Shown here one piece after another: positions 1-64,000 of a stretch of DNA of 64,000 nucleotides; position 1 is the first letter of the stretch; each line of letters starts with the position of its first letter. Under the pieces are notes generated by a model that made no database searches, had not been told where the DNA came from, and saw nothing but the letters and a program-made list of their open reading frames with translations. Location of the stretch: positions 58,587,071-58,651,070 of the forward strand of contig OY755241.1 in the NCBI GenBank assembly GCA_963576725.1, written 5' to 3'. A program made the translations under genes and the position numbers. This DNA comes from Azorinus chamasolen. Its lineage: Eukaryota; Mollusca; Bivalvia; Cardiida; Solecurtidae.

Positions 1-1639
1 GTTTTTGATACTCACGTTATTTTTACACTTTCGCAATATCTCGTGCTCATATCTGCAATAAAAACCACGATAAAGTCAGAAGGAAATATCATCCAAATGA
101 TAAATGTCAAACACGGTCGGCCAGGCTCTTAAAACATGATTTTCTGAACCATTTAAGCGTCTGGTGTAAAAGTTGTCCGTACTTACCCGGATCGACCCTA
201 CCAATACACACACAGATACATTAAGAGCCTGATACAAAATGATAATCACAGGCGCGTTCGATTTGTCACTTTCAGAACAAAATCTCGTGACAGAAGCAAA
301 CTTGCAATCGAGCACTATCACAAACTGAAGATAGAAAGTTCTTCGTGGTTAATATACTCATGTCAAATAGGAACATTAATACGTTATAATTTTTAATTCG
401 TGTCTCCTCTCCTCTTGTTTTCTCGGGAATGAAATTGTGAAGGCAGTAGAACATGTTCTTCCGAACACTTCTACTCCTGTCACACTTAATCGTACACATT
501 CATTTTTCAACTTCCGAACTGCACTTTTGTGGACGTAGGCATGTTTTGTCATGAATTCTAGACAGGGTTTTGGTCAATTTCCTGTTAAATGCTGTTCATT
601 CAATTTTTTTGATAAAATTCGAATGCAAAAGGTGTGAACAAATTTCAACCGAAAGCAGTTAAAACGTTCTAATGAGACGTTCCAGCTAATGGTATTTTGG
701 GTGGTGGGGTAAAATGGTAGAAATACTGTTGGCCGTTCGGGAGACGAGTTCAGTTGCTCTATACATTCTGATGGTTTGTTTAGTTGTATAAATGAATCCA
801 GACTTCCTTTATTATGTATGCTAATGAAAAGCATTCACTTGAAATTAGATTTTTTTTGCATATGACCACCATCTTTGTTGTTTTAACACACCACTGGATG
901 TACTCACGTTATCTATAGGATTATGACGTTCTAACAAAAGACTATGGTCTGACAGGCAATGAATTGCTTCTCTACACATGTGGATTACCTGTCAATATAT
1001 ACACATGTGAATTACCTGTCAATTAGACTTGAGCTTAATTACCAGCTTGTCTACAAGAGTTAAAATCACAGTTGGCAAAGTGAGTGTTTGGCCTACTTTT
1101 AGTATGTAATTACAGCAAAGTTATATCTTACAACTGTGCAAATTTGCATTTACAAGTTAATCCGTGTCGTTTTCAAATATTGGCAATAACTATTGCAATA
1201 GTATCACAATAGTTTCCAGCAATAGCAATAGTATCGCAATAGTACTTTCAGCAATAACAATAGTATTGCAATAGTCAAAATTGGACCCAATAGTCACCCC
1301 TACAAATAAACCACCATCCATATTTCCAACCCATGCTGCCTGCAAGCCCATGGTCAAGGTCAAATGACTTAGGAACTTTACATGCAGCTAGGCAAGCACC
1401 ACCCGGTGTTTTTTTTTAATTTTGGAGCAAAATAGATGTCATGGTGGACAACACCTCAACGCCACATTTTGCAAATATACATTGCTCCTTTTGTAAAATC
1501 TGCTTTGAAAATATTCATGTGCATTTAAAACCGTAAATAATAATAACTTAGGAGTTGTGAGTTACGACTTGGTACTTTTGATGTCAAAATAATGTAAAAT
1601 AAACTCCTAGATGAGCTCCTACATGACTTTCTACCTGTC
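1..1639. other. no gene seen; short simple repeats only
   Basis: I see no supported gene here. Short open frames on the minus strand (for example 76-321 and 574-834) have no recognisable domain, no splice-site context and non-ATG starts. Two small repeats are visible: a duplicated block around 975-1022 (acacatgtg...ttacctgtcaat twice), and an irregular CAATAG-type minisatellite at about 1185-1280. Confidence 0.6.
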
Positions 1640-1888
1640 TTAACCCTTTCCCTGTTCAATAATCATGCAAGAAATAATGACATGAATATTAATAATTATT
1701 TATTTGTAATTCTTATAATGTAAACCTTTCAATGAAATTTATTGCTTTGACAAAAACTAAAGAATTAGATACATATCATGTCAAAAACAAACAGCAGACC
1801 CTGGTCAGACAGCTTCTATAGGAGCCGTCCGATGTGGGTCTACTGTTTGCAAATGCATGAAAAGACGTTTATATGAGGATCAGGGTTA
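1640..1888. repeat. piggyBac-like MITE (TTAA/CCCTTTCCC family)
   Basis: The left edge reads TTAACCCTTTCCCTG and the right edge is a decayed inverse of it (cagggttata). The interior has the self-complementary stretch found in all copies here: gcagaccctggtcagac...gtccgatgtgggtctactg. TTAA next to CCC-starting inverted ends is the piggyBac signature, so I infer a non-autonomous piggyBac-derived element. No protein is encoded. The copy at 34,380 has the same order of motifs. Confidence 0.55.
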
Positions 1889-1911
1889 TAGACAATAATA
1901 ACATTTAGTGA

Positions 1912-2480
1912 TCCTGTAGTACTACAACATACTGCATGTTTGGTTGTGAACCCTTTTACAGTTGGCAATCACGCTGGCCTCTTTGCATGTACGCCGACGA
2001 GAAAGGTTTAGTACTCTATGAAGGCGATATCTTAAATCCAGAAATGGAAGGAGAACGTCGGATATCTGTACTATTTCATTTTTGTCGTACCCTTTATTAC
2101 TTTTCTACAGTTGCTCTGTTTGCAGCTCAATCATTGAGTACACTAGCGATAGGTGGATACAGTATGTTCAATTAAATGTTTTTTCGTTATACATGCACTT
2201 TACCATTGTATTTGCCGTTGCGGTTGTTGTAGATTAGTCGGAAAGGGGATACGTTTATTTACACTGTCTTTTAGGGTGGGGATGGAATAAGAGTGAGGAT
2301 GGGCGCCCATAAACCGGTTTAACCCCCCCAAGTGACTTGTTACTGACCGTTCCAAGGCGGTACTTCCATCTTCCTCCTATTGTATGTTTGTTTTGTCTTT
2401 GAGTGTCTCTTGTTTTTTCTAGTTATGTACATTTGCTGTTCGGGCGAGTGTTTGTTCTGTATGTAGTGTTTCCTGCATGA
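1912..2480. repeat. interspersed repeat family B (gtttatttacactg / aaaccggttt)
   Basis: This block recurs at 13,328-13,690 (same orientation) and inverted at about 27,480-27,880. Shared landmarks are ttggcaa(t/c)cacg...ctttgcatgtacg, ggttgttgtagattagtcgg, the palindrome aaccggttt and ccaaggcggt. The apparent 79-residue ORF at 1936-2175 is a reading of the repeat: the same words are found, broken, at 13.4 kb. Superfamily unknown. Confidence 0.6.
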
Positions 2481-2989
2481 CTCATTTTTGTACATTTAGT
2501 ATTCAAACTACTGGGTTTTTACTGTACATGAATGCCCAAACGTCATGCGTCTGTGGTTAGGAGTCATGGGTAACCCGGCCTCTGCCAACTAATTTAAATT
2601 TTAACCTCGTCTGTTTCGAAGAAAAGTCGAGCTATTGTGATCACTGGGTCGTAGGCGTTGGCTCAAAAAAAGTCGCAAGTCATAACTCAGAAGTCAATAG
2701 TGCCCTCCTCCGGGACTTCCATAATAACCTGTTTTCTGTGATTTAGACAGATGTGTGCTTACCCAGGCTGAACAGCTATGTACACCAGTCAGGCTTGATT
2801 TTGCATTTCCTTGAAAATTGGTAAAAAGGAGAAAAAGGTGTTTAAGTATTTAGCAGTCTCTTTCAACACTGAGTAACCGTTTTCAGCTAAACAAGAGCTT
2901 TGTCTATTTTATATCAAACTGCCACTTTAAAGGAGATAAAATAACTATATTTCAAATTTTATTATACATTATATAACTCAATTTCATCA

Positions 2990-3213
2990 TTAACCATTTC
3001 CTTCATATAAAGCATTTGCAAACAGAGTAGACACAGATCAGACGGCCGTCTGATCAGTATCTGCTCTGTTTGCTAATGGGATTTGATAGATCTATTTCTT
3101 TATTTTCTAAAATAGCTACGTTTCATCTTCCAGATTTCATGATAACTGTTTCGCCAATGAATATTCAGTAGGTATTGAAATCTGGAATAATTTTAGAACT
3201 GGGAAAGGGTTAA
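2990..3213. repeat. piggyBac-like MITE
   Basis: The ends are TTAACCATTTCC on the left and GGGAAAGGGTTAA on the right, an inverted pair next to TTAA. Near the left end lies a tight palindrome, gatcagacggccgtctgatc. Same family as 1640-1888 with a different interior arrangement. Confidence 0.6.
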
Positions 3214-3296
3214 ATATATAAGGACATTCTTTAGTATATATGAATAATTACGCACTCAATGACAACTGGACGTATCACAAACATGATATATACCCC

Positions 3297-3800
3297 TAGT
3301 TGTGTCTTGTCAAAAGAGGCAAATATGTCAGGATAAAGTTGATTGTGTCTTGTCAAAAGAGGCAAATATGTCAGGATAAAGTTGATATGAATATTGAAAC
3401 ACCTTGGTTGATCCCTAAATATGCTGTGCTCTGGATACGTTTTTTCATCAAAGTCAATGGCCAACGTCTAAATGGCCTGAAAGCAGTATGCGACACTCCG
3501 CAAATCTAAGATGTAACCATACTCTGAATAAGGTTTTCCAATAATCAAAGTCAGAGGTCAAGTTAAAAGTGACATTAAAGTTGTATGCAACACTCTGCAA
3601 GCAAACAGCAGGTTTGGTAATCCTTGATGACATTGTATAGGATATATGCTTTGGACAAATTTATTTTTCAATGAAGTCAATGTCAAAGATATTTGAAAAT
3701 GGCACTGCACATTCAGCAAGCCAAAGGTTCCGGCAGTTGGTTTTAGAGATGAAGTTGTAATTATTGAAAGACAGACAGACGAACGGACAGACACAGGGGC
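3297..3800. repeat. pearl-like element remnant with ~44-bp tandem duplication
   Basis: A 44-bp unit (ttgtgtcttgtcaaaagagg... gataaagttga) is present twice in tandem at about 3299-3384. Downstream are one or two degenerate core repeats (gcaacactctgca, gacaaatttatttttcaatg) ending in an ACAG/ACGG microsatellite (agacagacagacgaacgg, about 3770). This is the 3' architecture of bivalve pearl/Helentron-associated elements. Confidence 0.5.
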
Positions 3801-4023
3801 ATGTGTTTTAGTGGGCTAATAAATAAGAGCTGTCACAGGACAGTGCGCTTGACTATTCCCAGAATTGTTAGTGTAAAAATGCTTGATAGTGGACTAAAAT
3901 AGTGTCCATAGTGTCCAATGATACTAGAAGCAAGTAATCAGTGTCAGAAAAATATCTTTATAGTATTCAGGATGTAGGATCTCTTTGAACACTTTAATGA
4001 AAGAGAAAAACTTAAGCAAACTA

Positions 4024-5345
4024 AGAGGGCCAGAATGGCCCTGACATCGCTCACCAGACAATCAGAGAAGAAGATTTTCACTATATGTTTCTATAGAAAA
4101 CTAGCTGGTCCTGGGGCAGGACAAATTTTGACGCCAGGGGCATAATATATATAACATGATGCTATGTACCAAATGTGAAAGTTGAGAACCTTCCAGTTTC
4201 AGGAGAAGATTTTTCACTATAAGTTTTCACTATATATTTCTATTGAAAATGGACTACCCCTGGGGCGGGGCCAATTTTGACCCCAGGGGCATAATTTATA
4301 GAACTTTCGTAGAGGATCTGAACATGATGTTATGTGTCAAATATGAGAGCTGAGAACCCTATAAATTCAGATGACAAGATTTTCAAAGTTTTCACTATAC
4401 ATTTCTATCGAAAACTGGCTACCCTTGGGGCGGGGCCAATGTTGACCCCAGGGGCATAATTTATAAAACTTTTGTAGAGGGCCTCAACATGATGCTATAT
4501 GCCAAATATGAAAGTTGAGAACCTTCTAGTTTCAGAGAAGAAGAATTTCAAAGTTTTACTATATGTTTCTATAGAAAACAAGGCACCCCTGGGTCGGGGC
4601 CAATTTGACCCCAGGGAAATAATTTATATAACCTTTTTAGAGGACCTGTATATGATGTTATGTGTAAAATATGAAAGCTAAGAACCCTGTAGATTCAGAG
4701 AAGAAGATTTTCAAAGTAATCACTATACATTTCTATTGAAAACTGGCCACCCCTGGGGCGGGCCGATTTTGACCCAAGGGACATAATTTATATAACTTTT
4801 ATACAAGACCTGCACATGATGCTAAGCAGCTGTGTCAAATATGAAAGCTTAGATCCTTCCAGTTTCAGAGGAGAAGATTTTCAAAGTTTTCACTATATGC
4901 TTCTATGGAAAACTGGCCATCCCTGGGGCGGGCCGATTTTGACCCAAGGGACATAATTTATATAACTTTTATACAAGACCTGCACATGATGCTAAGCAGC
5001 TATGTGTCAAATATGAAAGCTTAGATCCTTCCAGTTTCAGAGGAGAAGATTTTCACTATATGTTTCTATAGAAAACTAGCTGGTCCTGGGGCAGGACAAA
5101 TTTTGACGCCAGGGGCATAATATATATAACATGATGCTATGTACCAAATGTGAAAGTTGAGAACCTTCCAGTTTCAGGAGAAGATTTTTCACTATAAGTT
5201 TTCACTATATATTTCTATTGAAAATGGACTACCCCTGGGGCGGGGCCAATTTTGACCCCAGGGGCATAATTTATAGAACTTTCGTAGAGGATCTGAACAT
5301 GATGTTATGTGTCAAATATGAGAGCTGAGAACCCTATAAATGAGA
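4024..5345 (+). repeat. tandem array of ~165-bp core repeats (pearl-like, family C165)
   Basis: It starts with gagggccagaatggccctgacatcgctcacc and continues with about eight degenerate units of roughly 165 bp. Each unit carries ttctat(a/t)gaaaactgg, a GC-rich ggggcggggcc patch, ttttgaccccaggggcataat, and a tail near gagaaccttccagtttcag. The block at 4067-4363 recurs almost unchanged at 5044-5340, and 4740-4880 recurs at 4915-5055, so units were recently duplicated. No coding potential. Confidence 0.8.
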
Positions 5346-6130
5346 AAGAGCATAATGAGAGGGAGTGTCATGCAGAAGGTACATAACTCTGGCTTCACTA
5401 ATATAGGAGTTATTGCCCTTTGTAAAAAAAACTACGCTTTTTTGTCCGGACGATAACTTCTATATGGCTCATGCCATTGAATTGAAACTTCATAACGAGA
5501 GGAAGTGTCATGCACAGGGTCCATAACTCTGGCTTCACTAATATTGGAGTTATTGCCCTTTGTAAAAAAATCACAATTTTTTGTCCGGATGATTACTCCT
5601 ATGTGACACATGCCATTGGAGTGAAACTTCATACATTTAACGATCATGATAAGAGAAAGTGTCATGCATAAGATCCTTAACTCCAGCTTCAATAAATTTT
5701 AGAGTTATTGCCCCTTGTACATTTGTTTAATTCTTTCTTGTCCGGACGATAACTCCTACATGGCTCTTGCCATGGTATTGAAACTTCATACATGGAAAGA
5801 GCATGATGAGAGAAAGTGTCATGAACAAGGGCCATAATTCTGGCTTCAATAATTTTGGAGTTATTGCCCTTTGTTACATTTTTTGGCCGATCAATAACTC
5901 CTGTTCGACTGATGCTATTTGAATGACATTTTATTTTTGGAAAGAGCATGATGAAAGTAAGTGTCATGCACAAGGGCCATAAATCTGGTATCAGTATTTT
6001 TGGAGTTATTAACTGTTATCATTTTCTTCTTGAAAAATGTAGTGTGGAAAACGCATAATGAAGGGAAGTATCATTCATCAAGACCATAACATTTTTAGTG
6101 ATTTCCCTTTACATATTGTTTTTATTAGAG
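5345..6130. repeat. tandem array of ~150-bp core repeats (family C150)
   Basis: About five degenerate units are recognised by agaaagtgtcatgcacaagg followed by ccataactctggcttca and ggagttattgcccttt. Repeat starts lie near 5356, 5500, 5656, 5812 and 5957. The same core recurs inverted at 36,600, 43,040, 56,320-56,480 and 61,440-61,770, so this is a genome-wide core repeat. Apparent minus-strand ORFs in it are repeat readings. Confidence 0.75.
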
Positions 6131-6521
6131 GGGAGACATCCGTTTTTTTGACAAAAACCTTTAGTTCTCTCCTCCTTTCAACTCAACTCTAAAACACAAC
6201 TAATACAACATACAAACATTTGTTCACACATACATGGTCATATATGTCATAAATACCTTGACAAGGTGAAAGAGAACCCGTCAATCTTAATTAGGTAACC
6301 ACTAGTTGAGGTAGTCCTGAAACAAGTGAGAGCTTGATGCAGGATTTAACTCTTTACACCAGTCTTTTGTAGTTTTTAAGACAGGTTATCCCTTAATGTA
6401 CGTTGAAAGTAAAGCAGAATGCTTCTTCATGAGTCTTCTGCTTTACTTCCAGATTCCTTTAAGGTTCTAACTGGAAAGTACTTGAAATGACATCCACAAT
6501 TCATTTCAAGAAGTACCTAAC

Positions 6522-6766
6522 TTAACCCATTCCCACTTTATTTTTAAACCTAACCTCTTTGATTAGATCTACCAAAAAGGCGCATTAACTAGAGAAAAAG
6601 AAGTTTTCAGAATTGTGTAGTTTTGAAACCATTGTGATAAATAGAGCATGTGCTCCTGTGGAGGATTTGCTCCTCCACATGAGCAAATGCTCTATTTATC
6701 ACAATGGTTTCATGAAGTGACTTTTACAGAAGCGTTAAAAGGCATTAATATGCGGGAATGGGTTAA
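6522..6766. repeat. piggyBac-like MITE with intact ends
   Basis: The best-preserved copy of the family in the window: left end TTAACCCATTCCC, right end GGGAATGGGTTAA, exact inverses. The middle contains a strong palindrome (gagcatgtgctcctgtgg ... gagcaaatgctc, about 6650-6695). A related copy lies at 32,297-32,515. Confidence 0.65.
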
Positions 6767-6897
6767 AGACTACTTTGCTTAGCAGAAGAATAATTCGGGG
6801 GATTAAAAAGTTATCTTGCCAAATTTACTTATTGATTTAAACCTTATCCTGCTGATCACAACTTGACTAGCATTTGCAAATAGGTTTCTTCAATTAA

Positions 6898-7140
6898 ACA
6901 AGAGGGTCAGAATTTCCCTGACGTCGCTCACCAGACAACCAGAGAAGATATTCAAGGTTTTCACTATATGTTTCTATTGAAAACTGACCTAAGGCGGGCC
7001 AATTTTGACTCCAGGGGCATAATTTATATAACTTTTGTAGAGGACCGGACCATGGTGCTATGTGCCAAATATGAAAGCTGAGAACCCTGTAGATTCAGGA
7101 GGAGATTTTCAAAGTTTTCACTATATGTTTCTATAGACAA
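6898..7140 (+). repeat. fragment of C165 core-repeat family
   Basis: It begins acaagagggtcagaatttccctgacgtcgctcacc and includes one to two C165 cores (tttctattgaaaactgacc, aattttgactccaggggcat). The same opening starts the array at 4024. Confidence 0.65.
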
Positions 7141-7560
7141 GAGGGCCATTGACAGTGTTAATTCTTTAGCAGACAACATTTCTAACAGATGACAGAAAAT
7201 CAGTGTTATAACCCTAACACTGCTGAGCATGACTTGACTGAAATTAGCACACGGTTTGGATTCTGATCCAACATTCATGTGGTTTTTACGAGAGCTACTT
7301 TAAAGATTGGTGTATTAAAAACAGTGTGAACAAACTTAAACAAGCAGACAACAATTCTGAAGCAGACAACATGACAGACCTGAAAGAATGGGTAGAGCAT
7401 AGAACACTTGAATTTGTATTCAGCTGATCTTCACAACAGATACACTGATATGCTCTATATTGATAGCTGGCAGCTTAATGCACTTGGCATATATATGAAA
7501 CTAGACAATTGTTTCTGTAAGACACAGCGATGCCTACATGGTGGTCCTTGCTTATGGAGT
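7141..7560. other. no gene seen
   Basis: AT-rich unique-looking sequence. Open frames at 7024-7278 (minus) and 7408-7632 (plus) overlap repeats and show no domain. Confidence 0.5.
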
Positions 7561-7564
7561 GGGT

Positions 7565-7905
7565 GCTCAATGAAAGTATGGATGGTGTTAAATGTGTATA
7601 TGCAATTCCATGCCAATAGCTACAGTGGTTAGTGAGATAAAAGACAATAAAAACCTGTGACAACCAACTGCACGTAAAAATTTCCAAGTCATTTGACCTT
7701 GACCTAAGGCTTGTGGGTAGTATGGTCTGGGACAACAATGAAAATATGGATGATGATTAATATGTATATGCAATTCCATGCCAATAGCTATAGTGGTTAC
7801 TGAGATGTAAGACCAAGAAAAACTGACAAAACTGCACATAAAAGCTCGAGCGACGGACAGGTGCAAAACAGAATGCCCCCTGACTATTGTCGACGGGGGC
7901 ATAAA
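7565..7905 (+). repeat. pearl-like element remnant, two ~190-bp cores
   Basis: The core gcaattccatgccaatagct appears at about 7601 and 7770. The 3' end has cgagcgacggacagg and closes with the hairpin tgccccctgac ... gtcgacgggggcata, the same gggggcataaaa ending seen at 40,015. The ACGG-rich 3' end supports pearl-like identity. Confidence 0.55.
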
Positions 7906-8154
7906 AAAGCTTAAGAGCTTTCTGCATTTTGAGAATTATCTACATATGTATGTATATATATGATGTGAAGAAGTCTATATACACAGAGCAGGGTCAATTT
8001 TAACCTCAAAACTGTGATATTAACAAAACTCATAAAGGTATGCTAAGTAAATCTATACAACAAATATCTAAGCTCTGGGACATGTAGTTTTTGAAGAAAA
8101 GTTTTTCCTATGCATAACTAGTGACCTCAATGGCCGTTTAAGCAGTCAACTACA

Positions 8155-8555
8155 AAACACTGGCCATCCCTGGGGTGGGACCAATTTTGACCCTACGGGC
8201 ATAATTTATATAACTTTTGTAGAAGACCTGAAGTTATGTGCCAAATATGAAAGCTGAGAATATTCCATTTTCAGAGTAGAAGATCTTCAAAGTTTTTACT
8301 ATATGTTTCTATTGAAAACTTCACACCTCTGGGGCGGGGCCAATTTTGACTCCAGGTGCATAATTTAGATAACTTACAAGTCTTTCGAGGACCTATAGGT
8401 AATGCTATGTGCCAAAGATGAAAGTTGAGAACCCTGTAGATTCAGAAGGTTTTTAAAAGTTCAAATTGTTGACACAGGACGACGCACGCAGACAGACGAC
8501 ACATCAGGCGATCACAAAAGCTCACCCTGAGCACTTTGTGCTTTGGTGAGCTAAA
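8155..8555 (+). repeat. C165 core array, 3' part
   Basis: Two C165 units followed by the 3' end gacaggacgacgcacgcagacagacgac and the closing hairpin agctcaccctgagcac ... gtgctttggtgagct. This shows the terminal structure of the family: cores, then an ACAG/ACGG microsatellite, then a stem-loop built on GTGAGCT. Confidence 0.65.
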
Positions 8556-8949
8556 ACGTGTAAATCCTGATTTTCTCATTTTTGCAGACAATTTAAAGGC
8601 ATAAGACATTATAGCAGGATAAGGGTTAATACAGTTGACGAAAGACAATGGACCATACAGTCAAAAACTCGTGATAATGCTATAAAGATGAGCTCACCAG
8701 TATAACAATTGCTACCTATCTTTTACACTGCACATTTTTAATTTGATATTTGACATTCATTCATGTTCTGTTTCCGAGAGCTTTGCACTTTTCCTGAACT
8801 TTCATTATTTTACTTTTCCCTGGAAGTCTTTAGCACCCTGGGACTAGGTAGGAAGAAAATGCGTCAAACAGTGCTGTCTTCTCCTGATGGTTCCATGATC
8901 TATGAAGTTGCTTCTTTTTTCCTGTTATAAAAATAAAGATGACAACATG

Positions 8950-9340
8950 AACAAGAGTGCCAGTGGGCACAATATACGCCCGTCGTGGTCTTGTTCAACA
9001 TAAACTGGGGTTAACGTATTTGTTGAACTCAAATTCTAAGTCCAATTTTGCGACCAAGTTTCAAGGTTGTAAATAGGCGTACTTGAACAAAAATAGAAAC
9101 ATATTGAGAAAACTTTGAAAATCTTCTCTGAAACTGGAAGGTTAATCTCAGCTTTCATATTTTACTCAGCATCAAGTTCAGGTCCCCTACAAGTTTTTCG
9201 AAAGTATCCCCCTGGGGTCAAAATTGGCCCGCCCCACGGCCGGCTAGTTTTCTATAGAAACATAGTGAAAACTTTGAAAATATTCTCCTCTGGTTGTCTG
9301 GTGAGTGCTTCAGGGCCATTCTGGCCCTCTTGTTCTAAAT
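8950..9340 (-). repeat. C165 core-repeat element, inverted copy
   Basis: The minus-strand copy ends at gtgagtgcttcagggccattctggccctcttgtt, the inverse of the opening at 4024. One core is visible (gttttctatagaaacata, gtcaaaattggcccgcccc). Confidence 0.65.
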
Positions 9341-9375
9341 TTTAAGTTTTATTATATTTTTATTAATAATTTCAT

Positions 9376-9550
9376 TACAGTAAAACCCCTTTAATGCGAC
9401 CATCAAAATGAGGTGTAATTCTTAGATGCAGATGGTATTTTAATGCACAACGAAAGCATTACCTTCGTCCTGTATTAAGCAACCACCTGCTTTTAAAAAC
9501 ATTAACGTCTCATTAACTGGTCACTTTGAGGGGTTTTAAGATATTTGTTG
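9376..9550. repeat. mariner-like MITE (TA-CAGTAAAACCCC ends)
   Basis: The left end TA+CAGTAAAACCCC and the partly decayed right end (ttgaggggttttaag) are inverted. The same end sequence is intact at 35,719-35,905. TA flanks and CAGT ends fit Tc1/mariner MITEs. Confidence 0.5.
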
Positions 9551-9659
9551 TTGTCACTTTGAGGGTTTTTAAGATATTTGTAGTTGTTATTGTCATTGTA
9601 GGATTATGATTGTTGTTATTATTTAGTATTATTAATTTAATTCTTACAATTATCATTAT

Positions 9660-11515
9660 TAGCTCACCTGGCACAAAGTGCCAAGGTGAGCTATTGGGAT
9701 GATCCTATGTTCGGCGTCGTGCGTACGTCAACAATTTAAACATCTTCTCTGGAACTACAAAGCCAAGAGCTTTGATATTTGGTATGTAGTATGATGTAAT
9801 GGTCCTCTACAAAGATTGTTCAAATTATGTCCCCCTGTTCTTCTCTGAAACTGTAAGGCATAGACCTTTGATATTTGATATGTAGCATCATCTAATGGTC
9901 CTCTACTAAGATTGTTCAAATTATGACCCCCGGGCCAATAATGGCCCCGCCCCGGGGCTTATCAGTTTTTCATAGGAACATCTTTAAAAATCTTATTCTC
10001 TGAAAATGTAAGGCATAGACATTTGGTATATAGCATCATCTAATGGTCCTCTACTAAGATTGTTCAAATTATGACCCCCAGGACAAAAATGGCCCCGCCC
10101 CGGGGCTTATCAGTTTTTCATAGGAAAATCTTTAAAAATCTTCTTCTCTGAAACTAAGGCTTAGACCTTTGATATTTGGTATGTAGCATCATCTTATGGT
10201 CCTCTACTAAGATTGTTCAAATTATGACCCCTGGGCCAAAAATGGCCCCACCCCGGGGCTTATCAGTTTTTCATAGGAAAATCTTTAAAAATCTTTTTTC
10301 TCTGAAAATGTAAAGAATAGACCTTTGGTATTTGGTATGTAGCATCATCTAATGGTCCTCTACTAAGATTGTTCAAATTATGACCCCCAGGACAAAAATG
10401 GCCCCGCCCCAGGGCTTATCAGTTTTTCATAGGAAAATCTTGAAGAAATCATCTTCTCTGAAACTGTCAGGCATAGACCTTTGGTATTTGGTATGTAGCA
10501 TCATCTAATGGTCCTCTACTAAGATTGTTCAAATTATGAGCCCTGCGCCAAAAATGGCCCCGCCCCGGGGCTTATCAGTTTTTCATAGGAACATCTTTAA
10601 AAATCTTATTCTCTGAAAATGTAAGGCATAGACATTTGGTATGTAGCATCATCTAATGGTCCTCTACTAAGATTGTTCAAATTATGACCCCCAGGACAAA
10701 AATGGCCCCGCCCCGGGGCTTATCAGTTTTTCATAGGAACATCTTTAAATATATTCTTCTCTAAAATTATAAGGTATAGACCTTTGATATTTGGTATGTA
10801 GCATTATTTAATCGTCCTCTACTAAAATTAATCAAAATATGACCCCGGACCAAAAATGGCCCCGCCCAAGGGCTTATCAGTTTTTCATAGGAAAATCCTT
10901 AAAAATATTCTCCTCCAGAACTGTAAGGTCTAGGCCCTTGATATTTGGTATGTAGCATCATCTAATGGTTTTCTACCACGATTATTCAAATTATTACCCC
11001 TGGGTCAAAAATGGCCCCGCCCTGGGGCTTATCAGTTTTTAATAAGAAAAGCTTTAAGAATCTTCTTCTCCAAAACTGTAAGGCAGAGACCTTTAATATT
11101 TGATATGTAGCGCTATCTAATAGTTTTCTACCAAGATTGTTCAAATTATGTCCCCTGGGTTGAAAACTTCCCCGCCCAGGGGCATATCAGTTTTTTAAAA
11201 ATCTTCTCTTAAAAATCTTTAAAAGTCTTCTCTGAACTTGTAAGGCATAGACCTTAGATATTTGGTATGTTGCATTATCTAATAGTCCTGTACCAAGATT
11301 TTCAAATTATGAACCCCGGATCAAAATTGACCCCGCCCTGGGGCTTAACAGTTTTTCATAGGAAAATCTTTAAGGTCTAGACTCTTTATATTTAGTATGT
11401 AGCATCATCTGATGGTTTTCTATCAAGATTTTTCAAATTATACAATCTGTCATTGAAATCATTAATCTGTTACGAACAGGTGAGCGATTAAGGGCCATCA
11501 TGGCCCTCTTGTTTT
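9660..11515 (-). repeat. tandem array of ~153-bp core repeats (family C153), about eleven units
   Basis: It opens with the stem-loop agctcacctggcac ... gtgccaaggtgagct, followed by gttcggcgtcgtgcgtacg, and then about eleven ~153-bp units. Each has aaatcttcttctctgaaac, tttgatatttggtatgtagcatcatctaatgg, ctaagattgttcaaattatgacc and ggccccgccccggggcttatcag. It closes with gaacaggtgagcgattaagggccatcatggccctcttgtt. The element lies inverted relative to the plus strand. A shorter copy with the same order of variant units is at 25,010-26,095. Inferred to be a Helentron-associated pearl-like element. Confidence 0.8.
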
Positions 11516-12175
11516 TATAAGATCTATCATTATATTTTGACCTTCAGACCTTGGAAGATCTGGGCTGCCATTCTTATGATTAGAAGTATTAAAATCTCTC
11601 TTTTTATAACAAAGGCGGTCGTATATTTGTATGACCCTGTCAGTTCATCTCAACATTTTTCTCGGAAAACTTTGCCGGATATTAATGAAACGTCACATAA
11701 ATGCATCAAGATCTGAAGCCGAGTCGATTCTGAAGTTCATTGATTTGTCGTTATGGAGTGCAAATATGAGGATGGCCGTTATTTTACATATTTACTTTGA
11801 AGTTTTTATATATGATATGCCTTTAATATGGAATTTTACATATATTGCGGATTTATCGATATCTCATTTTATTTTTAGTTATGGCCCTTGAACTTTGTGC
11901 ATTCAATGCTTTGTTCGTCGATTAACTTTTGGTGTGTTGTTTTCTGGGAAAAGCGATATTGATGAAACCTCAGACATGTTTTATGCAACAAAATCTGAAG
12001 AGTTGATTTTGAGGTTAATTTAATTTGTCGTTACAGAGTTATGGCCCTTGTACTTAAAATCTGCAAATATGATGGTCGTAACTTTTTTATTTAATAAAAT
12101 ATTCACTTATTATGGAGACTAACATATAAAGCACTCTTTATATAGATATACATTAAGCAAAATATTGAATTTTAT
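11516..12175. other. no gene seen; one short core-repeat pair
   Basis: AT-rich. Two related ~185-bp segments (around 11,690-11,885 and 11,955-12,060) share gatctgaag(c/a)cgagt...ttga and ttacggagttatggcccttg-type words, so the 86-residue open frame at 11,631-11,891 is probably a reading of a core repeat. Confidence 0.4.
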
Positions 12176-12179
12176 AAGA

Positions 12180-13235
12180 CAATCCGAGATGGAAGAAGCA
12201 CTTCTAGAAGGGGTTTCACAGGAGGAATTATATTTGATGAAATGTCTATACAATCTGACAAACAAGTCGCCAAAAATTGGGACTTAGTGGAACTTATAGG
12301 ATTCACATATATGGGACATGAAGGCAATCTGTGAGGTGTTACGAAGAAGTAAAAATGAGAAATGTGTCGGAACACGTATCCTTCAGATGTTTTTTCTTGG
12401 AATAACAGACTTTCGTTTTCCATTTGCACACTTTGTAACAGTGGGAATCCAGCAACCACAAATTTGTTTATTTTGGGAAACCGTTGATACATTAATGATG
12501 TTTGGATTCAAAATTATCATTGGAGTACAGTTCAACAGAAGCTTTATGAAGTTAAATATTGGCAAGAATCCCGAAATATTGAGCCAACAGTCAACCTGTT
12601 TGTTCACAGACATGGTATTTCTAAAAAGTGGGATAAAGAAAAACAGTACGCTACTTTTGACATTACCATCTACAGATACAATAGTGGCAAATGTTTAAAG
12701 ACATCATTGGTACAAAACTCAAGCATTTCCAACACATAGACAACTAACAAAATTACATATTTACCCCAGTAATCACCTGGCAGAGGAAGTTGGATAAAGA
12801 CGTTTTTAATGAGACTATCAAAACCGCCTAGGGGACAAAGGCTGTATTAAATGGGGCTGTAGAATTTCTACGAATCGGTACAACAGAAATCTCCATCTTT
12901 AGAGATATAAGGCCAATCAAATCAACCAATGACCAAATACTTATGAAACTAAGAGATGCTGCGAGGTGGTTTTTGATGCATGGAAGCATCTGGTAAAGAA
13001 GCAAAACAGACAACCATAGTGTCACTATAATGTCATAAAGATATAGTCATGGTTGATTGGCTTCTGCAAAATATGTGAAGTAATCCTGGCGGCAAAGGAG
13101 ATCTCATTAATCTGTGTTACACCTGCGCTAATAATCTCTGACGTTGAGAATACATTCAGTCAAAAGTCATGGAGCCAATGCTAATCCGAATGCTCTGCTG
13201 TATACAAGGGCATTAAACAACAGTATACTATGTCT
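12180..13235 (+). pseudogene. P-element-like transposase remnant (RNase H-like domain)
   Basis: The longest open piece (12,318-12,698) reads ICEVLRRSKNEKCVGTRI ... FFLGITDFRFPFAHFVTVGI ... FWETVDTLMMFGFKIII ... FNRSFMKLN. The pattern of FAHF..GI.....FWE.VD.L...GFKI......NRSFMK resembles the catalytic part of animal P-element/THAP9-type transposases. Downstream, near 12,830-12,960, another frame gives TAVLNGAVEFLRIGTTEI-type words and about 13,150-13,230 gives NPNALLYTRALNNS, consistent with the C-terminal half. Frame changes and stops separate the pieces, so the gene is dead. No THAP zinc finger was found upstream and element ends were not identified. Family assignment rests on recalled motif pattern, not a search. 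Confidence 0.55.
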
Positions 13236-13327
13236 AAACACTGTCAATAAAGGTTGTGGCAAAAATGTGTTCTGTCACGTACGTCTATAGATCGGCTCGC
13301 TTGGTATTTTTATGATATTAAGAGGTA

Positions 13328-13690
13328 TATGATCCTATGGTACTACAATATACTGCATGTTTGGTTGTCAACCCTTTACAGTTGGCAACCACGTTGCCCT
13401 CTTTGCATGTACGATGACAAGAAAGGTTTAGTACTCTGTGAAGGCGACCTCTTAAATCCGGAAACGGAATAAGGACGTTGGATATTTTGCTGCACCCTTT
13501 ATTACTTTTCTACAGTTACTCCGTTTGAGCACACTAGCGATAAGTGGATATAGTTGTTTCACTTAAATGTTTTTGTTTCACATGCACTTCACCACTGTAT
13601 TTGCCACCGCGGTTGTTGTAGATTAGTCGGAGAGGAAAATGTTTATTTACACCGTTTGTGTTTTAGGGTTGGGATGGAATATTTGTACCA
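13328..13690. repeat. interspersed repeat family B, second copy
   Basis: Closely matches 1912-2290: tgcatgtttggttgt, ttggcaaccacg, tttagtactctgtgaaggcga, ggttgttgtagattagtcgg. The open frame at 13,254-13,472 is a reading of it. Confidence 0.6.
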
Positions 13691-13784
13691 TGAAGGAATT
13701 TCAGTGACCTATAAAGGACAGCAAATATCTATCAGAGTAATGGTTTCTTTTAATAACAATGGACTTGCAACTTACCCATTCATC

Positions 13785-13985
13785 AACCCAAAGGCATAAG
13801 TAAGAAACCCAATCATCAACCCAAAGGCATAAGTAAGAAATGTTAATTTGTTGTCAAAAATAAGTCCTAAAAACTTAGCTTGATCAACCACAGGAATTTG
13901 AATATTATGAAGAGTTAAAACAGGGTATTAACTTCTTAACTGACAGAAATGAACACTGCGCTTTCGACGTTGAAAATTTAAATAC
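13785..13985 (-). pseudogene. LINE reverse transcriptase fragment
   Basis: The minus strand encodes RKRSVHFCQLRS, a stop, then YPVLTLHNIQIPVVDQ followed by AKFLGLIFDNKLTF. The words VHFCQLR, IPVV and KFLGLIFD.KLTF are typical of the segment just past the catalytic DD of Jockey/CR1-type non-LTR reverse transcriptases. One stop and a 24-bp tandem duplication at the end (cccaaaggcataagtaagaa twice, about 13,785-13,840) show decay. Confidence 0.6.
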
Positions 13986-14029
13986 ATTCTCATTATTCCA
14001 AGTTTGTTAAGACACTGTTGAACGAGGGG

Positions 14030-15115
14030 GGGGGGGATGAGGCCCTGAAGCGCTCACCTGAGATAACCCCCAGGGCGGGGCCATTTTTGACCCAGAATGA
14101 AAAAGTAGTAAAGTCTAGCAGAAAAAGCCACACATAAAACGCCACCATCACCAAAACAACTTCAGAAAGCAGCAAATTATACTCATACACACACATACAG
14201 TAGAAAGTCACATATAAGACTCAATCACCACCAACACATCAATAGATAGCATGTCACACACACAACCAAAAACACGTGAACACAGAAAACACCAACAAAT
14301 ACAATACCACCAGAGACAAACATGAACAAAACACAAGACAAACAAAAGCAATGGTGACAAAGAGAGAACCGCCTTGGCACGGTCAGTAGCAAAATCACCA
14401 CTGGGGGTTTAAACCGGTTTACGGACGTCCTAACCTCACACTTATCTCAAAGTCACCCTAGCTAAACAAACATTGTAAATAAAGGTATCCCCACTTCCCA
14501 AAACCCTGGGTAAAGCCATTTTGGCATGGGGTCATAATTTGAACAATCTTAGAAGACTATTTAATATTAATTTGAACAATCTTAGAAGACTATTTAATAA
14601 TGATATATACCAACTATCAAAAGGTCTGGGTATTTTAGTTTGAGCCTGGTGGCGGGGCAATTTCAACCCAGATGTCATAATTTGAATTTAAAAGGACCAT
14701 TAGATCATGCTACATACAACATATCAAATCTCTAGGCTTTACATTTTCAGAGATGGTTTTCCTCTGAAAAATTTATAAGCCCTAAGCCATGGGGCAATGA
14801 TTTGAGCAATCTTTGTAGAGGACCCATTAGATGATGTTACATACCAAATGTCTAGGCCTTACAGTTTCAGAGATCTTTAGATATCTTTAAAGATTTTCCT
14901 ATGAAAAACTGATTTGAACAATATTTGTAGAGGACCGTTAGATCAGCCTACATACAAAATATCAAAGGTCTAGGTCTTGAAAAACTGATAAGCTGACAAA
15001 ATTTGGTTAAAATCGGGCCAGCGGTTTCAGAGATGTCATTTGAAATTGTGGACGGACGGATCGCAGTCACAATAGCTCACCCCGAGCTTTCAACTAGGGT
15101 AAGCTTAAAATCATC
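14030..15115 (+). repeat. C153 core-repeat element with a nested insertion
   Basis: It opens with gatgaggccctgaagcgctcacc and cccagggcggggccatttttgaccc, is interrupted at 14,098-14,510 by family A, then resumes with degenerate C153 cores (ataatttgaacaatctt, ctacataccaaatg, ggtctagg). The 3' end has gtggacggacggatcgc and aatagctcaccccgagct. The nesting shows that family A moved after this element was in place. Confidence 0.65.
14098..14510 (+). mobile_element. interspersed repeat family A, nested copy
   Basis: It runs from aaaagtagtaaagtc (constant 5' edge in all copies) through ccaccatcaccaaaac, a CA-rich stretch, gaaccgccttggcacggtcag, the palindrome taaaccggttta, to ctagctaaacaaacattgtaaataaaggtatcccc. 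Other copies: 16,720-16,860 (minus), 17,440-17,705 (minus), 28,557-28,918, 30,660-30,925, 45,868-46,045. No coding capacity; superfamily unknown. Confidence 0.65.
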
Positions 15116-15368
15116 AAGATACTAAGAACGCCATAATTTAAACATTTAACAATATTATATAAGAAACGAACTAGAATTGTTTTTGTAGTGTGTGATCAAA
15201 CTTTTCCAAAGTCCCAAAACTGCAGAATATGAAACGGAAATAACTATACACAACTAGGCATGGTGCTGATCAATCAATCCTATGAAGTTTCGAAACAAAC
15301 CTGTTCCATGTAAAACTTTCAAAGTCCAATAACTCTGCAGAAAATCCTATAAACCTTAATGAATATAA
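15116..15368. other. no gene seen; fragment of a core repeat
   Basis: Contains cactaggcatggtgctgatc and gaaacaaacctgttccatgtaaa, words also present at 61,060-61,300, so part of it is a pearl-like core repeat. Confidence 0.45.
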
Positions 15369-15584
15369 ATTCTGAAGGGTGGTGATCCCCCGAAAGCAAA
15401 GATTGCAACACAAAAAGAGAAAATTGCAGACTCGGTTTTATTGAGTCTGTCCATGAGCAGTAATTCAAAGTGCAACACTGCTCACGCCCCCTATCACCGG
15501 CATAAGCGGTATTCAATTTTCAGAACAACAAGTACTGAAATTCATGATCTCGAAGGATCAGAAGGTATAACAACACTGAGAATA
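15369..15584 (-). repeat. ~205-bp interspersed repeat X, copy 1
   Basis: Edges: ttctgaagggtggtgatccccc at the constant end; gaaggtataacaacactgag at the variable end. Inside is a stem-loop agactcgg-ttttatt-gagtct and ctcacgccccctatcaccgg. Full or partial copies lie at 42,117-42,308, 42,386-42,589, 47,890-48,076 and 49,317-49,520, with a diverged relative near 20,027-20,160. One end is fixed while the other varies between copies, as expected of a 5'-truncated retroposed element whose 3' end is the ttctgaaggg side (hence the minus strand). The overlapping open frames are artefacts. Confidence 0.7.
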
Positions 15585-16719
15585 TCCAATATCCAATTTA
15601 AGATTTTGGAGAAACCCTGTAGACAAAATATTATTGAAGCGAGAGGTACAACTTTCATCGTGCTCTTTCCATACAGAAATGCCATTCCAATAGCATCAGT
15701 AGAGCAGGAGAAAATCATTAAGAGCTTCCTAATGATTTGTTCATAAACAGTATGCAGAACTGTTTATACTTCTGTTGTTGAGTAATTTATTCCTAATTCA
15801 GTATTAGCAATGTTCTCAACAGTTGACCTAATGTAATTGTCTGAAAGAATGATTGTAAAACAGTACTAGGAAAGGGCCTTGCCTTGTTTTGACACATTCA
15901 TAGTGGTCTATATCTAGCTGAACTTCTGACAAACATCATTCATTAATTTAAACATTGCATCCTTAACATTTGTTAGTGATTTCAAAGGTTGTGTCCCCTG
16001 GATGTTTATCTTAACGTCGCTGGCTCATGGGATGTTTCAAACAAGTGCTCTTCAGTGTCAGTCATGGAATTTAAAACCTGAATAGCTGTTACTGCGTTGT
16101 AGACGAGATGTGACTTCTTCGATGTTGAAAATTTGTTTTCTTTGTTGAGTACTTGTTTGAATTTTGCCACGCAATACCCTGCCATATATATCTATTCTTG
16201 GATTCTGAATGCTCTGTTATCAAACATTTCAATATCAGTTGATGCTCAGACTGGTGGACTTTAGTTTTCTGCTGCAGAATATACTTTCTCATTCATGAAC
16301 ATTAAAACAAATATTCAAGTGTTTAGTGCTGTCAAATAATTTTAAGCGTGTTCAGTGCTATCAAATAATTTTAAGCAACACATTGGAACGATGTTTCAGA
16401 ATGTTCTCATATTTTGCCACTTCCTTTGTCTCAACCTTTCTGTTTGGTGAAATTTTGACATTTGCAAGCAGCATCTTGGATAGTATTTCGTTGATTCGAA
16501 TTTGTGATAGCTCTTTCTTGCACTTTACGTCTTCAAATAAGGAAGTGATAGAAAAGTCCTCTGGTAACTCAAAAGACAACGCTCCTCTGTCATTATCCAA
16601 ATTTCAGGTATTTGGCAAAACTTGTGACAAATTCCTCAGTCTCATCTGGAACAGTATCTGTATGTGATAGTTGCATCTGTGTCGGTAGATGGATCTGCTT
16701 CTACCATACCGGGTCAGAA
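15585..16719. other. no supported gene; overlapping open frames on both strands
   Basis: About 15,585-15,720 carries C150-like words (gagaaaccctgtagac, agaaatgccattccaatagc). Open frames at 16,326-16,667 (plus) and 16,361-16,600 (minus) overlap each other and show no domain I can name. A 28-bp direct repeat (gtgct.tcaaataattttaagc) lies at about 16,325-16,378. Confidence 0.4.
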
Positions 16720-16865
16720 GAAAAATAGCGGGGATACCTTTATTTACACTATTTGTAAAGCTGGGGTGACTTTGAGATAAGTGTGAAGTTAGGATGTCCG
16801 TAAGCCGGTTTAAACCCCCAGTGATGATTTTGCTATTGACCATGCCAAGGCGGTAATCTCTTTGT
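16720..16865 (-). repeat. family A fragment
   Basis: Inverse of the 3' half of family A: agcggggatacctttatttac, ggatgtccgtaagccggtttaaa, ccatgccaaggcggtaatctc. Confidence 0.6.
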
Positions 16866-17439
16866 CATCCTTTTGTTTGTCTTTTGGCTTTGCACTTGTG
16901 CTTTTGCTCATATATGGAATGTATATCTAGTAATCATCTTCCTGATAGCACCCCTCATCATCATGTCATCTCATCATTCATCGGCGCTATATGACCTATT
17001 CAGTGTCGCAGTGCCGTAAAACCCAGCTCACTCACTTGTGTGCTGTTAATGTTTTCTGTGTATGTACGTGTGTTTGATGCTATCTATCAATGTTTTGGTG
17101 GTGGTGGCGTCTCGTTTCATCATCGGAGGTATTTTCGAACACCTGAGTGTTTCGCAAATATTTCCAAGTATGCACGCGCTATTACGTCATCGTACACTTG
17201 CTCGATACACTAGTGTTGATAAGCAGGCGGGCAACTGTCGAAACCAAGAATGCGAAAAAAAGGGTAATAGTTTTTGAGAGTAAAAATGGCCATTTCTACA
17301 ATTACTATTATTGTCCCGATTTGAAAACCTATTACGGTGTTTCAGGATGTGAAATACTGTGTCGCGCCTTGAGATTACATTGGTACTTGCCAATAAGTGA
17401 GTGATTTCGATAGTAAAATTTAGAGAAAGTTTTTCTTAG

Positions 17440-17705
17440 TTTATGGTGGTGTTTTTGCTACTGACCGTGCCAAGGCGGTACTCTCTTTGTCACCCTTCCT
17501 TTCGTTTGCCTTGCGTCTTTGTGCTTGTGATTTGTTCATGTGTGGAACGTTTGTTCCTGGTTCGTGTCTTTTGGTGTTTTCTGTGTTCATTTCGTGTGTG
17601 TGCGTTTGATGTGTGTGTGTGTGTCATGCTGTCTGTCGGTGTTTTGGTGGTGGTTGCGTCTTGCATGTGGCTTTGCCTGCTTGACTTTACTACTTTTCCA
17701 TCTAT
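17440..17705 (-). repeat. family A fragment
   Basis: Inverse of the 5' half of family A: accgtgccaaggcggtactctc, a TG-rich stretch, ggttgcgtcttgcatgtggc, gcttgactttactacttttcc. Apparent ORFs rich in V, C and F (17,443-17,797) are readings of this repeat and recur, broken, at 28.4-28.8 kb. Confidence 0.65.
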
Positions 17706-17727
17706 ATCCTTGCTTAAGCAGTTTTTC

Positions 17728-18035
17728 AGTTAAAATGAGATTTCGACTGTTAAAATCGTCAATAGATGAACAAGCTCTAGCAAAACGAATAAGTTGAGAT
17801 ATATAAACCCCGTAAGATGGAGCACCGGGAACACCCCATCAAGATGAGGAAAATTTACAATATTAAAATCAAAATCATCTCTTTTGTCATATATTTTAGA
17901 AGAAATCATTCCATTATCAATTTTAAGGTCCAGATCAAGAACCGCTGCATAATTGTCGGACGGGTTAGCTTTATTCAATTTGAGTTATTTAGGATAAATT
18001 GTATGAATCAGAGCATCAAAGAATGGGTTATCTAA
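17728..18035 (-). pseudogene. Naiad-type Penelope-like RT, C-terminal part
   Basis: The minus strand reads NLDNPFFDALIHTIYPK, stop, LKLNKANPSDNYAAVLDLDL, then ISSKIYDKRDDFDFNIVNFP. These words (LNKAN.SD, LDL.L, SSKIYDKRDDFDF, NFP.LDG) are characteristic of the reverse transcriptase of a large invertebrate family that I equate with Naiad Penelope-like elements. The upstream YLDD part lies at 19,125-19,235. The two halves are separated by a pearl-like element inserted within the RT. The TAA after IYPK and a frameshift after LDG show it is dead. Confidence 0.65.
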
Positions 18036-19124
18036 GTTAACTAGAACTGTAAGCCAAAGGCTAACGAATACCCCCCACCTGTCTGCTTGTCAGAACACCT
18101 ATCATCAATCTGAACATATGTACATACAGAAACGTGAAGAGATTTAAAAACACTACATGCCCCAACCCAATTTATGTAATAATAATGAAGAATAATTCTT
18201 AGAAATAAGACCCTTTCATGAGGTTTTTGTCAAATCCAAAGTTCTAAAGCTAGGTACCTTTTCAGAAAAACATTAAGTTCAAGGACCATAACTCTGACAA
18301 AAATTATTCAACCAGACCGATATTTGAACTTCAGCTGTACCTCATCTAGATTTATTTTTATGTCAAATATGAAGTTAATATCTGCAACCACTTCCAAAGA
18401 AAGACCGGAAAACTGAAAAAAAAAAAAGTTCAAGGGTCATAACTCTGGCAAAAATTATTCAACCAGACTGAGATTGGGAATTAAGCTGTAAATCATGTAG
18501 AGTTAGCTTTATGCCAAATATAAAGTTAACATCTGCAACCACTTCCAAGAAAAGTCCGGAAAACTGAAAATTTGACAAAAAATTAAAGTTCAAGGGCCAC
18601 AACTATGGCAAAATTTATTTAACCAGACTGAGATTGGGAATTAAGCTGTAAATCATGTAGAGTTAGCTTTATGCCAAATATAAAGTTAATATCTGCAACC
18701 ACTTCCAAGAAAAGTCCGGAAAATCCCAAATTTGAAGAAAAAATTAAAGTACAAGGGCAATAACTCTGGAAATAATTATTTTACCTGACTGAGATTGTAA
18801 CATAAGCTGTAACTTATACAGATTTAGCTATAGATAGAGTTGATATCTGGAGTCACTTCCATAAAAAGTCCAGAAAACCGGAAAACATTGGTACGGGACT
18901 AAAAAGGGGAGATAACTCCTGAAGTAGTGGTCCGATCATAACGGAAATATGCGGTGCACAGGTTTATATGGTCATATGGCTATATATGAACTTTCAACAA
19001 AATTGAAGCAAAACTGTAGAAGAAGGCCGGACAAAATTGTGTCCACGGACGGACAGACGGACAACCTGATTCCAGTATACCCCCCCCCCCCCAAACTTCG
19101 TTGTGGGGGGGGGGGTATAAAAAT
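18036..19124 (+). mobile_element. pearl-like (Helentron-associated) element inserted in the Naiad RT
   Basis: The head is tagaactgtaagccaaaggc ... caatctgaacatatgtacat, repeated at 55,912-56,040, where it starts another element. Then come about four to five ~150-bp cores (ttcaagggtcataactctggc, caaccagactgagattggg, gcaaccacttccaagaaaag), and the 3' end gtccacggacggacagacgg. The tail is a long C-run/G-run hairpin (tacccccc...ggggggta, about 19,078-19,118). Flanking minus-strand RT code reads through if the element is skipped, so both boundaries are well placed. Confidence 0.75.
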
Positions 19125-19240
19125 ATCATCCAAATATCGACAAGTTTCATTGAAGGCTTTTATAACATCTTGTGTTTGAGGATTAAAACGCAACATGAAA
19201 TCTCTCTCATAGCAGTACAAAAACAAGTTTAGATGATGGT
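19125..19240 (-). pseudogene. Naiad-type RT, catalytic YLDD segment
   Basis: The minus strand encodes LFLYCYERDFM, then DVIKAFNETCRYLDDIF. YLDD is the RT active-site motif (A/YxDD box) and FLYCYERDFM is the segment just before it in this family. The sequence diverges upstream of about 19,235. The partner segment continues at 18,035. Confidence 0.65.
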
Positions 19241-20020
19241 TGTTTTGGACCGTTGCAGAAGATCTATGACTGAATGTCACAAACTCATGCGTAACTGTCA
19301 GCAAACAGTTATTACTAGGTTTGATGTTGCCGCTGTTGCATCCAAAGCACGCATTACTGCACTTTCAATAGCAAACTTACCATCAGCATTATCCAAAATG
19401 GTATTTACCCCTTTAATAAAAATACCATACATTTGCACCATCTCAGCCTTTCAAGAGCCTATTGTCAGTGAAGAGGCATGCAATACAGTTTCTGATGTCA
19501 CTGAAAATGTCACAAACCTTAGTACCAATAGTCTCGCCAATTGTGCAAAATCGTACTATCAACATTCAGAATAGTGTATTTATCAATAAACACGTCCACA
19601 ACAGCACGAAAAAACAACGAGAAGTAACCATCAGTGGACTTGTTTCAGATAAGGAGATAACACAAGCCTCAATAATTAATGAGATGGAAAGAAATGATGC
19701 AAAGAAATGAGAGTCGGAAAAAAAGGTAAAAAGGGTTGTCAAAAAGAATGCAAACTGTATCCCGAAAAGTAATGAATGGTGCTTCACGGCCCATCGACAC
19801 TGATGGTCATATAGAGCCGAATAAATAATGTAAATAAATCTATATGATGAAATCAAATAACGACAATCGAAAAGTAAATATTTCACAATGTGAACAAAGT
19901 ACTTCAGGTCATCCCTCATCAAAGCCCAGTCATATCATATCCTATACAATGCAAGTGATTGTTGTGAGACCAAGGTACTCAGAAGAAATGATACATTTAT
20001 TAGCAATATGAAGAGAAAAT
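19241..20020. other. no supported gene
   Basis: Overlapping open frames (19,233-19,574, 19,462-19,710, 19,566-19,922 minus) share no recognisable domain or clear splice context. The S/T- and N-rich reading around 19,440-19,560 could be debris of a retroelement 5' region; I cannot support more. Confidence 0.35.
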
Positions 20021-20026
20021 AGAAGA

Positions 20027-20165
20027 CTCGGTTTTAATGAGTCTTCATAAGCAGTTCACTTACCACGCCCACTGGCACTGGCTTTTAAACAAACAGCGGT
20101 GTTCAAATTTCATTGTTAACAGCATTGAAACTGTGACGATCCTCATAATCTAGTTCAGGAAATAT
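20027..20165. repeat. diverged relative of repeat X
   Basis: Shares agactcggttttaatgagtc, ttcataagcag, cacgccca, agcggtgttcaa and tttca in the same order as repeat X, but is clearly older. Confidence 0.45.
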
Positions 20166-20477
20166 AACCATCCCGTTAAATTCCAATTCATCCAGCCACT
20201 AATTGCGATCAATATCTTTTACAATTTTATTAATATTGAAGTTAACACTATTTTGTGACCAACTTCTTGTGTGCATAGTTATTATACGAATGTGGAATGG
20301 ATGGCATGAACCCAACTGTACTAATTACTTTACTACGACGATTTTGATTTGATGTTCGAAAACTTGTGTTTGGAAACCTGCCATTTTGTCATTGAAGAGG
20401 GTAAAGAAAACACGTTATTATTTGTGCATCATATAGTAAATTTTTACATGAATGTATGTGTAAATAGTTGATAACAA

Positions 20478-21430
20478 TGAAACAAGAGATGTCACAGTCA
20501 CGTGACAAATGCCCCCAAACATTGTACCTTGTGACCTTGACCTTTGACCCATGGACTTGACACATCGTCTTTGTGTGGTAAACATTTGTGCCACAGGTTC
20601 CTTTGAAATCCATTCACAGATAAACAAGTAATTGTACCCTGTGACCTTGACCTTTCACATATGGACCAGGGAGCTGAACGCGACACATCGTCTTTGTCTG
20701 GTGACCATCTGTGCCAAGTTAATCCATTGATAGATAAAGATGTTACAGACCGGACACGAACTTTGTGACAAAGTAATTGTATTCTGTGACCTTGACCTTT
20801 GACCCATGGACCAGGGAGTTGAAAGCGACACATCTTCGTCCGGTGAACATTTGTGCCAAATCATATTGAAATCCATTGATAGATAAAGAAGTCACAGACC
20901 GGACACTAAATTTGTTACAAAGTAATTGTGACTGACCCATGGACCTGGAAGTTGAACGCGACACACCGTCTTTGTGTGGTGAAGATTTGTGCCAAGTTAT
21001 ATTGAAATCCATTTATAGATGAAGTTACAGACCGGACACGAAATTTGTGACAAAGTAATTGTACCCTTTGACCTTGACCTTTGACCCATGGACCAGGGAG
21101 TTAAACGCGACACATCGTCTTTGTGTGGTGAACATTTCTCGCAAGTTGTATTGAAATCTATTGATAGATGAAAAGTTACAGACCGGACATGAAATTTGTG
21201 ACAAAGTAATTGTACCATGTGACCTTGACCTTTGACCCATGCACCAGGGAGTTCAACGCGACACATAGTCTCTGTCTCGTGAACATTCGTGGCAAGTTAT
21301 ATTTAAATCCATTGATAGATGAGGTTACAGACCGGACACGAATTTGGGATGGGTGGAAGGACAGATGACGAACAGACGAAATAACGGACAATGTGATTAC
21401 TATATGCCCGCCTTTGGGGACATAAAAATC
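20478..21430 (+). repeat. pearl-like array of ~150-bp cores (family D), about six units
   Basis: It opens acaagagatgtcacagtcacgtgacaaatgcccc, then carries units with tgaccttgacctttgaccc, atggaccagggagttgaacg, cgacacatcgtctttgtg, aagttatattgaaatcc and ttacagaccggacacgaa. The end is ggaaggacagatgacgaacagac followed by tatgcccgcctttggggac. A second copy is at 38,925-40,030. The many overlapping minus-strand ORFs are in-phase readings of the ~150-bp unit. Confidence 0.8.
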
Positions 21431-21762
21431 GTGCAAATAACATGGGCTAATTGTTCTCGGTTGAAAAACAACAACCAGGTTAAGCGTTAGGTTTTCAACA
21501 ACTGGTCTGACCACGCTATGTGGCTTTTCCTGCTTGACTTACTACTTTTTCACTTATGTAGTAGATTATTTGTAAATTGTAAGCCAACACTATTGATCAA
21601 GTTCTAAAAAGTTTCTTTAATAATACATTTGGCCCATTCAATTTTTATGCTAAAAGAAGGACATATACGTAACTATATTATTAAAGATTAGTAAATATTT
21701 ATCAGAAAATGCATTAACCCATCCCTCTACTACACAGGCTATTAATATAAGGACTACTGTAG

Positions 21763-23035
21763 TGCACTTTACCGGTACGTAGAATATACCCGGATATTAT
21801 GGTTTCTCCCGCGCATGCGCAGTTATTTTAATATATATATTAAAATCGCGAGCCCGAGCACTTATAACAGTAAAAAGGCAAAATAAATGTTTTTTGAGTT
21901 GTTCGTGAAAAATTGGGTTAAAACTTCGTTTTTCAAAACTAAGTTATTAATACGAATTTAAATAACAGCGTAAACGGCAATCCGTTTTTCATTTTATGAA
22001 TGACATTCCAATAAGAGTCGTTGCTGTCACGTGATTGACCGTTACTAACACGTGAAAATTTCCGGCGATTTGATTGGTTAAGGTAAGTCGATAAGCGTCT
22101 TTGTAGTAAATGAAAAACAGCTGATAGTAAAATGTTATATAACGTCTGGTTTAATATATGACGATATATACGAATTGTCCAAAAGTAAAGATCAACTTAT
22201 ACAGTGGCTACAGTGGGTGATTTCAGTGGTGTATGTAAATTTTGTAGTGAGGGGAGTGTGTTTTTAGTGTCAGACAAGTTATAGCAGTGATCAGTTAGTT
22301 TGGAGGTGTAGTTACCGTCACTGCAACAAAAAAACAATAAGAGAAGGATCTTGGTTTTCGGGGACACATTTGTCACTACAGCAAGCAGTAAAACTAACCT
22401 ATTACTGGGTATGTAATCTTCTAGACGATTACATATTAAGAGAGTTGAGAATAGGAAGTGAACATACCATAGCGGACTGGAAGAATTTTGAACTACAGCT
22501 CTTTCAGACTGTTGGAAGGCCTATTTCAGTTTAAAATCGGAGGTGTATCAACATTTAACAGTCAATCACTCTATAGAATTTAAAAATAAAGAAACTGGTG
22601 CTTGTACAAATCAAATTGAATCTACATGGAATGCTGTTGAGAAATCTTTACCAAGAACAGGAACCCAAAAATCTCTCTACGATAGTTATTTAATAGAATA
22701 CTGTATAAGAAAGAAATATTTAAAGGATGCAGAAGATAATTTTTTGACTTTTATGACCCTCATTAAACGAATTTACTGCTGTAAAGGACGAGTACCATTA
22801 CAGGAAATCAGATCAAACAAACCAGAGAAACTAGATCTAAATGGAAGCATGGATTTATTTGACTAGACAGGTAGGCATGTTTTTTTTTGTTATCGTTTCT
22901 TGTATATTATACCCCAAACCCCCGCATTTAGTACCGTTTCTATACAACTAAAATGGCGGCCATTTTAGTTGTCAAGACCGACGCGCACCTGTCTTTGATC
23001 TCGCACATGCGCAGTACACGTACCGGTAAAGTGCA
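21763..23035 (+). mobile_element. Merlin (ISXO2-like) DNA transposon, internally deleted
   Basis: The outer ends are 18-bp perfect inverted repeats: tgcactttaccggtacgt (21,763-21,780) and acgtaccggtaaagtgca (23,018-23,035), with gcgcatgcgc-like words just inside both. Between them lie two transposase remnants of the ISXO2/Merlin type. I could not find a convincing 8-9 bp target duplication. Confidence 0.7.
22286..22866 (+). pseudogene. ISXO2-like (Merlin) transposase with deleted catalytic core
   Basis: One frame from about 22,286 reads REGSWFSGTHLSLQQAV and WKNFELQLF, the N-terminal part. A second frame from 22,501 reads SDCWKAYFSLKSE, then YQHLTVNHSIEFKN, IESTWNAVEKSLPRTGT and SYLIEYCIRKKYL, the C-terminal part with the second catalytic Asp in SD.WKAY. 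The first Asp region (normally DE..F and the GG.G loop) is missing at about 22,500. The two remnants meet out of frame with a TGA at 22,489. Size and order otherwise fit the family. It is a non-autonomous deletion derivative inside matching TIRs. Confidence 0.7.
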
Positions 23036-23519
23036 TTCTAGCCATATAAGAACCTCTGGAGCAAATGCTCTATTTTATCACAATGGTTTCAAAAAGTCAG
23101 CGAATTTGGTTTTATGCACTGCGACTCTGAAAAGGTCATAAAAGTGTTTTACAGGGAGTCAAATGGGTTCATAATCTACCATATACATATTTAAACTGAC
23201 AACTTGTTTCTTCATTCAGACTGCTGTCACGTCTTAAAATAATGGAGGAAGCCATGTAGACCCAGATGTCATACAAATATGCACGGTTGAGTACACAGAA
23301 AATGGCACCAATAAAATTGGCTAGAAGGCAGTTGTCAGAATTTCTGATCAAGCTGTTTGATGTCACGTGAGGGTAATGCTGATGACGTAAAATAATGTTT
23401 ATCGAGGTATGACATTTTCTGAGGAGACGGTGTATTTTCGGAACAACACTATTAACTTTGGTGCTTCTGAGTGGAGGAAACATTGAGAAACATAGTCGAC
23501 AGTTAATATATGGAGCGGT

Positions 23520-23940
23520 ATTTGGGCCAAAATTATAGTTCTCAGAAGCTACACGCCTTATTCTACATGCCTCATTCTATATTCTTCATTCTATATTCTT
23601 AATTCTTATCGCTAAACGCTAAATGTTTCAACTCAAATTATTACGAAACTAACTCACCAAATACTAGCTCTGCTTGATCTGCCTCATTCTATACTCTTCA
23701 TTCTATATTCTTAATTCTTATCGCTAAACGCTAAATGTTTCAACTCAAATTATTACGAAACTAACTCACCAAATACTAGCTCTACTTGATCTCAACCCAC
23801 CAAATACTTGCTCTACTTGATCTCAGAAGCTAGCCGCCTTATTCTACATGCCTCATTCTAAATTCTTATCGCTAAATGTTTCAACTCAAATTATTACGAA
23901 ACTTACTCACACAATACTAGCTCTACTTGATGACAACGTT
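23520..23940. repeat. ~125-bp tandem repeat, about three units
   Basis: Units contain ccttattctacatgcctcattc, taattcttatcgctaaacgc, ttcaactcaaattattacgaa and actcaccaaatactagctc. Variants differ by small deletions. No coding. Confidence 0.7.
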
Positions 23941-24069
23941 AAAAGGTATTTAGTAATTGTAGAAAATCATTGTTAATCATTGAAAGTCATTGTAAGGTAA
24001 AGAATATATAGAGGATATTTGTTATTTTCTATGGAAAGCCATAGCTGTCTTATATGGGCAGTTTTCGTA

Positions 24070-24865
24070 TTATCGAACCAACATGGTAATATATAGAATC
24101 ATATTTTCAATAAATGACTTCATTTTAGCAATATATGACACCAACTTACAATATATGTAACCAAACTATGTATATATGAAACCATTATAGTAGGGTATAG
24201 GTTCGAAATTACAATATATGAAACCAAACTACATATATATAGAACGAGAACACTAATATATAGAACCAAAATGCAATATATAGATTCATAATGACATATA
24301 TGGATCAGAAACTATGCTATATGGAACTTAAATGACAATGTATAGGTTCATACCGATAAAATATGAATTGGTTATGTGCTTATATGGTACCAATATAACA
24401 ATGAATGACTTCACATTTAAATGTATGAAACCAAACAACATTTTAACCACGTTAGCATTATATGGGTTCATATTAACAGTATATGATTAGAAAATGTACT
24501 GATATTGAACCAAACTGCTATATATGGAAGGGAAATACAGTTATATTGAACCGAAACAGCAAGGTATTAAATGGTACTGTATTTATATAAAACCAAACGG
24601 ACAGTGCATGTTACCGATTTTGAATATATGAAACCAAAGTATATTTATATGGAGCCACTTTACCAATATATATGTTCATTTTACGCTTATATGAAAGCAA
24701 AATGTGTTTATATTGAACCAAAAGGTAATATATTAAAGCAACTTTCAGTGTATGGGACCATATGTACGATTTATGTAACGATAAAATGTTTGTATGAAAC
24801 CACTCGTCTATGTATGGAACCAATCGGTCAATATATGAAAGCAAAACGTCATTATATCGTCTGAT
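24070..24865. repeat. ~20-bp degenerate minisatellite, about 800 bp
   Basis: A loose repeat of aatatatgaaaccaaa(n) with a period near 20-22 bp runs the whole length. It creates open frames on both strands (24,571-24,864 plus; 24,611-24,844 minus) full of Y, M, E and P; these are not genes. Confidence 0.7.
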
Positions 24866-25009
24866 AGGACTACTTATCTCGGAGACATTTTACCTACGCA
24901 CCGGATAGTTGCTGCAGCATCTGAGCGCCAAAAGTCTGAACATTGGAGGACTCCGCTGGCATTTCGGTTCAGTATCTTATCTATCTTAAAAGGTAAATTC
25001 AAACTACTT

Positions 25010-26095
25010 ACTTAAACATCTTCTCTGGAACTACACAGCCAAGAGCTTTGATATTTGGTATGTAGTATGATATAATGGTCCTCTACAAAATTTGTTCAAA
25101 TTATGTCCCCGGGCCAAAAATGGCCCCGCCCCAGGGCTTATCAGTTTTTCATAGGAAAATCTTTAAAAATCTTCTGAAACTGTAAAGCATAGACCTTTGA
25201 TATTTGGTATGTAGCATCATCTAATGGTCCTCTACTAAGATTGTTCAAATTATGACCCCCAGGACAAAAATGGCCCCGCCCCAGGGCTTATCAGTTTTTC
25301 ATAGGAAAATTTTTAAAACTAATCTTCTCTGAAACTGTAAGGCATAGACCTTTGGTATTTGGTATGTAGCATCATCTAATGGTCCTCTACTAAGATTGTT
25401 CAAATTATGACCCCTGGGCCAAATATGGCCCCGCCCCGGGGCTTATCAGTTTTTCATAGGAAAATCTTTAAATATATTCTTCTCTAAAATTAAAAGGTAT
25501 AGACCTTTGATATGTAGCATTATTTAATCGTCCTGTACTAAGATTAATCAAAATATGACCCCGGACCAAAAATGGCCCCGCCCAAGGGCTTATCAGTTTT
25601 TCATATGAAAAGCTTTAAGAATCTTCTTCTCCAAAACTGTAAGGCAGAGACCTTTAATATTTGGTATGTAGCGCTATCTAATAGTTTTCTACCAAGATTG
25701 TTCAAATTGTGTCCCCTGGGTTGAAAACTTCCCCGCCCAAGGGCATATCAATTTTTTTTATAGGAAACTTTTTAAAAATCTTCTCTTAAACATCTTTAAA
25801 AGTCTTCTCTTAACTTGTAAGGCATAGACCTTAGATATTTGGTATGTTGCATTATCTAATAGTCCTCTACTAAGATTTTCAAATTATGAACCCCAGATCA
25901 AAATTGACCCCGCCCTGGGGCTTAACAGTTTTCATAAGAAAATCTTTAAGGTCTAGACTCTTTATATTTAGTATGTAGCATCGTCTGATGGTTTTCTACC
26001 AAGATTTTTCAAATTATGCAATCTGTCATTGAAATCATTAATCTGTTACGAACAGGTGAGCGATTAAGGGCCATCATGGCCCTCTTGTCTTTAAT
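25010..26095 (-). repeat. C153 core array, second copy, about seven units
   Basis: Same beginning after the head (ttctctggaactac...gccaagagc) and the same ending (cattaatctgttacgaacag then tgagcgattaagggccatc) as 9660-11,515, with the same order of variant units, but fewer of the near-identical middle ones. The two copies therefore descend from one array and differ by unit loss or gain. Confidence 0.8.
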
Positions 26096-26099
26096 TATC

Positions 26100-27260
26100 T
26101 CAAAATTACCAGTAATCACATGACCAGCCGGAGAATAGCAAAATTTTGAGGTGGCGCAATCTCAATCATCAGGAATATTATCATTAATATTAAGGTCGGC
26201 CACAATTTTATTATAGTTGAAAATTGTATTTCTGATGGGTTTGTTATATTTGTAGCAGATGATAGGTGGTTCTGTATTTTTAAAGTATTTAGGAACAGTG
26301 TCAATTACATTTTTGTCTCTAAAAATACTTTGGAGGTCAATAAAATCAATACCTTTATTAACAAAAGGAATTTTCACGAAGAATCTTTGGTGTTCAGATA
26401 ATTTGTCAATGTGCGGTCTGAGAACATGTAGAGTAAAGCTTTGTATCAAACCAGCCGTTCCTACGAGAGGATCTGATCTAAAAATAATTTTATCGGCTTA
26501 CTCGTCAATTTCTTTTAATGAACATATAGATAAGGAGGAAAGTATAGAAAGCATGGCATGTTTACCCGAAGTCAGGCGTAAAGTATGTAGATCAAGAAGA
26601 GTCATTTTCAAACGAGATTTTCATTTAATATTACCATTTTTGCGAATGCCATGTGACCGAGATTTGCGTTTTCTAATAGAAAAAATTGAAAAAATATCTA
26701 TATCTGGTTCTTTTGAAATATTTCCAGTCTGGTAAATATTATTCAGTCCTAAAGGAAAAGGTGTTTGCAATTTTTTGATCCAATTTAATTCAGATATAAA
26801 TCTAGCTTTCGATTTAAAGCTACTAGTAGCCTCCTTATCATATGTTATATGCTCAACAATTTGTACTGAAACATCTTTAAAAGAATGGCCAGATTTCCGA
26901 AAGTGTTGGTATAAAAAATTGTTTAGTTTACGATTTCGACACTGATATGCATGCTCACGAAATCGAGTCTTTAAAGCACGTCCTGTTTGTCCTACGTACT
27001 GTATACCGCAACTAGGCGCGTTTCAAGTTAAAACAAATAACGTTAGTAGTAGTACAATCAACGTCTGAGTTTATCTTGACATTAAAGGTTCTACCATTAA
27101 CTGTAGATTTTATAGATGAATTACAAGAAATGTTACTACAATATATGCACCTCTTAGCAAAGCACTTTTGGACATCATTTCTGTGTCTCCAGTTATACCA
27201 CAAAAGTCCAAAGTGCTATTATTGAAGAAAAGTGATTTTTTATACTTCAATGTTGATATT
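26100..27260 (-). pseudogene. Naiad-type Penelope-like element, GIY-YIG end
   Basis: On the minus strand: a Cys zinc-binding stretch (KCFAKRCIYCSN), VNGRTFNVKINSDVDC, then the GIY-YIG nuclease CGIQYVGQTGRALKTRFREH, then NNFLYQHFRKSGHSF and WIKKLQTPF. Further on come FFVKIPFVNKGIDFIDL, PPIICYKYNKPIR, a TGA, DCATSKFCYSPAGHVITG. Nuclease first and RT-linked region after is the permuted order that defines Naiads. TGA stands where Cys is expected before NAPSCGIQYVG (27,023-27,025) and at the first Cys of the CxC motif (26,162-26,164). A small frameshift near 27,030, another TGA after NGNIK and a TAA after KEIDE show decay. Confidence 0.75.
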
Positions 27261-27479
27261 GTACAAAATTCTTTAAGACACGAGCTAGGTTGTGATGATT
27301 ATATTTGAATGGATGCACAGGAAGCAAATAGATGAGGACTGAATGAAGATGAAGTACAAAATTGAGTCATGCAGGAAACACCACATACAGAACAAACGGT
27401 CGCCCGAACAGCAACACACGGAAACAGCAAATGAACATAACTATAAAAACAACAAAAGACGCGCAAAGACAAAACAAAC

Positions 27480-27880
27480 ACACACTATGGGGAAGATGGA
27501 AGCACCGCCTTGGAACGGTCAGTGACAAAAGTCACTGGGGGGGGGGGTAAACCGGTTTATGGGCGCCCAACCTTACATGGCCCAACGGACAGTTACAAAA
27601 GTCACTGGGGAGGGGTTAAACCGGGTTTTGGTGCCCCACTTATTCCATCCCCACCCTAAAAGACAAACAGTGTAAATAAACGTATCCCCTCTCCGACTAA
27701 TCTACAACAACCGCGACGTCAAATACAGTGCAGTGGTAAAGTGCATGTATAACGAAAACATTTAAGTGAACAAACTGTATCCACCTATCGCTAGTGTACT
27801 CAATGATTGAGCTGCAAACAGAGTAACTGTAGAAAAGTAATAAAGGGTACGACAAAAACGAAATAGAACTTATGAGATGA
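27480..27880 (-). repeat. interspersed repeat family B, inverted copy
   Basis: Inverse of 1912-2400: gccttggaacggtcagtgac, taaaccggttta, a second degenerate block at 27,598-27,650, then tgtaaataaacgtatcccc, tccgactaatctacaacaacc and cactagtgta-like words. Confidence 0.6.
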
Positions 27881-28242
27881 GTATTCAGCAGTTCTTTCAA
27901 AATGAAAATAATGACATAAACTTGGAACTCAAGGTTTCACTGAATTTGGTGAAGACTGCGACCTTTGCCAAAATCTAAACAAGAGCTCCATGTCGTCGTA
28001 TGAGTATTACAACGTTATATGTCCATTTTGTAAACAAATAGAGTTTTATATACCATTGGAAAGCTTATTTCAAGAGCCATCTCCTAGTGCAAACCATATG
28101 TTAAATGTAGCTTTCTATTTGAAGTTATCGCCAGTATTACAGTTCTATCTCCATTTTTAACGTTATGTTGAGTCTTACAATGATCTATGTCCAATGAACC
28201 AGTCAATTATTTCCATTTGATCACGTGACAGAATTTTCCAAA

Positions 28243-28280
28243 ATGGCTGCGCCCTGCAAGTTTGTCCAGACACTGTCCAG
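28243..28280 (+). CDS. possible 5' coding exon (very short)
   Basis: A start codon in good context (aaaATGG) is followed by twelve codons (MAAPCKFVQTLS) and a textbook donor, CCAG|gtaaat, at 28,280. It lies between repeats. No matching downstream exon was found before family A at 28,557. It could be the first exon of a host gene continuing through the repeats, or chance. Confidence 0.2.
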
Positions 28281-28556
28281 GTAAATACGATTTATGTGAA
28301 TTTTATTCTTGTTTAGTGAAAAATATTTAGTTTAAATACAAAAAAAGGATTACCTACTGTTGCATGGCTGAATATTTTGTCGTAGACAAGTTTCATTATA
28401 AGCTGTATCTAGTGAAAATTGAGCTAGAAATCTGATTTCCTCCAGTCTGTTGGTTCCGTTTTGGCGCAAACATGACAGTGTATTATGATAGGGCTCCATG
28501 CTTTTATCAAAACTAGATCTATTTAAGGTTTCTAAATTTCTATACAAACTTTTAAA

Positions 28557-28918
28557 TGGAAAAGTAGTAAAGTCAAGCAGGCAAAGCCACATACAAGACG
28601 CAACCACCACCAAAACACCGGTAGACAGCATGACACACACACACCCAAACGCACTCACACACGAAATGAACACAGAAAACACCAAAAGACACACAAGAAC
28701 CAGAGACGAACGTTCCACACATGAACAAAATCACAAGCACAAAGACGCAAGGCAAACAAAAGGAAGGTTGACAAAGAGAGAACCGCCTTGGTACGGTCAG
28801 TAGCAAAAACACCACTGGGGGTTTAAACCGGTTTACGGACGTCCTAACCTCACACTTCTCTCAAAGTCACCCTAGCTTTACAAATAGTGTAAATTAAGGT
28901 ATCCCCGCTGGACTTACC
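28557..28918 (+). repeat. interspersed repeat family A, best copy
   Basis: Complete-looking copy from ggaaaagtagtaaagtcaag to aaattaaggtatccccgc, with the palindrome taaaccggttta and ccttggtacggtcag. ORFs on both strands are repeat readings. Confidence 0.7.
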
Positions 28919-30655
28919 CACAACATAGAGACGATGAACACAGGACAACATGTAAAACATAGTATAATAACTGTGGCAATCCGTCAAATATGTACTCAAT
29001 GACTTTGCTGAAGTCAGAGCACCTGCAGGTAAGCCGTTAAGGGCACGACAGGGAAAATGTAATACATGAGTCTGGTAAGCTCATCCTGTATCCAAGTTTA
29101 AGAGTATACCATCATAAAGTTACTATTGACATAACATGATCACATTAGAAAATATGTGGCTGTTTCGTTTGCGAGAAATCAGATTTCTCACTGAGGCTGC
29201 TCTCTATTCAACAGGACTGTTTTTATTCAACAAAATCTAGTCGAGAAAAGATGCAAGTGCCTACGTCATGTAATTATGACGACATTGCACCAAACACCAA
29301 TTACATTTAACTTTCGGATTGATTTATTAACGTCCCTGTAACTTTTAATGACAGTTTGAATTTTCAAGTTAAGTCGGACCAGTCCATTTTCAAGTAGTTA
29401 GGGGTGTTTAAACAATATAATTGTAACATGACAAATGATGCAGACCCTAGTCAGAGGGCTTCATCGGGAGGGGAGGTCTCTGATCAGTTTATGCACTGTT
29501 TGTATAGGGCAATCATATTCTTAACAGATACACCGTTTCTAAATGACGAGATTTGCATAGGGCAATCATATTCTTAACAGATACACCGTTCCTAAATGAT
29601 GAGTAATGGGAGACCGGGGCTAGTTGGTACATGTTTAACATTTTGTGCATTTTTTCATCTAATTTGGAAAAAACAGAAAAAACAATGGTACAATTCTGAG
29701 AATACTAAAATTACTTTAGATAGAAACTTTGAGAATTGTGTCTTAGATCGTCAAGTTTTTGATTTGTAAAATTTGTGTATTTCAGATTTGAGTATTCGTC
29801 TCAAATCTAACCCATAAAAAGCCAGAGAACTTAAAAGCTTTATAAATTGGGGACCAGGTGAATCGAAAACTTTTTTGTTACATTCAAAGTGTCTGTTTAA
29901 ACCCTTCATTGCCAAGCCAGACTACATTCGCATTTGCAAACAGTTTGGACCCAGATCAAACAAAGCGTAGCATGGCGTCCAAGCTGATTTTCAACCATAT
30001 CAGGGTTTCACAATTAAGAGATGCAAAAAAATGTTTCACAAGTCAAAAATGCAAAAAGAAATATTTAAATTTTATTTAAAAAGAGAAGCAAACTTAAACA
30101 TTACGCGAATATGGCAGAATATACCGAGATAGGCGGTTAAATACATCAGCGTGGCATCGAAAGGGTTAAAGTAAGCTGAAGCTAAAGCCGCGGTCACATT
30201 TACGGTCACGCACGTAGTTGACCGTAGTTCATTTGTACGTAGTTAACCGTTAATTAGGAAAAAGGTTCGAAGTAGGGTCACGTTTAACTACGTACAAAAT
30301 GATCAGGGTTAACTACGTTAAACTACAGCCAAGTAGGGTCAGCTACGATCAGCTAGTGTCTACTACGTTCATTCATTCATTAGCATATGTGCTGTACCAT
30401 CTAGCCCCATGTATCAACTAGCCCTAGTCTCCCGACTTGTCGTTAGGGTTGAAGTGTTAAAAAGGATATCTACAGGGAACTCACAGTGTCGCTTATTTGT
30501 TTCAGATGAGATGCCGGACAATATATTGGTGGCAATACTAAGAAAACTCCATCTCCTTGAACTTCTGCAGGCTGTTTACAGAACATGTAAAAATAATTGT
30601 ACCTGCTGTAAGCGTAATTAACATCTTTTGTTAAGATTGTTCAAGAGTTAAATAA
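28919..30655. other. no gene confirmed; duplicated segment and a short Cys-rich reading
   Basis: A block (catagggcaatcatattcttaac, then agatacaccgtt) is repeated at about 29,510 and 29,560. At 30,180-30,370 a low-complexity run of TACG/CTACGT words occurs. At about 30,506-30,621 a splice-like ttgtttcag precedes MPDNILVAILRKLHLLELLQ and a short TCKNNCTCCKRN tail; unsupported as a gene. Confidence 0.35.
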
Positions 30656-30659
30656 TACA

Positions 30660-30925
30660 TGGAAAAGTAGTAAAGTCAAGCAGGCAAAGCCACATACAAG
30701 ACGCAACCACCACCAAAACACCGACAGACAGCATGACACACACACACGAAATGAACATAGAAAACACCAAAAGACACACAAGAACCAGAGACAAACGCCT
30801 TGGCACGGTCAGTAGCAAACACACCACTGGGGGTTTAAACCGGTTTACAGACGTCCTAACCTCACACTTCTCTCAAAGTCACCCTAGCTTTACAAATATT
30901 GTAAATAAAGGTATCCCCGCTGGAC
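30660..30925 (+). repeat. family A copy with internal deletion
   Basis: Same 5' edge and 3' edge as 28,557-28,918 but lacking about 100 bp of the CA-rich middle. It lies between two copies of a ~55-bp direct repeat (tacctgctgtaagcgtaa.taacat, 30,600 and 31,059). Confidence 0.65.
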
Positions 30926-32080
30926 TTTCCCACAACATAGACGACATGAAATGCAAAGTACGGTGTAAAGGTATATACAGTTTATTGTTTTTGAAAGTTA
31001 TGACATGCTTATTGTGTGCAATTTAATAGGCTTAAATTCCAAATGATGTTTTGTGTTACCTGCTGTAAGCGTAACTAACATGTTTTGTTAAGATTGTTCA
31101 AGAGTTTAAATGTTACAATTTATTTTTATGACAGTTATAACATGGTTATTGGTGTGCTAGGCTAAAAACCCTAAAATGCATATGTATAAAGCAGGTGTCT
31201 GCTGAAAACGAAGCCACGCAATACTAAGTCATTCGGATGAGACTTTGTAAACCAAAATCCGATGTATCAGTGTTTTACCAGCCACAAAAACCAAGCCCAA
31301 TCTTTAAGAAGCATTCTTATTTAGTGCTTACTTTGATCCTGCTTTAAGACTTCTTTTATGACCATTATAGAGGAACTCTACTGTTGTCTATAAGACGTAT
31401 CTTTACACTCGTATTTATAGCATTGTCAAAGTAGTCTAGTTGCTTATGTCCAATTTTAGGCAAATCGTTACTGGCTGGATTAAGTTGCATTTGCAGTCTA
31501 TAATCAAAATAATTGGGGGTGCCCGACTTGGCTACCCTAGTTATGTCAAAATCCAAGATGCCCGCTATAGCACCATGCGTTTGATAAAAACACCCATATT
31601 TGTCAGTTTCCCTGAATAAAATTGCCTACAAATTTATAAAAAGAACACAAAGGTTGCATCATAACATATTTGGATCTATTTGGCCCATTAATTGTATGAT
31701 CTTATACAAAAAAAACTAAATTTATAAAAATCTCATTAAAAGGTGCAGTTCTAGGACTGGTCGGCCCGGTGTCAGGATAATGTGACTGGGTGGGGTGCCC
31801 TTGCCATGTGCCCGCGGCAGGGCTATTTCAGTGAGGCAGCACTATAACTTGCTTCCGGTAAGCAAACAAAAGCTTTAAAATATCATTTGATTCTGATTTT
31901 ATGAATATTTGTTTAAATTCCATCCCCAATAATGACTCATATCTGTGAATATGCAAACAAACTTGATCAGATAATTAAATTAGCTATCAAATCAATAATC
32001 AGAAGGTTATAGTAGCTGTCAAAACTAGACTTATGGGCATTATCATACACTTCTATGGTATACTGTGACACATTTTTAAA
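30926..32080. other. no gene seen
   Basis: Open frame 31,365-31,556 (minus) has no recognisable domain. About 31,740-31,870 has a short GC-rich block (ggtcggcccggtgtcagg ... ccatgtgcccgcggcagg) out of keeping with its surroundings, possibly a repeat edge. Confidence 0.4.
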
Positions 32081-32296
32081 CCATTGTGATAACTAGAGTA
32101 TTTGCTCCTTAGGAGCAACAGTTACTGCCCTGTTTATCACATTAATTTCAAAACTGTTTTCTATTTAATTTTACTTTTCTGTTGATTTATTCATATATTT
32201 TTTGTTTAAAATAGTCCCTGAGATAAAAGTTGACCAAAAAAGCTATAACATACACTGTGAACCATTTATCCCTATAGTAATACAAATGATAATGTT

Positions 32297-32515
32297 TAAC
32301 CCAATCCCTCCCTTTGATGCCTGTGTAAAAGTCACTTTTTGAAAACATTGTGAAAAATAGAGCATTTTCTATATATGAACAAGTATGCTGTTTTTCACAG
32401 TTTTTTCAAAATTAATTGATTCTGAAATACTCCTTTTCTCTAGTTAGTTTCCCTTACCAGTATATTTGTTCCAATGAGTTTGGTTAAAAATATAGCCCAT
32501 GAGGGAAAGGGTTAA
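32297..32515. repeat. piggyBac-like MITE
   Basis: TTAACCCAATCCCTCCC at the left and GAGGGAAAGGGTTAA at the right. The interior shares cattgtga.aa.agagcat with the MITE at 6522. A partial relative lies at 32,080-32,160. Confidence 0.55.
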
Positions 32516-33538
32516 ATACACTGAGAATGAAAAACATATTCAATTAACTTGTACAGATATTATATTAAGCCATTTTACTATCTGGAGATTCACTTCTTAA
32601 ATATGCCTTTCTCTGCCTTCGCAAACACAGTAGACCCTGTTCTGTTTGCTTCTTTATGAGCAGTCTAATCAGGATCTGCTCCATTTGCTTAAAGAGTTGT
32701 ATCAATACGACTCTACAGTGTCTGCCATAGCCAACAAATCCTGTGTTTATATGTCATTGTATATAAAAAAATTTTTTAACCCTTTACTCCATGCAATTTT
32801 ATGTAAGAAATACTGACATCATGAATACCAAGAAGATTATTACATGTAGTTATAATAGCACATGGACACAGGATATTTTGGCCATGATTGAGACTGTAGA
32901 ATCATATCTATGTTTTATCATAAGCAAACAGAGCAGACCCAGATCAGATGACAATTGGAAGAAAGGTGTATTTATTGAGTAAAGGATTGATGCTGTTTTT
33001 TTCCTCAGATGAATATTCATAGATTAAAAGGATGAGATTATTGAAAATACTTTTTTTCTTTATCAGTAATGCTATGATCTTATCTTTCCAATAGAGAATA
33101 GGGAATGCTCTGTTTGCTTGTATATAACTTTACAGTAAAAATGTCATCTGCTACAAAGCTAAAAAGAAATGTTTTAAAAAGTGTCACACAGTTACAGTTG
33201 ACATATAAATTGTTAATAATCATATTACAGCTTTCAACAACTGAACATAAAATATACACATGTGTATATAAAAATCCAGACAGGAAATGTGGAACTATAA
33301 ATAGTAGAACCCCACTAATGTTAAGTACTACTTAATGAATCAACATATGGTAACTGTCTTTATAAGCAGGTGGCTGTTTAATGCAGGATAATGTAATGCA
33401 GAAATGTCATACAGGAGTTTTCTGCATTAAACAGGCATCAGTTTCTGCCACTCAGAAGTATGACCCTTTTGGTTGTCACAATGGGCATTTACACTTTACA
33501 GCATAGTAGATAATATATATATTTGTATGATTTTACAG
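32516..33538. other. MITE debris; no gene seen
   Basis: Fragments with aaacacagtagaccctg / gcaaacagagcagacccagatc occur at about 32,625 and 32,925, and a palindromic aatgcag...ctgcatt block at about 33,380-33,425. Open frames at 32,791-32,982 and 33,105-33,335 have no recognisable content. Confidence 0.4.
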
Positions 33539-33767
33539 GTGTTTACACAAGTCTGGTGGTTACCTGCCTTTCAGGCCAGAAAAATGTGTGCAAGTAGTGG
33601 TGGCATGCATGAAACTGCATAACATGTGCATGGATATGGGTGTTCCAGTACCAGAACATATTGAAAATGATCCAGGAGATGATGAAAACCAAGAACTTCA
33701 GAACTTTCAGAACAATAATGGAAATAACTTCCGTGAACAACTGATTGAAATGTTTAGGCCTGTGTAA
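33539..33767 (+). CDS. HARBI1-like (PIF/Harbinger) nuclease, last exon
   Basis: After a good acceptor (ttttacag|G) an open exon of 76 codons reads CLHKSGGYLPFRPEKCVQVV, VACMKLHNMCMDMGVPVP, a D/E/N/Q-rich stretch, FREQLIEMFRPV and a TAA. CLHKSGG.L.F.P.K...V..AC..LHN is the C-terminal signature of Harbinger transposase-derived nucleases (DDE_4 fold). The exon has no frameshift or stop. I found no upstream exons carrying the catalytic residues, so this may be a remnant or the end of a gene whose 5' part is lost. It converges with the Myb/SANT gene at 34.7-38.5 kb, its usual partner. Confidence 0.6.
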
Positions 33768-34199
33768 TTTTTTATGACCACACTTATATTGTCAAGTCTC
33801 TTAGGCTGTCTGACAAAGAGTGTAGATCCAAACAGACTACCAAATAAATTATACATTTTATAGAAATTAAATGGGAGTCATATGTTTTTGACTTTTGACC
33901 AAGGGCTTACTTATTACAAGTGTGAATGTATCATCAAACGAAGTGTCAGATACCAAGCAGACCTTCAGTTTACCTTGACCTGTGATCTCGAGGTCAAATG
34001 TATGTAATTTAAAATGAAATTATTGTCGGGCCTGAACATTTTTGTTCTTTTACCTATGCCTTAGACTTTTGACAGGTGAATGGATCATGATGTGGCCAAT
34101 CAAAATTACTTTAATTCTGATAAATGATAAACCATGCAGACATGGACTAGTCTGTATCAGAGATGTGGTAATTGGTATGGGTAAACACTGTACATGTAT

Positions 34200-34379
34200 T
34201 TAACCCTTTCCTTCATATAAATGCCTTTTTATGCTCTTCAAACAGATTAGACCCAGATCAGACAGCTTATGTAGAAACTGTTTAATCAGGTATGCTCTGT
34301 TTGCTTGTGGAATTATGTAGATCTGATCATACAGTTTTTGACAAGATAAGATAAAAAAAATGCATTCATTTTAAATGCA
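34200..34379. repeat. piggyBac-like MITE, degraded
   Basis: ttaaccctttccttcatataaatgcc, then gattagacccagatcagacag; it abuts the better copy that starts at 34,380. Confidence 0.45.
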
Positions 34380-34634
34380 TTAACCCTTTCCCTGTTCTAT
34401 GTTTATTCCGAATTTTATTACCTACTGAATATTTGCTAAACATACATTTGTAGTTATAAAGAAATGCGGAAAGCAGGGCATTGTAGACATTTTAGAAAGT
34501 AAAGAAACAGATTTATCAAATTATAATAACAAACAGAGCAGACCATGATCAGACGGCTCATAAAGCAGCCGTCTTATCTGGGTCTACTCTGTTTGCAGAT
34601 GCGTGAAAACATGCTTATATGAGGGGAAGGGTTA
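34380..34634. repeat. piggyBac-like MITE
   Basis: taaccctttccctgttc at the left, gaggggaagggtta at the right. It contains gcagaccatgatcagacgg and its imperfect complement ccgtcttatctgggtctac as a stem. Confidence 0.6.
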
Positions 34635-34749
34635 CACTTATAACATACATCAAGTAAATGTGCATGGTGCAATTATTCTTGCATAAATATGGAATAGGGA
34701 AAGGGTTAATTAGGCCAGTTGTACCAGTGAGTCACCCACATGTATATAA

Positions 34750-35000
34750 TTATGATTCAGTTTTTGACAATTTGATGACTGGTGATACACTCATGATGTC
34801 TGAGTCTAAAAAATTGCAGTTTGGATTTTCAGACAAACTTTGGGCAATTGAATTCAGTATTTCATTAGTTTCTTGATGTTGTTGTGATCGTCTTTTTTCT
34901 TGTTGTTTCAAAAATTTGAGTTTTTCTTTTTTCAACTGTAGAAATTCTTTCTTCAATCTAAACTTGTCTTCTTCAAGTTTTAGCAGTTGCTGTGTACAGT
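34750..35000 (-). CDS. probable 3' coding part of the Myb/SANT-like gene (coiled coil)
   Basis: Open minus-strand frame reading QQLLKLEEDKFRLKKEFLQL, then KKEKLKFLKQQEKRRSQQHQ and a TGA-terminated S/D-rich tail. It is a strongly charged, heptad-like coiled coil, the usual C-terminus of Myb/SANT-like Harbinger partners. A plausible acceptor (ctgtacacag|CAA) exists, but its phase does not join the upstream exon ending at 35,461, so an exon is missing from my model or the gene is broken here. Confidence 0.45.
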
Positions 35001-35460
35001 GTGTGGCAGATGTAAAATTGTTAAATTTGTTATTTATTCTGGTTCTTCTGAATCAACAATTTCAGTGCTGTTAGTTTCGAAAATTGAATACTGCTTAAGA
35101 AGAGGAAATTGAAAAAACAGTCAGTATATAGCCAATAATTTGTACTGAATAGGATTATTCCAACTAAAACTTGTCCAATAGAACCTGCCTAACCCTTTAC
35201 CTCATGTAAACATTTGTTTATGCATTTGCAAGCAGAGTAGACTCGGATCAGACGGCTCCTAATGCATGTCAAAAGTAATACAGGCATATCCTGTAGGAAC
35301 TTTCTGCATTGCTTTTGCTCTGCATTAAGCAGCCACTTGCTTTTTAAGAGACATGTGTCCAATCAAAATAAGGTTACTTAATTCAGGTTCTTCTGTATAC
35401 AGAGTATAGTTCTGCTCTTGGTTCTAAACAATTATGATCAGTAAGAATCAAATGCTTAAC

Positions 35461-38400
35461 CTTGTCCAACCATTCTCCTCCTCTTCTTAGGTAATGGTCT
35501 TTCATTTACTGTAATAAAATTGGCCAAATCCATTGATACATATATCTCAAAGTTCATTCTACTTATACAAAGGAAAAACGATAGTCATATGATAAATAGA
35601 GGATCTTACATGAGTGTTCATTACAAATTGATTTTTCTCATGGCAGATTATGTGATAAAAATTATTACCGCAACAGATTCAATTTTTCAATTGATTATTA
35701 TGTGAATAAATGACTGTACAGTAAAACCCAAGATAATAGGGACTTTAAATTATGTATAAATATCTCTCTTGGAAATATGTGTCATCTTAATGCAGGGTGA
35801 ACATCTTACAGACAGCTCCTTTTCTGCATGACTTTCACCCTCTTAAGCAGCTATTTGCCTAAACATATCTAAATTCTATATTTATGGTTTAGAGGGGTTT
35901 TACTGTACACAAATTACATATTGATTACCTAATTGTTTCTCTTTTTCTCCCTCATCTTCAACTGGGCAGGAAGATTTGTCGTTCATACATGTACTAATGG
36001 GTTCTTCATCTGAATAAATATTTGGAAAAAAAGGAATTAAACCCTTCACTTTTATAAAAAGGCATATTAATGTCTTGATATAGTTCTAGGCAAACAGAGC
36101 TGACCATGCTCAGACAATTCCTACAAGAGCTTTCTGATCTGAGGGGTCTTTATTGAGTAAACTGTTAAACAATGCATAACAAAAAAGGCATCAATATGAG
36201 GGAATGGGTTAAATTGTATTACCCTTTCTAGATAAAAATACAGGTAAATTTAATCTTAAAAAACAACAACAAAAAAAACCCAACTATATTTATAAATTTA
36301 TATCAGCATCTTTAGGACACAAATTTATTTTAATTAATTTATCTCGAGGCAACAATTAATATTCTTATGTGATTAACTGGATATTCTTAGGAGAACTATA
36401 CAAAATTTAATTTACAGTACCTAATTCAGTATTCTGTACAGCCGGTGTTGTTCTGCTTTCTGTGTATTGAAAAAGAATAATATCAAACGTTGTGCTTGTT
36501 AGTCCCCCACCAGTTACCGGTTGGGGGACTATATGTTTGCTCGATTCCGTCTGTCTGTCAGTCCCTCTGTCCGTCCGTCTGTCCATCTGTCACGCTTCTT
36601 GTCCGGGCCATATCTCCTACAAAGTTAGGCCAAATTCATTATAACTTCACACATTGAAGAAATATGATGAGGGCTAGTGTCATGCACAAGGACCATAACT
36701 CTAGCATCAATATTTTTGGAGTTATTCCCCTTTTACATATTTTTTGTCCGGACAATAACTCTTTATCTACTGGTTCAATTGATTTGAAACTTCACATATG
36801 AAAAATAAAAAAAAAATTTCAAAAATATTTAACAGGTCGTAAGCAAACAGACCAGACCAAGATCAGATATTTGATATAAGTCTATGCTATTTTCAAAACT
36901 GCAAACAGAGCTTATATGGAGAAAAGGGTTAATGTAGTCAGCAATTTTGTTTAGTGTTTAACTAATAACACTTAGCTAATAAGGCTAAAGAGTTATACAT
37001 ATAATTTGGGGATCAGGAGGTTGTAGGTCAAGTCTGTCCAACTTATCATAGATCTCTCAATGCTTGTGCTAAAAAAGTTATGGAATAAAGTAAATAAGAC
37101 AACAAATCGTTGAAAAGTATGCAGTTTCAATTCATGTAGTTACGATTTTTACCATTTGTGTTTCAGAGTAAATTTTTCCTGATGTTAAATGATGTACAAT
37201 ATAAATAATTTAATAAAGTGACAAGTTACATCCTTTTCATTACACATAAATACATACCACTTCCAAAAGAGTCCACACCTCCATTTATCCCCTCCAGTAC
37301 TACTTCGCGTAGTATTCCAACAATCTGAAATGTTTGAATCAGTGTATGTGTGATAATCAGATTGAATGAACAACTCAGTTATTATATTATAAATTGCTAA
37401 TGTAATTCTTCAAATTGCATATAATTAGGGTATTGCTACACTTGTTGCAATGTTGAAAACTTACATCGGTAGATCAACATACATGTACATATACGAAATT
37501 GAAATTTCATTTTGGTAATTAGTTTTGTCTTGTTTGAACTTAATAAACTGAGGAGTCAAAACTCAAGTTTTGACAGGACAACGTATTCATGTAGATGTAG
37601 AAGAAGGCAGTATATCATCTAGTAAAAATTGTAGTGATCGGCCTATATAAGGCATCTCCAACAGCCTTGCTGTTGGGTTAACACTTTAGCGATGTGGTTA
37701 GAATGTCGGACTATTATACAGGAGTCCGGGGTTCGAATCCCGGTAGAGGCCAGTAACGTTTCCTCCCTTATAATAACTTCAAAATAAATGGTGTTTAACC
37801 TTTTCCTCCCAGTCTTTTAATTGATCAGGAGCGGGTCCTCCCCCAGTCTCCTTCTGCAATTTTCTTCTTTCCCTTTTCTTTGTGTTGCTTTTTAAGTCAG
37901 CCCATTTCTTCTTCACTTCCTCTGAAGTCCTGCTTACAAGGGACTGTGAGTTAACACTGAAACAGTTAACACAAAACATCACGTATGTTTAGCATGCATC
38001 ATCAACTTCAGTAATCGCAGAACTCTTACAGAGTATAATCGCGATGAAAAATGGGTTAAAAGCACTTGATTTTGGTCAATCTAACTGAGAGCTAAACAAG
38101 GTTTATTGCAGCAACTGTTTATAACATCATCTACAATCACGATAAATTTAAGTACTTCGTGTCATTTTGCTATATCTACTTGCATTTATCATTCATAATA
38201 ATTATTAGTCTAAAATCTAACAAAACCTCGATTTCGAGTAGATCTAATCTCTAGGGGTTTTTAACCGCTTTCTTTTCTATCTTCAAATCAAATTGTATCG
38301 AATTCGTCTTGTTTATTTGCACAAGGTAAATATGATGTTAGGTAGATCTACCATCTAACGACGATATAGTGAGTTTACCTTGACACAACTACATCCCAGG

Positions 38401-38530
38401 CTTCATTTTTAACTTTTAAAGTTAAACTCGGACTAAGGCGGCCCTCAATGACAGACAGCTGCACTGTAATGGCGTCTACGAGTGCCACAGTTTCCACTTC
38501 TGTCCAATTGGCTTTTCGTTTTATTGACAT
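35461..38530 (-). CDS. Myb/SANT-like DNA-binding protein gene, six phased exons (Harbinger partner type)
   Basis: Exons read on the minus strand: 38,530-38,379, 37,956-37,800, 37,324-37,258, 36,459-36,421, 36,009-35,929, 35,508-35,461. All have gt/ag borders and matching phases (2,0,1,1,1,1). Exon 1 starts at an ATG and gives MSIKRKANWTEVETVALVDA and LTLKVKNEAWDVVVS. Exon 2 gives RTSEEVKKKWADLKSNTKKR and TGGGPAPDQLKDWEEK, the classic Myb/SANT-like (MADF-related) helix and GGGPAP linker. Exon 3 gives VVLEGINGGVDSFGSG. Exon 6 encodes a basic run (PKKRRRM), a likely nuclear localisation signal. This protein type normally binds transposon ends and brings in the HARBI1-like nuclease, whose last exon faces it at 33.5 kb. 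No stop or frameshift lies in these exons, so it may be recently active or host-used; the 3' end is unresolved. Confidence 0.65.
35719..35905. repeat. mariner-like MITE, 187 bp, in a Myb/SANT gene intron
   Basis: Perfect inverted ends CAGTAAAACCC and GGGGTTTTACTG, each flanked by TA. The interior has paired words tgcagggtgaa / ttcaccctcttaagcag. Fits a Tc1/mariner-type MITE (TA target). Confidence 0.65.
36030..36212. repeat. piggyBac-like MITE in an intron
   Basis: ttaaacccttcacttttat at the left and gagggaatgggttaa at the right; gcaaacagagctgaccatgc inside. Confidence 0.5.
36500..36790 (-). repeat. pearl-like element 3' end with single core
   Basis: The closing hairpin agtcccccaccagttaccgg / ccggttgggggact is followed by the inverse ACGG microsatellite (ctgtccgtccgtctgtcc) and one C150 core. 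The same ending in plus orientation is at 43,150-43,215. Confidence 0.65.
37687..37757 (+). repeat. tRNA-derived SINE head (A and B boxes)
   Basis: The A box tagcgatgtgg (37,687-37,697) and B box ggttcgaatcc (37,730-37,740) of the RNA polymerase III internal promoter are present, with a perfect T-arm (ccggggttcgaatcccgg). The sequence 5' of the A box cannot pair with gtagaggc, and the anticodon stem does not fold normally, so this is not a tRNA gene but a SINE head or tRNA pseudogene. It lies in an intron of the Myb/SANT gene, antisense to it. Confidence 0.6.
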
Positions 38531-38589
38531 TTTGGGCGTCTGCGGTGGTTTCTTTTGCGTCCGCGTTTCAACCGGAGGTTTGCGTTGCT

Positions 38590-38775
38590 ATGAGCTAATA
38601 CAGACTCTATAGTGAAGAGGGGTTACGAATTTCGCAGCTAAGAAGTTCGCAAGTGACTTTCGTACGAACGTGTTAGTGAAACGCTCGTAACTTTTTTCGT
38701 ACGAACTTCGTAAGCAAAATTCTTAAGCCTACGAAGTTCGTAAGTTACGAAGTTTAGTGAAACGGCCGCCATAAT
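38590..38775. repeat. small palindromic element rich in TACGAA/TTCGTA
   Basis: Many inverted words (cttacgaagtt, aacttcgtaag, cgtacgaac) let this ~180-bp stretch fold extensively; the ends gaaacg...cgttt are also inverted. It sits just upstream of the Myb/SANT start codon. Likely a MITE. Confidence 0.45.
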
Positions 38776-38924
38776 TGTGATGTATTATAGCAAACAAAAA
38801 ATCACATTACTAAATTCCTTGTAATATATTTAGTGGCTTCAAAAATAATTGTTAGACTTACCATTTCAAGGGATGAAATTGTCAGAATGTCTGGATCATT
38901 TTACATATTCAAATAGAAAACAAG

Positions 38925-40030
38925 AGATGTCACAGTCACGTGACAAATGCCCCCAGTCACGTGACAAATGCCCCCAAAAATTGTACCCTGTGGCCTTGAC
39001 CTTTGACCCATGGACCAAGGAGTTGACACATCGTCTTTGTGTGGTGAACATTTGTGCCAGGTTCCTTTACAAAAATTCAGATAAACAAGTAATTGTACCC
39101 TGTGACCTTGACCTTTGACATATGGACCAGGGAGCTGAACGCGACACATCGTCTTTGTCTGGTGAACATCTGTGCCAAGTTATATTGAAATCCATTGATA
39201 GATAAAGATGTTACAGACCGGACACAAAATTTGTGACAAAGTAATTTACCCTGTGACCTTGACCCATGGACCAGGGAGTTGAAAGCGTCACATCATCTTT
39301 GTCTGGTGAACATTTGCGCCAAATCATTGAAATCCATTGATATATAAAGAAGTTACAGACCGAACACGAAATTTGTGACAAAGTAATTGTACCCTTGACC
39401 TTTGACCTATGGACCTGGGAGTTGAAAGCGACACATCGTCTTTGTGTGGTGAACATTTGTGCCAAGTTATATTGAAATCCATTGATAAAGAAGTTACAGG
39501 CCGGACACGAAATTTGTTACGAAGTAATTGTACCCTGTGACCTTGACCTTTGACCCATGGACCTGGTAGTTGAACGCGACACATTGTCTTTGTGTGATGA
39601 ACATTTGTGCCAAGTTATATTGAAATCCATTGATAGATAAAGAAGTTACAGACCGGACACGAAATTTGTGACAAATAAATTGTACCCTGTGACCTTGACC
39701 TTTGACCCATGGACCTGGGAGTTGAACGCGACACATCGTCTTTGTGTGGTGAACATTTGTGGCAAGTTATAATGAAATCCATTGATAGATGAAGAAGTTA
39801 CAGACCGGACACGAAATTTGTGACAAAGTAATTGTACCCTGTGACCTTGACCCATGGACTAGGGAGTTGAACGCGACACATCGTCTCTGTCTGGTGAACA
39901 TTTGTAGCAAGTTATATTGAAATCCATTGATAGATGAAGAAGTTACACAGACCGGACACGAATTTGGGACGGAAGGACAGACGGACGGACGGACAATGCG
40001 ATTACTATTTGCCCGCCTTTGGGGGCATAA
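38925..40030 (+). repeat. pearl-like array of ~150-bp cores (family D), about seven units
   Basis: Same opening, units and ending as 20,478-21,430, with a well-preserved 3' ACGG microsatellite (acagacggacggacggac, about 39,977) and tttgcccgcctttgggggc. The first 24 bp of the head are duplicated in tandem (gtcacgtgacaaatgccccc twice, 38,935-38,975). Confidence 0.8.
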
Positions 40031-40589
40031 AAATAATTGGAATTATCATGGAAAAAACAAATCACAATAATGAAGGTATTTCATATCCATATGCGTAAAA
40101 AAGATTGCTATATCTAGGTAACGCACATTTTTGTCTGTGTTGGAAACGACACATATGTTCATATTTCAATCATGTACCCTGAGAAAACCACTACATTCAT
40201 GTTCAAAAGTGTTTGGATACTGTCAGTTTATACTTCAAAGTTTCAAACTGAACTGTTATTAAATAGTTTAAACGTATATAGTTTTGACGTTTTTCATATG
40301 ACTAATGCACCTACTTATTGAGAATGCGTGAAAAGCGCTTTATATGGCGCGTGCGACCTCTCTACGTCATCGCTCAAAGTTTTTTTCGATTGTAAATAAA
40401 ACACTTTTAGATACAGAGCCGAAAAAATAGGGAAACACAGGTAAATTGAATGAAACTTTAAAGAAAAAGATTATTTTCATCAAAAATATAAACATTCTCA
40501 TCACGTGACACCATTTATCTAACAATATTTCCCAAACATAATCCGTTTACAACTGAATCTAACAAAAGCATAATATTTGATCGTCCCGC

Positions 40590-40925
40590 AGTGCATGGCT
40601 TTACAGGTTGTGATACTGTTGCAATGTGTAAAGGTATGTGAACATGTAAAGTTGTTAGAGTAATTGGGACTAAGAAACATCTAGCTGATGTCATAGTAGA
40701 TGAAACAGCCACTATTGGCAGTGTGGTTTATAAATCAACTAAATTTGTTTGCTTTTTAATACGGCATTGAAAGTATGTGGGACGCCAGAGTAAGAGCTTG
40801 AACTAAGAAGTCGGGAAAGTATCTATCAACAGCTGAGTCATTCAAGCAAAATGCCAAAAGAGCACCGTCAGATTATTGTGTGGAAGCATGCATTTTATCA
40901 GGACCAACCAAATTTAAACCATGTG
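40590..40925 (+). pseudogene. fragment of an uncharacterised bivalve repeat protein (HGFTGCD motif)
   Basis: Reads VHGFTGCDTVAMCKGM, then after a stop GTKKHLADVIVDETATIG, and further on SFKQNAKRAPSDYCVEACIL. The (H/A)(G/A)FTGCD motif is familiar from uncharacterised multi-copy invertebrate proteins. Several stops. The assignment is from memory only. Confidence 0.35.
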
Positions 40926-41084
40926 AATTTGGAAACCACAACAAGAGGAAACTAGAACTACCGCTATAGGTGATGAATACCCCACTAGCACATTTGACAT
41001 AGAAATCGGGGTTATAGAAATAAAGCTCCTGACCAGACGGACATGGTGACACCAGTATACCCGCCCAAAAAAAATCGTTTGTGG

Positions 41085-41416
41085 GGGTATAATAAATACA
41101 TTGTTGCCATGGCAGACCATTTTAGTAATTTCTCTGTAGCAGCTACAATTTCAGACGAAACCTCTTCAAGTGTGGCAAACTGCCTCACACATTAGTAATA
41201 TACGGCCCAATGGACTCCATCATACCAAATCAAGGTCGTGAATTCACAAGCAAGGTCATTGATCACCTGACAAGTGAACTAGGCATTGATCATAGGATCT
41301 CGAGTGCAAATCATCCACACACAAATGGACAGCGGGAAAGGGACAATCGAAGATTGAAAGAAATACTGCAAAAGACAACCAATGAAAATGGTGCCAAATG
41401 GGATAATGCTAGATAG
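41085..41416 (+). pseudogene. Ty3/gypsy-like retrotransposon integrase core fragment
   Basis: An upstream frame reads IVAMADHFSNFSVAATISDE (first catalytic Asp in MAD), followed by stops at about 41,193. The next frame gives NQGREFTSKVIDHLTSELGI, then HPHTNGQRERDNRRLKEIL (catalytic Glu in QRERDNR). The second catalytic Asp, normally DQGREF, is Asn here. Frameshift, stops and the D-to-N change mark it as dead. No zinc finger, RT or LTRs were seen around it. Confidence 0.7.
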
Positions 41417-42064
41417 TGTCCTGTTTTTCATTTCATTATTATTACTACTATAAAAGACTCATATTTCATGAATTCCTTGTAAATATGTCCTTTTGTTTTC
41501 ATTCAACCTTTACGATCTATCTGTATGAGTTTTTTCATGTTCAACATGATCAGTATGTGGACCACACGTAGACCATTGCCGTTGTATTCAGAAGATGTAG
41601 GACCCTGTATATCTAGAAAACGTTTCCCTACAGCCTTTTAACCGAATTCCCTGACCGTGGTTACCGCATTTAGACCGAAAACGTTGGAAATGGACCGTTG
41701 GGTACAGGCATGTAATTCTATAGACAGCTTAAAACAGGCTTACGTTCGCCCCGAAGAATAAATCTGCAATAGTCCAATAGCCAGAACATCGATTTGATTG
41801 GGTATGTCCAAATGGGACATCAGATGAAACTTGTAGGTTGTTTTGCAATCCTGAAAAAAAGCATTATGTACACACCTGTTTTTGTTTGAATCTATATAAT
41901 CGCAGTCAAAGTTGGTGATTAATACTTATACTTTGGACTTTTTTAAAACTACTCTTATTGTACCAGCAATGATTCATTCATACCAAGGTCTACCTAAATC
42001 TCATATAGTAGCAGCAAATGTGTTTAAAGTAGTTAATAACCCGATCATATTAAGTAATGAATGA
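41417..42064. other. no gene seen
   Basis: Unique-looking AT-rich sequence with no open frame of interest and no repeat that recurs in this window. Confidence 0.5.
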
Positions 42065-42308
42065 ATCTTGTGTGGCGGCCGTGAAGCGTCGCCCCATGCT
42101 TCATTCTCAGTTTTGTTATACCTTCTAATCCTTCGAGATCATGAATTTCAGTACTTCTTGTTCTGAAAAGTGAATACCGGTAATAGGGGGCGTGAACAGT
42201 GTTGCACTTTCAATTACTGTTCATGAACAGACTCAATAAAAACGAGTCTGCAATTATCTCTTTTGTTGCAATTTTTGCGCTCGGGGAATCACCTCCTTTC
42301 AGAATTTA
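42065..42308 (+). repeat. repeat X, long copy
   Basis: It extends beyond the core of other copies with cttgtgtggcggccgtgaagc...ttcattctcag, so this is nearer full length. The 3' edge is ggggaatcacctcctttcag. Confidence 0.65.
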
Positions 42309-42334
42309 TAATCTTCACAACAACAGGTGTTAAG

Positions 42335-42589
42335 TGCTTGTGTGGCGGCCGTGAAGCATCGCCCTGTACTTCATTCTCAGTGTTGTTATACCTTCTAATC
42401 AGTCGAGATCATGCATTTCAGTACTTCTTGTTCTGAAAATTGAATACCGCTTAAGCCGGTGCTAGGGGGCGTGAGCAGTGTTGCACTTTCAATTACTGTT
42501 CATGAACACTCAATAAAACCGAGTCTGCAATTTTTTCTTTTGTGTTGCAATGTTTGCTCTCGGGGGATCACCTCCTTTCAGAATTTATT
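42335..42589 (+). repeat. repeat X, second long copy in tandem
   Basis: Same extended 5' part and same orientation as the copy just upstream (26 bp apart). Inner stem-loop intact (cactcaataaaaccgagtct, slightly changed). Confidence 0.65.
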
Positions 42590-42829
42590 ATCTTTTTCTT
42601 CCATGTTACTTTAGGAGAAATAATGGTTACGTGTACTATAGTTTTTTTGTCTTGATCTTTTTTAAAGTTGACCAAACTTGTTGAATTCCAATTCAAAATG
42701 GAAAACGCAAGCGGGATTTGAAAATACCAAATGACTTTTGGTTGGCTGCTGGGTCTGGTCACCGGTTGCTCACGTTCGGTCTGGTAATTGGATGGCTGCT
42801 AAGTCTGGTCACTCGGCTGTTTACACTGA

Positions 42830-43215
42830 AAACAAGGGCATGTTGTATTGCTATGCAAGGCACGAGTCCCCCACCGGACTAAAAGACCTCCACTCTCGCC
42901 ACCCCAACCACCCATGGTGTGGTTGACCATGGTATATACATGACCACCTGAATGGTATTAGTACCTACTTCCATACATTGAATCAGTAAATAAAGTTATT
43001 GTCCCGACAAGAAAATATGAAAAAGGGGAGTAACTCTAAAAATATTGATGCTAGAGTTATTACCCTTATGCATGACACTACACCTCATCACGCTTCTTCA
43101 ATGTGTGATGTTATAATGAATTTGTAGGACATATTGCCCGGACACGAAGTGTGACAGACGGATGGACGGAATCGAGCAAACCTATAGTCCCCCAACCGGT
43201 AACTGGTGGGGGACT
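42830..43215 (+). mobile_element. pearl-like element with one core
   Basis: A head with gcatgttgtattgctatgcaa (compare 56,160), one C150 core inverted, the ACGG end gacagacggatggacgg and closing hairpin agtcccccaaccggtaac / tggtgggggact. Confidence 0.6.
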
Positions 43216-43286
43216 AATAACTGGATGCGTGGTCTGATCAATAGGTAGCTACTGCCTGGTCAATATGACTTTTTTCTGCGGCAACG

Positions 43287-43321
43287 TATTATTTGCGGAT
43301 GTCGTCTGTCCGCAAATAATA
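43287..43321. repeat. 13-bp perfect hairpin
   Basis: tattatttgcgga (43,287-43,299) and its exact inverse (43,309-43,321) around a 9-base loop. Context unknown. Confidence 0.5.
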
Positions 43322-43799
43322 TATGCACAAACTATGCACATTCCCATACAGCAGTACACAAAAACCAGGTGACACTATCGGCAAACCAACATATATATAT
43401 GTTTACAAGAAAAATAGTTGATGCAGAGCATCAATGTCACCGAAATTATGCTTCAGTTATATGTTGTGTAAAGAGCGACCCCGGGGTCTTGCCGGCACAT
43501 GTATTGTGTGACTCGATCTCAGAAAATCCAAAGAACTTCCATTGAGGTTCATCAGAAATTGCTCTAATACATAAATATAGCTATTTTAACTAATTGCTTA
43601 GATCTAAATTATGTAAATTACTTTTTGTTGTTAAATCCGTAATTTTTTATTCAAATAAACAGATGTATATCACCTCCAGATCCTGTTTAATTTATTATGG
43701 AAAAGTGTCGGATGAATCAAAGTCGGCAAAATTTCAAACATATTTATCATAAAAGCTAAGCCGGCATTTGACAGTAAATCAATTCCGTAAGTGTATAAT

Positions 43800-44530
43800 A
43801 TTTGCTGTACGGACAAAACTCTATGTGGACAAAAACCCCATGGCCAAATGTGGCAAGGCGGACAAAATTCCATATGTAAATATAATTGGGCAATAAAAAT
43901 CATATTTTAGATGATTTGAAGAAACCCTCACTCAGAATATAAATTCAAAGCGAGATTTTTAAATGTTCAAATTTAAAGTTACACTCTGCACATATAAATA
44001 GTAGTTAAAGCATAATTCAAATTAGGTCAAATTATGAATAAATGAAGAATGCATTCATAGTTTAATGGGCTTTAATTTACTTTATGTATTACGGTGAGGG
44101 CAGGAAGATCTTCCATGATTCCTGCACAGTGTTGGTCGTTGTATACGGTGGAAACATTAAGTTAATAACTATGACAACTATCATTTTGCCTATCGGATAT
44201 ATTTTAGATTTGAATTTATATTCTAAAATACTATCTATGAAAAATAGTGTAGATCCCGGTTACATGATTTTGTTTGGTACATGCATGGTTTTATATCATT
44301 TTGCCTCAACATTTTACCATATGCATATAAAAACAGTTATTTATTACTTTATTCTCATTGCAATTATTTATTTATACTATTCCTTTTCTCATTTGTTTTA
44401 TTCTCCCTTGCTATTGCTCTGAAGTGCCATTTGTATATATAGTTCCTTATTTAGATACACAATTATGTTTCACATGGGGGTTTGTCAATGGGGTTATGTC
44501 CTACTTAGCTTTTGTCCTACACCCATAATT
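43800..44530. repeat. possible inverted-repeat element (GGACAAAA ends)
   Basis: gtacggacaaaactctatgtgg then acaaaaaccccatggccaaa near 43,806-43,850 is approximately inverse to catgggggtttgtcaatggg then gttatgtcctacttagctttt near 44,472-44,517. The span is about 0.7 kb, with two weak ORFs between. Confidence 0.4.
44084..44422 (+). CDS. 112-residue hydrophobic open frame, doubtful
   Basis: ATG start; two to three hydrophobic segments (ILPIGYILDL, YYFILIAIIYLYYSF). The sequence is AT-rich, which alone favours such codons, and no conserved motif is recognised. It lies between the inverted repeats at 43.8 and 44.5 kb, so it may be element cargo or chance. Confidence 0.15.
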   Translation: MYYGEGRKIFHDSCTVLVVVYGGNIKLITMTTIILPIGYILDLNLYSKILSMKNSVDPGYMILFGTCMVLYHFASTFYHMHIKTVIYYFILIAIIYLYYSFSHLFYSPLLLL

Positions 44531-45412
44531 TTTACCGCCTTTAGTCTAGTCAAACCCCTAATCCAATTAACACTTGTGAAAGGTCACGCTCTGCTGCATA
44601 CACCTTTATCCTGGCATATAACTTCTGACCTCGCTATAATCTTGGGGAATGATGTTTTTGACGCATTTCCTGTTCAGTATTTACAGTTTTTGCAAATTGC
44701 TTCCAAATTAAACACCGAGGCATTTATCAAAAAGGCAAATAGAGGCCACGATTTTTAACTCGTGTGTAAAAGCTTAGGAAACCCCATGCATGATTAGTCG
44801 CTATTTGAAGGTATTTTTTATATAAACAATTAGTTGTTTTAAATGCCCAACTTCCTGTAAACTATTTTAGGGATGCTGATGATGCAAACATTGAATAAGA
44901 ATGACCAAAGCGTCCGTCCTTGAGAAAATTAACATAAAAATGTTAGATGAAATGCCATCTCTGCGTGGGAGTAATTACTATTCATTTGTTTGGCAATTAA
45001 CTTCATTTTTGTCTGCCTGTCTTTATTGTCAAAATTAGTGTTTTTGACGCAGTTTCATCAATGCTTTTTACAACACATCAATAGCTAATATACGCTATTA
45101 GCACCAGCAGATCTTAAGTCCGTTTTATTTTTGTACCTTAAGTAATGTTTCGAATAAAAACCAATGCAGCAACCGGTCAATAGTTCATGGAAACGGTTTT
45201 ATATTGTGCAATTATATTACCTGCTTGTATGTGCTAATTTTATTTTCAACAATTTGTAGATTCTACTGCTAAAAGTAAGATACATATACTCTCATTATGT
45301 GTCTCTTATTTGCTTTCAAGCTATATATAGTAAATACTATCGCTTTATTCGCTGCCACAAATATTGAACACCAGGAAACCCCAAGTACTCAACCAAACAA
45401 GTTATTACTTAC

Positions 45413-45635
45413 CGATGGCTGACAGAAAGGCCTGTTTTTCTAGGATTTGTGTTCTAATATTTGCGTAGCACAACTGCTCCAATATGGTGCCTAGAATCTT
45501 TTGAATTCCTGCTGAATCCGCCACTTCTCTGCAAGAGTTACTTCCGGTCGACGGTAAGGTGTGGCGCGTCTGGGAACGAATGCATTCAGCCACTACTCTA
45601 CAATATACCGATATTCTTACATACATTCCTTCCAT
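45413..45635 (-). CDS. candidate 5' coding exon of a host gene
   Basis: An ATG at 45,635 opens 74 codons ending at an ideal donor, GCCATCG|gtaagtaat (donor at 45,412). The reading has MEGMYVRISVYCRVV, then SAGIQKILGTILEQLCYA and TQILEKQAFLSAI. GC content is higher than the surroundings. No downstream exon was found in 44,760-45,400 or beyond before repeats. Function unknown. Confidence 0.35.
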
Positions 45636-45867
45636 TGTTAGAAATGTTCGCCAATATTTGCCACATTTTAAAAAGTAATGGAAATCTGATTAAAATAACA
45701 CATTTATTTAAAAAAAATATGTAAATTTTTACGGTTGCGACATTGGGGCACGTAGAAAACATCCCTAATATAAATATTACAATCAACGGAAATGTATGGA
45801 ATCACGAATTAACCTGAAGTGTTCCGGTCCAAATTTATACAGTCTACATATCAATTTATATAATTGG

Positions 45868-46045
45868 AAAAGTAGTAAAGTCAAGCAGGCAAAGCCACAT
45901 ACAAGTCGCAACCACCACCAAAACACCAATAGACAGCATGACACATGATTTATATAATTGGAAAAGTAGTAAAGTCAAGCAGGCAAAGCCACATACAAGT
46001 CGCAACCACCACCAAAACACCAATAGACAGCATGACACACACACA
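45868..46045 (+). repeat. two tandem 5' fragments of family A
   Basis: An ~89-bp segment (gatttatataattggaaaag ... caatagacagcatgacac) occurs twice back to back. It contains the constant 5' edge of family A plus local flank, so the duplication happened after insertion. Confidence 0.65.
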
Positions 46046-46289
46046 CACGACCACGTCCTGTTTTTTCAAACGGGCGTATAAAGACTAGAACTATCACTAA
46101 ATCACATTTGACACAGAGATGGGGTTATAGAAATAAAGCTCCAGACTGCTAAATTTTCATTTATTAAATTACGAAAATCGAGATCATTCATTTATGTTTG
46201 AAGCGACAAATCAAAACCTGTTATCAGTTATCGCAGGTGCAGAACTTCAGATAGTGTTCAATAATACTGCAAAATTTAGAAAAGCTCCT

Positions 46290-47640
46290 AAAAATAATAA
46301 TTTTAGAAGAGCGCCACGAGGCCCTGAAGCGCTCAACCGAGATAAACAGCAGGGTGGGGCAATTTTTGACCCAGAAGTCATCATTTGTACAACCTTGGTA
46401 GGGAACCACAAGGCAACGCAGAATACCATTAAAGATCTAAGCCTTCTGGTTTCAGAGAAAAATATTTTAAATTTTTCCCATTTTCAGAAGATTTTTTAAA
46501 GATTTTCCTACAAAAAACTGGTAAGCCCTTGGGCGGGGCCATTTTTGGTCTGGGGTGACAATTTGAACAATCTTTGTAGAGGATCATTAGATCATGCTAC
46601 ATAGTCTAGGCCTTACAGTTTCAGAAGATTTGTAAAGATTTTCCTATGAAAAACTGATAAGCCCTTGGGCGGGGCGTGATAATTTGAACAGTCTTTGTAG
46701 AGGACAATTAGCTCATGCTACATACCAAATATCAAAGGTCTAGGCCTAACAGTTTCCGAGTGAAAGGTTTTTAAAGATTTTCCTATGAAATACTAATAAG
46801 CCCTTGGGCGGGGCCATTTTTGGTTCAGGGGTCATAATGTAGCGGACCATAAGATCATGCTACATACCAATTATTGAAGGTCTAGGCCTATCAGTTTCAG
46901 AGAAGATTGTTTAAAGATTTTCCTATGAAAAACTAATAAGCCCATGGACGGGGCCCGGGGATCATAACTTGAACAATCCTTGTTAAGGACCGTAATATCA
47001 TGCTACATGCCAAATATCAAAGGTCTAGGCCTTACAGTTTCTGAGAAGATTTTAAAAGAATTACTATGAAAACTGATAAGCCCTTGGACGGTGCCATTCT
47101 TGACCCGGGGTTATAATTTTAAAAACTTTTGTAGAGGATCATAAGATCATACTACATACCAGATATCAAAGGTCTAGGCCGGTCAGTTTTAGAGAAGATT
47201 TTTAAAGCTTTTCCTATGAAAACCTGATAAGCCCTTGGGTGGGGCCATTTTTGGCCCAGGGGTCATAGCGTGAACAAAATTTCGCCCCCCTAGCCACTGA
47301 TGCTTCTGACATAATGTGGTTAAAATCGGGTCAGCAGTTTCAGAGATGTCGTTTGAAAATGTGAACAGACGCCAGATGGAGCTCTGAGCCATGTGATCTT
47401 CAAAGTTTTTCCTATGCAAAAGTAGTGACCTCCAGGGTCTTTTAAATTTTTCACTTATGTTGCCATGGCAACCAGTTCTTCATGGTTCCACTTAATATGA
47501 ACAATTTCTGTAGAGAACTATCAATGGAATATCCATGGTAAATTTCATCAAATTCCATTCAATAGTTTCACAGGAAATGTCACTTGTGAATGGACGGACA
47601 GATGGCCTTTGGCTCAAGTGAGCTAAAATTGCTTTATAGA
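46290..47640 (+). repeat. C153 core-repeat element, plus orientation, about seven units
   Basis: It opens cgaggccctgaagcgctcaacc, then units with ctatgaaaaactgataagcc, cttgggcggggccatttttgg and ctacataccaaatatcaaagg. The 3' end is gaatggacggacagatggcc and ggctcaagtgagct. More diverged than the arrays at 9.7 and 25 kb. Confidence 0.75.
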
Positions 47641-47889
47641 TAGAATTCAACAGATTGAGTTAAATAATTTGTAAAATATGTGTTCTTTAAAATGCCTTCC
47701 TATGCCTAACGTTGTTTTCGTAGAATAATGTTGGCAATAGATACCTTCCAAAAATGATGGTGTTTTGCCTTTAAAGTTTAACGCTTAGACATATGATACT
47801 GCTATTGTGTTAACATAACTATAAACGTTATGTGGGAATAAACAAACATTGAAGAAACAAACTATGTGTCCATATTACAAGTATATAAT
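47641..47889. other. no gene seen
   Basis: Short AT-rich unique stretch. Confidence 0.5.
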
Positions 47890-48076
47890 AAATTCTGAAG
47901 GGTGGTGATCCCCCGAAAGCAAAAATTGCAACACAAAAAGAGAAAATTGCAGACTCGGTTTTATTGAGTCTGTTCATGAGCAGTAATTGAAAGTGCAACA
48001 CTGCTCACGCCGCCTAGCACCGGCTGAAGCGGTATTCAATTTTCAGAACAAGTACTGAAAATCATGATCTCGAAGG
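47890..48076 (-). repeat. repeat X, copy with truncated 5' part
   Basis: aattctgaagggtggtgatcc at the constant end. The copy stops at atctcgaagg, earlier than the others, as a 5'-truncated copy would. Confidence 0.65.
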
Positions 48077-48103
48077 AAACCAAATGCTAAAAGTCAGAAT
48101 ATA

Positions 48104-48392
48104 AGATTCTATTAGAAATGAAAACAAAAATACTTAATATGCAGCACATTAAGTGTGCTACATAAACTGACATAACCACGGTCTGACTCCATGTCCTGTT
48201 CATCATGGGCTCTGGGCTGTGGACCACCGCCGTCAGATCTTTGACCATTTCTGTCTGTTCGCTGTGTGTGGGATGGTGATGTTTCTGCCTCTGAAAGTGA
48301 AGAGACTAAGTATGCAATGTGGAGCATGTCTATAAAATTGTCATCGTCAGGCACATCTTGTATACAAAAATCTTGGCAGCAGTTACGGGCAG
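48104..48392. other. flank of the viral element, partly duplicated at 58.5 kb
   Basis: gattct.ttagaaatga, acttaatatg.agcacat, agtgtgctacataa.ctga and ccacggtctgactccatg recur at 58,535-58,650. The word tcaggcacatcttgtatac, directly next to the left inverted repeat, resembles tcaggcacatgtgatat at 58,676. A minus-strand open frame (48,112-48,354) has no recognisable domain. This is host sequence next to the insertion. Confidence 0.5.
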
Positions 48393-48493
48393 CAGTTACC
48401 GCTAAAAGTTACCACCACCCACCCTATGTTATACCAGGTCCTTCTGAGAAGCTGGTATTTACACGTTTTAGTGGTAACTGAGTGCACGTGCGT
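48393..48493. repeat. left terminal inverted repeat of the parvovirus-like element, self-folding
   Basis: Pairs imperfectly with 55,721-55,850 in inverted orientation. Shared blocks in order: gcagttaccgc, a taccacc/C-rich block, ..ata...gtcc, gaag, tacacg, agtggtaact and gtgcacgtgcgt. It also folds on itself: cagttaccgctaaaa (48,393-48,407) pairs with ttttagtggtaactg (48,466-48,480), one mismatch, and inside it ataccag pairs with ctggtat (48,431-48,458). Nested terminal hairpins are the replication origins of parvoviruses. Confidence 0.65.
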
Positions 48494-48523
48494 TTTCCCG
48501 CCATTTGAAATTTGGCCAAAAAA

Positions 48524-48590
48524 GTGGAAGCCGCTTAAGCACTGACAAATCATAATTGACTTGTTTTTTCAGTGTTTAAGCGGCTTCCAC
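48524..48590. repeat. strong 22-bp stem-loop near the left end
   Basis: gtggaagccgcttaagcactga and tcagtgtttaagcggcttccac pair in 21 of 22 positions around a 23-base loop. It lies beyond the end of the Rep reading frame, between it and the inverted repeat. Several minus-strand AATAAA signals (tttatt near 48,615 and 48,668) lie between it and the gene. Confidence 0.7.
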
Positions 48591-48707
48591 CTTTTTTCAC
48601 TCTTGTTATATTAACTTTATTCAACATAATAACATATATTAACAACATTTTGATAAAATAACAACATTTATTCATCAAATTTAACATGTTTTAACAATAT
48701 TTTGACA

Positions 48708-49316
48708 TTATTCACTGTTATTGAGCTCTGAACCCATAAGTTCACTGAGTGTCATGTCTATGCTGTTAACAATGAATTTATTAAGAAATTCCTTCAACAT
48801 GCCACTCCATGATGGTTCCCTTTTCAATACCAAATCTATGTATTCACACCACTTTGTCAATGACTCAGCTTCAGTACTGGTGGTGAGCTTACGTAGATTT
48901 CGGTATTGATTGATTTCTTCAATCATTTGTCTCTTGGCTTCCAGATCATACCAAGCGTCATGTTTCAATTGGCTTAGATGCTCTGGGTTTGAGGCACTCA
49001 TTGATTCGATGCAGTCTATAGTGCTGTTGTATTTGTCAGAAATTGTATCAGGTTTTAAATTGACAAAATGTTCAAAGATAGATCCCGATACATGAATAGT
49101 TCCAGATCCATTTGAAGCCTCTGGATCAGGTAATCTGTAAGAGTCTTCAATGTCTGAAGATGAGCTCATATCCATGGTTTCCGGTTGCTTTGTAGATTCT
49201 TCAATCTTTCGCTTTTTGGCAGGTGTACTGGTTGTAGTGATGCCATCATCAAAGGTTTCATTTGATACCATTGTATCAGAGATGGTTCTCTTTACTCCTT
49301 GTCTAAGTTTCTTCTT
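48708..49316 (-). pseudogene. Rep/NS1-like protein, C-terminal region
   Basis: About 202 codons of open frame following the repeat X insertion. It begins with a basic stretch, contains a nuclear-localisation-like TPAKKRKIEE, an S/D/E-rich linker (MSSSSDIEDSYRLPDPE), then a helical charged domain ending GSELNNSE. In parvoviral Rep/NS1 the C-terminal tail is variable and I recognise no family here. The first residues of the apparent ORF (before 49,317) come from repeat X, not the virus. Confidence 0.55.
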
Positions 49317-49520
49317 GAATTCTGAAGGGTGGTGATCCCCCGAAAGCAAAAATTGCAACACAAAAAGAGAAAATTGCAGACTCGGTTTTATTGAGTCTGT
49401 TCATAAGCAGTAATTGAAAGTGCAACACTGCTCACGCCCCCTAGCACCGGCTTAAGCGGTATTCAATTTTCAGAACAAGACGTACTGAAATTCATGATCT
49501 CGAAGGATCAGAAGGTATAA
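49317..49520 (-). mobile_element. repeat X inserted in the Rep/NS1-like gene
   Basis: A nearly intact X core (ttctgaagggtggtgatcc ... gatcagaaggtataa) splits the C-terminal Rep frame, in the same sense as the gene. It matches copies at 15,369 and 47,890 closely, so it is younger than the viral integration. No target duplication was evident. Confidence 0.75.
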
Positions 49521-49773
49521 ATGCTGATGTGTATGTTCCATATATCTGTTCGAACATAGCTTTCAAAATCTTTTTCAAGATGGCTGGAATATTTTGTTTC
49601 AACGTAGGAGCTGTTTCAACATCTGACCAAGACTCAATTGATTTCATCAGCCTTGTGGTACACCATGATTCGGCTCTCATCGTTTGTATTGTGAAATTGT
49701 CAAGCAATTCAATGTCAATTGGCTGGTGGTCTGGTCCGTATAGACGTGGTACTGGTGAGTTTGTGATCACCAA
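49521..49773 (-). pseudogene. Rep/NS1-like protein, segment after the helicase
   Basis: Open for about 84 codons (PRLYGPDHQPIDIELLD, RAESWCTTRLMKSIES, ILKKILKAMFEQIYGTYTS). It overlaps the end of the helicase frame by 7 bases in another phase, consistent with one frameshifted gene, and is cut by repeat X. Confidence 0.5.
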
Positions 49774-51152
49774 TAATAATCACTCGCATCATTCATGGTA
49801 GCCAACTTCAGGTATTGTTTGATGACTGTCACAGTTTGATATTTGCTCTTTGTACGGAAGTCCGTATCTATGGTCTCCGTATATCTGGCAGATGTTGTGT
49901 TGGATTCCCAGGTTACGTCAACATCTGACCAGATATTGCTGATGAGTCCTGGCTGTCTTTGTGCCATCAAATGGATGTGGGATTGAATCATCTCTGAGTC
50001 AAAGTCTTTGATAAGTTCATCACTTGGCCAGTCTTGCTCTTTCCTGAGACATTGATCGATATAATTAAATATCTCCTGCCAAAAGCGCGGATCTGGAGCA
50101 CCAACATTGGATAGAACTTTGCTTTCAATTAAGCCTGTTCTGAGAAACATCCTGTTACGGAATGCCTTAGCTTCGTTTTCAAAACATCTCCAAGGCATTG
50201 CGTTACAGGACATGACGATCGGAGTTCTCTTCATCATTGTGAGATCCTTGTTTTTAATATTTACAGTTGTGTCAATTCCTTCGAAGATCTTTTTTGCCTC
50301 CTCGACCTGCTCGGGCTTAACAAGGGTTAATTCTGGAATATGGACAATCTCCTTGTTAATGCATTTCGACCAGGCAAAATCCGTAGAAATGACTGTTTGA
50401 CCAACAACATCACTGAAAGACAGCACCGAATTAATCCAATAAGTTTTCCCGGCATTGGATGCGCCGACCAGTGCAAAGGTATTCTTTTTAGGATACACCT
50501 TATCCAAAATGCAGAATAGGTCATGGCAGAATTCTCCAGCTTCAATGTTCTGCTCGACGCACCAATCCAGGAAAACTTTGGCCGTTTTGCTGACTGACAT
50601 GGTATCTGGTAAAGCAGGGCAGCTTTCCATCAAGTGAGTGGCATAGTTGTGGCCTTTCAATTCTTTTTCAATTTTAACTTCTTCCATTGCTTGTTGCCAA
50701 AGTTTACTGAAGAAAGTTGTGGTAGTGATACTTCTCCAAGTATCAAGTTCCTGGCGATTTCCATTCTTCATAATGCTCTGAAGTATGTCTGATTGGTTGT
50801 TGCAACCGTATTTGTTTACAAATTGTTTGATCTGGGTAACCTTGTCTGCTAGTTTCGACTTGTAATAAACAATGTCACCGCTGTCGAAATCCTGAGAATC
50901 CTTCCCCTGAGCGTCGCTCATAATTCTCCTGGCAGTCAAAGTTTTCCTTTTTTCTTGATTTGGGTTATATTGAATAGATTCTTCAATGAAAGATGGTTGT
51001 TCTGGCTGATTTTCCTCATCTTCAATAGCATCAGCATAGGATTTGGTCTCCAACATGGTTGACTGTTTTGGGTCATCAATTGCTATTCTTTTCATACGGC
51101 TACAGAGTGCTATGTTATTACAGCCTAGCAATTTTCTTGGTTCTGTTGTCAT
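49767..51152 (-). pseudogene. parvovirus-like Rep/NS1, SF3 helicase domain
   Basis: ATG at 51,152; 461 codons. The ATPase has Walker A GASNAGKT (residues ~230-237), a Walker B-like IVHIPELTL (~271-279) whose acidic residue is the Glu in PEL, a K/G region and a sensor-1 SCNAMPW (Asn ~317). Order and spacing match the superfamily 3 helicase of parvoviral NS1/Rep, which unwinds DNA during rolling-hairpin replication. The domain itself is uninterrupted. The HUH nuclease that should precede it lies immediately upstream in other frames, so the ATG is a convenience start. A cellular role is possible but nothing here shows it. Confidence 0.8.
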
Positions 51153-51159
51153 GTGTCTC

Positions 51160-51676
51160 AAAATACTATGTATTTCACTTTCTGGTATTTGGTGCTAGCA
51201 TGTTGCCTGGTTACTATGCTTTTTAAGTTTCTATACCGTGTATTATCATGCAGCCTGTACCCATTTTGGGATATAAGATGCATGTGCAGGCCATTAAACT
51301 GACACCCAGCATCACACATCCCATTATGCCATATAGCGACTGTAGGTCGTGAATTGATAAACTGCTTAATGCTATTGCAGAGATCTCTTTGTTTGTCTGT
51401 TTGACTGTTGAATAATTCGATTGGAGTCGAAAAGCTGATGACTGGATTATATCAACCATACAATTATATTCATCCTGAGTAACATATTTGCCGTATGGTG
51501 TTCCTTTTTCTGATTTTTTTTATTTTTCCTTCATCATCATACACATATGTTCTTGGTTTTAAACATTTCACAAGATCATGGTCAACTGGAAAATCACCTA
51601 TGATGCTGTAATATTCTTGTGATTTGAATGCGAAATCTAAGATTTCCTCAGGCTTAAGCTGATGACCTTTATTCAT
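51160..51676 (-). pseudogene. Rep/NS1-like N-terminal HUH endonuclease, frameshifted
   Basis: Three frames carry consecutive parts. 51,676 down to about 51,500 starts at an ATG (MNKGHQLKPEEILDFAF, DFPVDHDLVKCLKP). 51,470-51,330 continues (VDIIQSSAFRLQSNYS). About 51,330-51,165 holds CQFNGLHMHLIS, a His-hydrophobic-His motif of HUH nucleases (~51,275-51,292), followed by KYQKVKYI, where the catalytic Tyr is expected. At least two frameshifts and a stop separate these from the helicase, so the gene is dead. Confidence 0.65.
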
Positions 51677-51942
51677 CCTGAAAATAATTATTCAGGATTG
51701 TTAACCAAGTCCGTGTATCCAAATGGATGTTTACCAGTACTATATTGCATTTTTAAAGTATCTTTATTTTTTATTAATTCATTGACTCTGGTATCTAATT
51801 TAGAAAACATATATGCTGTATGCTGAGTTCTTCCTCTCTTTGTATAATTTTGTTTTTGATAATTTAACAGCAGATTGGATTTTTTTTATCGAGACAGTCA
51901 TTTATTGTAGAGTTATAGCTACTTATTAATGATTTAAATGTG
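51677..51942 (-). pseudogene. broken continuation of a coiled-coil frame
   Basis: Past the stop at 51,943 the minus strand shows short K/N/Q-rich readings in changing frames. The change follows a tandem duplication, cattaatatgacacatttaaat (repeated about 51,928-51,967), which itself creates the stop. Insufficient for a domain call. Confidence 0.35.
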
Positions 51943-52098
51943 TCATATTAATGATTTAAATGTGTCATTTTGTAATTGTATCATCTGATTTACATATGTT
52001 CTTGTTGCACTATTTATAGAAGTTTGTGAAGACGATTGCGGTGTTGAGCCTTTCAATTCTGCAACTTGATTGTTTAAAGTCTGTATTTCTGTCGCCAT
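51943..52098 (-). pseudogene. short coiled-coil ORF truncated by a 22-bp duplication
   Basis: ATG start; reads MATEIQTLNNQVAELKGS, an S/T/Q linker, then YVNQMIQLQNDTFKSLI and a TGA. The first part has heptad spacing. It sits between the larger coiled-coil ORF (4 bases away) and the Rep genes. Confidence 0.45.
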
Positions 52099-52101
52099 TT
52101 T

Positions 52102-52437
52102 TTAAGAGCCATCTATAGCTAATATAACTCCTGCATTATGATTTATGGTATTCGTGGTTCTACTATTATCTGCCTTAATTTCTGAGATATCCTGGTGAAT
52201 GTCATGTATATCAGTTTTCACTAAATTTATATTATCATTTAATGTGTCTGTGTATTTATACAAGTTTGTTACTCTGGGACTTATTAATGATTTATATTGT
52301 GTCAAATCTTGTGTATTTGTAAGAACAGAGCCTTGTAATTTTGTTATGGCCGATTCTAATGTATCTAAATCTGAATATGTTGAGGTACCTGTTTCAAGTT
52401 GAGAAAGTCTATACATTATGAACTCTACATCTGACAT
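52102..52437 (-). CDS. 111-residue coiled-coil protein of the viral element
   Basis: ATG start; the frame is also open upstream (AYQDETHRYQLIEAELDWRK), so the real start could be earlier. Heptad-rich for most of its length (LESAITKLQGSVLTN, LNDNINLVKTDIHDIHQDIS). No family recognised. Coiled-coil fibre-like or scaffold roles are possible but unproven. Confidence 0.5.
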   Translation of the reverse strand: MSDVEFIMYRLSQLETGTSTYSDLDTLESAITKLQGSVLTNTQDLTQYKSLISPRVTNLYKYTDTLNDNINLVKTDIHDIHQDISEIKADNSRTTNTINHNAGVILAIDGS

Positions 52438-52561
52438 TCGTTTTCTCCAATCTAATTCTGCTTCAATTAATTGATATCTGTGTGTTTCGTCTTGATATGC
52501 GTCCTGTTATGTTTTGTCTTGTGGCTTTACCGTTTCTCGTTAGATGGTGTTTGATGCGGTG

Positions 52562-52807
52562 TCATTCCGTGTGTGGCTCTCCCTGTTTGACTATTTTTCC
52601 ATAATTAATAGCATATAGACATACTGGAAAGCCAGGTAGAGATTTAATACTGTTATTATAAGCAAAAAATTCTGTAACAGGTACATTATTATTGAAATCT
52701 GTTCTTGTATTTATTGTTAAATCAGTCTTTTTTGAAAATTTTATAGTATTCGATACTTCTGTTATCCAATATCTATTGTCAGCAAATACATATGGGGTAT
52801 CTGCCAT
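52562..52807 (-). CDS. 81-residue ORF of the viral element
   Basis: ATG start; MADTPYVFADNRYWITEV, then VPVTEFFAYNNSIKSLPGFP. Rich in aromatic and polar residues, like a small beta-rich structural protein. Starts 11 bases after the preceding ORF; its stop overlaps a further ATG (ATGA). Function unknown. Confidence 0.5.
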   Translation of the reverse strand: MADTPYVFADNRYWITEVSNTIKFSKKTDLTINTRTDFNNNVPVTEFFAYNNSIKSLPGFPVCLYAINYGKIVKQGEPHTE

Positions 52808-52818
52808 TAATACAACTA

Positions 52819-53364
52819 TTATGACGTTTGATCCTCTAGGTTCCCATGATGATGGAAATTCGTAAAATGTTCTATATAAATACCCATAAATGATGTGCTT
52901 GAATCTATAGCATGTAGTTCCTTGTATAAGTTAACTTTAAAATCAGCATAATCTTGAGTTACCCATTCAAAATCATTGGTTGGCTGTATCATATCAATCA
53001 TCTTAGGTAAAGCTAAACAAAATTGATATTTGTATTTATTATATTGCATCGGATTAAGAAAAAAATAAGAAAGAGACGTCTCCGAATCAATTTCAACCGA
53101 TTCTCTAGATCCTGTACCATCTTGCGTAGGATAGCTCGGCATGAGATTTGTAGTAACATTCTGTTTAATGAAATCATTTAAAAACGTATCTCTATTGTTT
53201 AATTTTAATAATAATTTAATATATAATAAATCTTTTGGGTAACCATTCAATGCTAAATTATGAACACTAATACAATTATCTACAATATGTTCTAAAGGCA
53301 CGAACCTATGCGATGTTGAGGTATTTGATGTACCCGCCATTGCGACACCTCCTGGATTAGCCAT
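52819..53364 (-). CDS. 181-residue ORF of the viral element
   Basis: ATG at 53,364; begins MANPGGVAMAGTSNTSTSH, then FVPLEHIVDNCISVHNLAL, and later FLNPMQYNKYKYQFCLALPK. The N-terminal G/A/S/T-rich leader resembles virion-protein arms. No known domain recognised. Intact frame, compactly placed (16 bases after the previous ORF), suggesting a structural operon-like block. Confidence 0.5.
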   Translation of the reverse strand: MANPGGVAMAGTSNTSTSHRFVPLEHIVDNCISVHNLALNGYPKDLLYIKLLLKLNNRDTFLNDFIKQNVTTNLMPSYPTQDGTGSRESVEIDSETSLSYFFLNPMQYNKYKYQFCLALPKMIDMIQPTNDFEWVTQDYADFKVNLYKELHAIDSSTSFMGIYIEHFTNFHHHGNLEDQTS

Positions 53365-53380
53365 CTACCAATTCTGTTCT

Positions 53381-53785
53381 TTAATGGTTTTGCCTGGGTC
53401 TTTTGCTTGGTGAAGGACCGTACTCCTCGAATAGATCTATTTGCGAACCAATATCCTGGGCAGTCGTTTGTCTTTCGGTTGGCGGTAATGCCGGGCCTAC
53501 TTTCGCTCCAACAACCTGAATGGGTGTAGTAAGAGTAGTCCGAGTGTAACTTTTCAATGGCGTTTTAAAGCTACCTTTACCACCCAATACTACAGTAGTT
53601 TTTCTGTTACTTGCTTCTAATAAATCGGTTATTTTTTCTTTATTTAATAATTTTAATGCGTGTATGTCCTGTACTGCAACTAGGTTTTGTCCTATAGTCC
53701 AAGATATAGGATATCCACCTAATTTAGGCCAGGGTATGAATCTTCTGTTTTTATTTGAATATATAGGGGGTTGAGTAACTCCCAT
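53381..53785 (-). CDS. 134-residue ORF of the viral element
   Basis: First ATG at 53,785 (MGVTQPPIYSNKNRRFIPWP). The frame opens a little upstream and overlaps the capsid-like stop codon at 53,818. The C-terminus is basic and may be a nuclear signal (PSPSKRPRQNH). No family recognised. It could be expressed by reinitiation after the capsid gene or be the shifted C-terminus of the capsid-like protein. Confidence 0.5.
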   Translation of the reverse strand: MGVTQPPIYSNKNRRFIPWPKLGGYPISWTIGQNLVAVQDIHALKLLNKEKITDLLEASNRKTTVVLGGKGSFKTPLKSYTRTTLTTPIQVVGAKVGPALPPTERQTTAQDIGSQIDLFEEYGPSPSKRPRQNH

Positions 53786-53817
53786 AGCTTTCCATAATTG
53801 TGCTGGTCTAAAATATC

Positions 53818-55378
53818 TCAAGTTTCTGGTTCTGGTTCGCCCATTTCATTTTGAGTTGACTGTACGGGTAAAGTCGGATTATCGCTAGAATCAACTATCA
53901 TATTATTTTCTATCTTATATTGGGTGGCACCGGTAGGTTCGTTATAGACCATTTCTGTATTCATATCATCTAAAACAGTCTGAGTTAAGCCGGCCTGTTT
54001 TAAAATGGCGTCATTATGCATCGGATCTGCCTTTTGCCCAGCTATAGGATCTAATGCGTCTGTGGAAAGTACTGTAACAGGCTTCGATTTGTCTTTGGCT
54101 AACTCGGGCTCTGTTATAGTATAGCCTTTATTTGCCAAATCTGTTTGAGTTTTAGATTGTAATTTCTCATCATCATTTTCGTCTTTATCTGGTATATCCG
54201 GTTTGTTAAAATTTAAATTTTGCTGAGATTGTTTTTCAGAAAAGAAATACGCAGTCATAGGCATCACAAAATCATCAGGTCTGCAGCCCCAAGCAAAACG
54301 TTTAGGGTCTGCTGCGGCACAGTCATAAGGATCACTATAAGGGGCATTTAACCTTTGACCTTGGTCCCCTAACATAAACATATTTATTTTGGGGTCTGGA
54401 GAGAAATAAAAATCAATTTCTGTAGTATAAGTTGCTTTAAACTGTGCTCTTCTTTGAGCCTTGCCTGGTGCTGTATAGAAAGGAGTAAACCTAACAAATA
54501 CTGGTGGTGCTGGGTATATATGTTTTCTATTTTGTTGAGTAGCCATATTGGCTTGAATGCCCCATACTGAATCTAATATTTTGTTACATAAAACTAATTT
54601 ATTTTTGTTACATGGCAAGTCCACCATTTCATGAAAAGATACACAAGGTATTCTACGAGAGTCTATGTTATGTTCTCTATAAAAAGTTTCTCCAGGGTGT
54701 AAGGTGGAAACGGTTAACAAACCATTGTAGGGATCAAATGCAGTCATTTTGTAGTCTCTCAACATTTCATTTTTTGTACTTTGATACATTTCTGGGTCAA
54801 ATTGTATTTTAGCTCTAGGTAACATGCCATATTCTACGGTATCCGGTTCACATAACCTATAGCCATAATTAATTTCGAATAAAGATCTAGTACCTATAGG
54901 CTTAACATTATGAGGTCTTATAAAATTATTTTTATCTTCAAAAACCTCAATGCTATCAGCCTGAATTGTAGATACGATTCTACCATCTGACTGTATTTCA
55001 TCTCTACTGCATATAATATCAGACAAAGTAACAGTATGTTTCAACATCTTAAACGAATTAGCCGTTATCATATATTTCCATAAATGTGTTGGCTTAACGC
55101 TTGCTTTACTAAAAGCGAAAGGTAATATGCTTGCTCCCCAATCATATGCAAAACAATTTATTATCAGCATTCGACTCAATTGACACGCCTTCAGCGCTAG
55201 TCCCTGGTCCCAGAAAATGAGTATAAGTTCTACTAAAAGTAACATGTTTAGACTTAGCAGAACATTGTTGCTTTGAATAATTGCTAAAAATACCTGGCCC
55301 ATTAGAAGCTCCTTGACCATAACCCAAGTCCTCTTGCTCATTTGTATTAGCTGACAACGTAGCAGCTTCTGTAGCCAT
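53818..55378 (-). pseudogene. parvovirus-like capsid (VP) gene, one frameshift
   Basis: ATG at 55,378 with a G/A/S/N-rich start (LGYGQGASNGPGIFSNYS) followed by VTFSRTYTHFLGPGTS, which recalls the glycine-rich arm and first beta strand of densovirus capsids. The frame then fails near 55,145-55,180 and continues in another phase (WGASILPFAFSKASVKPT, then SFKMLKHTVTLSDII). Later words PPVFVRFTPFYTAPGKAQ and ATYTTEIDFYFSPDPK resemble the last strands of the parvoviral jelly roll. The final ~150 residues are acidic and Q/T-rich. Product would be the icosahedral shell protein. The jelly-roll call is from pattern, not a structure search. Confidence 0.6.
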
Positions 55379-55511
55379 AATAAACTATTAAATGACAAAA
55401 GATAACTTCGTTTTTCTGTTTTCCTCTTCGGTTCTGACTGAATTTTGAACTGATGCACGTATTTCACTAAGTATGTTCCGTTTACACGAATATAACCCAT
55501 ATGTCCATAAA

Positions 55512-55622
55512 TCACTTGGTTTTCCTTTTCCTCCTCCTTCCTAATCCTAATAATTCAATTAATTTATCCAGCAAATAGCGAACAAGCAAGTTTAATAATA
55601 AAACTATGGCAGAATCTGACAT
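55512..55622 (-). CDS. 36-residue leader ORF upstream of the capsid gene
   Basis: ATG at 55,622; a leucine-rich hydrophobic/amphipathic helix (IVLLLNLLVRYLLDKLIELL) followed by a basic tail (GRRRKRKTK). It would be the first ORF after the TATA-like box. Too short for statistical support; could be a small membrane-active or nuclear protein, or a leader peptide. Confidence 0.3.
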   Translation of the reverse strand: MSDSAIVLLLNLLVRYLLDKLIELLGLGRRRKRKTK

Positions 55623-55680
55623 ACGCAGCCGATTCACATGAGAAAGTGTTTCAGAATGTTTGAAAATAACGGCTAAACCG

Positions 55681-55688
55681 CTTATATA
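55681..55688 (-). promoter_or_regulatory. TATA-like box of the viral element
   Basis: Minus-strand TATATAAG, about 60 bases upstream of the first ORF at 55,622 and 300 bases upstream of the capsid-like ATG, just inside the right inverted repeat where a parvoviral promoter would be expected. Confidence 0.45.
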
Positions 55689-55720
55689 CTTGAAAAATGT
55701 TTGATAAACAATTACGTCAT

Positions 55721-55850
55721 ACGCACGTGCATGACGTCATAAGGTGACGTAGTTACCACTTTTCGTGTATTTCCGCTTTCCCACCTTCTTGTTCGGACGT
55801 TATACAGTCATCGGGGGGGGGGGGGTAGCTTAAGGTAGGCGGTAACTGCG
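55721..55850. repeat. right terminal inverted repeat of the parvovirus-like element
   Basis: Inverted, imperfect match to 48,393-48,493 (see there). It contains agttaccact (55,751-55,760) and gcggtaactgc (55,839-55,849), which can pair with each other as a terminal hairpin, and a run of about twelve G. The outer tgcgtgcgg and inner acgcacgtgcat are also shared. Confidence 0.6.
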
Positions 55851-56600
55851 TGCGGACGCATAGTCCCGAAGGGGTCCCCTACGGGCAGGTTATCAAGGTT
55901 TTGCCGAACTAGAACTGTAAGTCAAAGGCTAAATAATACCTCCCACCTTGCTGCTTGTCAGAATGTCTATATCAATCTGAACATATGTACATACAGAATT
56001 TGAGAAACATGTAGAAATTTAAAAACAATACATGCCCCAACCCAAGTTATGCAATAACAAGAGTGTTCAAATGGAACACATGTGTCACCTGCTTGCAGCT
56101 GACACAAAACCTGTTAATATGCTGGAGTGCGAAAATCAGAACAAAGGGGAACAAGTTAATGTTGTATTGCTATGTAATACACGAGTCCCCACCCGGATTA
56201 AAAGAAACATCCACTGACCGATCCACCTATGGTGTAGTTGACAATGGTATATACATGACAAACCTGAATGGTATTTGTAAAAATGATAAGAAAAACAATA
56301 TGAAAAAGGGAAATAACTCCAAATATAATGATGCCAGATTTATGACCCTTGTGCATTACACTTCCTCTCAGCATGCTTGTTCCATATGTGAAGTTTCAAA
56401 TCAATTGAACCAGTAGATAGATTTATTGTAAGGACATGAAAATGGGGAATAACTCCAAAAATATTGATGCTAGAGTTATGGCCCTTTTGCTTGAAACTTC
56501 CTCTTATCATGCATGTTTAATATATGAAGTTTGAAATCAATTGAACCAGTAGATAAAGTGTAATTGTCCAGACAAAAAAAAACAGGAAAAAGGGGAATAA
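55851..56600 (+). mobile_element. pearl-like element next to the viral element
   Basis: The head agaactgtaagtcaaaggc ... caatctgaacatatgtacat equals the head at 18,042. Then come a second head-like block (acacgagtccccacccgg), C150 cores inverted, and gacaaaaaaaaacaggaaaaagg. No ACGG end was seen before the next array at 56,610. Confidence 0.6.
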
Positions 56601-56607
56601 CTAAAAC

Positions 56608-57625
56608 AAGAGAGTCGTCACGGGTGACAAATGCCCCCAAAGTGTTTGGCACCAAAATGCATTTTGGCGGAGAAACAATACAATGCAATGCAAGGGTCAA
56701 AACTTAGTTAAAAAGGACCCTAAGGCATTCTCAACGTTAAAAAGGATCCTGTTTTGATTGTCAACGTTTAAGGTATAGGAGTTATGCTCTGGACAAGCTT
56801 TTTGTATCTGGTAAGGTATATGAGATATGCTCCGGACTGTAAAATTGAGGTCAAGGTCAGTGATCTGAAAATGGTACACGACTCTCCGCCATCCCAAGAT
56901 GAACTCAAAAACCAATTTGGAATCCGTAGCTGGTAAGGTATAGGAGAAATGCTCCGGATAAGCTTTGTGTAAAATCTAGGTCAAAGGTCAAGGTCGCAGT
57001 GACTTGAAAATGGTACGCGACACACCGTCATCCCAAGATAAACTCACACACCAAATTTGGAATCCGTAGCTGGTAAGGTATAGAAGATATTCTCTGAACA
57101 TCCTTTTTTGTAAAATCGAGGTCGAAGGTCAAGGTCACAGTGACCTGAAAATGGTATGCGACATTCCTCCATCCCAAAATGAACTCACACACCAAATTTG
57201 GAATCCGTAGCTGGTAAAGTATAGGAGATATACTCTGGACAAGCGTTTTGCAGCTGGTAAGGTTTAAGCTTTTTGTAAAATCGAGGTCAAAGGTCAAGGT
57301 CACAGTGACCTTAAAATGATACGTGACACTCCGTCATCCCAAGATGAACTCACATACGAAAGTTTGGATCCGTAGCTGGTAAGGTATAGGAGATCTACTC
57401 CGGACAAGCTTTTTGTAAAATCGAGGTCAAAGGTCAAGGTCACAGTGACCTGAAAATGGTACGAGACACTCCGCCATCTCAAGGTGATCTCACACACCAA
57501 ATTTGGAATCCGTATCTGGTAAGGTGTAGGAGATATGCTCTGGACAAGCTTTTTGTAAAATCTGTCAAAGGTCAAGGTCACAGTGATCTGAAAATAGTCC
57601 GCAACACTCCTCCATCCCATTCCAT
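56608..57625 (+). repeat. pearl-like array of ~145-bp cores (family E), about six units
   Basis: It opens acaagagagtcgtcacgggtgac and aaatgcccccaaagtg. Units carry caaatttggaatccgtagc, tggtaaggtataggagat, gacaagctttttgtaaaatc, gaggtcaaaggtcaaggtca and gtgacctgaaaatggtacg. Minus-strand ORFs are in-phase readings. Confidence 0.8.
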
Positions 57626-57729
57626 TTTGAAAAACGTTTTGTGTTTACAAGAAATTAACATAAATATACTGATGTTTGAAAACAGCACTTGTCACAATAT
57701 ACAGCACTTGTCACGATATATGTAATAGA

Positions 57730-57965
57730 TTTGTAGAACATGATGAGCGATACAGACAGTAAAAATGGTTAGTGATAAAGACAGTAGAAAATGGTTAGCC
57801 ATAAAGACAGTAGATAATGGTTAGCAATAAAAACAGTAGAAAATGGTTAGCGATAAAGACAGTAGATAATGGTTAGCGATACAGTAGAAAATGGTTAGCG
57901 ATAAAGACAGTAGAAAATCGTTAGCGATATAGACAGTAGATAATGGTTAGCGATACAGACAGCTA
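57730..57965. repeat. ~26-bp minisatellite, about nine units
   Basis: Unit gataaagacagtagaaaatgg plus ttagc, with small variants (cagtagataatgg). Confidence 0.8.
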
Positions 57966-58534
57966 TTTCACGGGATTTTCAGAAAATTATTTGCAAGAGA
58001 GAAAGATAACAGACAACAAATACTCTATTTGATCCACAAATTGGACATTTCTCTCTCGGAAAGTAGCAATTCTAATGATTATTTACCGTTTATAGACAGA
58101 TATTGCTCCTAACGGAAACAACATATAATGTTAGCCGCATCGAGACCATTTGTCTTGGAAGCTAAAATCTCTGAAAACACAGGACTGACAAAACGTTTAT
58201 GTATCTTATATTATATACTGGGCATTTGATGATTAAGAAATCAAGTATCTGTCCAGATTACTTTTGACTTCAATCCCCATGATAAGCTTAGACTGTAAAC
58301 TTGAGAAATTGCTGCAATTTGTTGTTCAAAAGAGGTTTACCACTTCATATGAAGCATTCGCAAAAATTATGTTACTTGAAATCATGAAATGAGCAAAATT
58401 TTGTTTACAAATTAGACCCCCTCCCACAAAAACTTGCACCCCAAAAATACACTTAAATGGTATCTAGTTTCAACGGACTGTCGCTGTAGTAGCCATATAT
58501 AAACTCTAGTCTTCATCATCTACCATCAGTCAGT
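57966..58534. other. no gene seen
   Basis: AT-rich; no open frame or repeat of note. Confidence 0.5.
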
Positions 58535-58700
58535 AGATTCTCTTAGAAATGAAATCAAGATTACTTAATATGTAGCACATTTAGTGTGCTACATAAGCTG
58601 AAACACACGCACACACTGAAAAACATACCACGGTCTGACTCCATGCAATGTAAAGCATACACGTGTAAAATATCAGGCACATGTGATATAAAAAGAATGG
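58535..58700. repeat. second copy of the flank seen at 48.1-48.37 kb
   Basis: About 100 bp closely related to 48,104-48,200, then a shortened stretch and a return of similarity at tcaggcacatgtgatata. On the minus strand ATGGAGTCAGACCGTG is followed by gtatgtttttcag / gtgtttcag, which could be splice sites, while the 48.1 kb copy is continuous there. Confidence 0.45.
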
Positions 58701-59905
58701 GCTTTTGTTGTTGCAGTAGTCTACAAGACGATACTTCTGTTTTTAATTATATCTGCCCTGAGCTAGAAAACTGCTCATTAAGTAAGGTCAAATATCCTCT
58801 TTGGAATCTAGCACTTAATTTCAATGTTACCTGTAAATCTATCTTGTAACTAGAAATGTGTCCAATGGATAGAGAGTCCCCCTTGGCACCTTGACCGGAA
58901 AACCCTGAAGTACAATTCCAAGCTAGCTCTTCACATAGGCCCAAATTTGCTTATTTCAATATGGGTTTAGTACCTGAATCATGCATTCTAACAAATTAAA
59001 GGGTACGGCCAAAATTCTCCATGCAAATTCCTCTGAAAATTATAAGCAGAATATATATGCAATCCATTTACATACTTCACATGTGATTTGTAAATATCTA
59101 TTAATTGGTATGCTTATGAAATATTTGATCAACTCAAATATAACAAGCAATTTCGCTGAATAAATTTTCCTGGTCAAATAAGTGATGGCCCCAGTATCTC
59201 GAGTTATTGAGCAGACCGACAAAAAGTTTAAGGTATTTGCCAACAAAGGACCATAAGTCTAATGTTCAAATATTAATGTGGGTGATACTTGCAGGACCAC
59301 ATCTCTTTAATATATCACTAAACAATTAAACAAACGTTTCACAAAGAAAAAACTCTAAACAGCTTCTGAGAAATGGCTCCTGACAGATAAAACACATTCT
59401 GTTTTGCAAACAAAGGGCAGCCATACCTCTATTCATGCGTGCTTTCCCTCCCATTTTAAAGTACTAAACATAAAGAAAGAAAACAGAAAAAACTTTAAAC
59501 GGTTTCTAAGATATGACTCCAATCAGAAATGTTTTCGGCAAACAAAAGGCCAAGGTGAGCGATTATACTTGTAGGGCCACATTTCCTTATACACTTAAAC
59601 TTTTCAGAACGTTTCATAGAAAAACTCCAGTTTCTGAGAAATAGCTTTTATTATGTGGTGCATTTTCAGTATTTATGACTTTCGCTGCCAATGTAGGATC
59701 TGCGATTACTTATCATGTTATAAATGTAAACAGTTTGGATCCAGATGAGATGAGATTGGTACTGTGACTGTTTTATTACACAAAAATGAAGGAAAAAAGT
59801 GAAAATCATAGCAGACAACAAAGTTTGCAGACGACAAAAGTTGGCAGCGAAAGAGTTAAACTACACCTGATTCTTTATAATTATTACCTCCTTCCTCCAC
59901 CATAA
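58701..59905. other. core-repeat remnants, no gene
   Basis: Related segments with aactctaaacagcttctgaga / aactttaaacggtttctaaga and ggctcctgac / gactccaatc (59,350-59,650) suggest degenerate ~185-bp core repeats. About 59,700-59,860 has a MITE-like block (aacagtttggatccagatg ... gcagacgacaaaagttggc). Confidence 0.45.
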
Positions 59906-59908
59906 ATT

Positions 59909-61979
59909 TTATTTGTCTCCATAAGTGTATGTTATCTCATTGCCTTTATTGATTTTCTTTTTTGAGAACAGAACAATACGCTCAATACCATCTATGGTGA
60001 TCAGTCTCATTTGAGAGTTGCATTTATCATCTACTTCGTCATTTACGAATTGGCAGATATGCCCTGTTGTTCCTTCGGCATCAATGCTAAAGCAAAGGAA
60101 ATACTTTACATTAGTACATTTTCACATTGCTCAACAACCATAAGTGAGCCATACAACAGGCAATATCACACATTATCTTATGTACACACTGCTTAGATTT
60201 AATGTAAAGACTAAACATGCACATAGATCTGCCTTAAGTTATATTAAATAATTACTGTATACGTACTAAACAGTAAATACAGTAATGAACCGTACAATAA
60301 ATATATTTATTGACTGCATTATGTCTTCTGTTAATGTTAACTTACCATAGTTTTTTCCCTTTGTATTTTTTTTTTGTAAAAAAAAACTTATTTTCCGCCC
60401 CCTTCTTCTCCCGGCCTTCTGCCTCCTCTGCAGTTATCCTCTCTCCAACGTATTCAAGGAGGAAGTCGCCTTTATCAAATGTGGTTGTCGTAACGACTCC
60501 AACCCCTGAAAAGGGAACATTGTATTTAAAGTGAGTATGAATTGAGTTAAAGCATGAACATTAATAGTCACTGAAATTGCAAAATGTAGTAACGAGAGAA
60601 GCTCAGATACTTATGTGAATCTCCAATGTCCCAACTCAAAAGCATAATGCAATACCAACTATGGATCATGTTTAAATGCGAACAGACCAACTGCCCGACC
60701 AACCTACCAACCAAAGGGGTGATTCCAGTATAATATAGATTACCTCATCCAAAAACAAGGATGACAAAAACAGCTCAGGTGCAGTTTTTATTTCAAACCC
60801 ATAATCTGATAATTGCTCATTGCGGACAAATGGTAAATTTACCTTTGTGGTCAGATATATATTTAATTGTCAGACCGCTCTTGTCTGTTCCGGTCCTACA
60901 ATGGAATGTGGCGTCTTCTAGTGGAGGCCTTTTGTCCTGAAATATATAATTACACTATTAATTTTAAAATAGAAAGTTTTTTATACAAAAACTGACCCCT
61001 CCCACGTGTGGACAAGTCCCATACCTCTGCAAAAAATCATCGAACCGGAACAGGAATAAAATATGCACAACTAGGCATGTTGCTAATCTGTCTTATGAAG
61101 TTTCATGAAAATCGACCAAAGTTTTTGGAGAAACAACGCAGACAAATTGTTCCATGTAAATATTTCAAAGGTCCATATCTCTGCAGGAAATCATCAAACA
61201 GGAACAGGAATAAGACGTACAATTAGGCATGGTCTTGGTCAATCGTTTTAAGTTTCATGGAAATTCTACCAAAGTTTTCGGAGAAACTATGCAGACAAAG
61301 TTTTCCATGTAAAAAATTTCAAAGTCTCACAACTCTGCAGAAAATGAAAACCAGAACATGAATATCCGGTAAAGGTTTTGGAGAAACCATGCAGACAAAC
61401 ATTTCAATGTAAAACATTAAAAGTCCCTTAACTCTGCAGACAATCAGGGGCAATACCTCAAATATTATTGAAGCCAGAGTTATGGAACGTGTGCATGACA
61501 CTTCCTACCATCATGCTCTTTCATAAATGAAATGTCATTCCAATAGCTTGAGTAGAACAGGAGTTATTGATCGGACAAAAATATAACAAGGGACAATAAC
61601 TCCAAAAGTATTGAAGCCAGAGTTATGGCTATTGTACATGGCACTGTCTCTCTTTATGCTCTTTCCATGTATGAAATTCCAATCCAATGGCATGTACCAC
61701 ATAGAGTTATCGTCCGGACAGGAAAGCGTGAAGAAACTGTACAAGGGGCAATAACTTCAAAAGTATTGAATTCAGAGATATGACACGTCCTCTTATTATG
61801 CTCTTTCTATTCTATTCAAAGCAGATTTGTATTCAAAATATCAAAGCAGTTAAAAGGTTTGGAAAAAAGTTAAATTCTTAGTAAAAAAATGAATGAAAAC
61901 ATACTAATCTGATACAATCCACTTCACCAACCACCAAAAGTTCCTTGATTACATCATTTGATGTGAAAGTGTTTCTCAT
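59909..61979 (-). CDS. SET-domain protein (putative lysine methyltransferase-like), four exons
   Basis: Minus-strand exons 61,979-61,905, 60,936-60,843, 60,505-60,346 and 60,086-59,909 have gt/ag borders and phases that add to 507 bases, i.e. 168 residues and a TAA. Exon 1 is the least certain. Exon 2 ends IKYISDHKG. Exon 3 gives GVGVVTTTTFDKGDFLLEYV, then GERITAEEAEGREKK, the SET N-terminal signature. Exon 4 gives IDAEGTTGHICQFVNDEV, RLITIDGIERIVLFSKKKI and KGNEITYTYGDK, the SET C-terminal motif, then stops. SET domains transfer methyl groups from S-adenosylmethionine to lysine. The usual NHS is replaced by VND and the final DYG by TYG, so activity is uncertain. It resembles KMT5A-like single-domain proteins that are multi-copy in molluscs. 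Intron 1 is full of repeats. Confidence 0.7.
61000..61830 (+). repeat. core repeats inside intron 1 of the SET gene
   Basis: Three ~125-bp units with cacaactaggcatgttgct, gtttcatg.aaat and gagaaac.a.gcagacaa (61,060-61,400), then C150 cores inverted (61,440-61,790). Confidence 0.65.
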
Positions 61980-63050
61980 TTGATAAATTCTGCTAAATTG
62001 TAAAGTTTACTCCCAGACGGATAAGTAATCAGATAATGAGCTGTGTAATTTAAAACCATCTAACACATGACCAAAATATCAATTTGCTTCAAATCACTGA
62101 AATAGGCATCCAGTTTTATCTCATATATATGCATTGAATTTTGAGTTGTATGCCCTACTGAAATTGTTATGAGTGGAAATGCTCCCTTTATTGCTGAAGA
62201 AAATATTCATTTTACTAGTTGTAAGAGTAATCTAGTTTTATGATATATCTGGATGCAAACTATCAAACCAGTGTCTTTATGGTACATCAAGAATTATCTG
62301 AATAAAACCTCAATGCGTCTGTGAACATTTTAACATACTGGTGCTTTTTGACAACAAACACTTTCAATAGTTATTTAAATTGATAGCAATGATTTGACAA
62401 ACTGCTGTTTCAGATAATAACTTGTGAAACAATAGGTGATTTAGTACCTTCTTACAGTGTTTTTTGACACTGACATTTGAACCCATTCCCTTCATTAAAA
62501 AGTATATAGTTCCCCCATATTGTGTAATAAAAATATTAAAAAAAAACAACCCAAAAACGTTTTACTGTCCATCACATTACAAATAAGACAAAGATACTTT
62601 TCCTATATTCTATATCATTTGTTTTATTTTTCCCCATCTAATACAGCATTGCCTTGATTGGCTTACAAGTGAAAAAGTAATTTATATCTCCAATTACACA
62701 TTTAAACTACTGATCACTAGTTGATAGTCATAACTTATAACAGTATATGGTTACAAAACTGCATTAAACAACTAGACAAATAATTAAATCTGAACTTTAT
62801 TAAAAACTGAAATGAAAGTATTTTTGGAACATATGACGATACATGTATTAACTACATGTGTTAACAAAAGCTGATTATATTATGTGTTTATATTTTGCAT
62901 GGATTATCTTGTCTACCTACTCTAAATAGGTAGCCATTGTTTAGGTCATAAATGACACTCCTAAACTAGATTTAAGTCCTTAATTGATAACCTACTCTGG
63001 ATAATTTTAATTGAAGACTATAAAGAACTAGGAATTTAAGACGAAAATGC
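61980..63050. other. no gene seen
   Basis: AT-rich, with no conserved reading frame and no window-wide repeat. May contain the 5' region of the SET gene, but no promoter element stands out. Confidence 0.4.
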
Positions 63051-63054
63051 TGGT

Positions 63055-63608
63055 AAAGAAAAGTGCGTACTTTTTTGATCCGGCAATGGTAACTGTTCAC
63101 GAAACCTAGTTTTTAAAGAACGTCCTGTCTGACCTACATATTGAATGCCACAACGTGGCGCATTTCATGTAAGAACATATATAATATTAGATGAGTTTCA
63201 GTCTAAATCAGAATTAATCTTCACACTAAACACTCTACCATTAACAAGAGATTTAATTGTTGATCTAGTAGAAATGAAATTGCAACACATACACCTCTTA
63301 CTATTGCACTTAGTAATTATTGGATACACCCTATGTCTTTTGTTCAAATAATGTGAATTTAGATGGACTTTACTATAACGAATGATAGATTGCTTTAAAG
63401 GAGACAAAACGATTTTAGGTCCATTATGAAAAATGTTACTCATAGCCGAAGAGGGTACATGAAAAGATGAAGCAGAAGACAATTTTAGAGGTTTAATACA
63501 AACTGACGGCTGTAGTGATTGATAATTAGCCAGGTTATGAGGAATCTGAACGGAAGACACAGAGTGTAAGTTTAAGTTATTAATTTTGAGTTTAGGGAGA
63601 CTATTCAT
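63055..63608 (-). pseudogene. Naiad-type Penelope-like element, N-terminal GIY-YIG fragment
   Basis: Minus strand: a linker (SLPKLKINNLNLHSVSSVQ), RYSKVHLNSHYLNKRHRV, the zinc-binding stretch CNSKRCMCCN, then VNGRVFSVKINSDLD, TGA, NSSNIIYVLT, TGA, NAPRCGIQYVGQTGRSLKTR. CGIQYVG is the GIY-YIG core. The two TGA codons (63,198-63,200 and 63,165-63,167) fall where the 27 kb copy or the family has Cys; the frame is otherwise open across both. The fragment stops shortly after RFRE, so no RT is present. Confidence 0.7.
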
Positions 63609-64000
63609 ATTTTGTGTAGTAATTGTAGCACCCTTCTGTAAAAAGCGACATACGTATGTAACGAAAAATGGTGTAAATAATAAAAAAACATACCAGAGGT
63701 TATGACAAAAATAAAGAAGACTAAGAACATGAATGAAACATTGAATAGTGAAACATTGAATGGGTAAAAAGTAAAAAGAAACACAAATAAGGTAAGCAAT
63801 ATATCCCGTTTTTTCATCCCACCAACTCCCTCAACTTCAAGCCCCTCAGTCTCTGGTATTTCCTTTGCTCGTTCATGTTTTTGTTCTCAGTTTATATGTA
63901 CATCTCCACTCAGCGTGCATTGCTAAAAAATCCTGCATCTCAATTTTGCCTGGAAATTAAATTTCAACAGTTTGAGCTAACTAATTATTATCAAGACTTT
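63609..64000. other. no gene seen
   Basis: The minus-strand open frame at 63,605-63,817 is an F/L-rich reading of AT-rich DNA next to the Naiad fragment; it may be its 5' region but shows no motif. Confidence 0.4.

What the first reader, a model, noticed from the sequence alone, without database searches (positions are those of the whole stretch)
48393..55850. Endogenous parvovirus-like element with capsid-first gene order and a multi-gene middle
Seen: an SF3 helicase with Walker A GASNAGKT, a HUH motif (GLHMHL), a capsid-like ORF and inverted terminal repeats, all on one strand. Known: Parvoviridae are 4-6.3 kb with Rep/NS before VP. Here VP comes first, at least four further small ORFs lie between VP and Rep, and the span is about 7.3 kb without the later insertion. 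Inference: a divergent ssDNA virus lineage, or a rearranged copy of one. This is the strongest candidate for an undescribed system in the window.
Basis: partly seen in the sequence, partly recalled or inferred. Interest (0 to 1): 0.9.

Follow-up and report, generated by a model that had tools for sequence, protein, structure and literature searches.

The report
Capsid-first parvovirus fossil with extra genes
An animal genome, likely a mollusc's, carries a broken copy of a parvovirus-related virus that is longer than the usual range for parvoviruses and has its shell gene before its replication gene, with what look like three extra genes between them; the virus likely copied its DNA from hairpin ends, as parvoviruses do, and points to a little-described branch of small DNA viruses.

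The parts
55744..55853 (-). right end of the element (5' end of the coding strand): terminal inverted repeat, about 110 nt
   Evidence: local alignment with the reverse complement of 48389-48487; 0 of 2000 dinucleotide shuffles reach the score; but this end folds hardly better than shuffles (z -1.23)
55512..55622 (-). 36-aa ORF, hydrophobic stretch followed by RRRKRK; uncertain gene
   Evidence: its frame does not score best for codon usage; too short to judge
55142..55378 (-). capsid gene VP, N-terminal piece (78 aa)
   Evidence: 42.7% identity to P0002 residues 1-75, E 7.5e-17; 52% to P0011, E 1.9e-21
53818..55146 (-). capsid gene VP, main piece (part of the 578-aa stop-to-stop ORF 53818-55554)
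   Evidence: 12 relatives, best E 4e-119; relative P0002 is predicted to have the parvovirus VP fold
   Evidence: 38.8% identity to P0002 residues 512-630, E 7.7e-25
52819..53364 (-). predicted gene X, first piece (181-aa ORF, starts 16 nt after VP ends)
   Evidence: codon usage as VP/NS1, best of six frames; no relative in 5.8 billion proteins at E<=0.01 or in IMG/VR
52562..52930 (-). predicted gene X, second piece (122-aa ORF in another frame)
   Evidence: codon usage best of six frames for 52562-52858; that it belongs to X is inferred
52102..52506 (-). predicted gene Y1, coiled-coil-like protein (134-aa ORF; first ATG at 52437)
   Evidence: heptad contrast reached by 3 of 200 shuffles; weak matches to coiled-coil-like profiles, all under curated cut-offs; codon usage best of six frames
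51943..52098 (-). predicted gene Y2, first piece (51 aa)
   Evidence: ATG 3 nt after the Y1 stop; codon usage tied with an antisense frame
51688..51885 (-). predicted gene Y2, second piece (65-aa ORF)
   Evidence: codon usage best of six frames; heptad contrast reached by 7 of 200 shuffles; that it belongs to Y2 is inferred
51470..51676 (-). NS1 gene, N-terminal piece
   Evidence: ATG 11 nt after the Y2 stop; a tblastn match of P0014 reaches 51655 at 25% identity
51158..51451 (-). NS1 gene, piece with the HUH motif GLHMHL
   Evidence: 33% identity over 93 aa to P0014 (E 2.4e-18) and 34% over 91 aa to P0019 (E 1.3e-17), both of which run on into the helicase
49767..51194 (-). NS1 gene, SF3 helicase piece (Walker A GASNAGKT)
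   Evidence: Pfam Parvo_NS1 4.1e-13; 9 relatives; profile matches AAV Rep40 at 1.4e-9
49492..49779 (-). NS1 gene, probable piece after the helicase
   Evidence: position; weak match to P0021, E 0.034
49318..49507 (+). later insertion: 190-bp host repeat inside the probable NS1 tail
   Evidence: 96.3% identical to 47888-48078; further copies at 15365-15557, 42403-42588, 42129-42309
48708..49316 (-). probable NS1 C-terminal tail (202 aa of ORF 48708-49400)
   Evidence: length only: relative P0013 runs 278 aa past its helicase match, the window about 290 aa without the repeat; no significant sequence match
48518..48596 (.). long hairpin next to the left end (35-nt arms, 89% complementary, 9-nt loop)
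   Evidence: the 241-nt stretch that holds it and the left end folds at z -6.5, 0 of 200 shuffles
48389..48487 (-). left end of the element (3' end of the coding strand): terminal inverted repeat with palindrome arms 48393-48407 / 48466-48480

Best explanation
The minus strand from 55853 to 48389 holds one broken copy of a parvovirus-related virus, with the capsid reading frames first, predicted genes X, Y1 and Y2 next and the NS1 replicase last, between inverted terminal repeats, and the virus likely replicated its DNA by rolling-hairpin copying from those ends. Shown: one-strand order, tight spacing, capsid and helicase homology, HUH motif, inverted ends, frame breaks in VP and NS1, and a 190-bp host repeat near the NS1 end. 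Inferred: NS1 would nick the terminal hairpins with its HUH nuclease and unwind with its SF3 helicase; VP would build a jelly-roll shell; X and the coiled-coil-like Y1 and Y2 would be accessory virion or surface proteins (the kind Buck et al. call Cah); the larger genome would make room for them. The copy most likely integrated end to end and then decayed; VP and NS1 are broken (shown against relatives), X and Y2 probably so.
Against: The structure models are weak overall (mean pLDDT 46.6 and 55.0), and the HUH part was not covered by the PDB rows (spans mainly 310-582). The column where P0019 has a candidate catalytic Tyr holds His in the window, P0014 and P0016 (alignment A5), so nicking is unproven. 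The right end folds hardly better than shuffles (21 of 200 as good). Against random pairs of stretches from the window, another scoring of the ends (31) is above the median (23) but under the 95% point (83), which host repeats inflate. No clear target-site duplication was seen in the end sequences. The codon test also penalised stop codons, which favours open frames, and one NS1 piece (51451-51158) came second in it. X has no relative; Y1 and Y2 were not searched in the protein database. Gene order in relatives is unknown.
Confidence: 0.72

Rival explanations
1. The virus was circular, as Buck et al. suggest for most coiled-coil-bearing large parvoviruses; 'capsid first' is then only where the circle opened, at the intergenic origin between the NS1 end and the VP start, and the usual NS1-then-VP order is kept around the circle.
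For: Preprint text: most members of the group 'may have circular genomes' (PMC11071296); the element's ends lie exactly between the NS1 end and the VP start.
Against: Both ends carry inverted versions of one ~100-nt sequence (inverted score 25; direct 15, within its null maximum of 18), and the left one has its own palindrome, as in linear parvoviruses. A single cut in a circle would not by itself give two such ends.
Confidence: 0.2
2. A rearranged copy of an ordinary NS-VP parvovirus, shuffled during or after integration.
For: Endogenous copies are often rearranged (general knowledge); the copy is visibly damaged.
Against: The VP-X-Y1-Y2-NS1 joints are as tight as native viral gene borders, one strand throughout, and the inverted ends lie outside both VP and NS1.
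Confidence: 0.1
3. A bidnavirus-like element.
For: Bidnaviruses share the SF3 helicase and jelly-roll capsid; one protein named Bidnaviridae is among the 50 BFVD rows shown for NS1 (rank 35).
Against: Bidnaviruses lack the nuclease domain, have inverted repeats without hairpins and carry PolB (PMC4061559 passages); here HUH is present and there is no PolB match among 10 ORFs and no ORF over 578 aa.
Confidence: 0.03
4. VP and NS1 are two independent insertions.
Against: Tight head-to-tail joints and shared ends.
Confidence: 0.02

Closest known systems
Large 'Cah-bearing' parvoviruses of Buck et al. 2024 (preprint PMC11071296; passages, section 13 and figure legends read)
   Same: Parvovirus-type NS1 and VP, genome over 5 kb, additional predicted coiled-coil protein(s)
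   Different: Theirs are said to be mostly circular; this copy has inverted hairpin-like ends. Their gene order is not given in the text read, so it could not be compared
Parvoviridae (Parvovirinae, Densovirinae, Hamaparvovirinae)
   Same: SF3 helicase of the Parvo_NS1 family, HUH motif, VP fold, inverted hairpin-like ends
   Different: About 7.3 kb without the later repeat against a stated 3.9-6.3 kb; VP before NS1 on one strand; about three extra middle genes; no PLA2-type motif HDxxY in VP or its 12 relatives
Penaeus monodon metallodensovirus (Metalloincertoparvovirus; PMC11357303 section 6.1 read)
   Same: Divergent parvovirus outside the three subfamilies, described as having a unique genome organisation and up to eight gene products
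   Different: 4,374 nt; its gene order is not given in the section read, so it was not compared; its capsid is among the structural matches
Unclassified 'parvoviridae sp.' from bird cloacal swabs (Dai et al. 2023, PMC9896142; outline, passages and section 14 read)
   Same: The best BFVD matches of both VP and NS1 carry such names; that they come from this paper is inferred from the names
   Different: Abstract says two major genes and genome organisation like most Parvoviridae
Uncharacterised mollusc parvovirus lineages (PMC5013282; passages read)
   Same: Parvovirus-like sequences from marine molluscs that branch outside known genera
   Different: No gene order given in the passages read
Bidnaviridae
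   Same: SF3 helicase and jelly-roll capsid of parvovirus origin
   Different: PolB, no nuclease domain, no hairpins, two segments (PMC4061559 passages)

Membership tests
Parvoviridae | large NS1 with SF3 helicase of the Parvo_NS1 family | tested here: met
   Pfam 4.1e-13; 10 of 10 aligned members
Parvoviridae | N-terminal HUH nicking nuclease in NS1 | tested here: inconclusive
   HUH motif present in the window piece and in 3 of 9 NS1 relatives, the three whose sequence reaches this region; fold not covered; catalytic Tyr not identified
Parvoviridae | parvovirus jelly-roll capsid protein | tested here: met
   tested on relative P0002, 47% identical; model mean pLDDT 46.6
Parvoviridae | genome of 3.9-6.3 kb (PMC11357303) | tested here: not met
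   7,465 bp between the outer ends, about 7,275 bp without the later repeat. The limit is soft: a 6.5-kb starfish parvo-like virus is reported (PMC6085071 passages)
Parvoviridae | NS genes on the left, VP on the right (PMC11357303) | tested here: not met
   VP precedes NS1 on the same strand
Parvoviridae | palindromic hairpin ends with inverted repeats | tested here: met
   inverted repeat, 0 of 2000 shuffles; palindrome clear at the left end, weak at the right
Parvoviridae | NS1 clusters within a subfamily on a tree | not tested
   no reference NS1 set was fetched; only relatives were compared
Parvoviridae | linear ssDNA in a T=1 particle | not testable with these tools
   integrated copy only
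Bidnaviridae | protein-primed PolB | tested here: not met
   no PolB match among 10 ORFs, no ORF over 578 aa; a second segment cannot be excluded
Bidnaviridae | no nuclease domain in NS1, ends without hairpins (PMC4061559) | tested here: not met
   HUH motif; left-end palindrome
large Cah-bearing parvoviruses (informal, PMC11071296) | parvovirus NS1 and VP, genome over 5 kb | tested here: met
large Cah-bearing parvoviruses (informal, PMC11071296) | predicted coiled-coil (Cah) protein | tested here: inconclusive
   Y1: heptad contrast reached by 3 of 200 shuffles; profile matches under cut-off; no comparison with their sequences
large Cah-bearing parvoviruses (informal, PMC11071296) | circular genome (said of most) | tested here: inconclusive
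   inverted ends argue for a linear form; an integrated copy cannot settle it

The most novel reading that the evidence does not exclude
Molluscs host a family-level lineage of linear, one-strand ssDNA viruses outside Parvoviridae as now defined: capsid first, replicase last, over 7 kb, with three extra virion genes that include a coiled-coil surface fibre, kept between parvovirus-type hairpin ends. It would be the first capsid-first linear parvovirus relative that our literature searches know of, and would show that the small parvovirus plan is not fixed.
Probability: 0.35. Interest if true: 0.75.

Novelty: new variant of a known kind. Interest (0 to 1): 0.55.

Why it matters
A recent review gives NS left, VP right and 3.9-6.3 kb as shared by parvoviruses (PMC11357303). 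A copy with the reverse order, extra genes and hairpin-like ends makes it testable whether the reported large coiled-coil-bearing parvoviruses are linear or circular, and gives VP and NS1 baits for finding living relatives. Nine of 12 VP relatives lie on contigs over 500 kb, so integration may be frequent, though the species behind them are unnamed but for one and some may be copies or alleles of each other.

Tried and rejected
Relatives in DNA collections: IMG/VR scans with VP, helicase, VP alignment, NS1 alignment, X and P0009 matched patterns in 10, 0, 11, 86, 1 and 0 stretches, none confirmed by tblastn; one scan of GTDB contigs with the NS1 alignment matched 145 stretches, none confirmed. 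X in the protein database: 10 candidates, none at E<=0.01. PHROGs, NCBIfam, Rfam at gathering score and a tRNA search gave nothing that explains the element. PDB by sequence: only weak, unrelated matches for VP. Pfam on the 13 VP members: two single weak matches to unrelated families.

NS1 tail: that 48708-49400 is a separate gene was not excluded (searches found no match); it is assigned to NS1 by length and place only. An HDxxY pattern (a PLA2-type motif) occurs once, in that ORF, and is taken as chance. First control of the ends, random pairs of stretches from the window: the ends scored 31, median 23, 95% point 83, maximum 333; host repeats inflate this control, so dinucleotide shuffles were used instead. 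At most the top 50 rows of each fold search were seen.

Papers: PMC11071296 passages, outline, section 13 and figure legends; PMC11357303 passages and sections 1.1 and 6.1; PMC9896142 outline, passages, section 14; PMC5013282, PMC4061559, PMC10267136, PMC6631224, PMC6085071, PMC12451622 passages; all others search listings only. Searches that bear on a printed capsid-first parvovirus; no listing or passage seen describes one, but one search was loose, one search returned unrelated papers, subscription papers and most preprints are not held, and figures could not be seen.
Full report
What is there. The element lies on the minus strand. Reading that strand 5' to 3' (falling window coordinates): a terminal repeat (55853-55744); a doubtful 36-aa ORF; the capsid gene VP in three pieces (55378-55142, 55146-53818, 53845-53381); predicted gene X in two pieces (53364-52819, 52930-52562); Y1 (52506-52102); Y2 in two pieces (52098-51943, 51885-51688); the NS1 gene in several pieces (51676 to about 48708); a 79-nt hairpin (48596-48518); and a terminal repeat (48487-48389). 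The species is not known to me; the only named relative is from the bivalve Mactra antiquata.

Middle genes. The codon test was trained on VP and helicase; stop codons were penalised, which favours open frames, and X1 and X2 were scored up to cut points that I chose in their overlap. X1, X2, Y1 and Y2b each score best of six frames (4 of 4); Y2a ties with an antisense frame; the 36-aa ORF does not score best; of the NS1 pieces not used in training, 51676-51545 and 49316-48708 score best, 51519-51223 narrowly best and 51451-51158 second. X has no relative in 5.8 billion proteins at E<=0.01. Y1 has a heptad signal that 3 of 200 shuffles reach, Y2b 7, X1 60, Y2a 65, the 36-aa ORF 157, X2 176. Y1's profile matches are weak, mostly to coiled-coil-like families, and all under their cut-offs, so they suggest a shape, not a function.

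One unit. X starts 16 nt after the VP stop; the Y1 ORF opens 55 nt after the stop of X2 (its first ATG 124 nt after); Y2 starts 3 nt after the Y1 stop; NS1 starts 11 nt after the Y2b stop. Such borders look native. Therefore the order VP-X-Y1-Y2-NS1 is very likely the virus's own, and the open joint is NS1 end to VP start, where the terminal repeats lie. Of 39 tblastn pieces (E<=1e-3) from the 21 relatives, none lies outside the element.

Ends. 48389-48487 and the reverse complement of 55744-55853 align with score 25; shuffled ends give 11.0 (sd 1.7, maximum 22, 0 of 2000). In direct orientation the score is 15 against a null mean of 10.8 and maximum of 18 in 500 shuffles. A first control with random window pairs was less favourable (31 against a 95% point of 83), because host repeats score high. 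The left end has a palindrome with 15-nt arms at 93%. The stretch 48360-48600 folds far better than shuffles (z -6.5), chiefly through the neighbouring 35-nt hairpin; the right end hardly does (z -1.23, 21 of 200 shuffles as good). No clear target-site duplication was seen.

Decay. VP and NS1 are split between frames, as relatives show; X and Y2 probably too. A 190-bp repeat (49318-49507) sits in the probable NS1 tail; it has four other near-full copies and one partial copy in the window, so it is a host repeat that came later. The ORF at 48708-49400 is most likely the NS1 tail: P0013 runs 278 aa past its helicase match and the window about 290 aa without the repeat, but no sequence match supports it.

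Compared with what is known. A review states that parvovirus genomes are 3.9-6.3 kb with NS on the left and VP on the right, flanked by hairpin ITRs (PMC11357303, section 1.1). The size limit is soft: a near-complete 6.5-kb starfish parvo-like virus is reported (PMC6085071 passages). The same review names one parvovirus with a unique organisation, PmMDV, without giving its order in the section read. The element meets the helicase, capsid and end features and fails size and order, so it works like a parvovirus but is not filed as a member. Bidnaviridae is disfavoured on nuclease, hairpin and PolB features (PMC4061559 passages). The closest description is one paragraph of Buck et al. (PMC11071296): large parvoviruses with candidate coiled-coil proteins, most perhaps circular. 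Whether that group is capsid-first is not stated in the text read. Molluscs were already known to hold parvovirus-like sequences outside known genera (PMC5013282 passages).

Verdict. A real, single, decayed element of a poorly described parvovirus-related lineage, with a very likely native capsid-first order on its coding strand. The gene count is lower than first read. What would raise the interest most is the DNA around its relatives, which these tools did not give.

Noticed in passing
window 47888-48078, 49318-49507, 15365-15557, 42403-42588, 42129-42309, part at 20011-20055: A 190-bp host repeat family on both strands, copies 85-96% identical to the first; possibly a SINE or MITE. One copy sits near the viral NS1 end, another about 310 bp outside the left end.
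   Followed up: partly
window 51924-51967: Exact tandem duplication of 22 bp (two copies), near the place where the Y2 reading frame changes.
   Followed up: no
alignment A5, P0019 LTYLQTPPR; window ORF 49767-51194: The column with Tyr in P0019 is His in the window, P0014 and P0016; if it is the nicking residue, part of the lineage has lost or changed it.
   Followed up: partly
P0010 (VP) and P0014 (NS1): Their longest contigs are listed as 537,008 and 537,061 bases, so close that they may be the same or allelic contigs with VP and NS1 together.
   Followed up: no
window 55512-55622: 36-aa ORF with a hydrophobic stretch and an RRRKRK tail, between the right end and VP; could be a membrane-active peptide or chance.
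   Followed up: partly
window 48708-49400: An HDxxY pattern (KHDAWYD) in the probable NS1 tail, the only one in the three minus-strand frames of the element; probably chance.
   Followed up: no
window 56298-56609 and 56769-56971: Short direct repeats (120 bp at 85%, and 28-38-bp families) just outside the right end of the element.
   Followed up: no
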